Shown piece after piece: positions 1-64,000 of a DNA stretch of 64,000 nucleotides; the first letter of the stretch is position 1; every line of letters starts with the position of its first letter. The notes beneath the pieces were generated by a model. The model saw nothing but the letters and a program-made list of their open reading frames with translations. It did no database searches and was not told the DNA's origin. The position numbers and the translations under genes are program-made. Where the stretch lies: NCBI RefSeq assembly GCF_009908265.2, contig NZ_JAAATX020000005.1, forward strand, positions 1-64,000, in the 5' to 3' direction. This stretch comes from Paragemmobacter amnigenus (GTDB lineage Bacteria > Pseudomonadota > Alphaproteobacteria > Rhodobacterales > Rhodobacteraceae).

Positions 1-50
1 TGCTCTCGACTGTAGACGGTAAGGCGGGCACCTTGGTGCGGGTTGTTCAT
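1..50 (-). CDS. Transposase N-terminus, IS481-like, partial
   Basis: Only the first 16 codons are inside the window, from ATG at 50, reading MNNPHQGARLTVYSRE. A short N-terminus with an N-x-R-L-T core is what I recall for IS481-type DDE transposases (MN..KNARLTP...). A purine-rich stretch just upstream of the ATG could be the ribosome binding site. Too little is visible to judge whether the gene is intact. Confidence 0.5.
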   Translation of the reverse strand, partial: MNNPHQGARLTVYSRE

Positions 51-127
51 CCTGCGGAATCCTCGGCTGGAGTTTGGCGATTGCAGCCTAACCCCGCTTC
101 GGGTGAACAACCTCCCGAGAATTCACA
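1..127 (-). mobile_element. End of an IS481-type insertion sequence (cut by window edge)
   Basis: The last 127 bases of a transposon-like unit read on the minus strand, starting at 127 with TGTGAATTCTCGGGAGG and followed by the start of a transposase gene. The unit abuts the hexamer TCTAGA (128-133), which fits the NCTAGN target that IS481 is known to duplicate. The other end lies outside the window, so the second copy of the duplication cannot be checked. The IS481 family assignment rests on the target site and on the transposase N-terminus. Confidence 0.6.
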
Positions 128-133
128 TCTAGA
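128..133. repeat. Probable IS target-site duplication TCTAGA
   Basis: The palindromic hexamer TCTAGA sits exactly between the IS end and the hutD body and contains the hutD stop codon (TAG on the minus strand). It matches the NCTAGN target known for IS481. The partner copy would be at the far IS end, outside the window. Confidence 0.5.
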
Positions 134-662
134 TCGCCCCCGACGGCAGCCCGAACACCCGCACGGCAAGGAAAAGCCCGTCCACCCGCGACGGGCTTTC
201 GCTTAGGCACAGATCATGCAGGCCGACTGCCTGCCCGTCGACCACCCCCGCCTGCAAGGCAAACAGCGCAAGCAGCCCCCCCGCCGCCAGATCGGCCCGC
301 CGTTCCACCGTCACCACGGGGCGCGGCAGCCCACGCGCCGTCATCACGTTGAAATCCCGCGACGGGATGCCCCCGGTCCCCACCGCCGCCACCGGCACAT
401 CCCCGGCAAAGGCCACCGGCACCAGCGGCGCGCAATCCAGCGCGATGCCCGCCCCCTCCAGCCAGAAGCCCGGCCCGTCGATCACGGTCAGGTTCCGCTC
501 GATCCCGTCGAATATGGAAAACGGCCCATCCTCGGCCACCGTCGCCATGGACAGGCGCAGCAGCATCTGCCCCGCCACCTCGACCCGCAGCATCTCGACC
601 GTCACGCCCTTGCCGTTCTTCCACGGCTGGCGCGTGTAATCCGCCACCGTCCGGCGGATCAT
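129..662 (-). CDS. hutD: HutD/Ves family protein
   Basis: A 177-residue HutD/Ves-type cupin-fold protein. The family hallmark RQPWKNGKG stands at residues 11-19, and the length is near the usual 180-200. HutD proteins often accompany histidine utilisation genes and are thought to be regulatory or housekeeping small-molecule binders; no hut genes are visible here, so the role is open. The ATG at 662 overlaps the rmuC stop (659-661) by ATGA, which suggests translational coupling and fixes the start. The insertion sequence sits immediately behind the stop codon, so the reading frame appears unharmed. Confidence 0.85.
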   Translation of the reverse strand: MIRRTVADYTRQPWKNGKGVTVEMLRVEVAGQMLLRLSMATVAEDGPFSIFDGIERNLTVIDGPGFWLEGAGIALDCAPLVPVAFAGDVPVAAVGTGGIPSRDFNVMTARGLPRPVVTVERRADLAAGGLLALFALQAGVVDGQAVGLHDLCLSESPSRVDGLFLAVRVFGLPSGAI

Positions 663-1813
663 TCCGCGACCCGCGGCGCAATCAGGGGCGCGGCAGGACC
701 CCCGATCTCCTCGAAGTCGAAATTGTCCAGACGGCGGGCGCGTTTCGTGGCCTTTTCGGTGGAAATCTTGATCTCTTCCACATCCTTCACCGCCTGCCCG
801 AAATGGCGGTCCAGGTTCTCCACCCGCGCGCCCAGCCGTTCCACATCGGCATAAAGCAGCGCCAGTTCCTTGCGGATCGCCCCCGCCTGTTCGCGCATCC
901 GCGCATCCTTCAGCACCGCGCGCATCGTGTTCAGTGTGGCCATGCAGGTGGTAGGCGACACGATCCAGACCTTGGCCGCGAACCCCTCGCGCACCACATC
1001 GGGGAAATTGGCGTGAAGCTCGGCATAAACCGCCTCGGACGGCAGGAACATCAGCGCGCCATCCGCCGTCTCGCCCTCGAGGATATACTTCTCGGAAATC
1101 GCCTTGATATGCGCCCGCACCGCCGCGCGCAGCAGGCGCTGCGCCTCTTGCGCCTGCGCGGGGGTCTCGGCGCGGCGCAGCGCCTCGTATGCCTCCAGCG
1201 GGAACTTGGCGTCGATCACGATGGGGCCGGGGGGTTTGGGCAGATGCACCAGACAATCCGCCCGCCGCCCGTTCGACAGCGTGGCCTGCATCGTGAAACT
1301 GTCCGACGGCAGCGCCTTCTGCACGATGTCGTTCAACTGGATCTCGCCAAAGGCACCGCGCGTCTGCTTGTTCGACAGGATGTCCTGCAAGGACAGCACA
1401 TTGCCCGACAGCTTTTCGATATTGGCCTGCGCGCGGTCGATGGTTTCCAGCCGCTGCTGCAATTCGCCAAGGCTGCGCGCGGTGCGGGTGGATGTGCCGT
1501 GCAGCGCCTCGGTCATCTGGCGCTGCACATCGGCCAGCCGCTGTTCCATCAGCTTCAGCATGGAGGACTGCCCCACCGCCGCCGCCTCGGACACGTGATG
1601 CAGGCCACCGGCCAGCCGTTCCTGCCCTTCAGACAGGGATTGAACGCGGTTGCCCATCCATTCCATCTGCCGCAGCAACGGTTCCGCCATCCGCGCCGAC
1701 CGCGCCGCCGCCCGCAGCGTCAGAAGCAGCACCACCGCCACGACCAAAGCCCCCGCCGCAATCAGGACAAGGGGGTCGTTCCACGCATATTGCACGCCGC
1801 CAAGGGTAATCAT
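659..1813 (-). CDS. rmuC: DNA recombination protein RmuC
   Basis: A 384-residue RmuC family protein. It has one N-terminal membrane anchor (about residues 13-33, rich in Val, Leu and Ala), a long coiled coil to about residue 165, and the RmuC nuclease-like domain after that. RmuC is linked to limiting DNA inversions and structure-induced recombination; the exact enzymatic activity is not settled. The gene overlaps the mutL stop upstream and the hutD start downstream by four bases each, so mutL-rmuC-hutD look like one transcript. Pairing with mutL fits a genome-maintenance role. Confidence 0.93.
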
Positions 1814-3654
1814 CGCCGTCCGAACAGCCGCTCGATATCGGCCAGCTTGAGTTCAACATAGGTCGGCCGCCCGTGGTTGCACTGGCCGGAATGGGGCGTC
1901 GCCTCCATCTCGCGCAGCAGGGCGTTCATCTCCTCGGGTCGCATCTGGCGGCCGGACCGCACCGATCCGTGACAGGCCATGCGCGACAGCACCGCCTCGA
2001 TCCGGGCCTGCACCAGTTGGCTGTCGCCCACATCGGCCAGTTCGTCCAGCACATCGCGCACCAGGGCCGCCGCATTGACGGCGCCAAGGATCGCGGGCGT
2101 CTCGCGCACTGCCACCGCCGACCCGCCAAACGCCTCCACCCCCAGCCCCAGCCGCGCCAGCGCGGGCGCATGCTCCAGCAGCCGCGCGGCGTCACCGGGC
2201 GACAGGTCCACGATCTCGGGGATCAGCAGCGCCTGCGCGGTGATGCCGTGGTCGGCCATCTGCCGTTTCAGCCGTTCATAGACCAGCCGCTCATGCGCGG
2301 CGTGCTGGTCGACGATGACGATGCCCGTCTGGGTCTGGGCGATGATGTAATTTTCATGCACCTGCGCCCGCGCGGCCCCCAGCGGGCGGGATAGCGCCTC
2401 GGGTTCCACCGGCATTTCGGCCCGCGCGGCGGGGGCTTCGGCAAAGCCGCTGTCGGGCAAGGGCGCCTGAAAGGCAAAGCTGCGCGCCAGCGTCGCCTGA
2501 CCCGCGCGGTCCATCTGGTAGACGCGCGGGGGCATCGCCGCCACCGGTTCGGGCCGGAACGCCGCCAGCGTCGCATCCGCCACGGTGGAGCTTGCCCGAT
2601 GCCCCGCCCCCGTCAGCGCCGCGCGAAGGCCGGTGATGACCAGCGACCGCACCGCCTCGGGCTCCCTGAACCGGACCTCGGCCTTGGCGGGGTGGACGTT
2701 CACATCCACCCGTTCCGGATCGCAGATCACGTTCAGCACCGCCGCCGGATGCCGGTCGCGCGACAGGAAATCGAAATAGGCCACCCGCAGCGCGCCGAAC
2801 AGCATCCGGTCCAGAACGGGGCGACCGTTGACGAAGACGAACTGCTGCACCGACGACCCGCGCGAATAGGTGGGCAGCGCGGCATAGCCCGTCAGCCGCA
2901 GTCCGTCGCGGTCCACATCCACCCGCACGGAATTCTGCGTGAACTCGGCCCCCAGAACCTGCGCCAGCCTTGCATGCAGCGCGTCGAAGAAATCGCCCCC
3001 CGTCGGATCGGCGCGGAACATCACCCGCCCCTCGCCCCCGCCCGTCAGATCGCGCAGGGTGAAGCCCACCGTGGGTTCAGCCATGGCCAGCCGCCGCACC
3101 ACATCGGCGATCGCCTGCGCCTCGGCCCTGTCCGACCGCAGGAACTTCAACCGCGCGGGCGTGGCGAAGAACAGGTCGCGCAATTCCACCACCGTGCCAC
3201 GGGTCAGGGCGGCAGGCTTCACCGCGCCCATCCGCCCGCCCGCCACGGCAATCTGCGCCGCCTCCTCCCCCGCCGCGCGCGAGGTGATGGTCAGCCGCCC
3301 GACCGACCCCAGCGACGGCAGCGCCTCGCCGCGAAAGCCGAAGCTGTGGATGTCCAGCAGGTCCGACCCGTCGATCTTGGACGTCGCATGACGACACAGC
3401 GCCAGCGGCAGATCCTCCGCCGTCATCCCGCAGCCGTCATCCGTCACGCGGATCAGCGTCTTGCCCCCGTCCGCATAATCGACCGAAATCCGGCTTGCCC
3501 CCGCGTCCAGCGCGTTTTCCACCAGCTCCTTCACGGCAGAGGCGGGACGTTCCACCACCTCGCCCGCCGCGATGCGATTGACCGCCGCCTCGTCCAACTG
3601 GCGTATCACCGGACGGCCGGACGGGCCGGATATCTTGGGGCTGGGTGCGTTCAT
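1810..3654 (-). CDS. mutL: DNA mismatch repair protein MutL
   Basis: A 614-residue MutL. The N-terminal GHKL ATPase motifs [14 protein letters not shown] and GFRGEAL are all present. The C-terminal domain carries [12 protein letters not shown], which fits the DQHA(X)2E(X)4E endonuclease motif, and GQCNHGRPT. The protein is therefore probably a nicking MutL, as expected for an organism without MutH. I chose the ATG at 3654 (MNAPSPK) rather than one nine codons upstream, because the extra residues do not belong to the family. The stop overlaps the rmuC start. Confidence 0.96.
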
Positions 3655-3703
3655 GCACCCATATGTAGCAGGCCCAGCCACGCAGTTCTACAGATTCGGC
3701 CCG

Positions 3704-5026
3704 TCAGTCGGTGGCAGTCACGCCCTCGGGCTGGCCCACCACGACAAAGCGCAGGTCGGCAGGGCGGAACAGACTTGCCGCCACCCGCTTCACATCCGCA
3801 GCCGTGACCGCATTGACCTTGTCGTTGCGCGTCTTGGGGTAATCGGGCGGCAGGTCGATCAGCTGCATGTTCACCATGATCGTCGCCAACTGCCCGTTCC
3901 CGTCAAAGCGCAGCGGATAGGCCCCGGTCAGATAGGTCTTGGTCTTTTCCAGCTCCTCCGCCGTGATCCCCTCGGTCGCGATCCGGGCCCATTCCGCGCG
4001 GATCACCTCCATCGCCTCGGCCACGCGGGCATTGGCGACGGCGGCCTGTCCCATCACCATCTCGGCATTGTCATACCCCACCAGCGACGTGCCGATCCCA
4101 TAGGTCAGACCGCGCTTCTCGCGCACCTCGGTCATCAAACGGGCGGAAAAGCGGCCACCGCCCAGAACCTCGTTCAGGATGGTCGCGGCGAAGAAGTCGG
4201 GATCGTCGCGCCGGATGCCCGAATGGCCGAACAGCACCACCGATTGCGGACCGGGAAAGTCGCTGACCGTCACCCCGCCCGTGGCATGGAACTCCGCCCG
4301 CCCCGCCTGCGGCGCGCCCGTTTCGGGCAGCGCGCCCAGAAGCTCGTCCAGCAGCGCGCCCAGCTCCTCGGGCGTGATATCCCCCGCCGCCGCCACATAG
4401 ATGCGGTCCCGCGCCAGCGCCGCCCGATGCGCGGCCACCAGATCGTCCCGCGTCAGGGCGGTCACGCTGTCGAGGGTGCCGTCGCTGTCCCGCTCGTAGG
4501 GATGCCCTTCAAAGGCCATGTCGCGGAACAGGTCGCTGGCAATCGTCTCGGGGTCCTTGGCATCGGACCGCAACCCCGCCAGAACCTGACCCCGCACCCG
4601 CTCCACCGCATCGGCGTCGAAGCGCGGCGCGGTGATCGCCTGCCGCAGCAGATCGACCGCCTGATCGCGGTTCTCGGTCAGGAACCGCGCCGACACCGCC
4701 ACCGTGTCGATATCCGACGCAAAGGTGAAGGACGCCGCCAGCCCGTCGCGCGCGGCGGCAAAGGCCTGCGCGTCCATCTCGCCCGCCCCTTCCTCGATCA
4801 GCGCGGTCATCAGGTTGACCGCCCCCTCCTTGCCCGCAGGATCAAGGCTCGACCCGCCGCGGAACCGGATTTCCAGCGCGGTAAAGGGGATGCCATCCTC
4901 CTCCACCAGCCATGCGGTGATCCCGCCGGGCGAGGTGACGGTCTGGATATCCACCGCCGCCCGCGCGGGCAGGGCCAGCAGGACAAGCGCCACCGCAGCG
5001 GGGATCAGCCGGAACAGACGGGTCAT
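3704..5026 (-). CDS. M16 family peptidase-like protein, lacks zinc site
   Basis: A 440-residue M16 (pitrilysin/MPP-like) protein with an N-terminal signal peptide ending around ALPARAA. At the position of the HxxEH zinc motif it reads GAVNLMTALIEEGAG, so the catalytic histidines are missing. This is the usual state of the non-catalytic partner of a two-subunit bacterial M16 peptidase. Its start overlaps the stop of the active partner by four bases (ATGA), supporting a 1:1 complex in the periplasm. The natural substrate is unknown. Confidence 0.9.
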   Translation of the reverse strand: MTRLFRLIPAAVALVLLALPARAAVDIQTVTSPGGITAWLVEEDGIPFTALEIRFRGGSSLDPAGKEGAVNLMTALIEEGAGEMDAQAFAAARDGLAASFTFASDIDTVAVSARFLTENRDQAVDLLRQAITAPRFDADAVERVRGQVLAGLRSDAKDPETIASDLFRDMAFEGHPYERDSDGTLDSVTALTRDDLVAAHRAALARDRIYVAAAGDITPEELGALLDELLGALPETGAPQAGRAEFHATGGVTVSDFPGPQSVVLFGHSGIRRDDPDFFAATILNEVLGGGRFSARLMTEVREKRGLTYGIGTSLVGYDNAEMVMGQAAVANARVAEAMEVIRAEWARIATEGITAEELEKTKTYLTGAYPLRFDGNGQLATIMVNMQLIDLPPDYPKTRNDKVNAVTAADVKRVAASLFRPADLRFVVVGQPEGVTATD

Positions 5027-6381
5027 TGGGCGACCTCCTCGCGCATCAGGTAACCGGTCACGGCGCGGTCGCGGTCAAAGACCTGCTTCGCCGCCGCCAC
5101 CACGTCCTCGGGCGTCACCGCGTCCAGTACATCCGGCCATGCCTCGATATCCTCGACCGTCAGCCCCACCGCCAGCCCCTCGCCATAAAGCCGCGCCAGA
5201 CCTTCGGCATCGTCGCGGGCATAGATGTCGGCGGCCCTGATCTGCGTCTTGATGCGGGCAAAGGCCTCGGGGTCCGGCCCCTCTTCGATGAAGCGGGTAA
5301 TGGCCGCGTCCATAGCTGCCTCGGCCTCTTCCAGCGGGGTGTCGGGCGTGGGCACCACGACCAGACTGAAGACCGTGTCATCCACGCTCGACGGATCGTA
5401 GAAGGCCGCGGCATAGACCGCCTTCTGCGTGTCGAACTGCAACGCGCGGGCCAGAACGGATGTCGTCCCGTTCCCGCCCAGCAATTCGGCCAGAATGCTC
5501 AGCGCCGCAGCGGTCTTCTGGTCGCCGGGGTCACGTTCCGGTGCCAGATAGGTGCGGCTGACATAGGGTTCGGACACCCGCGCATCGGCCAGAACCATCC
5601 GCCGTTCCGCCAGTTGCGGCGGCTCGGCCACGCGCTGGCGGGGGGTCACCTCCGGCGCGGCGGGGATCGGGCCGTAATGGGTTTGCGCCATGGCGCGCAC
5701 CTGATCGGGCGTCACATCCCCCGCCACGACAAGGATCGCGTTGTTCGGCGCGTAATGCGCGCGATAGAAGTCCAGCGCATCCTCCTGCGTCAGCCCCTCC
5801 ATCTCGTGCCGCCAGCCGATGATGGGCCGCCCATAGGGATGGTGCAGATATTGCGCCGCCCGCATCTGTTCCCCCAGCAGCGCACCGGGGCTGGAATCCG
5901 TGCGCTGGTTGCGCTCTTCCAGAATGACCTGCCGCTCGGGGTCGACCTGTTCCTTCGCCAGCCTCAGGTCGGACATGCGGTCCGCCTCCAGCTTCATCAT
6001 CAGGTCCAGCCGGTCCGCCGCCACGCGCTGGAAATAGGCGGTGTAATCCCAGCTGGTAAAGGCATTGTCACTGCCCCCCTGCGCCTCGACCAGTTCCGAA
6101 AACGCGCCCGGCCCCACCTCGTCGGTGCCCTTGAACATCAGGTGTTCCAGAAAATGCGCGATGCCCGACTTGCCCGCCGGTTCATCCGCCGCGCCCACGC
6201 GATACCACACCATCTGCACCACGACCGGCGCGCGGTGATCCTCGATCACCACCACCTCCAGCCCGTTGTCCAGACGGAAGGACGTGACATCCTCGTCCGC
6301 CAGCGCGGGCATCGCCCACAGGCACAGCATCGGCGCGGCAACGCGGGCAAGGGCGCGCAGGGGGCCCGGTATCTTCGGCAT
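5023..6381 (-). CDS. M16 family zinc metallopeptidase, catalytic subunit
   Basis: A 452-residue M16 peptidase with a signal peptide (cut near PALADE). The inverted zinc motif HFLEH is at residues 76-80, followed by conserved acidic residues about 70 positions later, so this copy should be active. It is translated just before the inactive homologue and probably forms a heterodimer with it. The ATG at 6381 places the signal peptide correctly; an upstream ATG at 6414 would add eleven unlikely residues. Confidence 0.92.
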   Translation of the reverse strand: MPKIPGPLRALARVAAPMLCLWAMPALADEDVTSFRLDNGLEVVVIEDHRAPVVVQMVWYRVGAADEPAGKSGIAHFLEHLMFKGTDEVGPGAFSELVEAQGGSDNAFTSWDYTAYFQRVAADRLDLMMKLEADRMSDLRLAKEQVDPERQVILEERNQRTDSSPGALLGEQMRAAQYLHHPYGRPIIGWRHEMEGLTQEDALDFYRAHYAPNNAILVVAGDVTPDQVRAMAQTHYGPIPAAPEVTPRQRVAEPPQLAERRMVLADARVSEPYVSRTYLAPERDPGDQKTAAALSILAELLGGNGTTSVLARALQFDTQKAVYAAAFYDPSSVDDTVFSLVVVPTPDTPLEEAEAAMDAAITRFIEEGPDPEAFARIKTQIRAADIYARDDAEGLARLYGEGLAVGLTVEDIEAWPDVLDAVTPEDVVAAAKQVFDRDRAVTGYLMREEVAQ

Positions 6382-6469
6382 CGCTTCCTCCGGCAGACCC
6401 GACAGCGCGGGCATCCGGCGTCAAGGTGCGCCGGACGGACGGCGGGATCAACCCGCCCCTACGCGGATG

Positions 6470-7009
6470 TTACTCGTCCTCGCCCGGCTGCGGCGGCGGG
6501 GCAGAGGGCGTCGCGGCACCGGCACGGCGCCAGCGCCACAGCTCGGCCTGCTGGTCCAGCGACATGGGCTCATAGGCCTTGAAATAGACGTTCACGTCGA
6601 ACAGCCGTTCCAGCAGACGCCCGTCATTCTTGCGCCGGTATTCCAGATCCTCGGCCGCCAGCGTCGCGCGGATATCCGCCGTCACGCCATAGCGCGCGGC
6701 ATAATTGTAAAGCCCCGCATGCGCCGCACTGACCCCGTCGCGCGGGCCCAGATTGCCGCCCAGCGCCGCCACGGCCTCGGCCTCGGGGTCGCGGTCGGTG
6801 CGGTTCATGCCACCGGGTGTGGGTTCCGGCAGCACGGCCAGATCCTCGGGCATTTCCAGTGCTTTGGGCGGAATGATCCCGAATTCGTCCGGACCTGCGG
6901 TGGTCGACCGGATGTTCATCAGCGACGGCACCTTGTCGCCATTGCCGCATGCCGCAAGCGTCAGCACCATCGCCGCCGCGATGGCGAGGAAACGCCGTTC
7001 TGCCCGCAT
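6470..7009 (-). CDS. DUF3035 lipoprotein (BamF-like)
   Basis: A 179-residue lipoprotein: an Arg-rich start, a hydrophobic stretch, and a lipobox LAAC with the lipid-anchored Cys at residue 21. The body matches the DUF3035 family, which is annotated as subunit BamF of the outer-membrane beta-barrel assembly machine in alphaproteobacteria; I rely on memory for that link. It sits between lspA (which would process it) and the M16 pair. The tail is rich in Pro and acidic residues. Confidence 0.75.
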   Translation of the reverse strand: MRAERRFLAIAAAMVLTLAACGNGDKVPSLMNIRSTTAGPDEFGIIPPKALEMPEDLAVLPEPTPGGMNRTDRDPEAEAVAALGGNLGPRDGVSAAHAGLYNYAARYGVTADIRATLAAEDLEYRRKNDGRLLERLFDVNVYFKAYEPMSLDQQAELWRWRRAGAATPSAPPPQPGEDE

Positions 7010-7062
7010 GCCTGCCTCCGTCACACTCTTCGCCCCCGTCTTAGCGCAAGTCGCGCGGCGCG

Positions 7063-7569
7063 TCACGGGGTCTTTCCGGCCTTGCGCCCCGCCTTGCCAC
7101 CATCCGCCTTGCCGCCACCCGTGAACAGGATCAGCCCGATCGCACCGGCAAAGATGGCGATATCCGCCACGTTGAAGGCATAGGGGTTCTCGATCCCGCA
7201 GCAGGACATGTTCAGGAAATCCGCCACCGCGCCATAGACGATCCTGTCGATCACATTGCCCAGCGCGCCGCCCACCAGCAGCCCCGCCGAGACCTGCGCC
7301 CAGCGCCCCGCCCCCTCGCGCCGAATCCACAGCCACACCCATACCGAAATCCCCAGCGCCACCGCGATCAGCACCCAGCGCATGATCTCGGCATCATGGG
7401 CGAACAGGCCGAAATTCACCCCCCGGTTCCACGCCATGCGGAACGTCAGGAAGGGCGGCCACACATCGATCGCCCCCCGCTCGATCAGGTTCATCGCCTG
7501 CACGACGGCCCATTTGCTGACCTGATCCAGAACGAAGATCACGGCGGCGGTGATGGCAGCGATCCTCAT
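7063..7569 (-). CDS. lspA: Lipoprotein signal peptidase (signal peptidase II)
   Basis: A 168-residue inner-membrane aspartic peptidase that cleaves prolipoproteins after lipid attachment. The catalytic aspartates are visible as GNVIDR (D109) and FNVAD (D136), with the conserved NRGVNFG segment between residues 48 and 54. Four membrane helices can be traced. The C-terminus ends in a Gly/Lys-rich tail (GGGKADGGKAGRKAG), slightly longer than usual. It lies directly downstream of purH on the same strand. Confidence 0.96.
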   Translation of the reverse strand: MRIAAITAAVIFVLDQVSKWAVVQAMNLIERGAIDVWPPFLTFRMAWNRGVNFGLFAHDAEIMRWVLIAVALGISVWVWLWIRREGAGRWAQVSAGLLVGGALGNVIDRIVYGAVADFLNMSCCGIENPYAFNVADIAIFAGAIGLILFTGGGKADGGKAGRKAGKTP

Positions 7570-7583
7570 GGTCCTATCCCCCC

Positions 7584-9170
7584 TCAGTGACGGAAGTGCC
7601 GCATGCCGGTGAACACCATCGCCAGCCCCGCCGCATCCGCCGCCGCGATCACCTCGTCATCGCGCATCGACCCGCCGGGCTGGATGATGGCCGTGGCCCC
7701 CGCCTCGGCCGCCGCGATCAACCCGTCGGCAAAGGGGAAGAAGGCATCCGACGCCACCACCGACCCGCGGGTCAGCGGCGTGGACAGGCCCAGCGCCTCG
7801 GCCATGTCCTGCGACTTGCGGGCGGCGATGCGGGTGCTGTCGATCCGGCTCATCTGGCCCGCGCCCACGCCCACCGTGGCCCCGTCCTTCACATAGATGA
7901 TGGCATTGGACTTCACATGCTTGGCGACCTTCCACGCAAACAGCAAATCCGCCATCTCCGCCTCGGTCGGCGCGCGCTTTGTCACCACCTTCAGGTCCGC
8001 CGCCGTCAGGCTGCCCGCATCACGGTCCTGCACCAGAAACCCGCCCGCCACCTGTTTGAACGCCGTCCCCTTGGCCCGCGCATCGGCCAGACCCGCCGTC
8101 GTCAAAAGCCGCAGGTTCTTCTTCGCGGCAAAGATCGCCCGCGCCTCGTCGCTCGCGCCCGGCGCGATGACGACCTCGGTGAAAATCTCGGTGATCCGCT
8201 CGGCCGTCGCCGCATCCAGCGGCCGGTTCAGCGCCACGATCCCGCCGAAGGCCGAGGTGCGGTCGCAGTCATAGGCCCGCGCATAGGCCTCTTCCAGCGT
8301 CGCACCCGTCGCCACGCCGCAGGGATTGGCATGCTTGATGATCGCGCAGGCCGGACCCGCCCCCGCGAATTCCGACACCAGTTCAAAGGCCGCGTCGGTG
8401 TCGTTGATGTTGTTGTAGGACAGCTCCTTGCCCTGCCACTGCTTCGCGGTCGCCACGCCCTCGCGCTTGGACCCGTCGGTGTAGAAGGCCGCGCCCTGAT
8501 GCGGGTTCTCGCCATAGCGCAGCCCCTGCGCCAGCTTGCCCGCAAAGGACCGGTAGCGCGGCGCCGTCTCGCCGATCTCGCCCGCCAGCCAGTTCGACAC
8601 CGCCGCATCATAGGCCGCCGTGCGGCTATAGGCCGTCAGCGCCATCTTCTGCCGAAAGGCCAGCGTCGTCGCCCCGCCATGCGCCGCCATCTGGTCCAAG
8701 AGCGGCTGGTAATCCGCAGGGTCCGTCAGCACCGTCACGAAGCGGTGGTTCTTCGACGCCGCGCGGATCATCGCAGGTCCGCCGATGTCGATATTCTCGA
8801 TGCAGGTCGCGTGATCCGCTCCCTTCGCCACCGTCTCCTCGAACGGATACAGGTTCACGATCAGCAGGTCGATCGGCTCGATCCCGTGCGCCGCCATGGC
8901 CAGCAGGTGTTCGTCATCGTCCCGCAGCGCCAGCAGCGCGCCATGCACATTGGGGTGCAGCGTCTTGACCCGCCCGTCCATCATCTCGGGGAACCCCGTG
9001 ACATCCGACACGTCCCGCACCGTCAGCCCCGCCGTCCGCAGCATCCCCGACGTGCCGCCGGTCGAGATCAGCTCCACCCCCCTTGCCGCCAGCGCGCGGG
9101 CAAGGTCCAGCAGACCCGACTTGTCGGAAACGGAAATCAGCGCGCGGCCGATGGGAACGAGGTTGGTCAT
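7584..9170 (-). CDS. purH: Bifunctional AICAR transformylase/IMP cyclohydrolase
   Basis: A 528-residue PurH that carries out the last two steps of IMP synthesis: formylation of AICAR with 10-formyl-THF, then ring closure. The N-terminal cyclohydrolase domain begins [16 protein letters not shown], and the transformylase motif [13 protein letters not shown] is intact. The ATG at 9170 (MTNLVPIG) matches the family start better than one three codons upstream. Confidence 0.97.
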
Positions 9171-9194
9171 GCTTAGCACCCCCCAAAGGACAGG

Positions 9195-10916
9195 TCAGAC
9201 CGGAACCGGCAATTCCTCGCGGTCCAGATCGCGGATGGCGAGCGGAGTATCCTGTGCCTTTGCCAAGGTCCAGCCGATCCGGCTTTCAAACCCGCCGGCA
9301 AGCGCCGAAAGGACGATCTGTTTTGTCGCACGCGGCTGCAAACGCCCTTTTTCCAGATAGGCCGACGGTTCAAGGCCCAAGATTCCGGCACCGTCATGAC
9401 GGAACACCCAGATTTCCCCCGACTTGAGCGCCAGCGACACCGCCGTCCCGCCCATGTCCAGCGTGGCATCCACATCGGGATGCAGGTGGAACCGCACCGC
9501 AAAGGCCACGCCCTCGGGCCGCCGGGCCAGAACGGAGGACAGCCGCTTGCGATCCGCCGCGCCCCGCGCCTCCAGCAGATCGGTCCCCGTCAGCCGCCGC
9601 CCCTGCACGTCCAGCGTAAGGATACGCGCATGGGTCAGACCGTGGCTCGCCACCCAGCCCCCATGCGCCGCCGACAGATGCACCCCCCCGTGATCCTGCG
9701 CCTGCTGCATGGCAATGACCTGCGCGCGCGACGCGAACTCGGCCCCGCCCTTGCCCAGCCGCGACGACGACGACCCCTCCAGCGACAGTGTGGAATGCGA
9801 CGCCGTCGCCCGCCCTGCCAGTGCCCAGTCCTCGCCGAAGGGCCGCCCCGACCCGCAACTCACGATCACCGGCCGCCGCCCCGAGGTCAGCTCGAAAGCC
9901 AGCGTCGAGGCATGGGCATTCTCGCCCGCCGCCCCGTCCGGCGGTGCCGCCGCATCCACGATGACCGTCGACCGGCCCGAGGCCAGCCGCACGAAGCCCA
10001 TCGCAGGAACGCCCGCCACCGGCCCGCCCCGCACACCCGACACCGCCAGCGCCTGATCCAGCCGCCCCTCCAGCCCGCGCCCGCCGCCGTGGAACCGCGC
10101 CAGACCGCCATCCGCATGGCGCAGCGCGCGCAGCGTCGGCACGATCCGCCCCACCGCCGTGGTCAGCTCCACCGGAACATCCCGCCCCGCCTCGGCCAAT
10201 GCCTGCACCGCCCAGTTCAGCAGCGTCAGCACCTCCAGCAGATCCTCGGGGTTGCGCGTCGGGATGCCGCCGCCCGCATCCACTTCGCGCTGGCAATCCC
10301 GCGCCAGCGCCTGCACCGCCCCGCGCACCAGCCCCGCCTTCCCCTCCAGCGCCAGCCCCGCCACGATCAGCCCCGTCAGCGCCTCGAACCGCGCCAGACC
10401 CGGCGCCGCCCGCATCCATCGCCGCGCAAGGAAATGCGTCTGCACCGTCAGCGCACGGAAATAGGTCTCGGACCCCGCCCTGTCCTGCCCCTGCAGGATC
10501 AGCGTCGCATGGTTGATCCACCGGATCAGCCGCCGCCCCGTCAGTTCCGGCGTCCAGCCCGCCCCCCGCCCGCGCCCGAAGCGCGCGATCCAGCCATAGG
10601 TCCAGTCCTGCGCCCGCTTGCGCGCCGCCGCATCGCCCAGCGCGGCCAGATCGTCCAGCCAGACAAACCCCTGTATCTCGGTCGCAAAGGCCGGATCGGG
10701 CGCGGCCACGTCCCAGATCGCGGTCCCCGGCGCCTCGACCAGCTTGCCCGCAAACAGGAAGTTGCCCGCCACCAGTTGCCGCCCGCGCGCGAACAGCCCG
10801 ATGGTGCGCGGCTCGGGCTGCGACAGGAAGGCCTGCGCGGGCCGCGCCAGACCTGCGCGCCAGACGGCAAACCGGTTTCCCAGCGACCCCGCCGATGATG
10901 TCCTGCTGGCTGCCAT
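9195..10916 (-). CDS. Heparinase II/III family protein
   Basis: A protein of about 573 residues of the heparinase II/III (polysaccharide lyase-like) family. It has an alpha-helical N-terminal part with RRLIRWINHATLILQG and a beta-rich C-terminal part with DTDGxRAD-like segments replaced by HASTLAFELTSGRRPVIVSCG. It has no obvious signal peptide. I recall it being conserved beside purH in Rhodobacterales, but its substrate is not known. The start could also be the GTG at 10934; the ATG at 10916 was chosen as the simpler option. Confidence 0.8.
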   Translation of the reverse strand: MAASRTSSAGSLGNRFAVWRAGLARPAQAFLSQPEPRTIGLFARGRQLVAGNFLFAGKLVEAPGTAIWDVAAPDPAFATEIQGFVWLDDLAALGDAAARKRAQDWTYGWIARFGRGRGAGWTPELTGRRLIRWINHATLILQGQDRAGSETYFRALTVQTHFLARRWMRAAPGLARFEALTGLIVAGLALEGKAGLVRGAVQALARDCQREVDAGGGIPTRNPEDLLEVLTLLNWAVQALAEAGRDVPVELTTAVGRIVPTLRALRHADGGLARFHGGGRGLEGRLDQALAVSGVRGGPVAGVPAMGFVRLASGRSTVIVDAAAPPDGAAGENAHASTLAFELTSGRRPVIVSCGSGRPFGEDWALAGRATASHSTLSLEGSSSSRLGKGGAEFASRAQVIAMQQAQDHGGVHLSAAHGGWVASHGLTHARILTLDVQGRRLTGTDLLEARGAADRKRLSSVLARRPEGVAFAVRFHLHPDVDATLDMGGTAVSLALKSGEIWVFRHDGAGILGLEPSAYLEKGRLQPRATKQIVLSALAGGFESRIGWTLAKAQDTPLAIRDLDREELPVPV

Positions 10917-11017
10917 CCCCGCCTGTACCTGCACTGCCCCGCCCGGATGTGCCCCCGGATCTGGCGTGCAGTCTAGCCGCAGGATGGCCCCGCTGTCACC
11001 TCACATCACGGCGCGCC

Positions 11018-12163
11018 TCAGCGCGCCAGATGGTCCACCCGCTCCAGATACTGGGCCAGCCCGCGGATCTGCCCCATCCACTTCGCCAGAAGCTTCGGGT
11101 CATGCGGCGCGGCATGGACCCCCGCCGGAATCTCGCGCGACAGCACCGATTCGACCGCCAGAGACACAGGCACCGACACCAGCCGCGCCATGGCCGTCCC
11201 GCGCGCATCGCCCCATGCGTCCATCGCCCATTCCTCGTGCCAGACGACCTTGCCGTCCCGCTCGGCCTTCAGCGACACAAACAGGATCACGCGATCCGGC
11301 TCGCCCTCGTCATAGGAATTCTCGGCCCAGAACTGCGCCGCCATCTCGGCCAGCCGCGCATCGCCCGCGGGGCCTTCCAGCGTCTCGATCTCGCGGAACA
11401 CGGGCGCCCATGCCTCGGCCCAGCCGTTCAGGCGGATGGTGCCGCGCACGAAATCCCTGACCTTCCAGTCGGGGTCGAAGCGGTAATCTTCCATGAAGGG
11501 ATAGGAATCGCGGTTGGGATAAACCTCGAAACTCTCGGGCACGGGCAGCGGCGCGTCATAGGCAGTGATCGCATCCCATGGCCGGTTCACCCGCAGCTCG
11601 CTGAAATTCCGCAAGGACCGCGACGGCGACCGCAGCGCCTTCAGCACGCCCAGCGGCGACCACGAAAACTTGTAGCGGAACGGATTGGCGATCTTCGGCA
11701 CCCCCCCGCAATAGGAGGTGAAGGACAGCACGTTGCCCGCGTCATAGGCCGCCGACGCCCGATACCGCACCACAAGGTCATGCGCCATCAGATGGTCGAT
11801 GCCGGGGTCCAGACCCACCTCGTTCACCGAACACAGGCCCTTTGCGCGGAAGTCGTCATCCAGCGCCCGCATCTCCGGCGCGATGTAGGACGACGACACG
11901 AAATGCGCGCCCTTTTCCAGACAGACCTTGGCAATCCCCACATGCTGATCCGCGGGCAGCATGGAAATCGCCACATCCCCCGCCTGCAACGCCGCCGCCA
12001 GCGCATCCAGGGCATAGGGCCGGATGTCCTGCGTCAGGTCGCCCACCGCCTCGCGCGCCTTTTCGACGGTGCGGTTCCACACCACCACCTTGTGCCCGCC
12101 CTCGATCAGCCGCCGCAGCCCCGGCACCGAGGAAAGCCCCGTCCCGCACCAATGGATCGTCAT
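11018..12163 (-). CDS. Saccharopine dehydrogenase-like protein (glutamate-forming type)
   Basis: A 381-residue saccharopine dehydrogenase family protein. The Rossmann start HWCGTGLSSVPGLRRL and the segment SYIAPEMRALDDDFRAKG followed by GLDPGIDH are typical of the enzyme that converts saccharopine to or from aminoadipate semialdehyde plus glutamate. It is downstream of a lysine-forming saccharopine dehydrogenase on the same strand. Together the two would interconvert lysine and aminoadipate semialdehyde, most likely for lysine breakdown. The ATG at 12163 avoids reading through the palindromes at 12.2 kb. Confidence 0.85.
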   Translation of the reverse strand: MTIHWCGTGLSSVPGLRRLIEGGHKVVVWNRTVEKAREAVGDLTQDIRPYALDALAAALQAGDVAISMLPADQHVGIAKVCLEKGAHFVSSSYIAPEMRALDDDFRAKGLCSVNEVGLDPGIDHLMAHDLVVRYRASAAYDAGNVLSFTSYCGGVPKIANPFRYKFSWSPLGVLKALRSPSRSLRNFSELRVNRPWDAITAYDAPLPVPESFEVYPNRDSYPFMEDYRFDPDWKVRDFVRGTIRLNGWAEAWAPVFREIETLEGPAGDARLAEMAAQFWAENSYDEGEPDRVILFVSLKAERDGKVVWHEEWAMDAWGDARGTAMARLVSVPVSLAVESVLSREIPAGVHAAPHDPKLLAKWMGQIRGLAQYLERVDHLAR

Positions 12164-12195
12164 GTTCCCGTCTCCCTTGGCGGGGCCCCCGCCCC

Positions 12196-12241
12196 GCAAA
12201 AATCTTCGAAGATTTTTGCAAATTCCTTCCAAGGAATTTGC
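12196..12241. repeat. Twin abutting palindromes
   Basis: A perfect 24-base palindrome (half-site GCAAAAATCTTC, 12196-12219) shares its last GC with a second one of 11-bp arms around CC (half-site GCAAATTCCTT, 12218-12241). They lie between the two saccharopine dehydrogenase genes and are AT-rich against the background. Possible roles are mRNA processing or a dispersed extragenic repeat; no T-run marks a terminator. Confidence 0.85.
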
Positions 12242-12250
12242 CTCTCCGCG

Positions 12251-13300
12251 TCACACCGTGGCGATATGCCGGTCGTATTCCGCCTTCGCCCGCCCCCAGA
12301 CACCCGCGCCAAGCTCGCCCAGCGTCAGCAGGCTGGGCAGAAGTTGCGCCGCGTAATCCTGCGACGATTCCACCGGCATCAGCGACGGCAGGTTGTCGAT
12401 CGCCGTCACATCCAGCGGCGGGTTCTCCGCCACGCGCAGCGCGGGCGCGGCCCAGTCCGTCGCGCGGTCATAGACCTTGATGGGCGAAAAGTCCGACGTC
12501 GGATCGCAGGCGATATCCCCGATCACCGTCAGCTTGCGCGGGTCGGTCTTGGCGCTGGCCGGCACGAAGACCGGACACCCCGGTCGCGCAAGGATGCAGT
12601 TCAGGAAGATCTCGTGCTGCAACACCTCCGGAAACGGCCCGCCGCTTGCGGTTTCGGCCATGTCCCATTTCGTCACCGCCACGCCCATCTTGGCGCACAG
12701 GTCCGACGCCCCCGTCCCCACGCGCCCCAGCGCGCCGATGACGATGGCGCGGGGGCGGTCCATGCCCGCCATCTCGCGCTCCAGATCGGCGATCAGCGCC
12801 GCCTGACTGGCATACTTGGCCACCGGCCCCGCGATCCCGCCGCGCTGCTGCGCCGCCCAGCATTTCAGGGAAACAGCCGCCCCCGCAAACCCCGCCCAAT
12901 AGCCGAAGGCCGCGACGCGCCGCCCGCCTTCGTCCACCAGATATTCCAGATCATAGAGCGTCCCGCCGCCCGCCTTGAACCGGCGCAGCAAGTCGCGCCC
13001 CGCAGGCTGGCCCTTGTAGGCATGGCCGAACATGATGTGGCGATGCACCAGGGGCGTGCCATCCTCGGGCAATTCCTTCAGGCCGAAGATGATCGCGTCG
13101 CGCGGCGCATCGGGCCACAGGTTTTCCGCCACGATCTCGCACCCCGCCGCGCGGTAGCCGTCGATCGGAATGGCCCGGACCGAGCTTTCCTCGACCGACA
13201 CCCGTATCCCCGCCTTGACCAGCGCCGCCGCGCCCTCGGGCGTCAGTCCGACCCGTTCCTCGTTCGGGCGCTGCTCGGCCCGTACCCACAGATGCGTCAT
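12251..13300 (-). CDS. Saccharopine dehydrogenase (NAD+, L-lysine-forming)
   Basis: A 349-residue protein that resembles yeast Lys1 along its length: HLWVRAEQRPNEERVGLTP at the start, GTLYDLEYLVDEGGRRVAAFG, IVIGALGRVGTGA for the dinucleotide fold, and a C-terminal LPSLLTLGE. It would catalyse saccharopine + NAD+ to lysine + 2-oxoglutarate, or the reverse. It is transcribed just before the second saccharopine dehydrogenase, separated by the twin palindromes. The length is normal for the monofunctional enzyme. Confidence 0.88.
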   Translation of the reverse strand: MTHLWVRAEQRPNEERVGLTPEGAAALVKAGIRVSVEESSVRAIPIDGYRAAGCEIVAENLWPDAPRDAIIFGLKELPEDGTPLVHRHIMFGHAYKGQPAGRDLLRRFKAGGGTLYDLEYLVDEGGRRVAAFGYWAGFAGAAVSLKCWAAQQRGGIAGPVAKYASQAALIADLEREMAGMDRPRAIVIGALGRVGTGASDLCAKMGVAVTKWDMAETASGGPFPEVLQHEIFLNCILARPGCPVFVPASAKTDPRKLTVIGDIACDPTSDFSPIKVYDRATDWAAPALRVAENPPLDVTAIDNLPSLMPVESSQDYAAQLLPSLLTLGELGAGVWGRAKAEYDRHIATV

Positions 13301-13303
13301 GCC

Positions 13304-13519
13304 TTATCCTTCCAAGGCGCGGTATCCGCGCCGTCCCGCCCGCCTGCGCCACCGCTCTGCCGCCAGACAGGCGTCGCGCAGATTGGAAAACCACACCAGC
13401 AAGGCCTTGCCCCGCTTGCCCGTCCGCCCCCATTCGCGCAGCACGGAATACTCGCCGAACAGGTTGTAGCTGACCTCGACGCGGTAGAACCAAACGCAGG
13501 GGCGGCTGTCGCGCAGCAT
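13304..13519 (-). CDS. WGR domain protein
   Basis: A 71-residue protein made of a single WGR domain: REWGRTGKRGKALLVWFSN followed by a helix and an Arg-rich end. WGR domains bind nucleic acid and occur in PARPs and small bacterial proteins of unknown role. The stop lies three bases from the start of the lysine-forming saccharopine dehydrogenase. The ATG at 13519 is the best start, but an upstream in-frame GTG cannot be ruled out. Confidence 0.75.
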   Translation of the reverse strand: MLRDSRPCVWFYRVEVSYNLFGEYSVLREWGRTGKRGKALLVWFSNLRDACLAAERWRRRAGRRGYRALEG

Positions 13520-13599
13520 CACGAAATTCAGCACCGGCAGGCTCCGTCTTGCCGTTCCGGCCCATGGATTACCCAGATTGGCCGCGCGGCGAAAGGGGA

Positions 13600-14388
13600 T
13601 CAGATGTCGAAGGACGCGAATACCGGCACATGGTCCGACGGCTGCTCCCACCCGCGACAGGGCCGCAGGATGCGGCTGCCATGCCCCGCATTGGCGATAT
13701 CCGGCGTCGCCCAGACATGGTCCAGCCGCCGCCCCTTGTCCGCCGCATCCCAATCCGCCGCGCGATAGGACCACCACGAATAGAGCAGCCCCGACGGAAT
13801 ATCCTGCCGCGTGATATCCACCCATTTCCCCGCATCCTGCGCCTGCGCCAGATGCTCCACCTCGATCGGTGTGTGGCTCACGATCTTCAAAAGCTGCTTG
13901 TGCGACCAGACATCATCCTCGCGCGGGGCGATGTTCAGATCACCCACGAGGATGGACCGCGCAGGCTTTTCCGCAAAGAAATGGTCCCGCATCTCGGTCA
14001 GGAAATCCAGCTTCTGGCCGAACTTCTCGTTCTGCTCGCGGTCGGGAATGTCGCCCCCCGCCGGAACATAGCAGTTGTGGATCACCACCCCGTTGGGCAG
14101 CCGCGCCGCCACGTGCCGCGCATGGCCGAGGCTGGCAAAATCCCGCGCCCCCACCTCTTCCAGCGGCAGCTTGGAAATGATCGCGACGCCGTTATACCCC
14201 TTCTGCCCCCGTGCGACCATGTGGGTGTAACCCAGCGCGCGGAACGTCTCGACGGGGATCTTCTCGACCGGGCTCTTGCATTCCTGCAGGCACAGCACAT
14301 CCGGCCCCTCATCCGCCATCAGCCGCGCCACCAGCCCCTCGCGCAGGCGGACCGAGTTGATGTTCCAAGTGGCAAGGGTGAAGGGCAT
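13600..14388 (-). CDS. xthA: Exodeoxyribonuclease III
   Basis: A 262-residue AP endonuclease/3'-5' exonuclease of the Xth type. Catalytic motifs are in order: WNINSVR with the early Asn, LQECKSP with the metal-binding Glu, GDLNIAP with Asp and Asn, and the C-terminal SDHVPV with the Asp-His pair. It repairs abasic sites and 3' blocked ends. The ATG at 14388 (MPFTLATWNINSVR) fits the family, so upstream ATGs in frame were ignored. Confidence 0.95.
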   Translation of the reverse strand: MPFTLATWNINSVRLREGLVARLMADEGPDVLCLQECKSPVEKIPVETFRALGYTHMVARGQKGYNGVAIISKLPLEEVGARDFASLGHARHVAARLPNGVVIHNCYVPAGGDIPDREQNEKFGQKLDFLTEMRDHFFAEKPARSILVGDLNIAPREDDVWSHKQLLKIVSHTPIEVEHLAQAQDAGKWVDITRQDIPSGLLYSWWSYRAADWDAADKGRRLDHVWATPDIANAGHGSRILRPCRGWEQPSDHVPVFASFDI

Positions 14389-14453
14389 TCGCAGGCTCCG
14401 GCAAAAGGGACGGCAGACCCTAGGGCCGACCGTCCCGATGCTCAAGCCCGCGC

Positions 14454-14768
14454 TCAGTCGTTGAGCGTGTAGGTCTCGATCCCGCACAGATCCTGCGTCT
14501 GCTCCAGCTCGCCGCCCTCGGCGGTGGCGAAGCGCAGGTCGAACTCGCAGATTTCCGAACCGCCGGTGATGGTGACGGTCGCCGTTTCACCCGGCGCCAC
14601 GATCTGGTCGCCCAGGATGTTGTCGCCCCATTCATCCGCTTCGGTAGGCGAGACATACATCTCGTTCAGGGTGTGCGAGCTGGCATTCTCCAGCGTGAAG
14701 ACCAAATCTTCGGCCAGAACCGGGGTTGCCGACAGGGCGGCCAGCGCGGCCACGAACATGTAACGCAT
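14454..14768 (-). CDS. Small exported protein of unknown function
   Basis: A 104-residue protein with a clear signal peptide (cut after PVLAE near residue 20). The mature part is acidic, contains two cysteines (SEICEFDLRF and TQDLCGIETY) that could form a periplasmic disulfide, and has the segment NASSHTLNEMYVSP. I recall similar small exported proteins in Rhodobacterales but no known function. A good ribosome binding site, GGAGG, precedes the ATG at 14768 by about seven bases. Confidence 0.75.
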   Translation of the reverse strand: MRYMFVAALAALSATPVLAEDLVFTLENASSHTLNEMYVSPTEADEWGDNILGDQIVAPGETATVTITGGSEICEFDLRFATAEGGELEQTQDLCGIETYTLND

Positions 14769-14885
14769 AGAAACCTCCAAATGGGCCGCAGACCACCTGC
14801 AGCACGACGCCTTCTTACAAAGATCACGGCGAAAACCAAAAGCCGTTTAATTATACTTTGGTATGAAACCGCGCACTCCGGCAGG

Positions 14886-14965
14886 AAAAAGCCCGGGCAA
14901 TTCTGGCCCGGGCATCAAGTCCAACAGGGAGGTAGGCCCTGTCTATCGCAGGCCCGTTTGCGAAA
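14886..14965 (-). ncRNA. Candidate small RNA 1 (CCTCCCTGTTGGA type)
   Basis: On the minus strand a hairpin ACAGGG-CCTACCT-CCCTGT (14924-14942) is followed by the 13-mer CCTCCCTGTTGGA (which overlaps the hairpin) and then a perfect terminator stem GCCCGGGC with a 7-base loop and five Ts (14886-14913). A second, related unit lies about 120 bases upstream. The C-rich CCTCCC part could pair with Shine-Dalgarno sequences. The 5' end is a guess; no promoter was found directly in front of this copy, so it may be cut from a longer transcript. Confidence 0.55.
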
Positions 14966-15009
14966 CCTTGACACAAATCAATATCTGCGCCGCATCGTTC
15001 CGGCGGCAG

Positions 15010-15108
15010 AAAAAAGGCCGGGCACGAAGCCCGGCCAGTTCCAACAGGGAGGATGCCATGTCATGACCCCGACATGGCAAGGGGATCGGTCATGCGATCA
15101 ATCTCGCA
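15010..15108 (-). ncRNA. Candidate small RNA 2 (CCTCCCTGTTGGA type)
   Basis: A second unit with the same 13-mer CCTCCCTGTTGGA (15040-15052). It is preceded by a stem CCATGTC/GACATGG (15056-15077) and followed by a strong terminator, GGCCGGGC and GCCCGGCC around a 5-base loop with six Ts (15010-15036). The conserved 13-mer and the different flanking stems argue for selection on the motif. It lies just behind the response regulator gene on the same strand and may come from its own promoter or from the regulator's 3' end. Confidence 0.55.
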
Positions 15109-15114
15109 TGAAAG

Positions 15115-15142
15115 GGTATATAGGGAGTGAATCCGGCGACAA
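15115..15142 (-). promoter_or_regulatory. Possible promoter for small RNA 2
   Basis: On the minus strand TTGTCG (15137-15142) and TATACC (15115-15120) are separated by 16 bases, a plausible -35/-10 pair between the response regulator stop and the small RNA. Transcription would begin near 15108. This is weak evidence on its own. Confidence 0.3.
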
Positions 15143-15149
15143 TAAGACC

Positions 15150-15836
15150 TCAGGCCACCAGACGGTAACCGCCGCTCTCCGTCACCAGCAAACGCGCATT
15201 GGACGGATCGGGTTCGATCTTCTGCCGCAACCGGTAGATGTGGGTTTCCAGCGTATGGGTCGTCACACCGGCATTGTAGCCCCAGACCTCATGCAGCAGC
15301 ACATCGCGGGCCACAACGCCTTGTTGTGCGCGATAAAGATACTTCAGGATGTTGGTTTCCTTTTCCGTCAGACGGATCTTCTTGTCCTTCTCGTCCACCA
15401 GCATCTTCTGCGCCGGCTTGAAGGTATAGGGGCCCAGCTGGAAGATCGCGTCCTCGGATTGCTCGTGCTGGCGCAACTGCGCCCTGATGCGCGCAAGCAA
15501 CACAGGGAATTTGAATGGCTTGGTCACATAGTCATTCGCCCCCGCGTCCAGCCCCAGAATGGTGTCCGCATCCGAATCGTGACCCGTCAGCATAAGCACC
15601 GGACACTTCACCCCGCCCTTCCGCATCCGGCGGCACAGCTCGCGCCCGTCGGTATCGGGCAGACCCACGTCAAGGATCACAAGGTCGTAAAGCCCCGCCT
15701 TCGCCTTCTCCATCCCCTCGGCGCCGGTGCGGGCCTCGAACACGTCGAAATCCTCGGTCATCACCAATTGCTCGCTCAGCGCCTCGCGCAGGTCGTCATC
15801 GTCATCGACCAGAAGGATTTTCCTCAGCGTGCCCAT
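15150..15836 (-). CDS. OmpR-family response regulator
   Basis: A 228-residue two-component response regulator. The receiver domain has the acidic patch VDDDDDL at residues 10-16, the phospho-acceptor D56 in LVILDVGLP, and the switch Lys in YVTKPFK. The C-terminal half is a winged-helix DNA-binding domain (LTEKETNILKYL, THTLETHIYRLRQKI). No histidine kinase gene is adjacent, so it is an orphan here. It is divergent from ribA, and small-RNA candidates follow it. Confidence 0.93.
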   Translation of the reverse strand: MGTLRKILLVDDDDDLREALSEQLVMTEDFDVFEARTGAEGMEKAKAGLYDLVILDVGLPDTDGRELCRRMRKGGVKCPVLMLTGHDSDADTILGLDAGANDYVTKPFKFPVLLARIRAQLRQHEQSEDAIFQLGPYTFKPAQKMLVDEKDKKIRLTEKETNILKYLYRAQQGVVARDVLLHEVWGYNAGVTTHTLETHIYRLRQKIEPDPSNARLLVTESGGYRLVA

Positions 15837-15986
15837 CCGAGCCTCCGTTACTGTCCGCTGCCTTCCAGATGCGCCCCGCGCGCGCCTCCGGCAAGAATTG
15901 CAACCATCCTCTCACGCGGTCGTGTCGGCTTGTGGGGATATGTTTCAATTTCCCGCGCATCCGCCTAGATAGGGGCAGAGGATTAC

Positions 15987-17087
15987 ATGCCGATACGCTC
16001 CGCCCTTGCCCCTACCCCTGTCGAACGCCTTGCCCGCGCACGCGGTGACCTGCGCATGGGCGTACCCGTTGTCATGACAGGCGACGGCCGCGCCTTTCTG
16101 GTCGTGGCGGTGGAATCGCTGGAACCTGCCCGCCTCGCCGCCCTGCGCGCACTGGGCCAGCCGGAACTGGCCCTGACCGCCCGCCGCGCCGAAACGCTGA
16201 AAACCCCCGCCTATGACGGCGACATCGCGCGGATTCTGGTGCCCGCCGATATGGGGGTGGACTGGCTCCGCGCCCTTGCCGACCCCGCCGATGACCTGCG
16301 CGTGCCGCTGAAAGGCCCGCTCCGCAGCCTGCGCGATGGCCAGTCGGACCTGCACCGCACCGCGCTGCAACTGGTGAAATCCGCCCACCTCCTGCCCGCC
16401 GCCCTGCTGGTGCCCGTCCCCCATGGTCTGGCTCTGGCCGAAGAAAACGGCCTCACCCTGCTGCCCCATGCCGACATCGCGCCGGAACTGGCGCGCATGT
16501 CGCCCCTGCACGCGGTCGTCAACGCCCGCCTGCCCATGGCTGCCGCACAGGCGGGCCGCGTCCACATCTTCCGCCCCGAAGACGGCGCCGAAGAGCATTA
16601 CGCGATCGAGGTGGGCAAACCAGACCGCTCCCTCCCCGTCCTTGCCCGCCTGCATTCCGCCTGCTTCACCGGCGATGTGCTGGGGTCGCTGAAATGCGAC
16701 TGCGGCCCGCAACTGCGCGCGGCGCTGGCCCAGATGGGACAGGAAGGCGCGGGCGTCCTGCTCTACCTCAATCAGGAAGGGCGGGGGATCGGGCTGGCCA
16801 ACAAGATGCGCGCCTATTCCCTTCAGGATCAGGGCTTCGACACGGTCGAGGCGAACCACCGTCTGGGGTTCGAGGATGACGAACGCGACTTCCGCATCGG
16901 CGCCGGCATCCTCCGCCAGATGGGCTTTTCCTCCGTGCGCCTGCTGACCAACAACCCGCGCAAGATCGCCATGATGGAAAGCTGCGGCCTGACCGTCACC
17001 GAACGCGTCCCGCTGAAGGTCGGCCAGACCGACCAGAACGCCGCCTATCTGGCGACCAAGGCCGCGAAATCCGGGCACCTCCTGTGA
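15987..17087 (+). CDS. ribA: GTP cyclohydrolase II
   Basis: A 366-residue RibA, the first enzyme of riboflavin synthesis. The zinc site is seen as [15 protein letters not shown] (C-x10-C-x-C), followed by [19 protein letters not shown] and LTNNPRKI, all expected for the catalytic domain. The N-terminal 170 or so residues are extra to the minimal enzyme (about 200 residues) and do not show the intact DHBP synthase motifs, so the protein is probably not bifunctional. The stop overlaps the next gene by ATGA-like coupling. No FMN riboswitch was recognised upstream. Confidence 0.93.
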
Positions 17088-17593
17088 AACCGTCAGACCT
17101 GATCGTCACCCGGTGGGGCGCGCGCTTCATGGGGCGGACCTTCCCCTGTTCCATCGGGCGAGGCGGCATCGTCCCCGCCCGCGCCAAACGCGAAGGCGAC
17201 GGCGCCACCCCAGCAGGGGTGCACCGCTTTGTCGGCATGCTCTACCGCCCCGACCGCCTGTCACCGCGCGCCCTGCCCGATTGGGCGCTGCCCTTCGGCC
17301 CGTCCGACCTGTGGTCCGACGACCCGCGCGACCCCGACTACAACCTGATGGTCCGCGCCCCCCATCCATGGTCGCACGAACGCCTGACGCGGCCCGACCC
17401 GATGTACGACCTGATCCTGCTGACCGACTGGAACTGGCCCCATGCCGACCCCGGCCACGGCTCCGCCATCTTCGTGCACACATGGCGCCGCCCCCGCCGC
17501 GCCACCGCAGGCTGCGTCGCCTTCGCGCGGCCTGACCTCCTCTGGATCGCGAACCGCATCCGGCACGAGACTCGCCTGATCATCCGCCCCTGA
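17084..17593 (+). CDS. L,D-transpeptidase catalytic-domain family protein
   Basis: A 169-residue protein of the YkuD-like L,D-transpeptidase group. The catalytic region reads [22 protein letters not shown], with His and Cys at the expected spacing, although the usual SHGC core is TAGC here. The early segment [26 protein letters not shown] also fits. No signal peptide is visible, so it may act in the cytoplasm or be exported another way. It overlaps the ribA stop, so the two are probably cotranscribed. Confidence 0.83.
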
Positions 17594-17654
17594 ATCCCGC
17601 TTCCCAAACCGCTTTGGACCGCATAATGTGCGCCTCGACAGGGGAGGACGGACC

Positions 17655-19538
17655 ATGGCCCGCACGCCATCTTCGGATGACGACATCTTAGCATTGCGCC
17701 TTGACCGCAGCGCACCGGACCTCTGGCCGATGCTTGACGCCCTCTATGGCGAACACCCCGCCTATCCCGCCTTCCGCGAGCGACTGCTGGACACCATGCG
17801 CAAGGCATGGGCCGACCGCGCGCCCGACCTGAAACGGCTGGACCTGAAACGCGATCTGGAACCCGACTGGTTCCAGCGGCCCGACATGGCGGGCTATGTC
17901 TTCTACATCGACCGCTTCGCCGGAAACCTGCATAACGTTCTGGAAAAACTGGATTATCTCCAAGACCTCGGGATCACCTACGTCCATTTCATGCCCTGCC
18001 TGAAACCCCGCCCGGGCGACAGCGACGGCGGCTATTCCGTCATGGACTACCGCGCCATCAACCCCGCCTACGGCACCATGGCCGATTTCGAACAGGTCAC
18101 CGCCGAACTCCGCAAACGCGGCATCTCGGTCTGCATCGACCTCGTCCTGAACCACACCGCCAAGGAACATGACTGGGCGCAGCGCGCCGCAAAGGGCGAC
18201 CCAGCCTATCAGGACTATTACCTGATGTTCGACGCGCCCGACCTTCCAAAGCGCTATGAAGAAACGCTGGTCGAGGTCTTCCCCGACAACGCGCCGGGCA
18301 ATTTCACCCATTACCCCGATTTCGGCAAATGGGTCTGGACCACCTTCAACGAACACCAGTGGGACCTGAACTGGGCCAACCCGCAGGTCTTTCTGGAAAT
18401 CGCGGACATCATGCTCTTCCTCGCCAATCGCGGCGTGGATGTCCTGCGCCTCGACGCCGTGGCCTTCATGTGGAAACGGATGGGCACCCGCTGCCAGTCC
18501 GAACCCGAAGTGCACATGCTGCTTCAGGCCCTGCGCGCCGTCTGCCGCATCACCTGCCCCGCCGTCCTGCATCTGGAAGAGGCGATCGTCGCCCCCGCCG
18601 AAATGCTCCCCTACCTTGGCCGCGGCAGACATGACGGCAAGGAAGGCAACCTCGCCTATCACAACTCGCTCATGGTGCAGTTCTGGTCATCGCTCGCCAC
18701 CCGCGACACGCGGCTGATGACGCATGTGATGGGAACCCATTTCCCCGACCGGCTGACCAATGCGACCTACGCCACCTATATCCGCTGCCATGACGACATC
18801 GGCTGGGCCGTGACGGACGAGGATGCCGCCGCCCTCCACCTCTCCGGCCCCGGCCACCGCGCCTTCCTGTCGGATTTCTACGACGGCTCCTTCCCCGGCA
18901 GCTTCGCCCGCGGCGCGCTGTTCCAGGAAAACCCCGCCACGGGGGACAAGCGCATTTCGGGCAGCTTCGCCTCGCTCGCCGGCCTCGAAAAAGCCATCGC
19001 CGAAGGCAACATGGCCGAGGCGGAACATGCCACCCAGCGCATCCTGATGGGCCACGCCCTGATCGCGGCATGGGGGGGCATCCCGCTGATCTATATGGGC
19101 GACGAGCTGGCGGCCCTGAACGATTACAGCTACCGCGACACCCCCGAACACGCCCATGACAGCCGCTGGATCCACCGCCCCCGCATGGACTGGACCGCCG
19201 CCGCGACGCGCCATGACGGGCTGACCCATGCCTCGCGCGTCTGGCTGGGGGTGCGCCACATCCTGCAGCGCCGCCGCGCGACCCCCGCCCTGCACGCCGC
19301 CCACCCGATCCGAGTGGTGCCCTGCGACATCCCGCAAATCCTCGCCTTCCGCCGCGACGCGCCGACGGGAACGCTGCTCTGCCTGTTCAACTTCGCCGAA
19401 AGCTGGGCGCATGTCCCCGAAGACTGGGCCCGCGCGCAAGGGGCGACGCGCATGCAGGACGAGCTGTCGAACCACCCCGTCGAAACCCACCACGGCAACA
19501 TCGCCCTGCCGCCCTATGCGCGGGTCTGGCTGGCGTAG
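17655..19538 (+). CDS. Amylosucrase (GH13 family)
   Basis: A 627-residue GH13 enzyme of the amylosucrase type, which uses sucrose to build alpha-1,4-glucan and free fructose. The likely catalytic residues are D267 (LRLDAVAF), E308 (LHLEEAI) and D380 (RCHDDIGW). The N-terminal helical region and the C-terminal beta domain give the usual length near 630. The ATG at 17655 follows a GGGGAGG ribosome binding site. The gene is isolated and converges on yggS. A close alternative would be a related sucrose hydrolase. Confidence 0.88.
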   Translation: MARTPSSDDDILALRLDRSAPDLWPMLDALYGEHPAYPAFRERLLDTMRKAWADRAPDLKRLDLKRDLEPDWFQRPDMAGYVFYIDRFAGNLHNVLEKLDYLQDLGITYVHFMPCLKPRPGDSDGGYSVMDYRAINPAYGTMADFEQVTAELRKRGISVCIDLVLNHTAKEHDWAQRAAKGDPAYQDYYLMFDAPDLPKRYEETLVEVFPDNAPGNFTHYPDFGKWVWTTFNEHQWDLNWANPQVFLEIADIMLFLANRGVDVLRLDAVAFMWKRMGTRCQSEPEVHMLLQALRAVCRITCPAVLHLEEAIVAPAEMLPYLGRGRHDGKEGNLAYHNSLMVQFWSSLATRDTRLMTHVMGTHFPDRLTNATYATYIRCHDDIGWAVTDEDAAALHLSGPGHRAFLSDFYDGSFPGSFARGALFQENPATGDKRISGSFASLAGLEKAIAEGNMAEAEHATQRILMGHALIAAWGGIPLIYMGDELAALNDYSYRDTPEHAHDSRWIHRPRMDWTAAATRHDGLTHASRVWLGVRHILQRRRATPALHAAHPIRVVPCDIPQILAFRRDAPTGTLLCLFNFAESWAHVPEDWARAQGATRMQDELSNHPVETHHGNIALPPYARVWLA

Positions 19539-19560
19539 GATGGGCAATATTGCCCATCCT
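19537..19560. repeat. 24-base perfect palindrome between convergent genes
   Basis: The half-site AGGATGGGCAAT is followed directly by its exact complement. It overlaps the amylosucrase stop codon and ends two bases before the yggS stop codon. It could form a hairpin at the 3' end of both transcripts, but lacks a T-run on either side. Confidence 0.85.
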
Positions 19561-19562
19561 GC

Positions 19563-20216
19563 CTATCCGTAATTCCGCGCGCCAAAGATCGCCGATCCCA
19601 CGCGCACATGGGTCGCGCCCGCCGCAATCGCCGCCTCGAAATCCCCGCTCATCCCCATCGACAGCCCGCTCAGCCCGTTGCGCGCCGCCATCCCCGCCAG
19701 CATCGCGAAATGCGGCCCCGCATCCTCGCCCTCGGGCGGGATGCACATCAGGCCCGACAGGGGCAGGTCCATCGCCCGACACCTCTCCACGAACCCGTCC
19801 AGATCGGCGGGCAGGACACCGGCCTTCTGCGGCTCTTCCCCCGTATTGACCTGCACGAACAGCGCGGGACAGCGCCCCCGCTCCTGCGCCAGCCGCGCCA
19901 GCTTTTCGGCCAGCGAGGGGCGGTCCACCGTATGGATCGCGTCGAACAGGTCCACCGCAACCTTCGCCTTGTTCGTCTGCAAAGGCCCGATCATATGCAC
20001 CGCCACCGCCCCGAACCGCGCGCGCAGGTCGGGCCACTTCCCCGCCGCCTCCTGCACGTAATTCTCGCCGAACAGGCGGTGGCCTTGCTCCAGCACCGCC
20101 ACCACCCGTTCCAGCGGCTGCACCTTGCTGACCGCGATCAACTGGACAGACCCCGCCGCCCGCCCCGCAGCCGCCTCTGCCGCCCGCACCCGCGCCGTGA
20201 TGTCCGCCAGTCCCAT
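19563..20216 (-). CDS. YggS-type pyridoxal phosphate homeostasis protein
   Basis: A 217-residue single-domain PLP-binding barrel protein of the YggS/PROSC family. The cofactor lysine is in IAVSKVQPLE, followed by FGENYVQEA and HMIGPLQTNK, which define the family. The protein buffers pyridoxal phosphate and has no known enzyme activity. The ATG at 20216 (MGLADIT) was chosen over one 21 codons upstream. Confidence 0.93.
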   Translation of the reverse strand: MGLADITARVRAAEAAAGRAAGSVQLIAVSKVQPLERVVAVLEQGHRLFGENYVQEAAGKWPDLRARFGAVAVHMIGPLQTNKAKVAVDLFDAIHTVDRPSLAEKLARLAQERGRCPALFVQVNTGEEPQKAGVLPADLDGFVERCRAMDLPLSGLMCIPPEGEDAGPHFAMLAGMAARNGLSGLSMGMSGDFEAAIAAGATHVRVGSAIFGARNYG

Positions 20217-20281
20217 CCGCCCCTCCGGTTTTCCCGCCGCATCAGGAACATAGCGGCGCGGCAAAGGAAAGACAGGCAAAG

Positions 20282-20311
20282 AAAAAGGGCGGGCACAAGG
20301 CCCGCCCTTTT
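20282..20311. terminator. Bidirectional terminator between yggS and porin 1
   Basis: An 8-bp stem GGGCGGGC/GCCCGCCC with a 5-base loop is flanked by five As on the left and four Ts on the right. It can therefore end the porin transcript on the minus strand; it also looks competent on the plus strand. Confidence 0.85.
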
Positions 20312-20330
20312 CCGGTTGATCGGGGTCCGA

Positions 20331-21446
20331 TCAGAACGTGAAGGTCACGCCGAGGTCCATCGAGGTGGAGTCGGGGCCACTGACCTTGGTCTTGGCAACG
20401 CCGCCGACGATCGAAGCGCCACCGCCCAGATCGTAGGAAGCGCCGAGGCCATAGGCTGCGATTCCACCAACGCCCGAATCGTCAGTATAGAACGCGGTGC
20501 CGGTGATGCCGTTGGTCGAGTACGAGACCGAAGCCGCGTACTGCTTCCCGCTCAGACCGAGGTCAGCAAGCGTATCTCCGGCGACCGTGCCAGAAGCCTT
20601 CCCGTAAAGGCCCTTGAAAGACAGACCCGCTACAGTGCCTTCAACCGTCGCAACAATGTGCTTCAGGCTGGTGTTGTCGGGCGTAGCGACGTCCAGCGTG
20701 TCCATCGCACCCGGGTCAAGGGTGTCCGAAACATAGCCTGACAGCTTTTCGTAACCCAGACCAACGGCATAGTCACCGAACGTGTACTTACCGCCAACTG
20801 CCCACGCTTCAGCGTTGGACAGAAGTGCACTACGTTCCGCCGGAGTAGCGGCAGTAGGATCCACCAGCCAAATCGTATCGCGGGGGTTGGTGAACGACAC
20901 ATAGCCAGTGAACGCGCCAGCGGCGTACTCGTACAGCAGCGTCGGGTCATTCGTAATGTTCGTCGAAACGCCAAGGACACGCAGGGTTTCTTTGTCCTCG
21001 GCGGAAAGACCAGCTGCATCGGGATGCGTCATCCCGCCTGCGCCCAGGAAAGTCGACTCGCTCAGATCACCCAGACCCGTCAGGCTCTTCTGCGCGACGT
21101 TGCCGGTTGCTGTTTGAGCAGCGCCGTCGACGTCGCCCATGGACAGCTTGCCGAACGCGCCGGAGATGAACACCGAACCGGCGAGGCCGCTGGCAGCGTT
21201 TGCCGCATTGTCCGCACGGAACGAAGCGCCATAGGACAGACCCGAATCCGACTCAGCCGACATGGTGAAGGTGACGCGGGCACGCGAGGTGAAGGTAGCA
21301 GCGCCTTCGTCGGTCGACAGGGTCAGCGCATTGTCCTTGCCCGACTTCACGATCCCCATCCGCGCGTCACCCGACAGGGTCACTTCAGCGGCGGCGATCG
21401 ACGCGCCGGCGACGAGCATGGTCGTCGCGAGCAGTACTTTTTTCAT
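20331..21446 (-). CDS. Outer-membrane porin 1
   Basis: A 371-residue alphaproteobacterial porin. It has the signal peptide MKKVLLATTMLVAGASIAAA, then VTLSGDARMGI at the mature start, the segment GSVFISGAFGKLSMGDVDGA, and a C-terminus ending in aromatic Phe as needed for barrel insertion. It forms an outer-membrane diffusion channel. Its signal-peptide DNA differs at many bases from those of porins 2 and 3, so it does not share their 46-base repeat. The ATG at 21446 is preceded by AAGGAG. It is the longest of the three porins here. Confidence 0.9.
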   Translation of the reverse strand: MKKVLLATTMLVAGASIAAAEVTLSGDARMGIVKSGKDNALTLSTDEGAATFTSRARVTFTMSAESDSGLSYGASFRADNAANAASGLAGSVFISGAFGKLSMGDVDGAAQTATGNVAQKSLTGLGDLSESTFLGAGGMTHPDAAGLSAEDKETLRVLGVSTNITNDPTLLYEYAAGAFTGYVSFTNPRDTIWLVDPTAATPAERSALLSNAEAWAVGGKYTFGDYAVGLGYEKLSGYVSDTLDPGAMDTLDVATPDNTSLKHIVATVEGTVAGLSFKGLYGKASGTVAGDTLADLGLSGKQYAASVSYSTNGITGTAFYTDDSGVGGIAAYGLGASYDLGGGASIVGGVAKTKVSGPDSTSMDLGVTFTF

Positions 21447-21586
21447 TGGTAGTCTCCTTACTGGTAAGAACCGATGGGCGGAAACTACTCCCGTCTTTCT
21501 GCCATTACAAAGTGTGATGGGTCAACAGGATATGATTAATAAAGGTTAACGATGCATTCGCGCCACAGTCACCGTGGCAGCCATGC

Positions 21587-21613
21587 AAAAGGCCGCCCCG
21601 TCACAGGGCGGCC
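21587..21613 (-). terminator. Terminator of the sulfotransferase gene
   Basis: On the minus strand an 8-bp stem GGCCGCCC/GGGCGGCC is followed by TTTT. It lies about 40 bases behind the sulfotransferase stop. Confidence 0.7.
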
Positions 21614-21654
21614 ACCGGAAGGAAAACCGTTTATTCATAAAGCCTTGGCCGTTA

Positions 21655-23823
21655 TCACTCCGGCAAGAGCCCCCGCTCGGCCAGCACCTCGATCATCGGG
21701 GCCAGCTCTGCCTCGTACCGCTGCCACGCCTTGACCGACCCCCCGCTGATCGGTTGCCGCACCTGATACACGCTCAACGTGTCAACCCTGCGCTTGTTCT
21801 CATGGAAGTTCAGGCAGGCATCTTCCCAGTCCAGCCCGCAGGCCGCGACCAGCCTGCGCGACTCGGCCTCGGGGTTGGCGACCAGCGTCTCGTACTGCAC
21901 CTCGGTGAACCAGTCCGGCGTCTCGGCCCGCCAGAACTCCACCATCTCGACGAAGGTGGCGTAATAGTTGGCAAGATCGCGCAGGTCATAGGCATAGGGA
22001 TGCGTGCCCTCGGGAAAGCGGTTCTTGTAGATCGACAGCAGCGTGTCGCGCGGATCGCGCCGCACGACGACGATGCGCGCCTGCGGCAGGGCAAGCCGGA
22101 CAAGGCCGATATAGTTGTAGGTCGTGATCGACTTGTCGGTGATCCGCGCCGCATCGGGGAACCGCTCTGCTAGCTGCCGCGCGAAGTCATGGCCGATGCG
22201 GGCGATCGCCTCGGGCGGCATGTCGGCCAGCCGCTGGTCGCGTGCGGCAAAACCCGCATCGCGTGCGCTTTTCAGAAACAGACCCAGCTCTCCCGCCCCC
22301 GTCACCGACGAATGGCTGGAAATGATCTGCTCGACCAGCGTTGTCCCCGACCGCGGCATCCCGGTGACGAAGATGGGGGCTGCCGCGCTCGGCTCCGGCA
22401 CCTGCGTGCCCGCCCAGTCGAACCCCGCCATCACCCGTTTCAGCAAGGCAACCTCGGCCCGCCGCTCCTCGATGTCATAGGGGTAGAGCTTCCGCATCAG
22501 ATCATTGCCCTGCCGGATATAGGCAAAGGCGGCATCGTGGCGCTTCTGGTCCTCGAGCCCCTTGGCAATGGCAAAGGCAAAGCCCATCCGCGCGCGGTCG
22601 TCCAGAGCGGGCTCCTCGATCCGCGCCATCATCTGGTCGACCAGCGGATCGTCCGGACCGGCCTTGTGGCTGGCCATGTAGTTGCGGAACAGCTCGCCAT
22701 CCTGCGGCGCCCGCTCCATCGCGGTGCGGAAATACCCCTCGGCCTCGTCGAACCGCCCCAGAAGCTGCAACAGCGTCGCCTTGCGGACGATCGCCAGCAG
22801 GAAATCGGGCCGCAGCGCCAGCGCCTCGTCCACCAAGGCCAGCGCCTCGTCATCCCGACCCAGATGGGACAGCGATTGCGACAGCAGGCACAGCGCCTCG
22901 GGCGATTTGCGCGCGGACAGGTCGACCGCCCGCCGCAGGTGATCCGCCGCCTCCTCGTGCTCGCGCAGCTGGGTGCAGCAATTGCCCATGGCGATCAGCC
23001 CCGCCACGGATTTCGGCTGCAGACGCAGCGCCCGCTCCAGCCACGGCTTCGCCCGCTGGGCCTTCATCTGCTGGTTCAGAATCGTCCCGTATTCCAGCAG
23101 CGCCGCCTCCAGATCGGGCGCGCGGGCAATGGCCGACCGCAGGGCGCGCGCGGCCTCGTCCGGCTTGCCGGTGGCGACCAGCACCCGCGCGGCGTTCAGA
23201 TGCGGCTCGGGGTAAAAGGGGTCCAGCTTCGCCGCCGCCTGCAACTGCGCCATCGCGGCGGCGGTCTTGCCCTGCCCGGCCAGCGCGCTGCCCAGAAGGT
23301 TGGCCGCCAGCGCCGATTTCGGCTGCGCCCGCACAAGCGCCGCCGCCTGCGCCTCGGCCTTGGCGAAGTCGCGCGCCGCCATCAGCCGCATCGCGCCCTG
23401 CACCTGCGCCGCGGGCACCCCCGGCACATCCAGCCGCGCCGCCGCCCGCTGCGACCCGAACCGGTCCTGCAGCCGCAGTTTCACGGGCATCGGCAAACCC
23501 GCCTCGCGCAGGGCCGCCAGAAAGGCCCGCTCGGCCTCTTTCACACCGGACAGCGCGACTGTATCCGCCCAGGTGATCCAGACCGCAGGCTCGGCAGGCC
23601 GCAACCGCACCGCCGCCTCGGCATGTCCCAGCGCGCGGGGGAAATTGTCCGCATCGCAAAAGATCTGCGCCGCCATCCAATGCGCCTCGGCCACGCGCGG
23701 GTTGGCCTCGATGATCCGGCCAAGGACGGGCAAGGCCGCCTCGCCCCGCCCCTCGCGCACCAGTGCCAAAGCTTGCGAATACAGCGCCTTCACATCCACG
23801 GCGCTCGCGGCACTGGCGGTCAT
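21655..23823 (-). CDS. TPR-repeat sulfotransferase
   Basis: A 722-residue fusion of tetratricopeptide repeats (about residues 10-440) and a C-terminal sulfotransferase domain (from about 482). The PAPS 5'-phosphate loop is GMPRSGTTLVEQI, and a later VVRRDPRDTLLSIY gives the 3'-phosphate site. It would transfer sulfate from PAPS to an unknown acceptor, possibly a surface glycan or peptide held by the TPR part. It lies between two porin genes on the same strand. The ATG at 23823 was preferred over one seven codons upstream. Confidence 0.87.
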   Translation of the reverse strand: MTASAASAVDVKALYSQALALVREGRGEAALPVLGRIIEANPRVAEAHWMAAQIFCDADNFPRALGHAEAAVRLRPAEPAVWITWADTVALSGVKEAERAFLAALREAGLPMPVKLRLQDRFGSQRAAARLDVPGVPAAQVQGAMRLMAARDFAKAEAQAAALVRAQPKSALAANLLGSALAGQGKTAAAMAQLQAAAKLDPFYPEPHLNAARVLVATGKPDEAARALRSAIARAPDLEAALLEYGTILNQQMKAQRAKPWLERALRLQPKSVAGLIAMGNCCTQLREHEEAADHLRRAVDLSARKSPEALCLLSQSLSHLGRDDEALALVDEALALRPDFLLAIVRKATLLQLLGRFDEAEGYFRTAMERAPQDGELFRNYMASHKAGPDDPLVDQMMARIEEPALDDRARMGFAFAIAKGLEDQKRHDAAFAYIRQGNDLMRKLYPYDIEERRAEVALLKRVMAGFDWAGTQVPEPSAAAPIFVTGMPRSGTTLVEQIISSHSSVTGAGELGLFLKSARDAGFAARDQRLADMPPEAIARIGHDFARQLAERFPDAARITDKSITTYNYIGLVRLALPQARIVVVRRDPRDTLLSIYKNRFPEGTHPYAYDLRDLANYYATFVEMVEFWRAETPDWFTEVQYETLVANPEAESRRLVAACGLDWEDACLNFHENKRRVDTLSVYQVRQPISGGSVKAWQRYEAELAPMIEVLAERGLLPE

Positions 23824-23897
23824 GACGGTCCCCCTTGGTAACATTCCTTGACGGACTTACGGCAAGCCCCGCGCAAAGTCGACCGCCCCGCCCGCGC

Positions 23898-23928
23898 AAA
23901 AGAAAAGAGCGGGCTTTCGCCCGCTCTT
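23898..23928 (-). terminator. Terminator of porin 2
   Basis: On the minus strand a 10-bp stem AAGAGCGGGC/GCCCGCTCTT with a 4-base loop is followed by a TTCTTTT run. It closely resembles the terminator behind porin 3. Confidence 0.85.
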
Positions 23929-23954
23929 CCCTTCAGATCGATACTTGCGTCAGA

Positions 23955-24961
23955 TCAGAACGACAGGCCGAGGCCGATCGAGTACTGAGCCTGGTTGCCA
24001 GCAGCAGCAGCGACGTCCGAACCGTAGCCGGCCATCACGACAGCGCCACCGCCCAGATCGTAGTTCACAGCCAGACCGTAGGAGTCAAACGACGTCGCAG
24101 CAACGCCGGTGTCCACGTCGCCGTAGTTGACGTGCATCGACAGGGCGCCGGTGGTGTAGGTCAGACCCAGACCGGTGCGGTCGGTGCTCAGAGCACCAGC
24201 CGTGTCGGGCTGCGTGCTGGTGTAGCCGAGCTTCGCAGCGAAGCCATTGGCCATCTCGGCCGAGACCGAAGCACCCCACACGTCGCCGTTCAGGACGACA
24301 GCCGCAACGTCATCCGGGGTACCGGCGAGACCGTCCGGACCATTGTTTGCCGGGGAGTTGGTGATCGCGCCAGCCTGATAGCCGAGGCCGAACTTCAGAG
24401 CGGTACCCGACATGTCCATCGAGTAGGTCGCACCGATGCCGACGTTGTCATCGGCGGTCACGCCGGCGACAACCGCAGCGTTGCCATTGTTCGCCTGCTC
24501 GTACGACACAGCGACGCCAAAGTCGCCCATGGCGTATTCGTAGCGGACGACTTGGCCGTCATGCGAACCGTCAAGCCCATTGGCCGAGAAGTAGGCGACG
24601 TGCGTGGTGTGGTCGTCGCCCATCGAGGTCAGCGAACCAGCGTCGGCAACCGCCCAGTCCAGAGCGCCATCGGTGTCGCCCATCGTCACTTTGCCGAACG
24701 AACCCGACACGAACACGGTGGTGCCCGAGTCATCGCCAGCTGCAACGTTGGTTTCGTCCAGATCGATAGCAGCGCCGAACGACAGGCCGCCGTCGGTTTC
24801 GCCGGACATCGTGAACGTCACTTCAACGTCCTGATGGAACTGGGTGATCGTACCAGCAGCGCCGCCGTCGGTGGCGAGGATACCGATTTCCGCGTAGCCC
24901 GACAGGGCCACTTCGGCAGCAGCGAAACCAGCGGTGCCAGCCAGCATCGTGGTCGCGAGAA
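23955..24961 (-). pseudogene. Porin 2 body without start codon or promoter (silent)
   Basis: The coding part of a second porin: the mature protein of about 319 residues starts EVALSGYAEIG, contains TTVFVSGSFGKVTMGDTDGA, has no internal stop and ends in Phe. The signal peptide is intact only from ILATTMLAGTAGFAAA. Upstream of that the frame reads foreign residues (SNVWLHSRR) with no normal start; only a TTG at 25016 is available. Identity with porin 3 breaks at 24961. The body is undamaged, so it looks recently disconnected rather than decayed. It could be re-expressed if joined to 30076. Confidence 0.8.
24916..24961. repeat. Left 46-base repeat (candidate attL) in porin 2 signal sequence
   Basis: It matches 30030-30075 at 44 of 46 bases, and its last 19 bases (AGCATCGTGGTCGCGAGAA on the plus strand) are identical in both. 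Porin homology stops exactly at its right edge. It encodes the second half of the signal peptide. Confidence 0.7.
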
Positions 24962-25029
24962 TACGCCTGCTATGTAGCCAGACGTTACTTGCCACTATCA
25001 ACCAAAACACACCCAAATCATGGGGTCTC

Positions 25030-25043
25030 TTCGGTCGCTGACC
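25030..25043 (+). repeat. 14-base direct repeat, copy upstream of recombinase 1
   Basis: TTCGGTCGCTGACC, containing the dyad GGTC-GCT-GACC, 62 bases upstream of the recombinase 1 ATG. An identical copy lies 65 bases upstream of recombinase 2, while the surrounding sequences do not match. It may be an operator or a recombinase or accessory-factor binding site. Confidence 0.65.
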
Positions 25044-25091
25044 TGCTCAAAAGGGCATAAAATTCAGGTATCTAGACCGAGGTAAGAGCGT

Positions 25092-26045
25092 ATGGGACTG
25101 CTATCTAAGCTGCTCAGGCAGACCGCAACTGAACCACAGCCGCCAAACAGCAGTAGACGCAGCGACCTGCTGCTCAACGAGTTCTTCGACTGCCACTTCT
25201 ATCCATACGCAGAAGCGACCCGTCGTCGTCCAGCCATCGTCAAATACATCTACGACAAGCACCTGCGACCAAACCTTGGACAGAAGCGGCTGTGTGACCT
25301 CGACAGTAAGATGCTGGATGAATGGGTCAGGACGCACATCAGAAAGCGTTACAAGCCAGGAACCATCAACAAGCACATCTTCCTTGTGAACCGCATCCTG
25401 AACGTGGCTCAGAACTGGGGGATGATAGAACACAACGCCTACAAGAACTGTGTCATCAAGCGTCTGCCGCTTGGTGATTATCGTCAGCGGTTCCTGAGCG
25501 AAGGCGAACTGCGAACGCTGCTCGACGCCTGCTACAGGGACCAGCACCCGTTCCTCTATCTGTTCGCCAAGCTGCTCATACTGACAGGGGCAAGAAGCAG
25601 CGAAGCACGACTTGCTCGTTGGCGAGACTTCGACTTCCAGTCGTGCATATGGACCGTGCCGCTGAGCAAGAGCGGACGCAGCAGACGCATCGTGCTGAGT
25701 AGTGCCGCTATCGCCGTGCTAGATGATATCAAAGCTCAAGCTGAACGGCTGTATCTGCCGCACACGGTCAACGATTACATCTTCATCAACCCCAAATTCA
25801 AAAAGCCCTACGATAGCTTTCACTTGGCATGGGACAGAGCGAGACAGCGAGTTGGGCTGCGTGATGTGCGTATACACGACCTGCGGCACACCTATGCCAG
25901 TCTACTCATCAACAAGGGTGCCAGCATCTACGAGGTGCAACGACTGCTTGGCCATCATCATGTGTCTATGACCGAACGCTATGCACACCTGATGCCCAAC
26001 ACGCTTGCAGAGCGTGTTGAGATAGTTGCCGACATACTGGGCTGA
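25092..26045 (+). CDS. Tyrosine recombinase/integrase 1 (full-length)
   Basis: A 317-residue phage-type integrase. An N-terminal SAM-like core-binding domain covers about residues 25-125 (YIYDKHLRPNLGQKRL), followed by the catalytic domain. Catalytic residues are R168 (LTGARSSEA), K193, H262 and R265 (HDLRH), H288 and the nucleophile Y297 (MTERYAH). Nothing essential is missing. A GAGGTAA ribosome binding site precedes the ATG. It is the first gene inside the left end of the element and reads inward, the usual place for an integrase next to its attachment site. Codon use is unlike that of its neighbours outside the element. Confidence 0.93.
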   Translation: MGLLSKLLRQTATEPQPPNSSRRSDLLLNEFFDCHFYPYAEATRRRPAIVKYIYDKHLRPNLGQKRLCDLDSKMLDEWVRTHIRKRYKPGTINKHIFLVNRILNVAQNWGMIEHNAYKNCVIKRLPLGDYRQRFLSEGELRTLLDACYRDQHPFLYLFAKLLILTGARSSEARLARWRDFDFQSCIWTVPLSKSGRSRRIVLSSAAIAVLDDIKAQAERLYLPHTVNDYIFINPKFKKPYDSFHLAWDRARQRVGLRDVRIHDLRHTYASLLINKGASIYEVQRLLGHHHVSMTERYAHLMPNTLAERVEIVADILG

Positions 26046-26143
26046 GTATTTTTTCGCAGCCTCACTATGCCTGTCTGTCGTTCAGTCAAAACTCGACGCT
26101 GACCGCAACAGACCGCGTAGATTTCGCCCAAAAGGCGGTGGTA

Positions 26144-26180
26144 GTCTTGCCCGCGCTGTTGAGTGCTGCACGGGCAAGAC
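26144..26180. repeat. 10-bp inverted repeat after recombinase 1
   Basis: Arms GTCTTGCCCG and CGGGCAAGAC are separated by 17 bases, between recombinase 1 and the convergent operon. Perhaps a weak terminator for either side; only short T stretches follow. Confidence 0.6.
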
Positions 26181-26205
26181 CTTTGCTGTAGGCGCTGCTT
26201 AGGCG

Positions 26206-26652
26206 CTAATAGCGGTCCCTGTCCAAGTCATACAGGAACCTACGAAGTTTCTCCGCCGTTTCTGGGTTGGATTGCGCTGCGGACAGCTTTGCCTCGCGTT
26301 CCAAGCGCCGCATATCGTCGATGTCATACTCGTACTCGCGCTTATCAATGCGACGGATACTGCGATATGGACGCTCCATCAGTGCTTCGACGTCGACCTC
26401 ATAGGCGTCACGCAGCACACCATCTTTCCAGCAATCTAATGCTTCCCGCTCATCAGCTGACAGTTCGCTGAGCTTTTCCGCAATCTGTTCGCCAAGTTGC
26501 TCAAGCTGACGGTCAATCTGAGCTTGTCGCTTACGGTGTGCTCTGGTCATTTCAGACATTAGACGGCGATATCGCTGCAGCAGTTTGACAGTACGCTCAT
26601 ACAACGGTCCAACACGTACCTCTTGGTATACACGCCGGACCGTGCGTATTAC
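26206..26652 (-). CDS. Unknown coiled-coil protein, probably expressed by -1 frameshift
   Basis: An open frame of 148 codons with no good start: the only candidate before an internal Met is a TTG at 26604. The frame is open right up to the A8 run at the end of the upstream gene, so a -1 shift there would give a 269-residue fusion. The sequence is highly charged and helical (QIDRQLEQLGEQIAEKLSEL), then SIRRIDKREYEYDIDDM and a Tyr-terminated end. I do not recognise the family. A stand-alone short protein from TTG 26604 is the alternative. Confidence 0.65.
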   Translation of the reverse strand, partial: VIRTVRRVYQEVRVGPLYERTVKLLQRYRRLMSEMTRAHRKRQAQIDRQLEQLGEQIAEKLSELSADEREALDCWKDGVLRDAYEVDVEALMERPYRSIRRIDKREYEYDIDDMRRLEREAKLSAAQSNPETAEKLRRFLYDLDRDRY

Positions 26653-26660
26653 TTTTTTTT
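26604..26660 (-). promoter_or_regulatory. Candidate -1 ribosomal frameshift signal
   Basis: On the minus strand a run of eight As (26660-26653) followed by G gives the slippery A-AAA-AAG heptamer, one codon before the TAA stop of the upstream gene. After an 8-base spacer comes a 40-base hairpin (26643-26604): outer arms ACGGTCC/GGACCGT, then ten further pairs (four of them G-T) with a 2-base bulge, and an AAGA loop. Slippery site, spacing and structure all fit known -1 programmed frameshift sites. Confidence 0.65.
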
Positions 26661-27014
26661 GCGGCGAGCCTCTTCGTCAGCCCAATCCGTGTCCTTGCTG
26701 CGTTCGATAGCACGACGCATCTTTTCAATAGTACCACGAACGTCAGCGAGAGTATTATTTGTGTACACAGCAGAGCCCTCAACAGCTTTGCCCGCATACC
26801 GCATAACAACTCGCCGCTGTCCATCGACGCTCTGTGGGGACCACCAGTACTTGGATGCTTCACCGTCGAGTTCGTCTTCTGCTTTATATCCATCCAGTAT
26901 CTGCAGCATTCTATCTGCCTGCCCAATGAGCTTGGAACGCAGTCCAGCATTCGGGCTATCACTCGGAACCAAGCCCTCTTCACGCATCAAATCTTGCAGC
27001 CACTGCATTGGCAA
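26649..27014 (-). CDS. Unknown protein, upstream partner of the frameshift pair
   Basis: A 121-residue protein starting MPMQWLQDLMREEG. It has a Trp-rich centre (SKYWWSPQSVDGQRRVV) and a helical, basic end EEARRKKK that is encoded by the A8 run. A strong ribosome binding site, AAGGAGG, lies about six bases before the ATG at 27014, so this is the real entry point of the pair. I do not recognise the family. If the shift occurs, the ribosome continues into the downstream frame; otherwise it stops at TAA 26649. Confidence 0.8.
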   Translation of the reverse strand: MPMQWLQDLMREEGLVPSDSPNAGLRSKLIGQADRMLQILDGYKAEDELDGEASKYWWSPQSVDGQRRVVMRYAGKAVEGSAVYTNNTLADVRGTIEKMRRAIERSKDTDWADEEARRKKK

Positions 27015-27074
27015 TCCTCCTTCTTGGCTTCAATGTCAGAGAGATTGTTTCACATATTCAAACCGTCAATGCCG

Positions 27075-27218
27075 TCACGACAAATTTCTCGGCTTGGATT
27101 TGTTGAACGGCTGCGCCTTGCTTGGTGGCGTATGGGATGTGTCGATACGTTTGTTTGGGTTGGGTGAACACTTTGGCTTAGCTGGAACTTTTATTGGCTT
27201 CACTATCACTTCACACAC
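27075..27218 (-). CDS. Small Lys/Pro-rich protein, hypothetical
   Basis: A 47-codon frame from GTG at 27218, overlapping the stop of the preceding short gene by eight bases. The product is basic and proline-rich (VKPIKVPAKPKCSPNPNKR). A longer version from ATG 27275 would overlap the preceding gene more extensively. Support is limited to the coupling and the non-random composition. Confidence 0.4.
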   Translation of the reverse strand: MCEVIVKPIKVPAKPKCSPNPNKRIDTSHTPPSKAQPFNKSKPRNLS

Positions 27219-27318
27219 TCGCACCGTAATAGCCTCCCTCTGCCCGCATCGGTATATACCAATGGCCACCATCAAAGCGTAAGTACTTCATTGCCAGATT
27301 TCGTACTGCAGCATTCAT
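27211..27318 (-). CDS. 35-residue hypothetical protein
   Basis: A short frame whose ATG (27318-27316) overlaps the TGA of the upstream gene as ATGA, a strong sign of translational coupling. The product is MNAAVRNLAMKYLRFDGG followed by a Trp/Tyr-rich end (HWYIPMRAEGGYYGAS), which looks like real protein. No family recognised. Confidence 0.5.
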   Translation of the reverse strand: MNAAVRNLAMKYLRFDGGHWYIPMRAEGGYYGASV

Positions 27319-27635
27319 CGAACACAGACCCTCTGCCAGCGTTCCCGTACCTTCAGCTCTAATGCCGACTGCGTTCCTCGACGCAGCTCGGTTAGCACGC
27401 CAGCCCAATGCCTGCTTGTTGCGTCACTGCGCTTGCCCAGCTCGTTCGCATAGTATCCAAGTCTGCTCCCCAGCGTCGCCAATGCTTCTGCACTGGGTTC
27501 TAGCCCGTTGAATTTAAGTGTACGCAGATAGCATTCGCTCTTGCCCAGCCATTGTTCGCAGAACTCCGCTTGAGTTCGTACAATGCCCGCAGCCATCAGC
27601 GTGTCTCGCACCTGTTCCAGTATCAAATCTGACAT
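27315..27635 (-). CDS. DUF6626-like small protein
   Basis: A 106-residue protein resembling the small alphaproteobacterial family I know as DUF6626: an early GIVRTQAEFCEQWLGKSECYL and a central PSAEALATLGSRLGYY. The early helices resemble a DNA-binding fold (the F-x-x-x-W-L-G-K-S turn), so a regulatory role is possible but not shown. An AAGGAA site stands seven bases before the ATG at 27635, and a nested inverted repeat lies just upstream. It heads the minus-strand operon of the element. Confidence 0.65.
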   Translation of the reverse strand: MSDLILEQVRDTLMAAGIVRTQAEFCEQWLGKSECYLRTLKFNGLEPSAEALATLGSRLGYYANELGKRSDATSRHWAGVLTELRRGTQSALELKVRERWQRVCVR

Positions 27636-27652
27636 TCAATCGTTCCTTCGTT

Positions 27653-27701
27653 GATAAATAACTTCGTAGGCAAGCTGTGTGGTGACGCTTGCTTATTTAT
27701 C
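27653..27701. promoter_or_regulatory. Nested inverted repeat at the head of the element operon
   Basis: Outer arms GATAAATAA and TTATTTATC enclose inner arms GCAAGC and GCTTGC; the left side carries an extra CTTCGTAG between them, so the whole is a 15-bp stem with an 8-base bulge and an 11-base loop. It starts 17 bases upstream of the DUF6626-like start codon. It may be an operator, or a structured site used by one of the recombinases. Confidence 0.6.
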
Positions 27702-28081
27702 GGCTACAGGCCCAGTTGCGTCACAAGACGCCCCGCAGATACGAGCACAGGTAACGCTGTAGACGTTGGGTGGCGGGTGCCAAGCAGTGTAATGCCGAGC
27801 TGCTCAACAACCGACGCAGCGTTGTTCTGCGTCTAACAAATCAAATGACAGGATTGGGATAGAGGCTTGGACATCAAGTACCCCATATGCTGCACGGACG
27901 TCGTGTCCATAGCGCCGTGCAGCTGCGTTGTGACGCTCCTCGTCGGCAAGCACAGAACGTACAGCATAACCCGCGTTCGCTGCGTGAGCAGAAGGCTTGC
28001 TTATGGACTGGTGAAGCAACTCGAATGAGACTGCTGCGCTGTGATGAGGCTGCGTAAGCCTCATTATGGCTAACAATCTGA
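27702..28081. other. Low-G+C stretch without a convincing gene
   Basis: About 380 bases inside the element. Short frames on both strands overlap each other and none has a good start or protein-like composition. The only clear structure is a hairpin ATGAGGCT/AGCCTCAT with a 5-base loop at 28044-28064. It may be regulatory DNA or the remains of a gene. Confidence 0.5.
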
Positions 28082-28282
28082 ATGAGCCCATCAATCATTG
28101 AAGAAGAATACTGCTCAAGCCAGCTGCAGAAGAGCGACAGCGATACTGCAGAAGGCGATGAGCAGCTGAGCAAGGCTCAGCTCGAACAAGATCCAAAGAG
28201 TGAACAATGTGGGTTTGGCCGAGTTCTGACCGCAGCACAGGGATATGTCATAGAATACACAGTCTATGAGATAACGGGATAA
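28082..28282 (+). CDS. Small acidic hypothetical protein
   Basis: A 66-residue frame, acidic and Gln/Ser-rich in its first half (EEEYCSSQLQKSDSD) with a hydrophobic end (GYVIEYTVYEITG). No clear ribosome binding site is seen and no family is recognised. It lies upstream of recombinase 2 on the same strand. Confidence 0.35.
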   Translation: MSPSIIEEEYCSSQLQKSDSDTAEGDEQLSKAQLEQDPKSEQCGFGRVLTAAQGYVIEYTVYEITG

Positions 28283-28318
28283 GTCCTTGTTCTCATTGAG
28301 AGCTGCATCATGTGTGTT

Positions 28319-28332
28319 TTCGGTCGCTGACC
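28319..28332 (+). repeat. 14-base direct repeat, copy upstream of recombinase 2
   Basis: TTCGGTCGCTGACC, identical to 25030-25043, 65 bases before the recombinase 2 ATG. The shared position relative to both start codons suggests common control of the two recombinases. Confidence 0.65.
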
Positions 28333-28383
28333 AAATACCTCAGACTGTACAGTTGCTGCACGACCTCTATGAGAGATTGAGCC

Positions 28384-28950
28384 ATGCCAGCAGCTAAATT
28401 GATTACCGAACGAGACCTCAAGCGAGCCCTTGGTCATTGCAGCACACGTCGTCACTGCTTGCGTGACCAAACTATCATCCAGCTCAGCTACTACGCAGGA
28501 CTGCGTGCCTGCGAGATTGCCACCCTGACTGTGGGCGACGTCTATGACGTGGGAGGCACGGTGCGTAGCACTGTAACGCTCAGCGCACAGCAGACAAAGG
28601 GTCATCGTGCGCGGGTCTTTTATCTCAACCAGCGTCTTGCTCGTGTCTTTGCCAACTATTGGCCTGTGGTCAACGGCCGTGACAGTGCTGCTCCTCTGTT
28701 CGTCACTCAGCAGCAGACTGCGTTCAGCGCCAACACCATAAGCCAGCTGTTTCTCAGCATCTATCACAGTGCTGGATTGATTGGCTGTTCAAGTCATTCG
28801 GGCAGGCGCAGCTTCATCACACGCTTAGCAGAGCAGGGCGTTGCAGTTCATCTGCTTGCTGCTCTCGCGGGGCATCGCAGCATCCAAACCACGCAACGCT
28901 ACATCACCGTCAACGAAGCCTTGCTGGCTCGTGCAGTGGAGCTGGCGTGA
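28384..28950 (+). CDS. Minimal tyrosine recombinase 2 (FimB/FimE size)
   Basis: A 188-residue tyrosine recombinase consisting of little more than the catalytic domain. Catalytic residues are R41 (GLRACEIATL), K72 (TKGHRAR), H138 and R141 (HSGRR), H164 (LAGHRS) and nucleophile Y173 (TQRYITV). It lacks the N-terminal core-binding domain. In size and layout it resembles the FimB/FimE invertases that flip promoters of surface structures. It may act in excision, inversion or as a helper of recombinase 1. The next short gene overlaps its stop codon. Confidence 0.9.
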   Translation: MPAAKLITERDLKRALGHCSTRRHCLRDQTIIQLSYYAGLRACEIATLTVGDVYDVGGTVRSTVTLSAQQTKGHRARVFYLNQRLARVFANYWPVVNGRDSAAPLFVTQQQTAFSANTISQLFLSIYHSAGLIGCSSHSGRRSFITRLAEQGVAVHLLAALAGHRSIQTTQRYITVNEALLARAVELA

Positions 28951-29165
28951 TGAAGAACAGGTCGATACTAGCGGACGTGAAGCAGCTGCAACGTGCTCAG
29001 CGTCACGTTCTGTGGCTGAGAGCAAATTTGCCCAAACACAGCATCACCCGTCGAGTTGAGCGTGAGTTGCTTGTGCGTCGAACCGCTCTGGCACTTGCGG
29101 CTGGGCTTACAGCTGAACGGGCGGTGCGACGTGTGTGCCAGCGTGGGTCTGAGCCTGAACGCTAA
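28950..29165 (+). CDS. 71-residue basic protein coupled to recombinase 2
   Basis: The ATG at 28950 uses the last base of the recombinase 2 stop (TGATG), which points to translational coupling. The product is basic and helical, MKNRSILADVKQLQRAQR followed by several Arg-rich helices. Size, charge and position would suit an excisionase-like or DNA-bending helper, but no motif proves this. It ends just before the porin 3 terminator, which reads in the opposite direction. Confidence 0.6.
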   Translation: MKNRSILADVKQLQRAQRHVLWLRANLPKHSITRRVERELLVRRTALALAAGLTAERAVRRVCQRGSEPER

Positions 29166-29170
29166 CGCAT

Positions 29171-29202
29171 AAAAGAAAAGAGCGAGGCGAAGCCCGCTCT
29201 TT
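29171..29202 (-). terminator. Terminator of porin 3
   Basis: On the minus strand an 8-bp stem AAAGAGCG/CGCTCTTT extended by GGC/CCT-like pairs around TTCG is followed by TTCTTTT. Similar in sequence to the porin 2 terminator. Confidence 0.8.
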
Positions 29203-29224
29203 CCTTTAACCTGACTGGGTCAGA

Positions 29225-30088
29225 TTAGAACGAGAGAGAAACGCCAGCTTCCCAAACGGTGTCAACGCCGAGGTCAGCAACGCCACCGACGACGGAGGCA
29301 CCGCCACCGAGGTCGTACGCTGCACCAACGCCGAACGCGGCGTCAGCAACGTTGTCGTTGTCCGAGTAGGCCGCCGACAGCGTCAGAGCGCCGGCGGTGT
29401 ACGAGGTGGTCACGCCCCAAGCGTCAGCTTCGGCGCCCGAATCCGCGTCCCAGGACGAGTACATCGCAGCTACGCTGACCGCGCCAGCGGTGCCACCAGC
29501 GTACAGCGAGGTCACAGTGCCAGCAACAACCGGCGTTGCGTTGTCGTCGTTGTAGCCGAGGCCGACATACATTTCGCCGAAGGTGTACTTCGCACCAACA
29601 GCGTAGGAGTCGCCATCGCCAGTCGCGCCGATCCGCGTCGACGCCGCGATCGAGAAGTCGCCGGCCGAGTAGCTGTAGTTCACGTCATGCGTCTGACGGC
29701 CAGCCGAGTCGCCCGAGAAGGCTTCAGCAACGTTGTCGACGCCAAGGCCACCGATACCACCGATGTCAGACAGGGTCGCGACTTCGTCAGCTTCGGCGAC
29801 GGAGCCCATCGACAGCTTGCCGAACGCACCCGAGATGTACACGGAGGTGCCGTCATCGTTCAGGCCACCATCGGTGTCGTAGGTAGCGATCGTCTGGTCG
29901 AAACCGAAAGAGATACCCGAGTCCGACTCGCCCGAAGCCGAGAAGGTCAGATAGGTCTCCATCTTGGAGACGGTGTCGGTGCCGTTGTCGCCAACGCCCA
30001 TCACAGCCGAACCCGACATGGTGATTTCAGCAGCAGCGAAGCCAGCGGTGCCAGCGAGCATCGTGGTCGCGAGAAGAATCTTTTTCAT
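29225..30088 (-). CDS. Outer-membrane porin 3 (expressed composite porin)
   Basis: A 287-residue porin with signal peptide MKKILLATTMLAGTAGFAAA, mature start EITMSGSAVMGV, the conserved TSVYISGAFGKLSMGSV, and a C-terminal Phe. The mature part is clearly divergent from porin 2, while the second half of the signal-peptide DNA is almost identical to it. If the element model is right, the first five codons and the promoter belong to the old porin 2 gene and the rest came with the element. The ATG at 30088 follows GAGGGAAAACG. Confidence 0.9.
   Translation of the reverse strand: MKKILLATTMLAGTAGFAAAEITMSGSAVMGVGDNGTDTVSKMETYLTFSASGESDSGISFGFDQTIATYDTDGGLNDDGTSVYISGAFGKLSMGSVAEADEVATLSDIGGIGGLGVDNVAEAFSGDSAGRQTHDVNYSYSAGDFSIAASTRIGATGDGDSYAVGAKYTFGEMYVGLGYNDDNATPVVAGTVTSLYAGGTAGAVSVAAMYSSWDADSGAEADAWGVTTSYTAGALTLSAAYSDNDNVADAAFGVGAAYDLGGGASVVGGVADLGVDTVWEAGVSLSF
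30030..30075. repeat. Right 46-base repeat (candidate attR) in porin 3 signal sequence
   Basis: The partner of 24916-24961 (44 of 46 bases identical, with 19 identical at the right edge). To its right the sequence continues with the normal first codons of a porin gene. Confidence 0.7.
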
Positions 30089-30149
30089 CGTTTTCCCTCG
30101 TTGTCTTAGGAACGCCCAACCCAGGGGAATCCGGGAAGGGGATGTGTCG

Positions 30150-30178
30150 TTAATCATTCTTACCGCCCCGGATTGCAA
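30150..30178 (-). promoter_or_regulatory. Candidate porin 3 promoter
   Basis: On the minus strand TTGCAA (30173-30178) and GATTAA (30150-30155) are 17 bases apart, about 60 bases upstream of the porin 3 start. The spacing fits a sigma-70-type promoter, although the -10 match is modest. The rest of 30089-30441 shows no gene; part is a GC-rich stretch without recognisable signals. Confidence 0.35.
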
Positions 30179-30441
30179 CGACGGACCGTTAGCAAAAGTT
30201 AATGCCCTTGGCCGTGGTGCAGCTTTGCCACAGTCGGTTCCGCCCCCCAGCCCGCACCCGCCCAGCACTGGCCCCGCACTGGCCCCGCGCCCCGTCCCGC
30301 ACGTCCGCAGAGAGAGGCAGGCACCCCCGTCGGCTTCGCAGGCGTCTGCGCGCACACGGCACGGGGAAACAGGGGGAAAAGCCTTGGCACGCCTGAAACG
30401 GTGGGCTAGACAACACCCCTAGTAGGCTTACGGGGGACTGG

Positions 30442-31002
30442 ATGAACCTGCATCGCTTGGCACATGTCGCGCTGATCGGCGGCGTCCTTATCTCGCTCTC
30501 GGCCTGCGGTTCGGGCATCGCCAGCGGCGACAGCGGCCTCTTCCGCCGCAGCGCCAGCCCGTCGATCCCCGCAGAAGCCACGCTCGAACGCCGCCAGCGG
30601 GCCGAGGCGCAGCGTGCCGCCCTCGAACGCGCCTCGGGCGGGCCGGAAACGAACCGGTCCTCCTTCTTCGACCTGTTCAAGAATTCCGACGACCCGAACA
30701 CCACGGTCGAGGTGAACAAGTACCTCTGGCAGGCCTCGCTCGACGTGCTGAACTTCCTGCCCATCGAATCGGTCGACCCCTTCACCGGCGTCATCGTCAC
30801 CGGCGTGGGCACCCCGCCCGGCGGCGGGCGCGCCTACAAGGCGACGATCTACGTGCAGGACCCCGCGCTGGACGCGCGCAGCCTGAAGGTCGCGCTGATG
30901 ACCTCGGGCGGCGGCGCGGTCGATCCGGGCACCGTCCGCGCGGTCGAGGATGCGATCCTCACCCGCGCGCGCCAGCTCCGCATCCAGGACAGCAAGCTCT
31001 GA
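30442..31002 (+). CDS. DUF3576 lipoprotein
   Basis: A 186-residue lipoprotein with lipobox LSAC (Cys at residue 22), then a linker and a DUF3576 domain (VNKYLWQASLDVLNFLPIES, DPFTGVIVTGVGTPPGG). I recall the family upstream of leuS and lptE in Rhodobacterales; its role is unknown. The neighbouring lptE suggests an envelope function. The ATG at 30442 places the lipobox correctly. Confidence 0.87.
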   Translation: MNLHRLAHVALIGGVLISLSACGSGIASGDSGLFRRSASPSIPAEATLERRQRAEAQRAALERASGGPETNRSSFFDLFKNSDDPNTTVEVNKYLWQASLDVLNFLPIESVDPFTGVIVTGVGTPPGGGRAYKATIYVQDPALDARSLKVALMTSGGGAVDPGTVRAVEDAILTRARQLRIQDSKL

Positions 31003-31060
31003 TCCGGAACAACCGCGCATCCTCGCGGTTGCTCCTCCGCACCCAATGCGGAGGACCTGC

Positions 31061-31294
31061 ATGTACTGGCTCAACACACTCACCCTGCTGCTGATCGTGA
31101 TCGGCGGCATCAACTGGCTGCTCGTCGGCCTGTTCCAGTTCGACCTCGTCGCCGCCCTCTTCGGCGGGCAGGACGCGGCGCTGTCGCGGATCGTCTACGT
31201 CCTCGTCGGCCTCTCGGCGCTCTGGCAGATCGGCACGCTCCTGCGGCTGATGACCGGCGAACCCGTCACGGTCCGGCGCGGCCCGCCACGCTGA
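31061..31294 (+). CDS. DUF378 membrane protein
   Basis: A 77-residue inner-membrane protein of the DUF378 family. Two hydrophobic helices ([17 protein letters not shown] and [14 protein letters not shown]) flank the conserved GGINW and YVLVGLSA segments. No function is known. The ATG at 31061 follows GAGG at about seven bases. It stands alone between the DUF3576 lipoprotein and leuS. Confidence 0.85.
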
Positions 31295-31370
31295 TCGCGC
31301 ACCATCACTGGACCTTGGCGTTGCGGCTTGTATAACCACGCGCGCAACCGAACGCCGAGGGCCTCCCAAG

Positions 31371-33926
31371 ATGTCGCGCTACGAACCGTCCCAGACCGAA
31401 CCGAAATGGCAGGATGCCTGGGACAAGGCCGGGGCCTTCACGGCGAAACGCGATCCGGCCAAGCCGAAATACTACGTGCTGGAAATGTTCCCCTATCCGT
31501 CGGGGCGCATCCACATGGGACATGTGCGCAACTACACCATGGGCGACGTCGTGGCGCGGCAGAAGGCGGCGGCGGGGTATAGCGTGCTGCACCCGATGGG
31601 CTGGGACGCCTTCGGGATGCCCGCCGAGAACGCCGCGATGGAACGCGGTGGCCACCCCAAGGACTGGACCTACGGCAACATCGCCGACATGCGCGCCCAG
31701 ATGAAACCGCTGGGCCTGTCCATCGACTGGTCGCGCGAATTCGCCACCTGCGACCCCGAATATTACGGCCAGCAGCAGGCGATGTTCATCGACATGCTGG
31801 AAGCGGGCCTCGTCTACCGCAAGAACGCGGTGGTGAACTGGGATCCGGTCGACATGACCGTGCTTGCCAACGAACAGGTGATCGACGGCAAGGGCTGGCG
31901 CTCTGGCGCTGCCGTGGAACGGCGCGAGTTGACGCAGTGGTTCTTCAAGATCTCGGACTATTCCGAAGACCTGCTGAACGCGCTGGATACCCTCACCGAC
32001 TGGCCCGAAAAGGTGCGCCTGATGCAGGCCAACTGGATCGGCAAGTCGCGCGGCCTGCAATTCGCCTTCGAAACCGTCGGCGCCCCCGCAGGCTTTGACC
32101 GGCTGGAGGTCTACACCACCCGCCCCGACACCCTGATGGGCGCCTCCTTCGCCGCCATCTCGGCCGACCACCCGCTCGCCAAGGCGCTGGAACACGACCC
32201 GAAGGTTGCGGCCTTCACCGCCGAATGCCGCAAGGGCGGCACCTCGGCCGAAGAGATCGAGACGGCGGAAAAGATCGGCCTCGACACTGGCATCCGCGTG
32301 AAACACCCGCTCGACCCCTCGTGGGAACTGCCCGTCTGGATCGCCAACTTCATCCTGATGGACTACGGCACCGGCGCCATCTTCGGCTGCCCCGCCCATG
32401 ACCAGCGCGACTTCGACTTCGCCACCAAATACGGCCTGCCGATCAAGGCCGTGTTCGTGGCCGAAGGCGAACAGGACGCCCCCCTGACCGAAGCTTTCGT
32501 TCCCATGAAATCCGAACGCGTGACCTACGTGCGCGGCTTTGCGGGCAAGGACACCCAGACCGGCGAAGACGCCATCGCCGCCGCAATTTCCCACGCCGAA
32601 ACAAACGGTTACGGAAAAGGAGTGACGAAATTCCGCCTGCGCGACTGGGGCATCTCGCGCCAGCGCTACTGGGGCTGCCCGATCCCGGTCGTCCATTGCG
32701 CCACCTGCGGCGTCGTGCCGGAATCGAAGGCGAACCTGCCCATCAAGCTGCCCGATGACGTGACCTTCGACGTGCCGGGCAACCCGCTCGACCGCCACCC
32801 GACATGGCGCGACTGCACCTGCCCGAAATGCGGTGCAAAGGCCCGGCGCGAGACGGATACGATGGACACCTTCGTGGACAGCTCGTGGTATTACGCCCGC
32901 TTCACCGCGCCCCGCGCCACCACGCCCACCATCGCGGAAGATGCCGACTACTGGATGAACGTCGACCAGTATATCGGCGGCATCGAACACGCGATCCTGC
33001 ACCTCCTTTATTCCCGCTTCTTCGCCCGCGCGATGGCCAGGACAGGCCACCTGCCGCAGAAGGCCACCGAACCCTTCAACGCCCTCTTCACCCAAGGGAT
33101 GGTGACCCACGAAATCTACCTGACGCGCGACGCCAACGGCCGCCCCGTCTATCACCTGCCCGAAGACATCCTTCGCACCGACACCGGCGCCACGCTGAAG
33201 GACGGCACGGCGGTGGAGATTATCCCGTCCGCCAAGATGTCGAAGTCGAAGAAGAACGTCGTCGACCCGATGAACATCATCGCCCAGTTCGGTGCCGACA
33301 CCGCGCGCTGGTTCGTCATGTCCGACAGCCCCCCCGAACGCGACGTGGAATGGACCGCATCGGGGGCCGAGGCCGCCTACAAGCACCTCTCCCGCGTCTG
33401 GCGCATCGCGGATGAAATCGCCCGCTCCGACACCCCCGCAAACGGGGCCGAGGATACGGCGCTGGCCCGCGCCACGGCCAAGGCGGTGGACGAGGTGACG
33501 AAGGGCATCGAAGGCTTCGCCTTCAACAAGGCCATCGCGAAACTCTACGAATTCACCAACACCCTCCAGCGCTCGCAGGCGGGCACGGCTGCCAAACGCG
33601 ACGCCATGCGCGTCATGGCCCAGCTCATGCAGCCCATGACCCCGCATCTGGCCGAAGAGGTCTGGTCCATGCTCGGCGGTGCTGGTCTGGTGACGCAGGC
33701 CCCCTGGCCCAAGGCCGACCCCGCCCTGCTGGTCGAGGATTCCGTGACCCTGCCCATCCAGATCAACGGCAAACGGCGGGCGGAAATCACCGTTCCCAAG
33801 GATATGCCAGCGACCGAGGTTGAAAAGATCGCCCTCGCAGACGAAGCTGTGGTCAAATTCCTCGCCGGTCAGCCGGTGAAGAAGATCATCGTCGTCCCGG
33901 GGCGCATCATCAATGTCGTCGTCTGA
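31371..33926 (+). CDS. leuS: Leucyl-tRNA synthetase
   Basis: An 851-residue class I synthetase that charges tRNA-Leu. The HIGH motif appears as HMGH in [11 protein letters not shown], the KMSKS motif as AKMSKSKKN, and the CP1 editing domain with [12 protein letters not shown] lies between them. A Cys-rich segment (CATCGVV and CPKCGAK) marks the zinc-binding insert. The length is typical. The stop overlaps the lptE start by 14 bases. Confidence 0.97.
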
Positions 33927-34404
33927 CCGCCGCACCATCCTTGGCCTGATCGCCGCCCTGCCGCTTGCGGCCTGCGGCTTTACCCCTGCCTATGGCCCGC
34001 AGGGCGGCGCGACCGCCCTGCGCGGGCGCATCGCCATCCAGTCGCCCGCGTCGCGGGGCGATTTCGAGTTCGTCTCGCGTCTCGAATCCCGCCTCGGCCG
34101 CGCGCAAGCCGCCGCCTATGACCTGACCTACACGCTCGCCACCACGCGCGAATCGGGCGGCATCACCGCCACCAACGTGACCACCCGCTACACCCTGCGC
34201 GGCACCGCCACCTATTCCCTGACCGACCGCGCCACAGGCATCCGCCTCACCGGCGGCACCGTGCGCGGCTTCACCTCGTGGTCCGCCACCGACACCACCG
34301 TCGCGGGCCTCGCGGCCGAGGATGACGCCGCCCGCCGCCTCTCGGTCCTCCTCGCCGATCAGGTCATCACCCGCCTGACCGCCGCCGCCCCCGCCCTGCA
34401 ATGA
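33913..34404 (+). CDS. lptE: LPS-assembly lipoprotein LptE
   Basis: A 163-residue lipoprotein with lipobox LAAC (Cys at residue 21) directly followed by GFTPAYGP, the family signature. LptE plugs the LptD barrel at the outer membrane and helps place LPS on the surface. It overlaps leuS upstream and holA downstream, a conserved leuS-lptE-holA arrangement that supports the call despite weak sequence conservation. Confidence 0.88.
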
Positions 34405-35429
34405 TCCTCAAGGGGCTCGAGGCCACCCGCTACTGCGCCCGCCCCGACCCCGCACGGGCAGGCCTCCTGATCTTCGGCGCCGACACCATGCGCGTCGCCC
34501 TCAAACGGCAAGAGGCCATCGCCGCCCTCATCGGCCCGCAGGGCGAATCGGAAATGCGCCTCACCCGCATCCCCGCCGCCGACCTCCGCAAGGACGCGGC
34601 CCTCCTCCTCGACGCGATCAAGGCGCAGGGCTTCTTCCCCGGCCCCCGCGTCGCCTTTGTCGAGGATGCCGCCGACGGCCTCACCCCCACGATCGAGGCA
34701 GCGCTGAAGGACTGGCGCGCGGGCGACGCCACCATCGTCGTCACCGCAGGCGGCCTGACCGGCAAATCCGCCCTCAAGACACTCTTCGACAAACACCCGA
34801 ACGCCGTCTCCATCGGCCTCTACGACGACCCGCCCTCGCGCGAGGAAATCGAGGACGCGCTGAAGAAAGCCGGCCTCACCGCCATAGACCGCGAGGCGAT
34901 GACCGACCTCTCCAACCTCGCCCGCGCGCTCGACCCCGGCGATTTCCGCCAGACGCTGGAAAAGATCGCCCTCTACAAGCACGGCGATGCAACCCCCCTG
35001 ACCCCCGCCGAAATCGCCGCCCTCGCCCCCGCCACGATCGAGGCCGAGGTGGACGAACTCGTCACCGCCGTCGCCGACCGCCGCGCCGCGGATGTCGGCC
35101 CCCTCCTGCGCCGTCTCGAAGGTCAGGGAACCCAGGCCGTCGGCCTCTGCATCGCCACCATGCGCCACTTCCGCGCCCTGCACGCCGCCGTCACCGATCC
35201 GGGCGGCATCCAGTCCGGCATCGCCAAGGCGCGCGGCATCCCGTTCAAGGCCCGCGACGCCATGGCCCGTCAGGCCCAGAACTGGGGTGCGCCCGCGCTG
35301 GAAAAAGCGATCACCGACCTCGTCGAATGCGACCTGACCCTCCGCTCCGCCTCGCGCGCGCCCGCCATGGCGGTGATGGAACGCACCCTCCTGCGCCTCG
35401 CCCTCTCGCGCGGCAACCGCGGCCGCTGA
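34401..35429 (+). CDS. holA: DNA polymerase III delta subunit
   Basis: A 342-residue HolA, the clamp-loader subunit that opens the beta sliding clamp. The domain begins KGLEATRYCARPDPARAGL, and the C-terminal part contains ALDPGDFRQTLEKIALYK and the collar-type end. It overlaps lptE by four bases (ATGA). Length and context match the family. Confidence 0.92.
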   Translation: MILKGLEATRYCARPDPARAGLLIFGADTMRVALKRQEAIAALIGPQGESEMRLTRIPAADLRKDAALLLDAIKAQGFFPGPRVAFVEDAADGLTPTIEAALKDWRAGDATIVVTAGGLTGKSALKTLFDKHPNAVSIGLYDDPPSREEIEDALKKAGLTAIDREAMTDLSNLARALDPGDFRQTLEKIALYKHGDATPLTPAEIAALAPATIEAEVDELVTAVADRRAADVGPLLRRLEGQGTQAVGLCIATMRHFRALHAAVTDPGGIQSGIAKARGIPFKARDAMARQAQNWGAPALEKAITDLVECDLTLRSASRAPAMAVMERTLLRLALSRGNRGR

Positions 35430-35580
35430 CCCCTCCCGCGCCGACGCCCGAGCGCCAAGTCAACCGGCCCCGCCCCGTCCGCGACCGCACCCCGCGCCGG
35501 ACCAACCGCGCACCACCCGCCCCATCCCGACGCGACGGCCCCGCTCCCCAGCTCCAACCGCGCCACCCCCAAGGCTCCCC

Positions 35581-35865
35581 CGACCTCACCCGTAACAACC
35601 GCATGACAACCCCATGCGGAACACGCCCGACCAACCCGCATCGACCCAACGCCTCCCGACCACCCCCATGGGAAACCCGCACAGGCATCCCCGCGACCAG
35701 CCGCGATCAGTCCCACGCACGCGGCCAACCACCCCGCCCCGATCCGCCCGACCTCACCCATGACAACCGCATGACAACCCCATCCGGAACCTGCCCGCCC
35801 CCCGTCAACCCTACGCCTCCCGACCACCCCCACAGGCATCCCCGCGTGCAGCAGCCCCCGATCAA
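35581..35865. repeat. Imperfect tandem duplication, 168-base period
   Basis: In the 647-base gap between holA and the HPP gene, a unit starting CGACCTCACCC at 35581 recurs at 35749 with the shared blocks ACAACCGCATGACAACCCCAT, ACGCCTCCCGACCACCCCCA and ACAGGCATCCCCGCG. The second copy has internal deletions. No convincing gene lies here; a minus-strand frame through it is low-complexity. Confidence 0.7.
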
Positions 35866-35940
35866 CCCCATGCATCCCTTGCCGATCCGCCCCGCCACCC
35901 CAACCACCCGCACCGCGGCCCCGTCCTCGCTCCCCCATCC

Positions 35941-35974
35941 CGTTAACCTTAACCCGCCCGCGTTAAGGTTAACG
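35941..35974. promoter_or_regulatory. 13-bp perfect inverted repeat upstream of HPP gene
   Basis: Arms CGTTAACCTTAAC and GTTAAGGTTAACG flank an 8-base GC-rich loop. It is an AT-rich island in very GC-rich DNA about 100 bases before the HPP gene, so an operator is possible. Confidence 0.6.
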
Positions 35975-36076
35975 CGCCCCGCCCCACTGCCGGAAACGGC
36001 CCCCTTCCCGTCGCCCCCACCGTTGCCTCTGCCCCGCTTCCACGCCACACAGGGCCGTCCCAACCGGAAACCCGCC

Positions 36077-37144
36077 ATGATCCGCCTGCGCCACTTCGGC
36101 CCCGCCATGACCGCCCCCACCATGGCCGAGGCCATCCGCGCCGCCCTCGGGGCGGGTGTCGGCCTGCTCGCCTGCAACCTGATCCTCTGGCTGGCTGCCC
36201 CTGCCGCCTCCGGCCTCTTCCTGCTGATCGCCCCCTTCGGCGCCACTGCCTTCCTGATCTTCGTCGTCCCCAACAGCCCTCTCGCCCAACCGTGGAGCGT
36301 GGTGGCAGGCAACACGCTGGCCGCCCTTGCCGCCCTCGTCACGCTGGCGCTCGCGCAAGACCCGCTCGTCGCCGCCCCCGCCGCCATCGCGCTGGCCATC
36401 CTCGGCATGGCAGCGGCCCGCGCCTTCCACCCGCCAGCCGGCGCCGTGGCCCTTGCCACCGTCATCTCCGCCCAGTCCCCCGCCTTCTCCGGCTGGACCT
36501 TCGCCCTGTCCCCCGTCCTTGCAGGCTCTGCCGCCCTCGTCGCCACGGGCATCCTGTGGAACCGCGCCACGGGCCGCGTCTATCCCTTCCGCCAGCCCCC
36601 GCCGCCCTCGTCCCACGGCACCGCCGACCCCGCCCCCGACCGCCGCCTCGGGCTCGCGCCCGCCGACCTCGCCCATCTCCTCGACCGCCTCCGCATGTCG
36701 CCCAATATCGGCGTGGAAGACCTCGCCCGCGTCCTCTCCGCCGCAGGAACCGAGGCCGCCGCCCACCACCTCGGCCATCTCTCGGCAGCCGACATCATGT
36801 CGCGCGACCTTGTCACCGCGGCGCCGACCGACAGCCTGCAAAGCCTTGCCGCCGCCTTCCGCACCCACAGGTTCAAGACATTGCCCCTGTCCGATCACGG
36901 CCATTACGCAGGGCTGATCGACCAGTCCGCCCTCCTTGGCCTGACCGATCCCGCCACCACCGCAGCCGACCTTGCCGCACCCGTGGCCACCCTTCCCCCC
37001 GACGCCACCGCAGCCGACCTGATGGACCTGCTCGCCGACGGGCGCCAACAGGCGGTCCCCATCCTCGACGGCCCCCGCCTTGCCGGTCTCGTCACGCGCT
37101 CGGACCTCATCGCCCTGCTCTCGGCCCGCCTCCGCGACAGCTAG
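36077..37144 (+). CDS. HPP family membrane protein with CBS domains
   Basis: A 355-residue protein. The first 170 residues hold four to five membrane helices with the HPP signature (ARAFHPPAGAVAL). The rest is a pair of CBS domains (starting ADIMSRDLVTAAPTDSLQSL and ending RLAGLVTRSDLIALL), which usually sense adenosyl ligands. HPP proteins have been linked to nitrite or other anion transport, but the substrate here is not known. Reading starts at ATG 36077; the frame is open much further upstream, but that part is compositional. Confidence 0.85.
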   Translation: MIRLRHFGPAMTAPTMAEAIRAALGAGVGLLACNLILWLAAPAASGLFLLIAPFGATAFLIFVVPNSPLAQPWSVVAGNTLAALAALVTLALAQDPLVAAPAAIALAILGMAAARAFHPPAGAVALATVISAQSPAFSGWTFALSPVLAGSAALVATGILWNRATGRVYPFRQPPPPSSHGTADPAPDRRLGLAPADLAHLLDRLRMSPNIGVEDLARVLSAAGTEAAAHHLGHLSAADIMSRDLVTAAPTDSLQSLAAAFRTHRFKTLPLSDHGHYAGLIDQSALLGLTDPATTAADLAAPVATLPPDATAADLMDLLADGRQQAVPILDGPRLAGLVTRSDLIALLSARLRDS

Positions 37145-37176
37145 ACAGAACCCCGCCGCCATGGCCTTATCCGCCC

Positions 37177-37635
37177 ATGACCCAGCCCTTCGCCGCCCTG
37201 CATCACGACTGCGCCGCCCTCGGCACGCGGCTCTTCACCGTCACCACCCATGACCTGACGCACGACCTCTTCCGTCGCGCCTATACCTCGCACCCCGTCG
37301 AATACCCTGCCCACGGCACCAAACCGCTGATCCGCGACGCGTGGTACGACCTCTGCATCACCCGCGCGCAGCCCTTCGTCGCGAATACGCCCGCCGACTT
37401 CGCCACCGTCTTCTTCGACCACGCGCTCATCACCGCCATGGGCCTCGGCTCCGCCGCCAACCTGCCGGTGATCGCCGATGACGGCACCGTCCCCGCCACC
37501 GTCAACCTTCTGGCCGAACCCCACCACTTCACCCCTGACCGCCTGACCACCTACACGGCCCTCGTCGCGCAACACCGCCCCGCCCTCCTCTCCTTCATCT
37601 CGGCCCAAATACTCCACGGGGGTCCGGGGGTGTGA
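37177..37635 (+). CDS. GAF-domain protein
   Basis: A 152-residue cytoplasmic protein resembling a single GAF domain (FVANTPADFATVFFDHALI, NLPVIADDGTVPATVNLL). No chromophore-binding Cys is evident, so a small-ligand sensor is the best guess. The last 14 codons come from a dispersed repeat that also occurs at 54.1 kb, so the natural C-terminus may have been replaced. It lies 32 bases behind the HPP gene and 34 bases before a LysR regulator, all on one strand. Confidence 0.7.
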   Translation: MTQPFAALHHDCAALGTRLFTVTTHDLTHDLFRRAYTSHPVEYPAHGTKPLIRDAWYDLCITRAQPFVANTPADFATVFFDHALITAMGLGSAANLPVIADDGTVPATVNLLAEPHHFTPDRLTTYTALVAQHRPALLSFISAQILHGGPGV

Positions 37636-37644
37636 AACCCCCGG
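37593..37644. repeat. Dispersed intergenic repeat, copy 1
   Basis: Shares CTTCATC, CGGCCCAAATAC and GGGGTCCGGGGGTG with a second copy at 54131-54178, and ends in a CCGGGGG/CCCCCGG hairpin. It covers the end of the GAF gene. Confidence 0.8.
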
Positions 37645-37669
37645 TCCCCGCCCGCCAGAGGCGCGCCGC

Positions 37670-38572
37670 ATGGCCTTCACCCTCCGCCAGCTCCAGTTCT
37701 TCGTCGCCGCCGCCGAGGCGGGCAGCGTCTCGGGCGCCGCCCGTGCCCTTTCCATCTCGCAATCCTCGGTGACCGAGGCGATCCGCGCCCTCGAGGACGA
37801 CCTTGGCGTCACCCTCTTCGACCGTCAGGCGCGTGGCCTTCTCATCACGCACAAGGGCTCGGCCTTCCTGCGCCACGCGCGCCAGATCCTGTCGGACGTC
37901 GCCACCGCCCGCACCGCCTTCCGGGACGAGGCCGAAACCGCCACCGGCCGCCTCTCGCTGGGCGTCACCTCCCTCGTCGCGGGCTATGTCCTCTCCGACA
38001 TCCTCTCGCGCTTCCGCCACGCCTTCCCCCGCGTCGACCTCAACGTGATCGAGGACAGCGGCGAGTATCTCCAGCACCTCCTGATCGGCGGAGAGCTTGA
38101 CGTCGCCGTCCTCCTCACCTCCTCGGTCCGCGACCGCATGGCGCTGCAGGTCGAAACCCTCCTCGTCTCGCCCTACCGCCTCTGGCTTCCCCTCGGCCAC
38201 CCGCTCGCCCAGCAAGAGGCGATCGCGCTGGACGAACTCGCAGGCCAGCCCCTCATCCAGCTCATGGTGGACGAGATCGAGGAAAGCACCCGCCGCCTCA
38301 CCGCCGCCCTGCCCGTCAAACCCGAAATCGCCTTCCGCACCCGCAGCGTCGAGGCCGTCCGCTCCCTCGTCGCCACCGGCGCGGGGCTGGCGATCCTGCC
38401 CAGCCTCGTCTACCGCCCGTGGTCGCTCGAAGGCGACCGGATCGAGATCCGCGATGTCTCGGGCGACCTGCCCACGGTGCAGGTGGGGCTTGCATGGCGG
38501 CGCGGCGCGCCCCTGTCGCCCCCCGCGCTGAACTTCATCCGTTCGGCGCAAAGCAACATCCCGAATCTCTGA
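37670..38572 (+). CDS. LysR-type transcriptional regulator
   Basis: A 300-residue LysR regulator. The winged helix-turn-helix is at residues 3-60 (LRQLQFFVAAAEAGSVSGAA, SQSSVTEAIRALEDDLGVTL), followed by a periplasmic-binding-like effector domain with SLGVTSLVAGYVLSDIL. It resembles the CysB/CbbR-like group only in general terms, so the inducer is unknown. The targets might be the HPP/GAF genes upstream or other genes; there is no divergent neighbour, which is unusual for this family. Confidence 0.92.
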   Translation: MAFTLRQLQFFVAAAEAGSVSGAARALSISQSSVTEAIRALEDDLGVTLFDRQARGLLITHKGSAFLRHARQILSDVATARTAFRDEAETATGRLSLGVTSLVAGYVLSDILSRFRHAFPRVDLNVIEDSGEYLQHLLIGGELDVAVLLTSSVRDRMALQVETLLVSPYRLWLPLGHPLAQQEAIALDELAGQPLIQLMVDEIEESTRRLTAALPVKPEIAFRTRSVEAVRSLVATGAGLAILPSLVYRPWSLEGDRIEIRDVSGDLPTVQVGLAWRRGAPLSPPALNFIRSAQSNIPNL

Positions 38573-38712
38573 TCCACGCAAAGGGATAGGCAGGCAGCAA
38601 CTTTTTTCAGATTGATATAGATTAATGTGTGCGCCCAGAGCCGCGTTAGGCCCTGCTGCTCAGGGCCCCGCGTCCGGTGTGGGCGGAACCGTTGGCAAAA
38701 GGCCTATCCACG

Positions 38713-39968
38713 ATGGACTCCGTCGGCGTCGTGCTCTGGTTCTTCCGCGAACAGCCGCTTCTGGCCGCCATCCTGCTGCTGGTCTTCGAACTGCCGCGCT
38801 ACGGCTTCTCGACGCTTGCCATGCTGGTCGCATCCTTCCGCAGCACCCACAGCCGCCGCGTCCGGCTTCCCGCGATCTCGGCCATCATCCCTTCCATGAC
38901 GGCGCGGCGGGCCTGCGCGCCACGGTCGACAGCCTCCGCCCCCCCGCGCAAGGCATATCGGAAATCCTGATCGTCGATGACGGCTCGACCGACGGCACCG
39001 CCGCCATCGCCGCGGCTCTGGCTCGGGAAGACCCGCGCATCCGCATCCTCACCCACCCCCTACGCAGCGGAAAGAGCGCGGCCATCAACCACGCCGCCAC
39101 GCGCGCCACCGGCACCCTGCTCCTGACCGTGGACGTCGACACCGTCGCGGCCCCCGGATCGGTGCCCGCTCTGGCCGCTGCCTTCCGCAATCCCGCCGTG
39201 GCGGTCGCCTCCGGCAATGTCACCATCCGCAACGCCGCCCGAAATCCGCTGACCGCCCTGCAATCGCTGGAATACTTGCAGTCCATCGCGCTTGGCCGCG
39301 GCTTTCTGGACCATCTGGGATCGGTCGGCTGCTGCTCCGGTGCCTTTTCCATGTTCCGCCGCGCCCCCTTCCTTGCCGCAGGCGGCCTGAATGTCGGGCC
39401 GGGCGAAGACCTCGAAATCACCCTGCGCCTGCGCGAGGCAGGCCACCGGACGCGCTTCATAGGCTCTGCCATGGCCGCCACGCTGGCCCCGACGACCCTG
39501 CCCCGCCTGATCCGGCAACGCCTGCGCTGGGACCGCGATGCGCTGGCCATCCGCCTGTTCGCCTATCGCCAGATCCTGCCCTTCCGCCGTGGCGAATCGC
39601 TGGGCTCCACGCTGGAACGGCTCGACTTCCTGCTCTTCGACCTTGCGGCGACACTGGTCTTTCCCTTCTACCTCCTCCACGTCGCCCTCCGCTTCGGAGA
39701 GGCGTTCACCCCCCTCATGGCCGGTGTCCTGCTGCTGCTCTCCGGCATCGCCACCGCGAACCTGCTGCTCGTCCACCTTGCCCTGCGCCGCCTGCCCACA
39801 CTGCCGGAACTGGCCGTGATCCCCGCCTTCGCGCTCTATCAGGGGATCGTCCTGCGCTTCCTGCGCTTCTTCGCCTTCAGCGACGAACTCCTCTTCGCCG
39901 GATCGCACCGCGATGCCTTCGTTCCCCCCCGCATCCGCCGCGCGCTTTACGGAAGGGATGGCACATGA
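38713..39968 (+). pseudogene. Membrane glycosyltransferase family 2 with a frameshift
   Basis: A GT2 enzyme broken near codon 61. The start (MDSVGVVLWFFREQP, an N-terminal membrane helix, then SAIIPS) is in one frame; from HDGAAGLRATVDSL on the protein continues in the other. A single missing base around 38893-38897 would explain it. The rest is intact: VDDGSTDGT, a DVDT site, EDLEITLRLREAGH, QRLRWDRD, and three C-terminal helices. It is cellulose/hyaluronan-synthase-like. The HlyD-type partner overlaps its stop by ATGA. A sequencing error is as likely as a true mutation. Confidence 0.8.
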
Positions 39969-41014
39969 CCACCCATCACCCCCTGCCGGACCCCGTCGAC
40001 AGCCGCCGCGCCACCGCGGGCGGGATGGTCCGCACCGCCTATGCGCTGGCCGTGGGGGGCCTCGCGCTTGTCCTGCTCTGGCTGGCCGTCAAACCGCTGG
40101 TCTATACCCAGACCCCGGGCCGCGTCGTCGCCCCCGCCTACATCGTCTCGACCCCCTACAACTCGCGCGTCCTTGCCGTCTATGCCGCGCCGGGCGCGCG
40201 CATCCGCGCCGGCGACCGCATCGCCAAGGTCCGCTCGCCCGAGGTGCAGGCCCTCATGGCCACCCTCGCCGCCGCACTGGCCGAACAGGTCAATGTTCTG
40301 GCCGAACTCCGCATCCGCCTCACCGTGGCCGAGGCAAGCGTCCCCTCCGCCCGCCAGCGCGCGCAGATTTCGGCCTATAACGTCGCTCGCCTTGGCGGGC
40401 TGTCCTGCGAAAGCACGGCAACCTTCTGCTCCGACATCTACCGCGAAAACGCCCTCGCCACCGGCGCGCTCGCCCAGATCGAGGCCGAAATCACCGAACT
40501 CCGCGCCCAGCTCGAGAGGGTCGAACAGGCCCGCCGCACCGTGGCCGACCTCCGCGATTCCGTGATCGCGGGCTTCCAGAGCGGCGAACAGATCAGCCCC
40601 GTCGACGGCGTTGTCGGCCCCGAAATCGCCCATCCGGGACAAAGCGTGACCGCGGGCGACACCATCGCCACCATCCTCGACGACAGCGCGGCGCAGATCG
40701 AATGGGTGCTGGACGGCTCGCGCATCCGCCAGCCGCGGCAGGGCGATCCGGTCTACATCATCGACGGCAACCATGTCATGCGCGGCTCCGTCTCGTCGGT
40801 CCTGTCCATCGCGGGCATCTCCTCGCAGACGACCTCGATCTTCCGCGGTCCCGCACAGGGGCAGGTCGTCCGGGTCAGTCTCGACGAAACCGAGGACTAC
40901 CCCCCCGTCCTGACCGATGTCGAAGTGCGCTACAATTACTGGCGCTCCCTCGACGGTGCCGTCGAACTCTATGTCCGCATGATGGAGGTGACAGGGCTAT
41001 GGCGCGACCATTGA
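39965..41014 (+). CDS. HlyD-family membrane fusion protein
   Basis: A 349-residue protein with one N-terminal membrane helix (residues 25-45), a biotinyl-lipoyl-like half (YNSRVLAVYAAPGARIRAGDRI), a helical hairpin (residues 100-200) and the second half (SPVDGVVGPEIAHPGQSVTAGDTI). Together with the adjacent glycosyltransferase it looks like an exopolysaccharide synthesis and export pair, comparable to Alg8/Alg44-type arrangements. The start codon overlaps the glycosyltransferase stop. Two cysteines (LSCESTATFCSD) in the hairpin are unusual. Confidence 0.83.
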   Translation: MTTHHPLPDPVDSRRATAGGMVRTAYALAVGGLALVLLWLAVKPLVYTQTPGRVVAPAYIVSTPYNSRVLAVYAAPGARIRAGDRIAKVRSPEVQALMATLAAALAEQVNVLAELRIRLTVAEASVPSARQRAQISAYNVARLGGLSCESTATFCSDIYRENALATGALAQIEAEITELRAQLERVEQARRTVADLRDSVIAGFQSGEQISPVDGVVGPEIAHPGQSVTAGDTIATILDDSAAQIEWVLDGSRIRQPRQGDPVYIIDGNHVMRGSVSSVLSIAGISSQTTSIFRGPAQGQVVRVSLDETEDYPPVLTDVEVRYNYWRSLDGAVELYVRMMEVTGLWRDH

Positions 41015-41211
41015 CCCCACCGCCCCCCGACGGTCCGGACGACACCGTCATCCACCATTTCCTCTGCGCCCATGTCGGTCGCACCCCCACCTTCCGCCTC
41101 TCGGGTGGCCGGCGCTACTGCCCGAAATGCCACCGCCCGCTCGACCCTGACCGCAGCGATTGGGAAATGCTGGACACCGCCCCCGTACGGGCGGGCCATT
41201 CCACCACCTGA
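40999..41211 (+). CDS. Small zinc-ribbon-like protein
   Basis: A 70-residue protein whose start lies inside the last codons of the HlyD gene. It has CAH and CPKC elements (FLCAHVGRT and RRYCPKCHRPL) that could bind one zinc ion. I do not recognise it. The overlap suggests it belongs to the glycosyltransferase-HlyD unit. Confidence 0.6.
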   Translation: MARPLTPPPPDGPDDTVIHHFLCAHVGRTPTFRLSGGRRYCPKCHRPLDPDRSDWEMLDTAPVRAGHSTT

Positions 41212-41227
41212 CGGCCCCTCGTCATCC

Positions 41228-41275
41228 ATCGGAAAAACCGATACCACCCATCAGCGTTTTGATATTGCGAAACGC
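41228..41275. promoter_or_regulatory. Two dyads upstream of the ABC transporter operon
   Basis: ATCGG-AAAAA-CCGAT (41228-41242) and GCGTTT-N10-AAACGC (41254-41275) lie 80-130 bases before the substrate-binding protein gene, in a 146-base gap. Possible operator sites; no regulator is adjacent. Confidence 0.35.
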
Positions 41276-41357
41276 AAAGCGTGGCCTACCGTAGTCGACC
41301 ATGACCGGAAAACCGGCAGCCTGCGCCATCACGCGCCCTCACAGGGAGAATTTCAGC

Positions 41358-42521
41358 ATGACGAACCGTTCCGTTAAGATTGCCGCCACCTCCGCCCTTG
41401 CCCTCATCACCGGCCTCGGCCCCGCCGCCGCCCAGATGACCGAAGTCGGCGCCGGCGAAGGCGCGCTCTCCATCGTCGCATGGGCGGGCTACATCGAACG
41501 CGGCGAAACCGACCCCGCCTTCGACTGGGTGACAAAGTTCGAAGAGGCGTCGGGCTGCAAGGTCAGCGTCAAGACCGCCAACACCTCGGACGAGATGGTT
41601 GCCCTGATGAACGAAGGCGGCTTCGACCTCGTCACCGCCTCGGGCGACGCCTCGCTCCGCCTCATCGCAGGCGGCCGCGTGCAGGAGATCAACAAGGACC
41701 TCATCCCGTCGTGGTCCACCATCGACCCCCGCCTTCAGGACGCGCCCTGGCACACCGTCGACGGCAAGCATTACGGCGTGCCCTACATGTGGGGCCCCAA
41801 CGTCCTGATGTACAACACCGAAGTGTTCAAGGAACCGCCGACCTCGTGGAACGTCGTGTTCGAAGAGATGACGCTCTCCGACGGCCAGTCGAACAAGGGC
41901 CGCGTGCAGGCCTATGACGGCCCGATCCACGTCGCAGACGCCGCGCAATATCTGATGTTCCACAAGCCGGAACTCGGCATCACCTCGCCCTACGAGTTGA
42001 ACGAGGATCAGTACAAGGCCGCGCTCGACCTCCTGCGCGGGCAGCGCGAACTGGTCAGCCGCTACTGGCACGACGCCTTCATCCAGATCGACGACTTCAA
42101 GAACGAAGGCGTGGTCGCCTCGGGCTCTTGGCCCTTCCAGGTCAACCTGCTCAAGGCCGGCGGCGCCCCCGTCGCCTCCACCATCCCGCAGGAAGGTGCG
42201 ACCGGCTGGGCCGACACCACCATGCTGCATGTCGACAGCGAACACCCGAACTGCGCCTATATGTGGTTCGAACACCAGCTCGCCTCGAACCTGCAATCTG
42301 ACCTCTCGGTCTGGTTCGGCGCGAACCCCTCCGTCCCCGCCGCCTGCACCGACGGGCGCGGGATGCAGACGGCCGAGGGCTGCACGGCGAACGGTCTGGA
42401 CGACTTCGACAAGATCCGCTTCTGGACCACCCCGGTCGCCGACTGCTCGCAGGGCGAGGATACCTGCGTGCCCTATTACCGCTGGGTGTCGGACTACATC
42501 GGCGTCATCGGCGGCCGCTAA
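41358..42521 (+). CDS. Polyamine-type ABC transporter substrate-binding protein
   Basis: A 387-residue periplasmic protein with a signal peptide (cut near PAAAQM), then LSIVAWAGYIERGETD, the PotD/YdcS-like core, and VPYMWGPNVLMYNTEVF. It has four C-terminal cysteines (AACTDGR, EGCTANG, DCSQGEDTC), which could form two disulfides. It is the first gene of a set of binding protein, ATPase, two permeases and aldehyde dehydrogenase, the same content as the E. coli ydcSTUV-patD operon, so putrescine or another polyamine is the likely substrate. The ATG at 41358 follows AGGGAGAA. Confidence 0.88.
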   Translation: MTNRSVKIAATSALALITGLGPAAAQMTEVGAGEGALSIVAWAGYIERGETDPAFDWVTKFEEASGCKVSVKTANTSDEMVALMNEGGFDLVTASGDASLRLIAGGRVQEINKDLIPSWSTIDPRLQDAPWHTVDGKHYGVPYMWGPNVLMYNTEVFKEPPTSWNVVFEEMTLSDGQSNKGRVQAYDGPIHVADAAQYLMFHKPELGITSPYELNEDQYKAALDLLRGQRELVSRYWHDAFIQIDDFKNEGVVASGSWPFQVNLLKAGGAPVASTIPQEGATGWADTTMLHVDSEHPNCAYMWFEHQLASNLQSDLSVWFGANPSVPAACTDGRGMQTAEGCTANGLDDFDKIRFWTTPVADCSQGEDTCVPYYRWVSDYIGVIGGR

Positions 42522-42599
42522 GTCAGCCTCACCGCAACCCACAGGGTGCGCGCCCCGCGCGCACCCGTCCTGCCCCTTTGCCTGACCGGACCCATTCCC

Positions 42600-43607
42600 A
42601 TGACCGCAGCCGTCGAGTTCCAGCGCGTCTCGCGCCATTTCGGTCCCGCCTCCGCGCCGGTCAAGGCAGTCGACGGCGTCGACCTGACCATCGCCGAAGG
42701 CTCCTTCTTCGCCATGCTCGGCCCCTCCGGTTCCGGCAAGACGACCTGCCTGCGCCTCATCTCCGGCTTTGAAAAACCCACTGGCGGCACGATCCGCATC
42801 TTCGGTCAGGATGTCAGCGACATCCCCCCCAACCGCCGCAACGTGAACACGGTCTTTCAGGATTACGCCCTCTTCCCCCACATGAACGTCCGCGACAACG
42901 TGGGCTACGGCCTGATGGTCAAGGGTGTCGACCGCCGCACCCGCGAGGCCCGCGCCGAAGAGATGCTGTCGCTCGTGAAACTCGACGGCTACGGCGACCG
43001 CAAACCCGCCCAGCTTTCGGGCGGCCAGCGTCAGCGCGTGGCGCTGGCCCGTGCGCTTGTGAACGAACCCAAGGTGCTGCTCCTCGACGAACCGCTCGGC
43101 GCGCTGGACCTCAAACTGCGCGAGGCGATGCAGGACGAATTGAAGACCCTGCAAGCCCGCCTCGGCATCACCTTCGTCTTCGTGACGCATGATCAGGGCG
43201 AGGCACTGTCGATGGCCGACAGCCTTGCCGTCTTCAACGAAGGCAGGATCGCCCAGATCGGCACGCCGGCCGAAGTCTACAGCCGCCCCCGCACCCGTTT
43301 CGTGGCCGATTTCGTCGGCTCCTCCAACGTCCTGCCGCCGGAAGTGACGCGCGCCTTCGGTGGCCCCGCCAAATGGTCCTCCCTCCGCCCCGAAATGCTG
43401 CGCCTGACCGCGCCCGACGGCGTGGCGCTCTCGGGCACCGTCACCGGCCTGCGCTACCTTGGCGCGGGCTCGCGCGTGACGGTCGCGCTGAACGGGACCG
43501 AGGTCGCAGCCCAGCTTCCCGCAGGCCAACCCGTCCCCGAACAGGGCGCGACCGTCGGTCTGGCCTTCGACCCCGCCGCCCTGCACGTGATGGAGGGCGA
43601 GGGATGA
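42600..43607 (+). CDS. Polyamine-type ABC transporter ATPase
   Basis: A 335-residue ABC ATPase of the PotA/YdcT group. It has Walker A GPSGSGKTT, Q-loop VFQDYALFPHMNV, signature LSGGQRQRVALARA, Walker B VLLLDEPLGALD and the H-loop VTHDQGEA; a C-terminal TOBE domain follows. It powers the two permeases downstream. The start at 42600 (MTAAVEFQRV) has a weak ribosome binding site; an upstream ATG at 42546 would add residues of no known role. A 283-base gap with a large hairpin separates it from the permeases. Confidence 0.92.
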   Translation: MTAAVEFQRVSRHFGPASAPVKAVDGVDLTIAEGSFFAMLGPSGSGKTTCLRLISGFEKPTGGTIRIFGQDVSDIPPNRRNVNTVFQDYALFPHMNVRDNVGYGLMVKGVDRRTREARAEEMLSLVKLDGYGDRKPAQLSGGQRQRVALARALVNEPKVLLLDEPLGALDLKLREAMQDELKTLQARLGITFVFVTHDQGEALSMADSLAVFNEGRIAQIGTPAEVYSRPRTRFVADFVGSSNVLPPEVTRAFGGPAKWSSLRPEMLRLTAPDGVALSGTVTGLRYLGAGSRVTVALNGTEVAAQLPAGQPVPEQGATVGLAFDPAALHVMEGEG

Positions 43608-43624
43608 TCGCCGCAGGATCCAGA

Positions 43625-43665
43625 GGACCGACGCGAAAAGGTCCGGTGGACCTTTTCGCCGGTCC
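43625..43665. repeat. 18-bp hairpin in the ATPase-permease gap
   Basis: Inner arms GCGAAAAGGTCC and GGACCTTTTCGC with a 3-base loop, extended by outer arms GGACCG and CGGTCC with a 2-base bulge. It lies in the 283-base gap inside the transporter operon. The remainder of the gap is extremely GC-rich, with further short palindromes (43750-43820), and holds no gene. It may stabilise the upstream mRNA or be a dispersed repeat. Confidence 0.8.
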
Positions 43666-43890
43666 GTTTGCGGCTGAGGCTTTGAGGCCGCAAGGGGTTC
43701 TCACCCTGCCTGACGCTCGGGGCACGGGACGCCTCCGCCCCGGTGGGGGCGCTTGTCGCCCCCGCCGCCCGGGGGGCGGGGGCGGCCCGTGCGGGGGCGC
43801 ACGGGCGGGACAAGCCGCACCGTTCCGCCAAAGCCGCGCGTCAACGGCCGCGCGGCCAGACACCGTCCGGCTCGCCATGGGGGCTACCGC

Positions 43891-44829
43891 ATGACCACCC
43901 CCGCCATCCTCCCCGAACGCGGCCTTGCCGACCGCCTCACCGCGCTCTTCTGGCGTCACCCGCGCCTGCTTCTGGCCGTCCTCCTCACCCCGCCGCTCCT
44001 CTGGCTGGGCGTGGTCTATCTCGGCTCGCTCGCCGCGCTCCTGCTGCAATCCTTCTACTCGATCGACGAATTCTCCGGCATGGTGAAGGAAGAGTTCACG
44101 CTGAAAACCTATGCCGAACTCTTCCGCGCCCAGAACCTCGACATCATCCTGCGCACGCTGCTGATGTCCGCCGCCGTCACCCTCGGCTGCGCGCTCATCG
44201 CCTTTCCCATCGCCTATTACGCCGCCCGCTTCGCCCGCGGCAAATGGAAGGCCGTCTTCTACCTCGGCGTCATGCTGCCGCTCTGGTCGTCCTATCTGGT
44301 CAAGGTCTATGCGTGGAAACTGATCCTCGCCAAGGAAGGCATCATCACATGGGCCGCCGAAGGCGTGGGCCTGTCCATGATCCTGAACGCCATCCTCGCC
44401 ATCCCCGGCATCGGCGGAAACAGCCTCTCCACCAGCCCCTTGGGCACCTTCATCGTCTTCGTCTATGTCTGGCTGCCCTACATGATCCTGCCCATGCAGG
44501 CGTCGCTGGAACGCGTCCCCACCTCGATGCTCGAAGCTTCCGCCGACCTCGGCGCCTCGCGCGCGCAGACCTTCCGCACGGTGATCCTGCCGCTCGCCAT
44601 GCCGGGCGTCATCGCAGGCTCCATCTTCACCTTCTCGCTGACCATGGGCGACTACATCATCCCCCAGATCGTCGGCACCTCGGCCCGCTTCATCGGGCTG
44701 GCGGTGTATCAGTTGCAAGGTACCGCCGGAAACATCCCGCTGGCCGCCGCCTTCGCCGTGGTGCCCATCGTCATCATGCTGGTCTACCTGACCATCGCGA
44801 AACGGAAGGGGGCCTTCGATGCACTCTGA
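43891..44829 (+). CDS. Polyamine-type ABC transporter permease (PotB-like)
   Basis: A 312-residue permease with six membrane helices and the EAA loop [20 protein letters not shown] that contacts the ATPase. The N-terminal half contains YAARFARGKWKAVFY. The ATG at 43891 is the first after the GC-rich gap. Its stop lies behind the start of the second permease (11-base overlap). It forms the membrane channel together with that second permease. Confidence 0.92.
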   Translation: MTTPAILPERGLADRLTALFWRHPRLLLAVLLTPPLLWLGVVYLGSLAALLLQSFYSIDEFSGMVKEEFTLKTYAELFRAQNLDIILRTLLMSAAVTLGCALIAFPIAYYAARFARGKWKAVFYLGVMLPLWSSYLVKVYAWKLILAKEGIITWAAEGVGLSMILNAILAIPGIGGNSLSTSPLGTFIVFVYVWLPYMILPMQASLERVPTSMLEASADLGASRAQTFRTVILPLAMPGVIAGSIFTFSLTMGDYIIPQIVGTSARFIGLAVYQLQGTAGNIPLAAAFAVVPIVIMLVYLTIAKRKGAFDAL

Positions 44830-45625
44830 CCGCGCCTCCCTCGGCCTTCGCATCGCTGCGATCGGCGGCCTCCTCTTCCTGCACCTCCCCATCCTCCTGA
44901 TCTTCCTCTACGCCTTCACGACCGAGGACAAATCCTACCAGTTCCCGCCCCCCGGCCTGACCACCCAATGGTTCGGCGTGGCATGGAACCGCCCCGACAT
45001 CTGGCCCCCCCTCTACCTCTCGCTCTGGGTGGCGACCATCGCCACCTTCCTCGCCATGATCCTCGGCACGCTCGTCTCTGCCGCCATGGCGCGCACGTCG
45101 TTTTTCGGGCGCGAACAGATCAGCCTCCTCATCATCCTGCCCATCGCCCTACCCGGCGTCATCACCGGCATGTCCCTGCGCTCGGCCTTCTCGATCATGG
45201 ACATACCCTTCTCGACATGGACCATCATCCTCGGCCACGCGACCTTCTGCATCGTGATCGTCTACAACAACGCCGTCGCCCGCTTCCGCCGCCTGTCGGG
45301 CGGCATACTCGAGGCCTCCGCCGACCTCGGCGCCAACGCCTTCCAGACCTTCCGCTACGTCCTCTTGCCCAACCTCGGCACCGCGCTGCTAGCTGGCGGC
45401 ATGCTCGCCTTCGCCCTCTCCTTCGACGAAGTCATCGTCACCACCTTCACCGCGGGCCAGCAAAGCACCCTGCCCATCTGGATGCTGCAGGAACTCGTCC
45501 GCCCGCGCCAGCGTCCCGTCACCAACGTCGTCGCCATCGTCGTCTTCACAGCAACCTTCGTCCCCATCCTCATCGCCTACTACCTCACCCGCGGCGGGTC
45601 CGAGACCGCCGGTGCGGGCAAATGA
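44819..45625 (+). CDS. Polyamine-type ABC transporter permease (PotC-like)
   Basis: A 268-residue permease with six membrane helices and the EAA loop [20 protein letters not shown]. The start [20 protein letters not shown] is typical of PotC-like permeases. A GGAAGGGGG stretch before the ATG at 44819 lies inside the first permease gene. The end ([10 protein letters not shown]) is 13 bases before the dehydrogenase start. Confidence 0.92.
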
Positions 45626-45638
45626 AAGGGAGGTCCAA

Positions 45639-47084
45639 ATGGACAGCACACTCATGACCATCGACACCCAGCTCCTCATCGGCTCCAGCTTCGAAGCGGG
45701 GCAAGAGGCGCGCGAACAGATCCTCAACCCCCGCACCGGCGCCCTGATCCTCGAAGTGCCCGAGGCATCGACCGCCCAGGTCGACCGCGCCGTCGCCGCC
45801 GCCCGCCGCGCGTTCGAGACATGGTCCCGCACCACCCCCGCCGACCGCGCCGCCGCCCTCCTGCGCATCGCGGACAGGGTAGAGGCCGAGGCCGACAGCT
45901 TCGCCGCGCTCGAGGCGCTGAACTGCGGCAAACCCATCAACGCGGCCCGCAACGATGAAATCCCCGCCATCGTCGACTGCTACCGCTTCTTCGCGGGCGC
46001 CGTCCGCTGCCAGCATGGCGCGGTGGCGGGCGAATACCTCGCGGGCCACACCTCCATGATCCGCCGCGACGCGATCGGCGTCGTCGCCTCCATCGCGCCG
46101 TGGAACTATCCGCTGATGATGATGGCATGGAAACTCGGCCCCGCCATCGGTGGCGGCAACACCGTGGTGTTCAAACCGTCGGAACAGACACCGCTCACCG
46201 CCCTGAAAATGGCGCGCATCCTTGCCGAGGAACTGCCCGAAGGCGTGGTGAACATCGTCGCGGGCCGCGGCCAGACCGTGGGGAACTACCTCATCAACCA
46301 CCCCCATGTGGACATGATCTCGCTGACCGGCGACGTCGCCACGGGCAAGAAGATGCTGGATGCCGCCGCCAAGACGGTCAAACGCACCCATCTCGAACTC
46401 GGCGGCAAGGCCCCCGTCATCGTCTTCGACGACGCCGACGTGGGCGAAGTCGTCGATGGCCTGCGCGCCTTCGGCTATTACAACGCAGGGCAGGACTGCA
46501 CCGCCGCCTGCCGCATCTATGCCGGCAAAAAGGTCTATGACCGTCTGGTCGCCGACCTCACCTCCGCCGTCTCCACCATCGCCTTGGGGAACGAGGACGA
46601 CTCCACCAACGAAATCGGCCCCCTCATCTCGCTGCGCCAACGCGACCGCGTCGCCTCCTTCGTCAACCGCGCGCGCGAGGTGAACCACATCGAAATCACC
46701 ACCGGCGGCGAGGTGATGGATCAGGGCTTCTACTACCGCCCCACCGTCATCGCCGGCGCGAAACAGGAAGATGAGATCGTCCGCCGCGAAGTCTTCGGCC
46801 CCGTCGTCTCCATCACCCCCTTCTCCGACGTGGATACGGCGGTGAACTGGGCCAATGACAGCGACTACGGCCTCGCCTCCTCGGTCTGGACGCGCGACGT
46901 GGGCCGCGCCATGGCGACGGCGGCGCGGCTTCGCTATGGCTGCACATGGATCAACACCCACTTCATGCTGACCAACGAAATGCCCCATGGCGGCCTGAAA
47001 CAATCCGGCTACGGCAAGGACATGTCCGCCTACGCGCTGGAAGATTACACCGTCGTCCGCCACGTGATGGTGAAACACGGCTGA
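45639..47084 (+). CDS. Aldehyde dehydrogenase, aminobutyraldehyde type
   Basis: A 481-residue NAD-dependent aldehyde dehydrogenase. The nucleophile is in GQDCTAACR, the general base in [10 protein letters not shown], and the cofactor region in [14 protein letters not shown]. The close match to the gamma-aminobutyraldehyde dehydrogenases (PatD/YdcW) together with the transporter upstream suggests conversion of putrescine-derived aldehyde to 4-aminobutyrate. An AGGGAGGT site precedes the ATG. A putrescine aminotransferase is not in the window. Confidence 0.87.
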
Positions 47085-47147
47085 TCCTGCCGCATCAGGG
47101 GGCGCACGCGCCCCCTCTTGGCCGTTCCGGCCAATTCACCCCCTGTG

Positions 47148-47203
47148 GATATTTGGGGACGGAAAATGAGAAAGCCGCTCTCCATTTTCCGTCCCCAAAT
47201 ATC
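47148..47203. repeat. 21-bp inverted repeat between convergent genes
   Basis: Perfect 21-base arms, beginning GATATTTGGGGACGG on the left (47148-47168) and mirrored at 47183-47203, separated by 14 bases. It lies between the dehydrogenase and the flavoprotein, which converge. The CCCAAATA part recalls the repeats at 37.6 and 54.1 kb. It may end or stabilise both transcripts. Confidence 0.85.
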
Positions 47204-47258
47204 CTCGGGAGGGTCCGGGAGGGCGAAGCGCCTCCCGGGGATGCGGCAGGGACGCGGT

Positions 47259-48425
47259 CTAGTGTTTCGCCGCCGCCCGCCCCGCACGGCGCCCCGTCGC
47301 CCAGCATCCCGTCAGCAGATAGCCGCCCGTTGGCGCCTCCCAGTCCAGCATCTCGCCACAGGCAAAGACCCCCGGCATCGCCCGCAGCTCCAGCCCTTCG
47401 GTCAGCGCCGCGCGCGTGATGCCGCCCGCGCTGGAAATCGCCTCCTCCAACGGTCGCGGCCCCGCCAGCCGCAGGGGCAGCCCCTTCACCGCCGCCGCAG
47501 GGTCCATCCCCCGCCCGAATTCCATCACCAGCGCCACCGCCACCGGCGCAAGACCCAGCTTGCGCAGCCGGTTCGCCAGCGTCTCGCCCGCCCGCATCCG
47601 CTCTAGTCGCGACGCGACCTCGGCCCCTGCCAGATCCGGCAGGAAATCGACCGACAGCCCCGCCCCGTCCCGCACGGCAGCCGACACCGCGTAAACCCCG
47701 CCCCCCTCGATCCCGCGGGCCGAGATCACGAATTCCCCCCGCTCGCGCCGCGCGCCCGCGATCAGGGCCGCCCCCTTCACCGGCTGCCCGAAGAACCGCG
47801 CCATATGCGCCGACCAGTCCACCGCAAACCCCATATTCGCAGGCCGGAACGGCGCCACCTCCACCCCCCGCTCCCGCAGCCAGGGCACCCAGGCCGCATC
47901 CGACCCCAGCCGCGGCCAGCTCGCCCCGCCCAGCGCCAGCACCACGACCGCAGGGCGCAGCACCTCCGTCCCGCCGGGCGTGTCGAACCGCCACCCCGCC
48001 GCGCCTTCGAACCCCGTCCAGCGCCAGCGCAGCCGCAGTTCCACCCCCGCCCTGCCCAGCCGCCCCAGCCATGCCCGCAGCAGGGGCGACCCCTTCATCG
48101 CCACCGGAAACACCCGCCCCGACGATCCGGTGAACACCTCCTGCCCCAGCGCGCGGCACCAGTCCTTTACCGCCTCCGGCCCGAAGTCGCGCAGCATGGG
48201 CGCCAGCCACCCGTCGCCATAGGCCGCCAGAAACTCCGCCTCCCCCTCGTCCTTGGTGACGTTCAGCCCCGACTTCCCCGCCATCAGGAACTTGCGCCCC
48301 GCCGACGGCTTCGCCTCGCAGACGACCACCCGCCGCCCCGCCGCGGCCAGCTCTTCCGCCGCCATCAGCCCCGCAGGACCGGCCCCGATCACCAGCGCAT
48401 CCACCTTGCCATCCCCGCCCGTCAC
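47259..48425 (-). CDS. FAD-dependent oxidoreductase (TIGR03862/BaiN-like)
   Basis: A 388-residue HI0933-like flavoprotein. The FAD-binding start is ALVIGAGPAGLMAAEELAAA, followed by GRKFLMAGKSGLNVTKDE (the family-specific segment) and a C-terminal GGITRAALTEGLELRAMPGVF with ACGEMLDWEAPTGGYLLTG. The reaction is unknown; relatives include the bile-acid reductase BaiN and the RdsA group. It converges with the dehydrogenase and is divergent from the HNH gene. Confidence 0.88.
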   Translation of the reverse strand: MTGGDGKVDALVIGAGPAGLMAAEELAAAGRRVVVCEAKPSAGRKFLMAGKSGLNVTKDEGEAEFLAAYGDGWLAPMLRDFGPEAVKDWCRALGQEVFTGSSGRVFPVAMKGSPLLRAWLGRLGRAGVELRLRWRWTGFEGAAGWRFDTPGGTEVLRPAVVVLALGGASWPRLGSDAAWVPWLRERGVEVAPFRPANMGFAVDWSAHMARFFGQPVKGAALIAGARRERGEFVISARGIEGGGVYAVSAAVRDGAGLSVDFLPDLAGAEVASRLERMRAGETLANRLRKLGLAPVAVALVMEFGRGMDPAAAVKGLPLRLAGPRPLEEAISSAGGITRAALTEGLELRAMPGVFACGEMLDWEAPTGGYLLTGCWATGRRAGRAAAKH

Positions 48426-48439
48426 GCCATCATCCGCCC

Positions 48440-48724
48440 ATGGACCCGCTCTGCCCCATCTGCCTGCGCCCGATCCCCGAAGGCGTCCCGCAAAGCCTGC
48501 ACCACCTGATCCCGAAACTGAAAGGGGGCAAGGGGGGGCCGACCGTTCTGGTCCATCACATCTGCCACAAGGAAATCCACGCCCGCTTTACCGAAGGCGA
48601 ACTCGCCCGCCACTTCAACACGCCAGACGCCATCCGCGCCGACCCGCGGATGGAACGCTTCCTCGCATGGATCGCGAAACGCCCGCCCGAATTCCTGTCC
48701 CGCGTGCCGAAGAAATCCCGCTGA
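48440..48724 (+). CDS. HNH endonuclease-like protein
   Basis: A 94-residue protein with an HNH core: CPICLRPIP, then LHHLIPKLKGGKGG, then HHICHKEIHARF. The two Cys pairs may hold a structural zinc ion. Such small stand-alone HNH proteins are common in Rhodobacterales; their DNA target is unknown. The start lies 15 bases from the divergent flavoprotein gene. Confidence 0.85.
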   Translation: MDPLCPICLRPIPEGVPQSLHHLIPKLKGGKGGPTVLVHHICHKEIHARFTEGELARHFNTPDAIRADPRMERFLAWIAKRPPEFLSRVPKKSR

Positions 48725-48871
48725 CCCCGTCCCGACCACCCGCGCAGCCCTCGGCCGACCGCGCTTCCCTCCCCCTCGTGGGGAGGGAGAGGGTGGGGGG
48801 CACCCCGTTGCCACCGTGCGCTGCGTATGCACAGTTTGCGGTACACCCTGCGGCACAGGTCGCGTCACGCC

Positions 48872-49477
48872 TCAGAACATCGCCTTCATCCGCCGCACAT
48901 GCACCGGCTCCGCGCCCAGCGCATCGGCGGCCAGCGCCAGCGCGCCCTCCACCGCATCCTCCGCGATCAGGTCCACCAGACCCCAATCCCGCGCCTCTTC
49001 CGCCCCGATCCGCCGCCCCGCAAGGATGATCTGCTTGGCCCGCGACGGCCCGACCAGTGCCGAAAGGCGTTTCGGATCAGACGGTTGCGGCAGATAGCCC
49101 CGCTTCATCACCGGATAGAAGAACTCCGCCCCCGGCACCGCCACGCGGCAATCACAGGCCAGCGCCATCCCGAAGGCCCCCCCCGCCAGCGTCCCGTTCA
49201 GCGCCGCGATGGTCAGCCCCGCAAAACCCGCGATCCGGCCCGACAGCACCTCCCATTCCGGCGCCTGACCCAGCCCCTGCGCCATCCCCTCCAGATCGGC
49301 ACCGGCAGAAAAAACCTTGCCCTTTCCGGTAATTACCAGCACCGCCACGCCCTCTGCCGCCGCCCGCGCCACCTGCGCGTCCAGCTCCGCCAGCATCGCC
49401 CGCGTCAAGGCATTGGCCTTGTCGGCACGGTCCAGAACCAGCACCCGCGCCCCGCCGCGATCCTCTGCCGCGATCAT
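48872..49477 (-). CDS. Enoyl-CoA hydratase/isomerase family protein (short)
   Basis: A 201-residue crotonase-fold protein. The CoA-binding and oxyanion-hole segments FSAGADLEGM and IAALNGTLAGGAFGMALACD are present. It is about 50 residues shorter than a typical enoyl-CoA hydratase (about 260), missing much of the C-terminal helical region, so it may have another activity. It follows an SDR gene with a four-base overlap, and the pair could act on a common acyl-CoA. Confidence 0.8.
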   Translation of the reverse strand: MIAAEDRGGARVLVLDRADKANALTRAMLAELDAQVARAAAEGVAVLVITGKGKVFSAGADLEGMAQGLGQAPEWEVLSGRIAGFAGLTIAALNGTLAGGAFGMALACDCRVAVPGAEFFYPVMKRGYLPQPSDPKRLSALVGPSRAKQIILAGRRIGAEEARDWGLVDLIAEDAVEGALALAADALGAEPVHVRRMKAMF

Positions 49478-50220
49478 GCGACCAACCCCACGGCGTGCCG
49501 GACCGCCTCATCCCGCAGCGACACATCCCGCCCCAGCCACCCGTCCGCCGCCGGCCCGCACATCCAGACCAGCGCCTGCGCCGGCCATTTGGGCGGGATG
49601 TGGTCCTCCCACGCCAACTGGCTGACCGGATTGATCCCCGATGCCTTGATCTTCACCTGCATCTCGGTCGCCACCGTCCCGGGCGACAGGCCCAAAACCC
49701 TGATCCCATTGGCGTTTTCCTCCAGATGCGCCGCCTGGGTCAGCATCAATGCCCCCGCCTTCGACGCGCAATAGGCGCTCCACCCTTCCAGCGCGCGCAC
49801 CGCCGCGCCGCTGGAGACGGTGATGATCGTCCCGCCCCCCTGCGCCCGCATCACGGGGATCACCGCCCGCATCCCGTGAAAGACGCCCTTCAGGTTGATG
49901 TCCTGCGCCCGCCCCCATGCCGCCGCATCCGCCTCGGCCAGCCGCGCGATGGGCTCCACCACCCCCGCATTGTTCACCAGAACATCCACCCGCCCGAACC
50001 GTGCCACCACGGCCGCGACCGCATCGGAAACCGCCGCGAAATCAGCCACATCGCAGCCCACCGCCATCGCCTCCGGCCCGATCTCTGCAGCGATCCGCTC
50101 CACCTCGGCCACCGTCCGCGCAAGCAGCGCCACCCGCGCCCCCGCCGCCGCAAAGGCCCGCGCCGCCGCCGCGCCGATCCCCCGGCTTGCCCCCGTGATC
50201 ACGACCACCTTGCCCTGCAT
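49474..50220 (-). CDS. Short-chain dehydrogenase/reductase
   Basis: A 248-residue SDR. The cofactor motif TGASRGIGAAAARAF, the NNAG motif, and the catalytic Ser, Tyr and Lys (SSGAAVRALEGWSAYCASK) are in place. The absence of an Asp or presence of an Arg after strand 2 (ALLAR) suggests NADP(H). The substrate is unknown. It overlaps the enoyl-CoA hydratase-like gene and is divergent from the DUF2125 gene. Confidence 0.9.
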   Translation of the reverse strand: MQGKVVVITGASRGIGAAAARAFAAAGARVALLARTVAEVERIAAEIGPEAMAVGCDVADFAAVSDAVAAVVARFGRVDVLVNNAGVVEPIARLAEADAAAWGRAQDINLKGVFHGMRAVIPVMRAQGGGTIITVSSGAAVRALEGWSAYCASKAGALMLTQAAHLEENANGIRVLGLSPGTVATEMQVKIKASGINPVSQLAWEDHIPPKWPAQALVWMCGPAADGWLGRDVSLRDEAVRHAVGLVA

Positions 50221-50350
50221 CGCCCTGCTCCTTCACAATTCCGCCACCGTCATAACGCATTCGGGCGCGGCAATGGAAACCCTTGACCCTGCTCCGGCAG
50301 GGGAGGATGCTCCGACCCGACATTTTTTACACCCCTGAACGAGGTTCATT

Positions 50351-51898
50351 ATGATCAACCGCAGGCTGGCAGGCAGCACCGCACTTGCCCTTACCCTTGC
50401 CGCGCCGGCCTTCGCCGACGTAACCCCCGAACAGGTCTGGGAAAACTGGCAGGCCTATGCCACCGGCATGGGCCAGACCATCACCACCGAATCCGTCGAA
50501 CGCGACGGCGACGCGCTGGTCGTCACCGGCATGAACATCGCCATCGCGCAAGAGGGCGTCACCGGCAACGGCTCCATCGACGAGATCCGCTTCACCGATC
50601 AGGGCGACGGCACGGTCGCCGTAACCATGTCCGATTCCTACCCCATCGAACTGACCATCGACCCGCCCGAAGGTGACGACAGCGGCCCCACCTCCATCAC
50701 GATCGAGGTCAGCCAGCCCGACACCACCATCATCGCCAGCGGGGACGAGGCGGAAACCGCCTATGAATTCTCCTCGCCCAACCCCACCATCGCCCTGACC
50801 AGCATCGAAGGGGTCGAGGCCGAGGCGATCGACCTGACCGCCCAGGTGGCGCTGGCCAATGTCGTCGGCAAATACATCCTCGCCGCAGCCGAGGGCGACA
50901 GATCGAACCTCAGCTCCACCTTCGCCGCCGACAGCCTGACCATGACGGTCAACGGCACCGACCCCGACCCGACCCCCGCCGAAGGCGAAACCGCGGCGGG
51001 CCCGTCGGCCGTCAAGCTGAACCTTTCCATGGCCGACATCTCGGGCACGTCGAACGGGGCCTTCCTCGGCACGGCAGCCATGGCCGACCTCGCCGCGGCG
51101 CTTCAGGCTGGACTCGCCTCCGAAGGCTCCTTCACCGCAGGCGCCTCGACCTTCGACATGGAGGTGACCGAAGCCACCGGCGTGACCAAGGCCGTGGGCG
51201 AGGCCGCCTCGAACAGCATGACCTTCGCCTTCGACGCGACCAAACTGTCCTATGGCGGGGCCTCGACCGGCGTCGCCATGACGATCTCGGCACCGGACAT
51301 TCCCTTCCCCGAACTCAAGGTGAATTACAGCGAGGCGGCCTTCAACTTCCTGATGCCCGTCGGCCCGACCGAAGAACCCGCCGATTTCGCCTTCCTGACC
51401 CGCCTCGTCGACCTCTCCGTCTCGGACGAGATCTGGGGCATGATCGACCCGACGAACCAGTTGCCCCGCGATCCTGCCACGCTGGTGATCGACACCAAGG
51501 GCACGGCCAAGCTGACGGCCAACATCATGGACCCCGCCGCGATGGAATCGATGGGCGACACCCCGCCCGGAGAGCTGCACTCCCTCGACATCACCGAACT
51601 GCGGGCCAAGATCGCGGGGGCCGAACTGACCGGCAACGGCGCGCTGACGTTCGACAATACCGATCTGGTCACCTATGGCGGCATGCCCGCCCCCACCGGC
51701 AAGATCGACCTGAAGCTGGTCGGCGGCAACACCCTGATGGACAAGCTGGTGGCGATGGGCCTTCTGCCGGAAGATCAGGTGATGGGCTTCCGCATGATGC
51801 TGTCCATGTTCGCCAATGCGACCGGCGAGGACGAACTTTCCTCCACGCTGGAATTCAAGGACGGCGGCTTCTTCGCCAACGGCCAGCAACTCCAGTAA
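50351..51898 (+). CDS. DUF2125 exported protein
   Basis: A 515-residue protein with a signal peptide (cut after APAFA near residue 22). It consists of long beta-rich segments and matches the DUF2125 family found in Rhodobacterales (VWENWQAYATGMGQTITTES near the start). It is acidic and has no cysteines in the mature part. The function is unknown; a periplasmic or outer-membrane-facing role is likely. A terminator follows the stop. Confidence 0.83.
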   Translation: MINRRLAGSTALALTLAAPAFADVTPEQVWENWQAYATGMGQTITTESVERDGDALVVTGMNIAIAQEGVTGNGSIDEIRFTDQGDGTVAVTMSDSYPIELTIDPPEGDDSGPTSITIEVSQPDTTIIASGDEAETAYEFSSPNPTIALTSIEGVEAEAIDLTAQVALANVVGKYILAAAEGDRSNLSSTFAADSLTMTVNGTDPDPTPAEGETAAGPSAVKLNLSMADISGTSNGAFLGTAAMADLAAALQAGLASEGSFTAGASTFDMEVTEATGVTKAVGEAASNSMTFAFDATKLSYGGASTGVAMTISAPDIPFPELKVNYSEAAFNFLMPVGPTEEPADFAFLTRLVDLSVSDEIWGMIDPTNQLPRDPATLVIDTKGTAKLTANIMDPAAMESMGDTPPGELHSLDITELRAKIAGAELTGNGALTFDNTDLVTYGGMPAPTGKIDLKLVGGNTLMDKLVAMGLLPEDQVMGFRMMLSMFANATGEDELSSTLEFKDGGFFANGQQLQ

Positions 51899-51916
51899 CC
51901 CTGCCACCGCAGGACC

Positions 51917-51944
51917 GGCCCCCGCACCCGTTGCGGGGGCCTTT
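51917..51944 (+). terminator. Terminator after DUF2125 gene
   Basis: A 10-bp stem GGCCCCCGCA/TGCGGGGGCC with a 5-base loop is followed by TTT. Confidence 0.8.
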
Positions 51945-52013
51945 CCATGCGCGCCGCTTGCACTGTCCCCCGCCACGGACTACCTCGGATCGGCATCCGC
52001 CAAAGGACAAGCC

Positions 52014-53357
52014 ATGACCGCATCGCTCTCCGACCTCACCGCCCGCCTGCTCGACGCCGCCAAACGCGCGGGGGCCGAGGCTGCGGATGCGCTGGCCGTG
52101 CACGGCACCTCGACCACCATCGACGTCCGTCAGGGCAAGCTCGAACAGGCCGAACGCGCCGAGGGCACCGATATCGGTCTGCGCGTCCTGATCGGCGGGC
52201 GTCAGGCCTGCGTCTCGGCCTCCGACATCTCGGACCGCACCATCACCGCGCTGGCCGAACGCGCCGTCGCCATGGCGCGCGAGGCACCCGAAGACCCGAC
52301 CGCCGGTCTTGCCGACCCGTCCCAACTGGCCCGCGGCTGGGACCTTGCCGCCTTCGACCTGTGCGATCCCGCCCCCGAACCCGATGCCGCCGCGCTGGAA
52401 CAGGATTGCCGCGCCGTCGAAGCCGCCGCCCTGTCCCGCAAGGGCATCACGCAGGTCGAGGCATCGGCCGGCTACTCCGCCCGCGCCATGCACCTTGCCG
52501 CCTCCAACGGCTTCGCGGGGGGATATGCCCGCACCTCCCGCTCGCTCTCGGCCGTGGCCTTCACCGGTCAGGGCACGGGGATGGAGCGGGACTGGGCCGG
52601 CGAATCCCGCACCTACCAATCCGACCTTCCCGCCGCAGACGGCATCGGCACCCTCGCCGCCGACCGCGCCCTGTCCCGCGCCGGGGCGACCAAACCCGTC
52701 ACCGGCAACTACCCCGTCCTCTTCGACGAACGCATCGCCTCCTCGCTGATCGGGCATCTCTTGTCGGCGATCAACGGCACCTCCATCGCCCGCGGCTCCT
52801 CATGGCTGCGCGACGCTCTGGGCCAACAGGTCCTGCCCGCGGGCCTATCGGTGATCGAAGACCCCCACCGCCCCCGCATCTCCTCCTCCCGCCCCTTCGA
52901 CGGCGAGGGGCTGCCGACGCAGCGCCGCGCCATCGTGCAGGACGGCATCCTCACGGGCTGGGTTCTGGACCTCGCCACCGCGCGGAAACTGGGGATGACC
53001 AGCACCGCCAACGCCGCGCGCGGCACGTCGCACCCGCCGTCACCCTCCACCTCCAACATCGACCTGACGCCGGGGACACGCTCGCGCGACGACCTGATCC
53101 GCGACATGGGCACGGGGCTTCTGGTGACCTCCATGATCGGCTCCACCATCAACCCCACCACGGGTGACTACTCGCGCGGCGCGGCGGGGTTCTGGGTGGA
53201 AAACGGCACCGTCACCCACCCCGTCAACGAATGCACCATCGCGGGCAACCTGCGCGACATGCTCCTGCGGCTCATCCCCGCCAACGACGCCCGCGCGCAT
53301 CTCTCCACCCGCGTCCCCTCCTGCCTGATCGACGGCCTCACCCTTGCCGGAGCCTGA
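52014..53357 (+). CDS. pmbA: TldD/PmbA family protein, PmbA (TldE) type
   Basis: A 447-residue protein of the TldD/PmbA family. The HExxxH zinc motif of TldD is absent, so this is the TldE/PmbA partner, which with TldD forms a heterodimeric metalloprotease involved in microcin maturation and CcdA turnover in E. coli. No tldD is in this window. AAAGGAC precedes the ATG at 52014. The C-terminal segment MIGSTINPTTGDYSRGAAGF is typical. Confidence 0.9.
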   Translation: MTASLSDLTARLLDAAKRAGAEAADALAVHGTSTTIDVRQGKLEQAERAEGTDIGLRVLIGGRQACVSASDISDRTITALAERAVAMAREAPEDPTAGLADPSQLARGWDLAAFDLCDPAPEPDAAALEQDCRAVEAAALSRKGITQVEASAGYSARAMHLAASNGFAGGYARTSRSLSAVAFTGQGTGMERDWAGESRTYQSDLPAADGIGTLAADRALSRAGATKPVTGNYPVLFDERIASSLIGHLLSAINGTSIARGSSWLRDALGQQVLPAGLSVIEDPHRPRISSSRPFDGEGLPTQRRAIVQDGILTGWVLDLATARKLGMTSTANAARGTSHPPSPSTSNIDLTPGTRSRDDLIRDMGTGLLVTSMIGSTINPTTGDYSRGAAGFWVENGTVTHPVNECTIAGNLRDMLLRLIPANDARAHLSTRVPSCLIDGLTLAGA

Positions 53358-54123
53358 GTCCGACCTCGCCCTCCTGATCCGCGCCGCGCGTCAGGCGGGG
53401 CAGATCGCGCTCCGCTTCTGGAAGCGCAACCCCAAGACATGGGACAAGGAAGACGAAAGCCCCGTGACCGAGGCTGACCACGCCGTCAACGACGCCCTCC
53501 ACGCCACCCTCCGCTCTGCCCGCCCCGCCTATGGCTGGCTGTCCGAGGAAACCCCCGACGACCCCGCCCGCCTGCAAACCGAGGCGCAATTCATCCTCGA
53601 CCCCATCGACGGCACCCGCGCCTTCATCGCGGGCGAGGACAGCTTCAGCCACGCCATAGCCATCGCCCGCAACGGACAGGTGACGGCAGGAGTCGTCTAC
53701 CTCCCTGCCCTCGACCGCCTCTTTGCCGCCACCCATGACGGCCCCGCCACCCTGAACGGCGCCCCGATCCACGCCAGCACCATCGCGGGGATCGAGGGCG
53801 CAACCCTCCTCACCCCCGCCGCCAACATGAAGCCGGAACATTGGCCCGGCGGCGTGCCGGACCTGAAACGCGCCTTCCGCGCCTCGGTCGCCTACCGCCT
53901 TGCGCTGGTGGCGCAGGGGCGCTTCGACGGGATGCTCTCCTTCCGGCAGGGCTGGGAATGGGACATCGCGGCAGGCGCGCTCATCGCCACCCGCGCGGGC
54001 GCGACCGTCACCAATCGCCACGGCGCCCCCCTGACCTTCAACAACCCCGACCCGCGCAGCAACGGCCTGATCGCCGCCGCCCCCGCCCTGCACGCCGCAC
54101 TCCTCTCCCGCCTGCAAGCCTGA
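53344..54123 (+). CDS. cysQ: Inositol monophosphatase/CysQ family phosphatase
   Basis: A 259-residue member of the lithium-sensitive phosphatase family. Metal ligands appear as SEETPDD, ILDPIDGTRAFIAG and GWEWDIAAG. The overall form resembles CysQ (3'-phosphoadenosine 5'-phosphate phosphatase), which recycles PAP made by sulfotransferases; an inositol monophosphatase cannot be excluded. It begins with TTG at 53344, overlapping the pmbA stop, since no better ATG precedes the conserved sequence. Confidence 0.82.
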   Translation: MPEPESDLALLIRAARQAGQIALRFWKRNPKTWDKEDESPVTEADHAVNDALHATLRSARPAYGWLSEETPDDPARLQTEAQFILDPIDGTRAFIAGEDSFSHAIAIARNGQVTAGVVYLPALDRLFAATHDGPATLNGAPIHASTIAGIEGATLLTPAANMKPEHWPGGVPDLKRAFRASVAYRLALVAQGRFDGMLSFRQGWEWDIAAGALIATRAGATVTNRHGAPLTFNNPDPRSNGLIAAAPALHAALLSRLQA

Positions 54124-54130
54124 CCCGCCC

Positions 54131-54178
54131 CTTCATCCCGGCCCAAATACCCTTGGGGTCCGGGGGTGAAACCCCCGG
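54131..54178. repeat. Dispersed intergenic repeat, copy 2
   Basis: A second copy of the repeat at 37593-37644, with CTTCATCCCGGCCCAAATAC and a CCGGGGG/CCCCCGG hairpin. It starts eight bases behind the cysQ stop codon. Confidence 0.8.
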
Positions 54179-54192
54179 CGCGGTCACATAAG

Positions 54193-54217
54193 AAAAAGGC
54201 CGCCCCGAAGGACGGCC
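54193..54217 (-). terminator. Terminator of the DEAD-box helicase gene
   Basis: On the minus strand an 8-bp stem (GGCCGTCC with GGGCGGCC, one G-T pair) around TTCG is followed by TTTTT, just behind the helicase stop. Confidence 0.8.
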
Positions 54218-54224
54218 CCGATCT

Positions 54225-56726
54225 TCACTTCTTCTTCGGCGGAACGAACCGCTTGGACGTGTCCCGCGCATCCGCCTTGGGCTTGGCAGGGCGCGGCGCA
54301 GGCTTGGCCCCGCCGGGCTTGGCGCGGAAGGGCTTGCCCTCTGCCCCTTCGGCGCGCGGCTTGTAGGTACGCTTGCCCTCGGCCCCGTCCGCCTTGGGTT
54401 TCCAGTCACCCTTCAGACGGTCGCCCTCGGCGCGCGGCTTTCTCGGGGCCCAGTCGCCCTTGCCACCCTCGGCCGCATGGGACTTGAACCCCGTCGCGCG
54501 GCCTGCCGGACGCTCTGCCCCGTCCCCGTGGCTCTTGAACCCGGCCGAGCGGGCCGGACGGTCCGCGCTGCCACCATGGCTCTTGTATCCGGCCGAGCGC
54601 GGCGCGCCGCCTTCGGCCTTCCAGCGCGGCTTGCGCTCGGCATCGTCGCGCGGCGCATAGGGGCGCTTCTCGCCCTCGCCACGCGGGGCATAGGGCTTGC
54701 GCTCCCCGTCCTCACGCGCGGCATAGGGCTTCTTGTCATAGGGCTTGCGATCCCCGCCGTCGCGCGGCGCATAGGGCTTTTTCTCGTAGGGCTTCTTCTC
54801 GCCCTCGTCCCGCCCCGCATAGGGCTTCTTCACATAGGGCTTGCGGTCCCCGTCCTCGCGCGCGGCGTAGGGCTTCTTCTCATAGGGCTTGCGCTCGCCG
54901 TCCTCACGGGGCGTGTAGGGCTTTTTCGCATAGGGCTTCTTTTCCCCGTCCGGATGCCATTCGGCCTTCGGCGCAGCTGCCCGCACGGCGGCAGGGGCGG
55001 CGTCCGCCCCACCCTCATCCTCGACGATCCGCGGCGGCTTGCCGGAATAGCTGGGACGATCCCCCCGCTCTTCGCGCACGGGCTTGGGCGTCACGCGCCG
55101 CTCGGGCCGTTCGGCGCGCTGGGGCCGCTCGGGGCGTTCCATCGACGGCTCGCCCTCGATCCGCTCCATCATCAGGCCGGGTTCGATCTCCACCATCGCG
55201 CCGAACCGGCCCGCCACGGCCTCGGCAATCTGCACCAGCGTATGGTCCTGCTGCACGCGGATCGCGCCGATGCCGTCCTTGGCGATGCTGCCCGTCTCGC
55301 AGATCTTGGGCAGCAACCACCGCGCCTCGGCCCGCCCCGTATGCCCGACCGACAGCCGGTACCAGACCGACGGCCCGAACTCCCCCCGCTCGCGCGGTGG
55401 CAATGCGGCAGGCGGCGGCAGCGAATCCGACAGCACCTCGGGCGCTGACCGACCGTCGCGCCACAGCCGGATGAAGGCCGCAGCCACCTGCTCGGCCCCA
55501 TAGCGCGCGACCAGAGCGGCGGCGGTCTCGCCCTCGTCGCCCACGGCCTCGGCCAGCATCGGATGCTCCATCAGCCGCGCATCCTCGCGCTCCTGCACCT
55601 CGTCGGCGCCGGGGGCCTTGCCCCATTCGGCCACGACCTTGGCACCTGCCAGCAACCGCTGCGCCTTGCGGAACTCCGCCGGCGGCACGATCAGCGCCGA
55701 CACACCCTTGCGCCCCGCGCGGCCCGTCCGGCCCGACCGGTGCAGCATGGTTTCCGAATTCGACGGCAGGTCCGCATGGACGACAAGCTCCAGCCCCGGC
55801 AGGTCGATCCCCCGCGCGGCGACATCTGTTGCGATACAGACCCGCGCACGCCCATCACGCAGCGCCTGCAACGCATGCATCCGCTCCGACTGGCTCAACT
55901 CGCCCGACAGCGCCACCGCCTGGAACCCGCGGTTCTGCATCCGCGCGAAGAGGTGGTTCACATTCGCCCGCGTCTTGCAGAACACGATGGCCGTCTGCGC
56001 CTCGTAATACCGCAGCACGTTGAAGATCGCGTGTTCCTTGTCCCGCGCCTGCACCGACAGCGCGCGGTATTCGATATCCACATGCTGCTTCGCCTCGCCC
56101 TGCGCGGCAATCCGCAGCGCATCGCGCTGGAAGGTGGCGGCCAGCTTCTCGATCTCCTTCGGCACGGTGGCCGAGAACATCAGCGTCCGCCGCTCTTCCG
56201 CCGCGGCGGCAAGGATGAATTCCAGATCCTCGGCAAAGCCCAGATCCAGCATCTCGTCCGCCTCGTCCAGAACCACGGCCTTCACGCCCGACAGGTCCAG
56301 CGATCCCCGCTCGATATGGTCGCGCAGACGGCCCGGCGTGCCGACGACGACATGCGCCCCGCGTTCCAGCGCGCGCCGTTCGTTGCGGTAATCCATCCCC
56401 CCCACGCAAGAGGCCAGCATCGCCCCCGCCTCGGCATACAGCCATTCGAACTCGCGCCGCACCTGCAACGCCAATTCCCGCGTCGGCGCCACGATCAGTG
56501 CCAGCGGCTTGTCCGCGAACAGCAAGCGGTCCTGCCCGCCCAGCACATCGCCCGCGATGGCAAGGCCGAAGGCCACCGTCTTGCCCGATCCGGTCTGCGC
56601 CGACACCAGCAGGTCACGCCCCGCCACGCCATCGGCCAGCATGGCCGTCTGCACGGCCGTAAGGGAATCGTAACCCTTGGCCGAAAGGGCCGCAGCCAGA
56701 GGCGCGGCAATCGTCATATCTGTCAT
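54225..56726 (-). CDS. DEAD-box RNA helicase with long basic repeat tail
   Basis: An 833-residue helicase. The core (about residues 1-375) has AQTGSGKTVAF, APTRELALQ, TPGRLRDH, VLDEADEML, SAT, IATDVAARGIDLP and HRSGRTGRAGRKG. A DbpA-like RNA-binding domain (LSVGHTGRAEARWLLPKICE) follows at about 460-535. The last 270 residues are a low-complexity tail with many KKPY and KPYAxR units alternating with acidic DGE/EGE pieces. It probably remodels structured RNA or assists ribosome assembly in the cold. The tail is longer than in E. coli DeaD. Confidence 0.9.
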   Translation of the reverse strand: MTDMTIAAPLAAALSAKGYDSLTAVQTAMLADGVAGRDLLVSAQTGSGKTVAFGLAIAGDVLGGQDRLLFADKPLALIVAPTRELALQVRREFEWLYAEAGAMLASCVGGMDYRNERRALERGAHVVVGTPGRLRDHIERGSLDLSGVKAVVLDEADEMLDLGFAEDLEFILAAAAEERRTLMFSATVPKEIEKLAATFQRDALRIAAQGEAKQHVDIEYRALSVQARDKEHAIFNVLRYYEAQTAIVFCKTRANVNHLFARMQNRGFQAVALSGELSQSERMHALQALRDGRARVCIATDVAARGIDLPGLELVVHADLPSNSETMLHRSGRTGRAGRKGVSALIVPPAEFRKAQRLLAGAKVVAEWGKAPGADEVQEREDARLMEHPMLAEAVGDEGETAAALVARYGAEQVAAAFIRLWRDGRSAPEVLSDSLPPPAALPPRERGEFGPSVWYRLSVGHTGRAEARWLLPKICETGSIAKDGIGAIRVQQDHTLVQIAEAVAGRFGAMVEIEPGLMMERIEGEPSMERPERPQRAERPERRVTPKPVREERGDRPSYSGKPPRIVEDEGGADAAPAAVRAAAPKAEWHPDGEKKPYAKKPYTPREDGERKPYEKKPYAAREDGDRKPYVKKPYAGRDEGEKKPYEKKPYAPRDGGDRKPYDKKPYAAREDGERKPYAPRGEGEKRPYAPRDDAERKPRWKAEGGAPRSAGYKSHGGSADRPARSAGFKSHGDGAERPAGRATGFKSHAAEGGKGDWAPRKPRAEGDRLKGDWKPKADGAEGKRTYKPRAEGAEGKPFRAKPGGAKPAPRPAKPKADARDTSKRFVPPKKK

Positions 56727-56883
56727 GTCATATCCTGAAGGGGCGGCACATGCGCCCGTGAAGTACCATACGTCGGCACCTCATTCCCCTTCGCAGGACC
56801 GGCCTCCCAAACCGCCGCCTGCCCCGGAATCCTCGGGCCGTAGCGGCGGGCATAGGGCAAAACGGGCGCCTTGTATACCCGCC

Positions 56884-57129
56884 TCAGAACCGCAGCTTCA
56901 GCGCAAGCTCCGGATCGGCGATGACACTGGCCGGATCAAGCGCCCCTTCCACCCCGATCCGCGGCACGCTCCGCACCTGTGGACGCGCCGGAACCTCGCC
57001 CCGCGCGGCACCTTGCATCGTGGTCGCGATTTCGGGCAGCAGGCTTTCGGTCAGCAACCGCTCCACCGCCTGCACGGCGGCAAGGGGCGCGATGGCAAGG
57101 GGAACGGACAGGACAAGCAGACGGAACAT
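56884..57129 (-). CDS. Small exported hypothetical protein
   Basis: An 81-residue protein with a signal-peptide-like start (MFRLLVLSVPLAIAPLAAVQA), then a charged body ending LALKLRF. No family recognised. It lies between the helicase and the divergent DUF4170 gene. Confidence 0.55.
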   Translation of the reverse strand: MFRLLVLSVPLAIAPLAAVQAVERLLTESLLPEIATTMQGAARGEVPARPQVRSVPRIGVEGALDPASVIADPELALKLRF

Positions 57130-57320
57130 GGCAGTATTCGCAGGACGGGTTTCGGACGCCCTACCCGTTGCAAAAGCCGTGCCGCCGGCGTGCGCTGCGT
57201 ATGTACAGCTGTCTGCACAACCGTCGGCACAGCCGCCGGTACACCCCGTCTTGACCCCGCGCCCTGCCTCGCTACCCTGCGCGCGCTTTCCACGACTCTC
57301 ACCTCCCGGAGCGGAAAAAC

Positions 57321-57566
57321 ATGACCCAACGCCTGCATCTCGTCTTCGGCGGCGAACTTGTGACACCCGAAAAGAACGTGTTTCGGGACATTTCCCAGAT
57401 CCACATCGTCGGAATGTTTCCCGACTACGCCTCTGCCTTCGCCGCCTGGAAGGCCGAGGCCCAGCGCACCGTCGACAATGCCCACATGCGCTATTTCATC
57501 GCCCATATCCACCGCCTGCGGGATGAGGCGCAGCCCTCTTCCTCGACCGAAGAGCTTGGCTCGTAA
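57321..57566 (+). CDS. DUF4170 protein
   Basis: An 81-residue protein matching DUF4170: QRLHLVFGGELVTPEKNVFR and VGMFPDYASAFAAWKAEAQRTVDNAHMRYFI. The family is found in alphaproteobacteria beside the Kdo transferase, as here (13-base gap). No function is known. GGAG stands about 12 bases before the ATG. Confidence 0.88.
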   Translation: MTQRLHLVFGGELVTPEKNVFRDISQIHIVGMFPDYASAFAAWKAEAQRTVDNAHMRYFIAHIHRLRDEAQPSSSTEELGS

Positions 57567-57579
57567 GCCGTTGGTCTGA

Positions 57580-58776
57580 ATGGCCTATTCCCTCGGCCTT
57601 ACGCTTTACAACCTGTCCAACCGGCGCGATGCCGGCGGGGTTGCGGACCGCCCGCCCCGCCCCGCCGGACGGCTGGTCTGGCTGCACGCGCCCGGCGCGG
57701 ATGCGGCGCGGTCGATGCTGGAACTGGCCCGCCGTCTGGCCGAGGAGGACGGCCTTCCCGTCCTTCTCACCTGTCCCGACCATCTGCCCCCCCGTGACGG
57801 CATCCTGCTGCAACCCCCACCCCCCGACACCCCGGCCGAGGCGCGCGCTTTCCTCGACCACTGGCGCCCCGAGATCGCGGTGTTTGCCGAAGGCGAACTG
57901 CGCCCCGCCCTGTTGCACGACGCGATGGAACGCAGGCTGCCGCTCGTGATGGTGGGCGCGCGAAACCCCTGTTTCCTGCGCGAAAGGGACGGCTGGTATC
58001 CCGGCCTGATGCGCGGCCTGCTGGCGGGTTTCCACAGCATCCTCGCCCTTGACGAACCTGCCGCGCGGGCCTTCCGCAAATCCGGCGCCGCCCCCGAATC
58101 CGTCACCGTCACCGGCAAGCTGGAAGAGGAAAGCGCCGCCCTTCCGCACCTCGAGGCCGAACGCGAGGCGCTGGCGCGGCAATTCGCCACCCGCCCCGTC
58201 TGGCTGGCCGCCGCCCTGCCCGAGGCCGAGGAAGCCGCCGTCATCTCCGCCCACCGCGCCGCCCTGCGACTGGCGCACAGGCTCTTGCTGATCGTCGTCC
58301 CGCAAGACCCCGACCGCGCCCCCGCTCTGGCCGCAAGGATGGAAAAGGACGAGGGCTGGACCGTCGCCCAGCGGTCCGAAGAACAGGAACCCGACCCCGA
58401 GACCGAGGTCTATATCGCTGATTCCGCCAACGAATTCGGCCTGTGGTATCGGCTGGCCCCGATCACCTTCATGGGCGGCAGCCTTGCCGCGCAGGGCTGT
58501 CTGCGCGATCCGCTGGAACCTGCCGCGCTGGGATCGGCCATCCTTTACGGCCCCCGCCCCGGCCCCTTCGGCACCACCTTCGGCCGCCTTGGCGCCGCCC
58601 GCGCCGCCCGCGCCGTAGGCTCGGCCACCGATCTGGCCGAGGCGCTGGGCGACCTGCTTTCGCCCGACCGTGCCGCCCGTCTGGCGCAGGCGGCATGGGC
58701 CGTGGCCTCTGACGGGGCCGAGGTGACAGAGCGCGTGATGGACCTGATCCGCCGCATCATGGACGGGGATGCCTGA
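57580..58776 (+). CDS. waaA: 3-deoxy-D-manno-octulosonic acid (Kdo) transferase
   Basis: A 398-residue GT-B glycosyltransferase of the WaaA/KdtA type that adds Kdo to lipid A precursor. Recognisable segments are [41 protein letters not shown] and the C-terminal [20 protein letters not shown]. The start TLYNLSNRR lacks a strong membrane anchor. It is slightly shorter than the E. coli enzyme. The stop overlaps the lpxK start by one base, which places both in lipid A core synthesis. Confidence 0.88.
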
Positions 58777-59765
58777 TGCGCCCTCCCGCCTTCTGGTTCA
58801 CCCCGCCCGACCGCCCCGCCCTTGCAGCGCGGCTGCTGTCGCCGCTCGCTGCGCTTTATGCCGCCGCAACGGCGCGGCGTCTGCGCGATACTGGCCTTCG
58901 CGCGGGAATACCCGTGATCTGCGTCGGCAACCTGAACGCGGGCGGCACGGGCAAGACGCCCACGGTGATCGCCCTTCTGGAACGGCTGTCGGCGCGCGGG
59001 ATCGCGGCGCATGTCGTCTCGCGCGGGCATGGCGGCAGGCTGGAGGGTCCGGTGAGGGTGGATGAACGGCGACACAGGGCGGCGGATGTGGGGGATGAAC
59101 CCCTGCTCCTGTCCGCCTTCGCGCCGGTCTGGGTGGCCAAGGACCGCGCCGCGGGCGTGGCCGCGGCGGCGGCGGCGGGGGCGCAGGCCGTGGTGATGGA
59201 TGACGGCCACCAGAACCCGTCCGTGGTCAAGGACCTGTCGCTGGTCGTGGTGGATGCGGCGCGCGGGTTCGGCAATGGCCGCTGCCTGCCCGCCGGTCCC
59301 CTGCGCGAACCCGTCCCCGCCGGACTGTCGCGGGCCGATCTACTGCTGTCCATCGGCCCCGCCGCCGCGCAGGCTGCCTTTGCCGCGCAATGGTCGCGCC
59401 ACATCACCCTGCCCCACCTGAGCGGAGAGTTGCGCCCCCTGCAGATGGGCATGGATTGGCAGGGGCTGCGCGTGATCGCCTTTGCGGGCATCGGGCATCC
59501 GGAAAAGTTCTTCGCCACGCTGCAGGCCGAAGGCGCGGTCCTGATCCGCACCGTCGCGCTGGACGACCACCAGCCCCTGACCGACGCCCTGATGGCGCGG
59601 CTGGAAATCGAGGCGCGCACCATCGGCGCGCAGCTTGTCACGACGGAAAAGGACGCCGTCCGCCTGCCCTCCACCTTCCGCCAGAAGGTGCTGACCCTGC
59701 CCGTCCGCCTGCGGATCGACGATCCCGCCCCGCTGGACGCGGCACTGGCGCGGATCGGGTGTTAG
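58776..59765 (+). CDS. lpxK: Tetraacyldisaccharide 4'-kinase
   Basis: A 329-residue LpxK that phosphorylates the 4' position of the lipid A disaccharide at the inner membrane. The P-loop is [14 protein letters not shown], and [11 protein letters not shown] contains the conserved DDG(H)QN segment. The N-terminal region ([20 protein letters not shown]) is the membrane-associated part. It is coupled to the Kdo transferase. Confidence 0.95.
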
Positions 59766-59782
59766 CCAATCGTTAACTTTCG

Positions 59783-60916
59783 TTAACCATTCCCGAGAAC
59801 CTCGTCCTGATGCTCGCCCAGCTTCGGCGCGGGACGGTCCAGCGACAGCTCCGCGTCCGAGAAGGTGAAGGGCGACCGCACCCCCGGTATCCCTCCAAGA
59901 TCCAGCTGCATCCCGCGCGCGATGACCTGCGGATCGGCAAAGACCTCGGCCAGATCGTTGATCGGCCCCGCCGGAACGCCCTGATCCTCGCAAGCCTTCA
60001 GGAGATCGGCCTTTTTCCACGTGACAGTCGCCGCCGTGATGGCCTGCGTCATCGCCTCGCGGTTCTTCACGCGGTCGGCGTTGGTCAGGTAGTCCGGCGC
60101 GGTGGCCATCGCCTCCAGCCCCAGAATCCCGCAAAGCTTGCGGTATTGCCCGTCATTGCCGGTGGCAAGGATGATCCAGCCGTCGGCACAGTCGAAAACC
60201 GCATAGGGTGCAAGGTTCGGATGGGCGTTGCCCATCTTCCGCGGTGCCTGGCCGGTGGTCAGGAAATTCATGTTCTGGTTCGCCATGATCGCCGTGGCGA
60301 CATCCATCAGCGCCATGTCGATCTGCTGCCCCCGCCCCGTCACCCCGCGCTGCACCAGCGCGGCAAGGATCGCGGTGGCCGCATAGACGCCGGTAAAAAC
60401 ATCGGTGACCGCCACGCCCACCTTCTGCGGCTGGCCGTCCGGTTCGCCCGTCACGCTCATCAGTCCGGCCATGCCCTGGATGATGAAATCATAGCCCGCG
60501 CGATGGGCATAGGGGCCGGTCTGGCCGAAACCGGTGATGGAACAGTAGACCAGCCGCGGGTTCACCTTCTGCAGGGACGGCCAGTCCAGCCCGTATTTGG
60601 CCAGACCGCCCACCTTGAAATTCTCGATCACCACATCGGCATCCGCCACCAGACGGCGCACCACCTCTTGCCCTTCCGCCGTGCGGAAATCGCAGGTGAT
60701 GGACCGCTTGCCACGGTTCGTCGCGTGGAAATAGGCGGCCGACCTGTCGCCCTCGCGTTCTACGAAGGGGGGCCCCCACTGGCGGGTATCGTCGCCCTCG
60801 GGCGCTTCGACCTTGATGACATCGGCGCCCAGATCGGCGAGCGTCTGGCCGGCCCATGGACCGGCCAGAATGCGCGCCAGTTCGATGACGCGGATACCTT
60901 GCAGCGGTGCGGGCAT
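59783..60916 (-). CDS. CaiB/BaiF family (class III) CoA-transferase
   Basis: A 377-residue class III CoA-transferase. The start IRVIELARILAGPWAGQTLADLGADVIKVE and the region TDVFTGVYAATAILAAL, with the catalytic Asp, are typical. Donor and acceptor acids cannot be told from the sequence. It converges with lpxK and follows the DsbA-like gene by one base. Confidence 0.9.
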   Translation of the reverse strand: MPAPLQGIRVIELARILAGPWAGQTLADLGADVIKVEAPEGDDTRQWGPPFVEREGDRSAAYFHATNRGKRSITCDFRTAEGQEVVRRLVADADVVIENFKVGGLAKYGLDWPSLQKVNPRLVYCSITGFGQTGPYAHRAGYDFIIQGMAGLMSVTGEPDGQPQKVGVAVTDVFTGVYAATAILAALVQRGVTGRGQQIDMALMDVATAIMANQNMNFLTTGQAPRKMGNAHPNLAPYAVFDCADGWIILATGNDGQYRKLCGILGLEAMATAPDYLTNADRVKNREAMTQAITAATVTWKKADLLKACEDQGVPAGPINDLAEVFADPQVIARGMQLDLGGIPGVRSPFTFSDAELSLDRPAPKLGEHQDEVLGNG

Positions 60917-60917
60917 C

Positions 60918-61544
60918 TTATTCCGCCAGTTCGGCGTCGATGATCGCCTTCATATCCTCGTAGGACATGTTGGAATGCTTCTCGCCATTGATGATGAAGC
61001 TGGGCGTGCCCTCGATCCCGTCGGCTTCCATGTTCGCCTCGAACTGCGCGACCATCGCCTCGGCCTTGGCACCGTCCTTCATGCAGGCGTCCATCGTGGC
61101 ATCGTCCATCCCCGCCACCTTGCCGATCTGGCGCAGGTTGCCCACGACCACGTTCGGATCATCCGACGCCGCCCAGTCCTGCTGCTTTTCGAACAGCATG
61201 TCGACGATCCCGAAATACCGCATCTCGCCGCCGCAGCGGGCGATCATCGCGGCCCACAGGCCGTAGCGGTCGAAATAGACCTCGCGATAGGTGAAGCGCA
61301 CCTTGCCGGTGTCGATGTAGTCAGCCTTGAGCTGCGGCCAGACGGTGGCATGGAAATTCGCGCAATGCGGGCAGGTGAACGAGGCGTATTCGGTGATCTG
61401 CACCTTGGCATCGGCCGGACCGACCGAGAAATCGGTGATCTCGACCGGCGCTTCGGTGGCGGTGTCCTGCGCCGTGGCGGCCACGGGCAGCAACCCCGCA
61501 AGGGCGATGGTGGCGGCGGCGGCGAGTGTTTTCAGCATGGTCAT
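60918..61544 (-). CDS. DsbA-like thiol:disulfide oxidoreductase
   Basis: A 208-residue periplasmic thioredoxin-fold protein with a signal peptide (cut near AATAQD). The active site is ASFTCPHCANFH (CPHC), and GTPSFIINGEKH provides the cis-Pro region. It would introduce or shuffle disulfide bonds. The start overlaps the DUF721 gene stop by one base. Confidence 0.9.
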   Translation of the reverse strand: MTMLKTLAAAATIALAGLLPVAATAQDTATEAPVEITDFSVGPADAKVQITEYASFTCPHCANFHATVWPQLKADYIDTGKVRFTYREVYFDRYGLWAAMIARCGGEMRYFGIVDMLFEKQQDWAASDDPNVVVGNLRQIGKVAGMDDATMDACMKDGAKAEAMVAQFEANMEADGIEGTPSFIINGEKHSNMSYEDMKAIIDAELAE

Positions 61545-62077
61545 CAGCCTTTTTGTGTTCTGCGGCGAGTTAAGATGTTTTGGGCCAGCGCTTCAAGGGC
61601 GGCCCGAAGGTCGGGGTCGCCGATGGGGGCGGCGGTATCGCGCGCCTCGGCCACCACTTCGGGCGGAGGGGCGGGGGTGGCCTTCGGCGCGGGGATGAAC
61701 TCGGCCTGCCCTTCCGAGAACCCCGTCGCGGCGGTCTGGGTCAATGCGATGCGCGAGATGGCGGCATAGCCGTAGACGGCGTTCACCTTTTCAACGATCC
61801 GCGGCAATTGCATCTGCACCATGGGTGCGTGGGCGGGGGCCACCAGCAGGGTCAGCACCGCGCCGAAACCGTCGCGCTTGTAGCCGATCTTGACGGGGCG
61901 GGTCATGGCGGCAAGCTCGGCCCCCACCACCTCGGGCCAGTGGGTGAGCAGGCGCATCACGGCGAAACCGCGGGATTCGCCGGCATGGCGGACCGGATCG
62001 CGCACGAAGCCGGACGCCGGTTCGAAGCCGCGCATCCGGCGGTTCGGGTCTGGCGGGGGAAGCGGTGCGCGGGTCAT
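61544..62077 (-). CDS. DUF721 (DciA-like) protein
   Basis: A 177-residue protein with a DUF721 domain in its N-terminal half: HWPEVVGAELAAMTRPVKIGY and a following VLTLLVAPAHAPMVQMQLPRIVEKVNAVYGY. The family includes DciA, the ancestral DnaB helicase operator, so a replication role is possible. The C-terminal part is Ala/Pro-rich with an Arg-rich end. It is divergent from mutY. Confidence 0.85.
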   Translation of the reverse strand: MTRAPLPPPDPNRRMRGFEPASGFVRDPVRHAGESRGFAVMRLLTHWPEVVGAELAAMTRPVKIGYKRDGFGAVLTLLVAPAHAPMVQMQLPRIVEKVNAVYGYAAISRIALTQTAATGFSEGQAEFIPAPKATPAPPPEVVAEARDTAAPIGDPDLRAALEALAQNILTRRRTQKG

Positions 62078-62156
62078 CTGGTCCTTCCGGGTTCGCCCGC
62101 TATTCTAGCGGTGGGGCGGCGCGGTGCAAATGACACCGGCAGGAAGGGCATAAAGA

Positions 62157-63218
62157 ATGCGTGACAGCGACGCGAGCGCTTTGGCGGCGGACCTGCTGGA
62201 CTGGTACGACCGCAACGCGCGGTCCATGCCTTGGCGCGTTCCGCCCGGGGATCGCAAGGCCGGTATCCGCCCCGATCCCTATCGGGTCTGGCTGTCCGAG
62301 GTGATGCTGCAACAGACGACCGTCGCGGCGGTGCGGGACTACTTCCGCCGCTTCACCGACCGCTGGCCCACCGTGGCCGATCTGGCCGCGGCCGAGGATG
62401 CGGCGGTGATGGGGGAATGGGCTGGGCTGGGCTATTACGCCCGCGCGCGAAACCTCCTGGCCTGTGCGCGGGCGGTGGTGCGCGATCATGGCGGGGTGTT
62501 TCCCGCCACGCGCGAGGGTTTGCTGACCCTGCCGGGGATCGGGCCCTATACCGCCAGCGCCATCGCGGCCATCGCCCATGACGAGGCGGCGACGGTGGTC
62601 GACGGCAATGTGGAACGGGTGATGTCGCGCCTGTGGCTGGTGACGGACCCGCTGCCCGCGTCCAAACCGGAACTGACGCGTCTTGCCGCGATCCTGACGC
62701 CTGCCACGCGGCCGGGCGATTACGCGCAGGCGGTGATGGACCTTGGCGCCACGATCTGCACGCCGCGCAATCCGGCCTGCGGCATCTGCCCGTGGCGCGA
62801 CCCCTGCCGCGCGCGGGCCGAGGGGGTGCAGGCAACCCTTCCGCGCAAGGCCGAAAAGGCGGCAAAGCCCGTGCGTCAGGGTGTTTTGTGGATCGCGCGG
62901 CGTGCAGATGGCGCGGTGCTGGTCGAACGGCGGGCCGAGAGGGGGTTGCTGGGCGGGATGCTGGGCTTTGTCGGGTCGGACTGGGACGGGGCGGGGGGCG
63001 ATGCGCCACTGGACCTGCCGTGGCGCCCGGCGGGCGAGGTGCGCCATACCTTCACCCATTTCCACCTGATCCTGACGCTGATGGTGGCCGAGGCGGGCAT
63101 GGATGCCCGCCCGCGGCGCGGTGAATTCCTGCCGCGCGATGCCTTCCGGCCCGCCGATCTACCGACGGTGATGCGAAAGGCCCATGATTTGACCGCCGCC
63201 GCCCTTGCATCGCCTTGA
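62157..63218 (+). CDS. mutY: A/G-specific adenine glycosylase
   Basis: A 353-residue MutY that removes adenine paired with 8-oxoguanine. The catalytic Glu is in SEVMLQQTTV, the helix-hairpin-helix in LPGIGPYTASAIAAIAH with the following VDGNVERV containing the catalytic Asp, and the iron-sulfur ligands in CTPRNPACGICPWRDPC (C-x6-C-x2-C-x5-C). A C-terminal NUDIX-like domain recognises 8-oxoG. Complete. Confidence 0.96.
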   Translation: MRDSDASALAADLLDWYDRNARSMPWRVPPGDRKAGIRPDPYRVWLSEVMLQQTTVAAVRDYFRRFTDRWPTVADLAAAEDAAVMGEWAGLGYYARARNLLACARAVVRDHGGVFPATREGLLTLPGIGPYTASAIAAIAHDEAATVVDGNVERVMSRLWLVTDPLPASKPELTRLAAILTPATRPGDYAQAVMDLGATICTPRNPACGICPWRDPCRARAEGVQATLPRKAEKAAKPVRQGVLWIARRADGAVLVERRAERGLLGGMLGFVGSDWDGAGGDAPLDLPWRPAGEVRHTFTHFHLILTLMVAEAGMDARPRRGEFLPRDAFRPADLPTVMRKAHDLTAAALASP

Positions 63219-63280
63219 GGCTGCCGCAAGGGCGGCATTACATTTGCAGCAGTGACGATGAACCGGTGCCGTTAAAGCGG

Positions 63281-64000
63281 GTGTCCCTGATGCAATCTGC
63301 CACGCTCGATCTGCAAAGCCCCCTGCGCGCGCTTCCGTTCTGGATGTCGCTGGCGCTTGTTCCGATGGCGGTCCTTTCGGCCGTGACGGGGGGATGGGGT
63401 GTCATCCTTCTGCCCGCCTCGACATGGTGGTTGTTCACGCTGCTCGACCGGCTGACCGGCAAGGAAGAGGCGAACCCCGACCCCGCCACGCCGGATGCCG
63501 CGCTGGGATGGTATCGCGCGATCACGCTGGTCTGGTTTCCGGTGCAACTGGCGCTGCTGGTCTGGCTGCTGTGGTATGTGCCGCGGGCCGGGCATCTGTC
63601 GATGGCGGAAAAGTTCGGCGTGTTCTTCGGGATGGGGGTCGTCGCCGGGACCATCGGGATCAACTACAGCCACGAGCTGATGCACCAGAAATCGGCGGTG
63701 GAGCGGTGGTTGGCGGACCTGCTGCTGGCGACCGTGCTGTACAGCCATTTCCGGTCGGAGCACCTGCGGGTCCATCACCAGTGGGTCGGAACCCCCGGCG
63801 ATCCGGTCACGGCGCGGTATAACGAAGGGTTCCACCGGTTCTTTCCCCGCGTTCTGGTCCAGTGCCGCAGGTCGGCATGGGGGTCCGAGACCGCGATGCT
63901 GGCGCGTCGGGGGTTGCCGTGGTGGCACCGGACGAACCCCTATTGGCGCTACTGGGTGTTACAGGCGGGGATGCTGGGTCTGGCGCTGGCGCTGGGGGGC
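63281..64000 (+). CDS. AlkB-type alkane/fatty acid monooxygenase, partial
   Basis: At least 240 residues of a membrane-bound di-iron monooxygenase; the gene runs past the window end. The first two histidine boxes are visible: NYSHELMHQ and HFRSEHLRVHHQW. Several hydrophobic helices precede them. The family hydroxylates alkanes or similar chains at the end carbon. The start is GTG at 63281 (MSLMQSATL) or ATG at 63290. The third His box lies outside. Confidence 0.87.
   Translation, partial: MSLMQSATLDLQSPLRALPFWMSLALVPMAVLSAVTGGWGVILLPASTWWLFTLLDRLTGKEEANPDPATPDAALGWYRAITLVWFPVQLALLVWLLWYVPRAGHLSMAEKFGVFFGMGVVAGTIGINYSHELMHQKSAVERWLADLLLATVLYSHFRSEHLRVHHQWVGTPGDPVTARYNEGFHRFFPRVLVQCRRSAWGSETAMLARRGLPWWHRTNPYWRYWVLQAGMLGLALALGG

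Follow-up and report, generated by a model that had tools for sequence, protein, structure and literature searches.

A porin site in Paragemmobacter amnigenus and a candidate integrase-driven exchange of porin bodies in Rhodobacteraceae

Genes and shared cores at the porin locus

We analysed a 64-kb stretch of the Paragemmobacter amnigenus genome (the window), in which three porin genes lie on one strand and an element of low G+C separates two of them (Table 1). Sequence and open reading frames across the window confirm the original prediction that porin 2 has neither an ATG nor a promoter, the DNA 5' of its TTCTCGCGACCACG being unrelated; we call such a body headless, or OFF. The intact (ON) porin 3 reads ATGAAAAAGATTC and then TTCTCGCGACCACG on the minus strand, and porin 2 begins at the identical TTCTCGCGACCACG. 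The first codons, ATGAAAAAGATTC (30088-30076, minus strand), lie within the leader of the ON position, and this leader, aacgagggaaaacgATG with about 100 bases upstream, is common to porin 3 and genus relatives, in agreement with the earlier proposal that the missing 5' end of porin 2 stands before porin 3. Headless bodies are predicted to be silent from their missing start and leader. A TTG-start open frame (25016-23955) enters porin 2 from the foreign side and is a weak point for its headlessness; no ribosome site was seen for this frame.

Table 1. Annotated features of the porin locus and its flanks, in order of position.
Feature	Position	Strand	Basis or remark
Porin 1, intact, own leader	20331-21446	-	Porin_4 (Pfam); outside the exchange as far as seen
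TPR/sulfotransferase-like gene downstream of resident porin; marks resident body	21655-23844	-	Read from sequence
Porin 2, headless (OFF) body, putative displaced resident porin	23955-24961	-	Porin_4, 1.2e-43 (Pfam)
Candidate recombination core 2, start of headless porin 2	24916-24961	-	Core comparison with core 1
Porin-site integrase, tyrosine recombinase, 317 aa	25092-26045	+	Phage_integrase, 3.9e-30 (Pfam)
ORF o7, conserved element protein	26206-26604	-	Homologues 46% (G134), 42% (G569), order kept
ORF o8, conserved element protein	26649-27014	-	Homologues 47% (G134), 70% (G569), order kept
DUF6626 protein	27315-27635	-	PF20331, 3.5e-29; homologues in G134, G569, G306
Second tyrosine recombinase, 188 aa, catalytic domain only	28384-28950	+	Phage_integrase, 3.1e-24
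Small ORF o6, 72 aa, no family	28947-29165	+	ORF list, Pfam, PHROGs
Porin 3, intact (ON) body	29225-30088	-	Porin_4, 5.1e-29 (Pfam)
Candidate recombination core 1, porin 3 signal sequence	30030-30075	-	44/46 identical to core 2
Fixed promoter/leader, ribosome site, and first codons (ON position)	30076-30250	-	Leader shared with genus relatives; promoter position predicted
Lipoprotein-like marker gene adjoining promoter; marks fixed side	30442-31002	+	18/19 genus genomes
leuS; marks fixed side together with marker gene	31371-33926	+	Name read from protein

The 46-base stretch of signal sequence said to be common to both porins was recomputed at 44 identical bases, with mismatches at bases 20 and 35 in the reading direction and the first 19 identical. 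Because the next best ungapped 46-mer match in the window, in the porin 1 signal sequence, reaches only 31 of 46, this identity is not due to chance. The porins match the family of 2POR and 1PRN (profile matches of 1.6e-51 and 4e-16), which we take to be the porins of Rhodobacter capsulatus and Rhodopseudomonas blastica; these hits are silent on switching.

Between the porins, the element (24962-29165) has a G+C content of 0.534 against 0.668 for the window, and Pfam assigns Phage_integrase domains to both of the tyrosine recombinases that had been claimed for this low-G+C DNA. In the porin-site integrase, R168, K193, H262, R265, H288, and Y297 are invariant in 16 of 16 aligned sequences; we take them to be the catalytic residues, and domain and residues together (R, K, HxxR, H/W, Y) are those of a tyrosine recombinase. 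Homologues of the second recombinase, 52-57% identical, occur within elements of three other genomes (G134, G569, and G306). The order integrase, o7, o8, DUF6626 protein, recombinase is repeated in two other genera, again in direct orientation and with an intact porin on one side and a headless one on the other. As expected of a gene-restoring element, cores lie in a coding gene at both ends and the integrase adjoins one end in the window, G134, and G569. A prophage was rejected, as the element has no phage structural or replication genes and its proteins match only PHROGs of integrase type or unknown function; three of the six match no PHROG, and none of the six gave a PADLOC match. Known carriers were likewise rejected among plasmids (32 matching records, all below 60% identity, with 32.8% among the 15 of 32 matches listed), phages (17 matching records, 32.6% for the best among 10 of the 17), and viral contigs (at least 79 viral loci, with a best segment of 39% among the matches listed).

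A second headless porin, por4, carries a third body in inverted orientation; it lies on the same contig at a distance of 55 kb, together with a 61%-identical integrase. This module took the place of about 258 bp of intergenic DNA and is not a clean insertion. As for the flanks, the marker gene, presumably DUF3576, also adjoins the intact porin in many integrase-bearing genomes, and the TPR/sulfotransferase-like gene holds the equivalent position in G002, G006, G011, and G018, and also in G008. The names leuS, alr, dapF, mtaB, and HAD, like the DUF number of the marker, were read off the proteins without a family search.

Porin sites in related genomes

In three genus relatives, G002, G006, and G018, the same promoter is followed by a whole porin-2-like body (71.6%, 69.5%, and 60.2% identical, respectively), which is the arrangement that the original prediction had said to look for and the empty site expected of a gene-restoring element. 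Porin 3 was compared with 38 porins of the genus, taken from 18 of its 19 genomes, and the best match was 41.3%. Two patterns that would have spoken for a simple insertion, an intact porin 3 without the recombinases beside a headless porin 2, and absence of the low-G+C DNA alone where porin 2 has its own promoter beside porin 3, were seen at none of the 17 genus sites examined. The interpretation of the locus as an element that swaps the porin body is supported by this genus comparison and by the two other genera, though as a minority form, most same-contig pairs being inverted.

The window integrase belongs to one clade of 29 copies from 27 genomes (clade support 100/100), a count that excludes G018, where only an integrase fragment is present. 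The same recombinases had been predicted to lie beside signal-peptide repeats with other porin bodies, and all 29 copies were found at most 503 bases from a porin, with a headless porin in 23, whereas no porin occurred within 2 kb of any of 75 weaker relatives or five outgroup integrases in the flanking DNA examined. At most loci the integrase is present without the other element genes. An intact porin together with a headless body was found in 24 of 26 inventoried genomes, that is, one expression site plus apparently silent alternative bodies with a common 5' core, as in an Omp1-type switch; the exceptions were G161, with two porins that both have an ATG, and G146, with a single porin. Among the integrase carriers, Marivivens donghaensis KCTC 42776, which has the direct form, bears a culture-collection number.

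Of 25 intact/headless pairs, 19 have a longest common string that starts at a T/C-rich core, with only 2-9 of 20 matches before it; the automatic comparison gave no sharp left edge in the other six. The shortest core strings shared by pairs are 8-12 bases and some pairs share 50-89 identical bases, with only 10-16 in common at the core in the G008 and G306 pairs. Across 27 headless cores, inverted-repeat arms surround a 7-base spacer, at a level that none of 2000 shuffles reached, and they are absent at 39 intact cores in the same comparison, in which the automatic core anchor was off for three retained rows (L048, L225, and L227).

Same-contig pairs were inverted in 14 cases and direct in four, the latter 5-6 kb apart. 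The inverted pairs are spaced 6 to 109 kb, and once about 760 kb, with chromosomal genes between them where inspected. The gene order of G008 is the mirror image of that of G018 over 12.6 kb and likewise mirrors G015 and G017, with a segment of about 22 kb in the latter two; both ends lie in the core, as in an Omp1-type inversion. The G008 assembly also forks at this point. Contig C85 ends in CTTCTTGCGAC and contig C10 begins with the identical 55 bases, the last 36 of which are found at no other place in the assembly, and the base after the overlap is the first difference between the bodies. The fork is on the promoter side only, with C10 unbroken through the headless junction. We argue from a fork in G008 alone because there the overlap of 55 bases greatly exceeds the common string of 12 bases. 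Contig breaks were rejected as general proof of mixed populations, since genomes in which no integrase was found also break near porin starts. A 127-base overlap in G159 was left unused, its start not being where a swap predicts; in G429 the contigs meet in four-way ends.

State and selection of the porin bodies

The resident body is ON in nine and OFF in nine integrase-bearing genomes of the leuS tree. On this tree its state requires eight changes, at least five of them forced, and 351 of 500 shuffles were as low, so by this comparison the ON/OFF state does not follow phylogeny. Nine of the 18 ON genomes in the tree are without a full integrase; the ON label of G010 was given without sight of the downstream flank, the contig stopping within the porin, and in G015 and G017 the link to alr spans about 12 kb that includes porin 1. 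Six genomes are unlabelled (G657, G161, G134, G569, G063, and G429) and LSUCC0031 is absent from the tree. Four pairs share their state within a genus (G386/G581, G252/G429, G306/G530, and G015/G017), so switching may be slow. The unexpected partner flank in G657 is not explained by a single clean swap; with no porin adjoining alr, this genome was ruled out as a second clean swap, and it also has a 90-aa porin fragment that falls short of a whole body.

All 25 full-length headless bodies are open to the final Phe. A script had labelled 33 rows headless, of which eight were set aside: contig-edge pieces (L042 and L224), an intact G569 porin that was mislabelled (L225:13940), G429 and G159 bodies starting at contig ends (L229, L230, and L244), a G017 porin without the core (L246), and the G657 fragment (L247). 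The dN/dS ratio was 0.18-0.58 for headless-headless comparisons (four pairs) and 0.33-0.61 for intact ones (six pairs), and the headless bodies look to be under selection.

A candidate exchange mechanism, its alternatives, and its meaning

We consider it very probable that a dedicated clade of integrases exchanges the porin bodies served by one promoter, through inversion and, in the window, through a mobile element that brings its own body. The integrase would join DNA within a short core of the porin signal sequence (roughly TCTTCGC); on the headless side, an imperfect inverted repeat borders this core. A single promoter-start-codon unit would serve exchangeable bodies, the remaining ones lying elsewhere without a start, and recombination between the promoter-side core and a headless core would exchange bodies in frame. 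With inverted cores, the intervening chromosome would flip, by 12.6 kb in the single case caught; with direct cores, as in the window, a 5.1-kb element with its own body would have integrated and could in principle leave again. Comparison between species shows the breakpoints, the exchange of bodies between ON and OFF, and selection on headless bodies; we infer that the integrase is the catalyst, that a culture could reverse the exchange, and that the cell gains from an altered surface. It is also likely that this is a family-wide switch in Rhodobacteraceae, in which the integrase clade, specialised on the porin signal sequence, moves the promoter-start unit among dispersed bodies by inverting chromosome segments from kilobases up to hundreds of kilobases long, and a small mobile element driven by the same enzyme imports new bodies, so that the surface would both switch and gain versions at one site.

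We regard as unlikely a gene-restoring integrative element and nothing else, in which the integrase targets the porin for its own insertion, the replacement body spares the host, headless bodies are debris, and switching is not programmed. Such an element would fit the window, G134, and G569, whose bodies form direct repeats around a shared five-gene element of G+C below the surroundings, and also por4 with its integrase, whose site is unoccupied in G003, G010, G011, and G016. However, most loci have the integrase alone among the element genes, same-contig pairs are mostly inverted around chromosomal genes where inspected, and the scattered ON/OFF state and exact inversion in G008 speak against it; debris should also decay, yet every full-length headless body is open and dN/dS is low. 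Homologous recombination of the RecA type, or gene conversion, between porin paralogues with the integrase as a bystander is quite improbable: inverted paralogues are able to recombine, and the longer identical cores of some pairs would allow it, but the shortness of the common strings in the G008 and G306 pairs, the clustering of breakpoints at one motif, the dyad arms at headless cores, and integrase linkage in 29 of 29 copies against 0 of 80 controls all argue against it.

Tandem porins are frequent at this site in the genus, and the two terminators are similar, as would be expected if porin 3 had always been present and a simple insertion with a small deletion had merely broken porin 2; we give this very little credence, since none of the 38 genus porins is porin-3-like, three species have a whole porin-2-like body directly after the same promoter, and the arrangement recurs in two other genera. 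Misassembly through the repeated signal sequence is hardly credible. Contigs do end near porin starts in several genomes, including some in which no integrase was found (G009, G010, and G013), but headless bodies also occur in the single-contig genomes G386, G530, G569, and G063 and inside long contigs, that of the window among them.

The closest known kind of system to the proposed porin exchange is site-specific inversion of outer-membrane protein genes. Omp1 of Dichelobacter nodosus reportedly undergoes phase and antigenic variation in this way (Moses et al. 1995, a reference listed in PMC5903667). That system has several bodies, one expression site, and inversion near a conserved 5' end. 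The original prediction spoke of a device that its author had not seen described; switching of outer-membrane protein genes through site-specific recombination is known in principle from omp1. The present case differs from Omp1 in that the porins are Porin_4 proteins in Rhodobacteraceae, the integrases form a dedicated clade that is linked to the body, the segments are long and contain housekeeping genes, and one form is a mobile element. Gene-restoring integration is known for prophages and islands, such as e14 in icd, where the core is likewise in coding sequence, replacement is in frame, and the displaced part is promoterless at the far end; here, in contrast, nearly the whole mature protein would be replaced by a divergent one, altering the product. 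Shufflon/Rci-type and hsdS systems also join alternative coding segments to a constant start by a tyrosine recombinase, but here no more than the 5' end of the signal sequence is constant and the bodies are dispersed over the chromosome with no compact multi-cassette array. We found no paper on a porin switch in Rhodobacteraceae in the literature covered, a weak absence, as subscription journals mostly fall outside that coverage. Headless porins are easily missed because they resemble ordinary or broken genes.

Porins are major surface proteins and frequent phage receptors in other bacteria. If the proposed exchange is true, Rhodobacteraceae would have a dedicated, heritable means of exchanging whole porins with the promoter kept, allowing fast surface variation. 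Some changes of gene order around leuS, alr, and dapF would then be explained as side effects of a single enzyme, and the system would suggest how a mobile element can turn into a host switch.

A headless and an intact porin in the window

Porin 2 is headless, a body without start codon and leader, and porin 3 is intact, with promoter, start and leader. Inspection of the sequence and its ORFs found no ATG, ribosome site or leader for porin 2, and the DNA ahead of it is unrelated. A called frame starting at TTG enters porin 2 from the foreign side; no ribosome site was visible for it by inspection. The 46-base stretches around the core (a T/C-rich stretch of the porin signal sequence, the proposed recombination point) are identical at 44 of 46 positions in the two genes, and the second-best match in the window reaches only 31/46. 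The DNA between the porins (4.2 kb) has a G+C of 0.534, against 0.668 for the window. The original prediction of a porin lacking start and promoter ahead of which the DNA turns foreign, a shared signal stretch and two recombinases in intervening low-G+C DNA was thus borne out. The solved porin 2POR is a match for the porins (1.6e-51); matches for the integrase are HP1 integrase, XerA and XerD (E 6e-23 to 8e-18).

Porin modules of Paragemmobacter amnigenus (genome G000) in the window and further along its contig, C5
Feature	Position	Strand	Remarks
Porin 2, headless body	24961 to 23955	minus	frame open from core onward (...ILATTMLAGTAGFAAAE)
Integrase	25092-26045		element between porins 2 and 3
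o7			conserved ORF of unknown function, same element
o8			conserved ORF of unknown function, same element
DUF6626 protein			same element
Second recombinase, 188 aa	28384-28950		same element
Small ORF			same element
Porin 3, intact	30088-29225	minus	carries ATGAAAAAGATTC, then core as in porin 2
por4, headless porin body	C5 about 84,952	plus	68% identical to porin 2
Second integrase	C5:86355		own-genome search; 61% identical to window's; directly behind por4

The marker gene adjoins the promoter in 18 of the 19 genomes of the genus. Among 17 sites fetched, 16 have the same leader, or one like it, in front of an intact porin; in the 17th (G008) a contig end cuts the site at the leader. As anticipated, some relatives carry porin-2-like intact genes behind the promoter (identity to porin 2 of 71.6% in G002, 69.5% in G006 and 60.2% in G018); site porins of the remaining species are less similar, and the best match overall is the second porin of G002 (74.4%). 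Porin 3 has no close relative among 38 porins of 18 genus genomes (maximum 41.3%). These identities indicate that porin 2 is the displaced resident, i.e., the body original to this site, and that porin 3 was most likely acquired from another source.

The core of por4 is inverted relative to that of porin 3, 55 kb apart. Its flanks, a HAD-type hydrolase gene and tRNA-Lys/dapF, are adjacent with no porin between them in G003, G010, G011 and G016. The 3' end of the HAD-type gene holds GCGACGAC, and the por4 module starts directly behind this string (locus L010:4860-4960; C5 about 84,860-84,960); about 258 bp of intergenic DNA found in relatives is missing there. GCGACGAC is a core-like string, which relatives too have before the stop codon, and may be a secondary attachment site. 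The HAD-type and marker genes, 127-151 kb apart, have a relative orientation in G006, G008 and G018 opposite to that in G000, G002, G003, G010, G011 and G016, which indicates other large inversions near the switch.

A porin-linked integrase clade and its cores

The integrase was found in 4/19 genus and 18/394 family (Rhodobacteraceae) genomes. At the order level, 13 of 390 genomes matched at E below 1e-118 and two more much more weakly; at the class level (385 genomes), no match at E below 1e-118 was found beyond the window's own genome, with three weaker. All strong matches from the genus to class searches lie within the family, and the named carriers are Marivivens donghaensis KCTC 42776, Rhodobacteraceae bacterium XHP0102, Rhodobacterales bacterium LSUCC0031 and two Rhodobacteraceae MAGs. 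A tree with nine controls places the 29 integrases, drawn from 27 genomes, in a single clade (support 100/100). Each of the 29 has a porin no more than 503 bases away (nearest headless for 23, intact for 6), in keeping with the expectation that these recombinases would accompany other porin bodies in relatives. No porin lay within 2 kb of 75 weaker relatives or five outgroup integrases, the flanking DNA being short for some.

Breakpoints were located by comparing 25 intact/headless pairs from 24 genomes. In 19, the longest shared string begins at the T/C-rich core, with 2-9/20 matches ahead of it; the other six (G042, G241, G401, G530, G569, G657) have 10-18/20 matches ahead or their longest string elsewhere. 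The strings common to a pair are shortest in G063 (8 bases), G306 (TCTTCGCTAC) and G008 (TCTTCTTGCGAC) and longest in G191 (89 bases). Headless cores carry inverted-repeat arms around a 7-base spacer (on average 4.62 matches for 16 sites and 5.18 for 11 sites, of 10; 0/2000 shuffles as high), near-perfect in G048 (9/10) and LSUCC0031 (8/10) and poor at the window's own headless site (3/10). Such arms were absent from 39 intact cores (mean 2.38; 448/2000 shuffles as high). In several other genera (L228, L231, L232, L237, L239), visual inspection shows a GGTGCACCTT-like string a short way ahead of the expressed porin's ribosome site. None was noticed at the headless bodies inspected; the string may act as a promoter or operator.

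An intact porin and at least one headless body were present in 24 of 26 integrase-bearing genomes inventoried (LSUCC0031 left out). The exceptions are G161, with two porins that both have ATG, and G146, for which one pass found no porin and another one intact. Same-contig cores are inverted in 14 intact/headless pairs (G008, G015, G017, G063, G165, G171, G191, G241, two in G306, G386, G401, G530, and por3/por4 of G000) and direct in the window, G134, G569 and the two-ATG case; the remaining inventoried genomes have the two kinds on separate contigs. The five-gene element lies between the direct cores of the window, G134 and G569, and ~5 kb with the integrase alone recognised between those of G161. 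Inverted pairs enclose chromosomal genes wherever inspected (G008, G015, G017, G063, G165, G191, G241, G000), and are spaced from about 6 kb (G241, G191) up to 109 kb (G306), with a spacing of about 760 kb for the single contig of G386 if circular. This pattern fits site-specific recombination, in which direct cores would delete and inverted cores flip the DNA between them.

At the G161 locus (L051), with direct porins and the integrase between them, both have a ribosome site and ATG and share a 69-base string that includes the leader, as if a headless copy had regained its start by conversion. Of the element genes, the first headless locus of G306 (L052) retains those for the integrase, DUF6626 and the second recombinase, and a search found neither o7 nor o8 there. 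It is possibly a decaying element between the mobile form and a bare switch.

Inversion, state and selection

The order in G015 and G017 is leuS, marker gene, promoter, intact porin, about 12 kb, por1 (porin 1), alr, four genes and the headless end, comprising integrase (reverse), headless porin (reverse) and the next gene. In G018 a sulfotransferase-like gene replaces the 12 kb, the order after it is the same, and an integrase fragment occurs with no headless body. One 12,998-base contig of G008 is the mirror image of this order: it runs through promoter, intact porin, integrase and the four genes reversed to alr, por1, the sulfotransferase-like gene and a headless porin-2-like body, with the beginning of that next gene behind it (22 residues, 86%). 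Both breakpoints lie in the core. The leuS/promoter contig of G008 ends ...AAGATTCTTCTTGCGAC, and the following contig opens with the same 55 bases, after which the expressed body has T and the headless body C; the last 36 occur at those two contig ends only, allowing 2 mismatches. A clonal genome would not be expected to fork at a place where the two junctions have just 12 bases in common, and we therefore infer that both states were represented among the reads (assembler and word length being deduced from the overlap). No fork was found at the headless junction of the 12,998-base contig. In G429, a single 92-base repeat ends contigs C11, C45 and C12 at the promoter side, at the headless side and in both bodies, making a four-way junction in the assembly.

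In most integrase-bearing genomes where it was seen, the promoter side consists of leuS and the marker gene. The resident body, recognised by a downstream alr (or sulfotransferase-like) gene, is intact (ON) in G015, G017, G042, G165, G171, G241, G386, G401 and G581, and headless (OFF) in G000, G008, G029, G159, G191, G252, G276, G306, G530 and LSUCC0031. Mapped on a leuS tree (18 ON, of which nine are genus members without full integrase; 9 OFF), the label changes eight times, at least five forced by strong branches, and 351/500 shuffles were as low; state thus does not follow descent, and species show swapped states. Arrangements agree within a genus for G386/G581, G252/G429, G306/G530 and G015/G017 and differ from kin in G657 and G008. 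G306, G530 and G657 have, joined to the promoter, a body with dapF-mtaB behind it, and dapF-mtaB also neighbours por4; in G134, G569, G063 and G146, alr instead flanks the intact porin on its promoter side. G657 (L234, L347) has the promoter side of its sister species, the expressed body followed by dapF-mtaB, and no porin beside alr, an arrangement that a single swap fails to account for.

All 25 full-length headless bodies (8 other rows set aside) are open to a stop after the final Phe. The dN/dS ratios were 0.25, 0.18, 0.20 (saturated) and 0.58 (state of one partner unknown) between headless orthologues, 0.31 and 0.42 between headless and resident intact bodies, 0.33-0.61 between intact porins, and 0.08-0.34 for the two bodies of one genome in five genomes. 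Selection thus appears to maintain headless bodies in working order. Since low dN/dS in a startless gene needs frequent enough or recent expression, this points to headless bodies changing places with expressed ones.

Proposed mechanism and known systems

In the mechanism that we propose, the integrase would catalyze recombination between cores located in porin signal sequences. Inverted cores would give a swap of bodies behind a single promoter, presumably reversible within a culture, and direct cores would mark an element that came with its own body and could leave; o7, o8, DUF6626 and the second recombinase would presumably have roles in it. Site-specific inversion of outer-membrane protein genes is known from D. 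nodosus Omp1, and gene-restoring integration from icd; in its way of working the switch would resemble the former, and the element the latter. The original prediction that a porin-replacing device had not been described therefore needs narrowing: the kind is known, but, as far as full-text searches of open-licence literature go, the porin family involved is new, as are the dedicated integrase clade, segments of such length and a mobile form that brings a complete replacement body. Any benefit to these bacteria may lie in protection against phages or in permeability.
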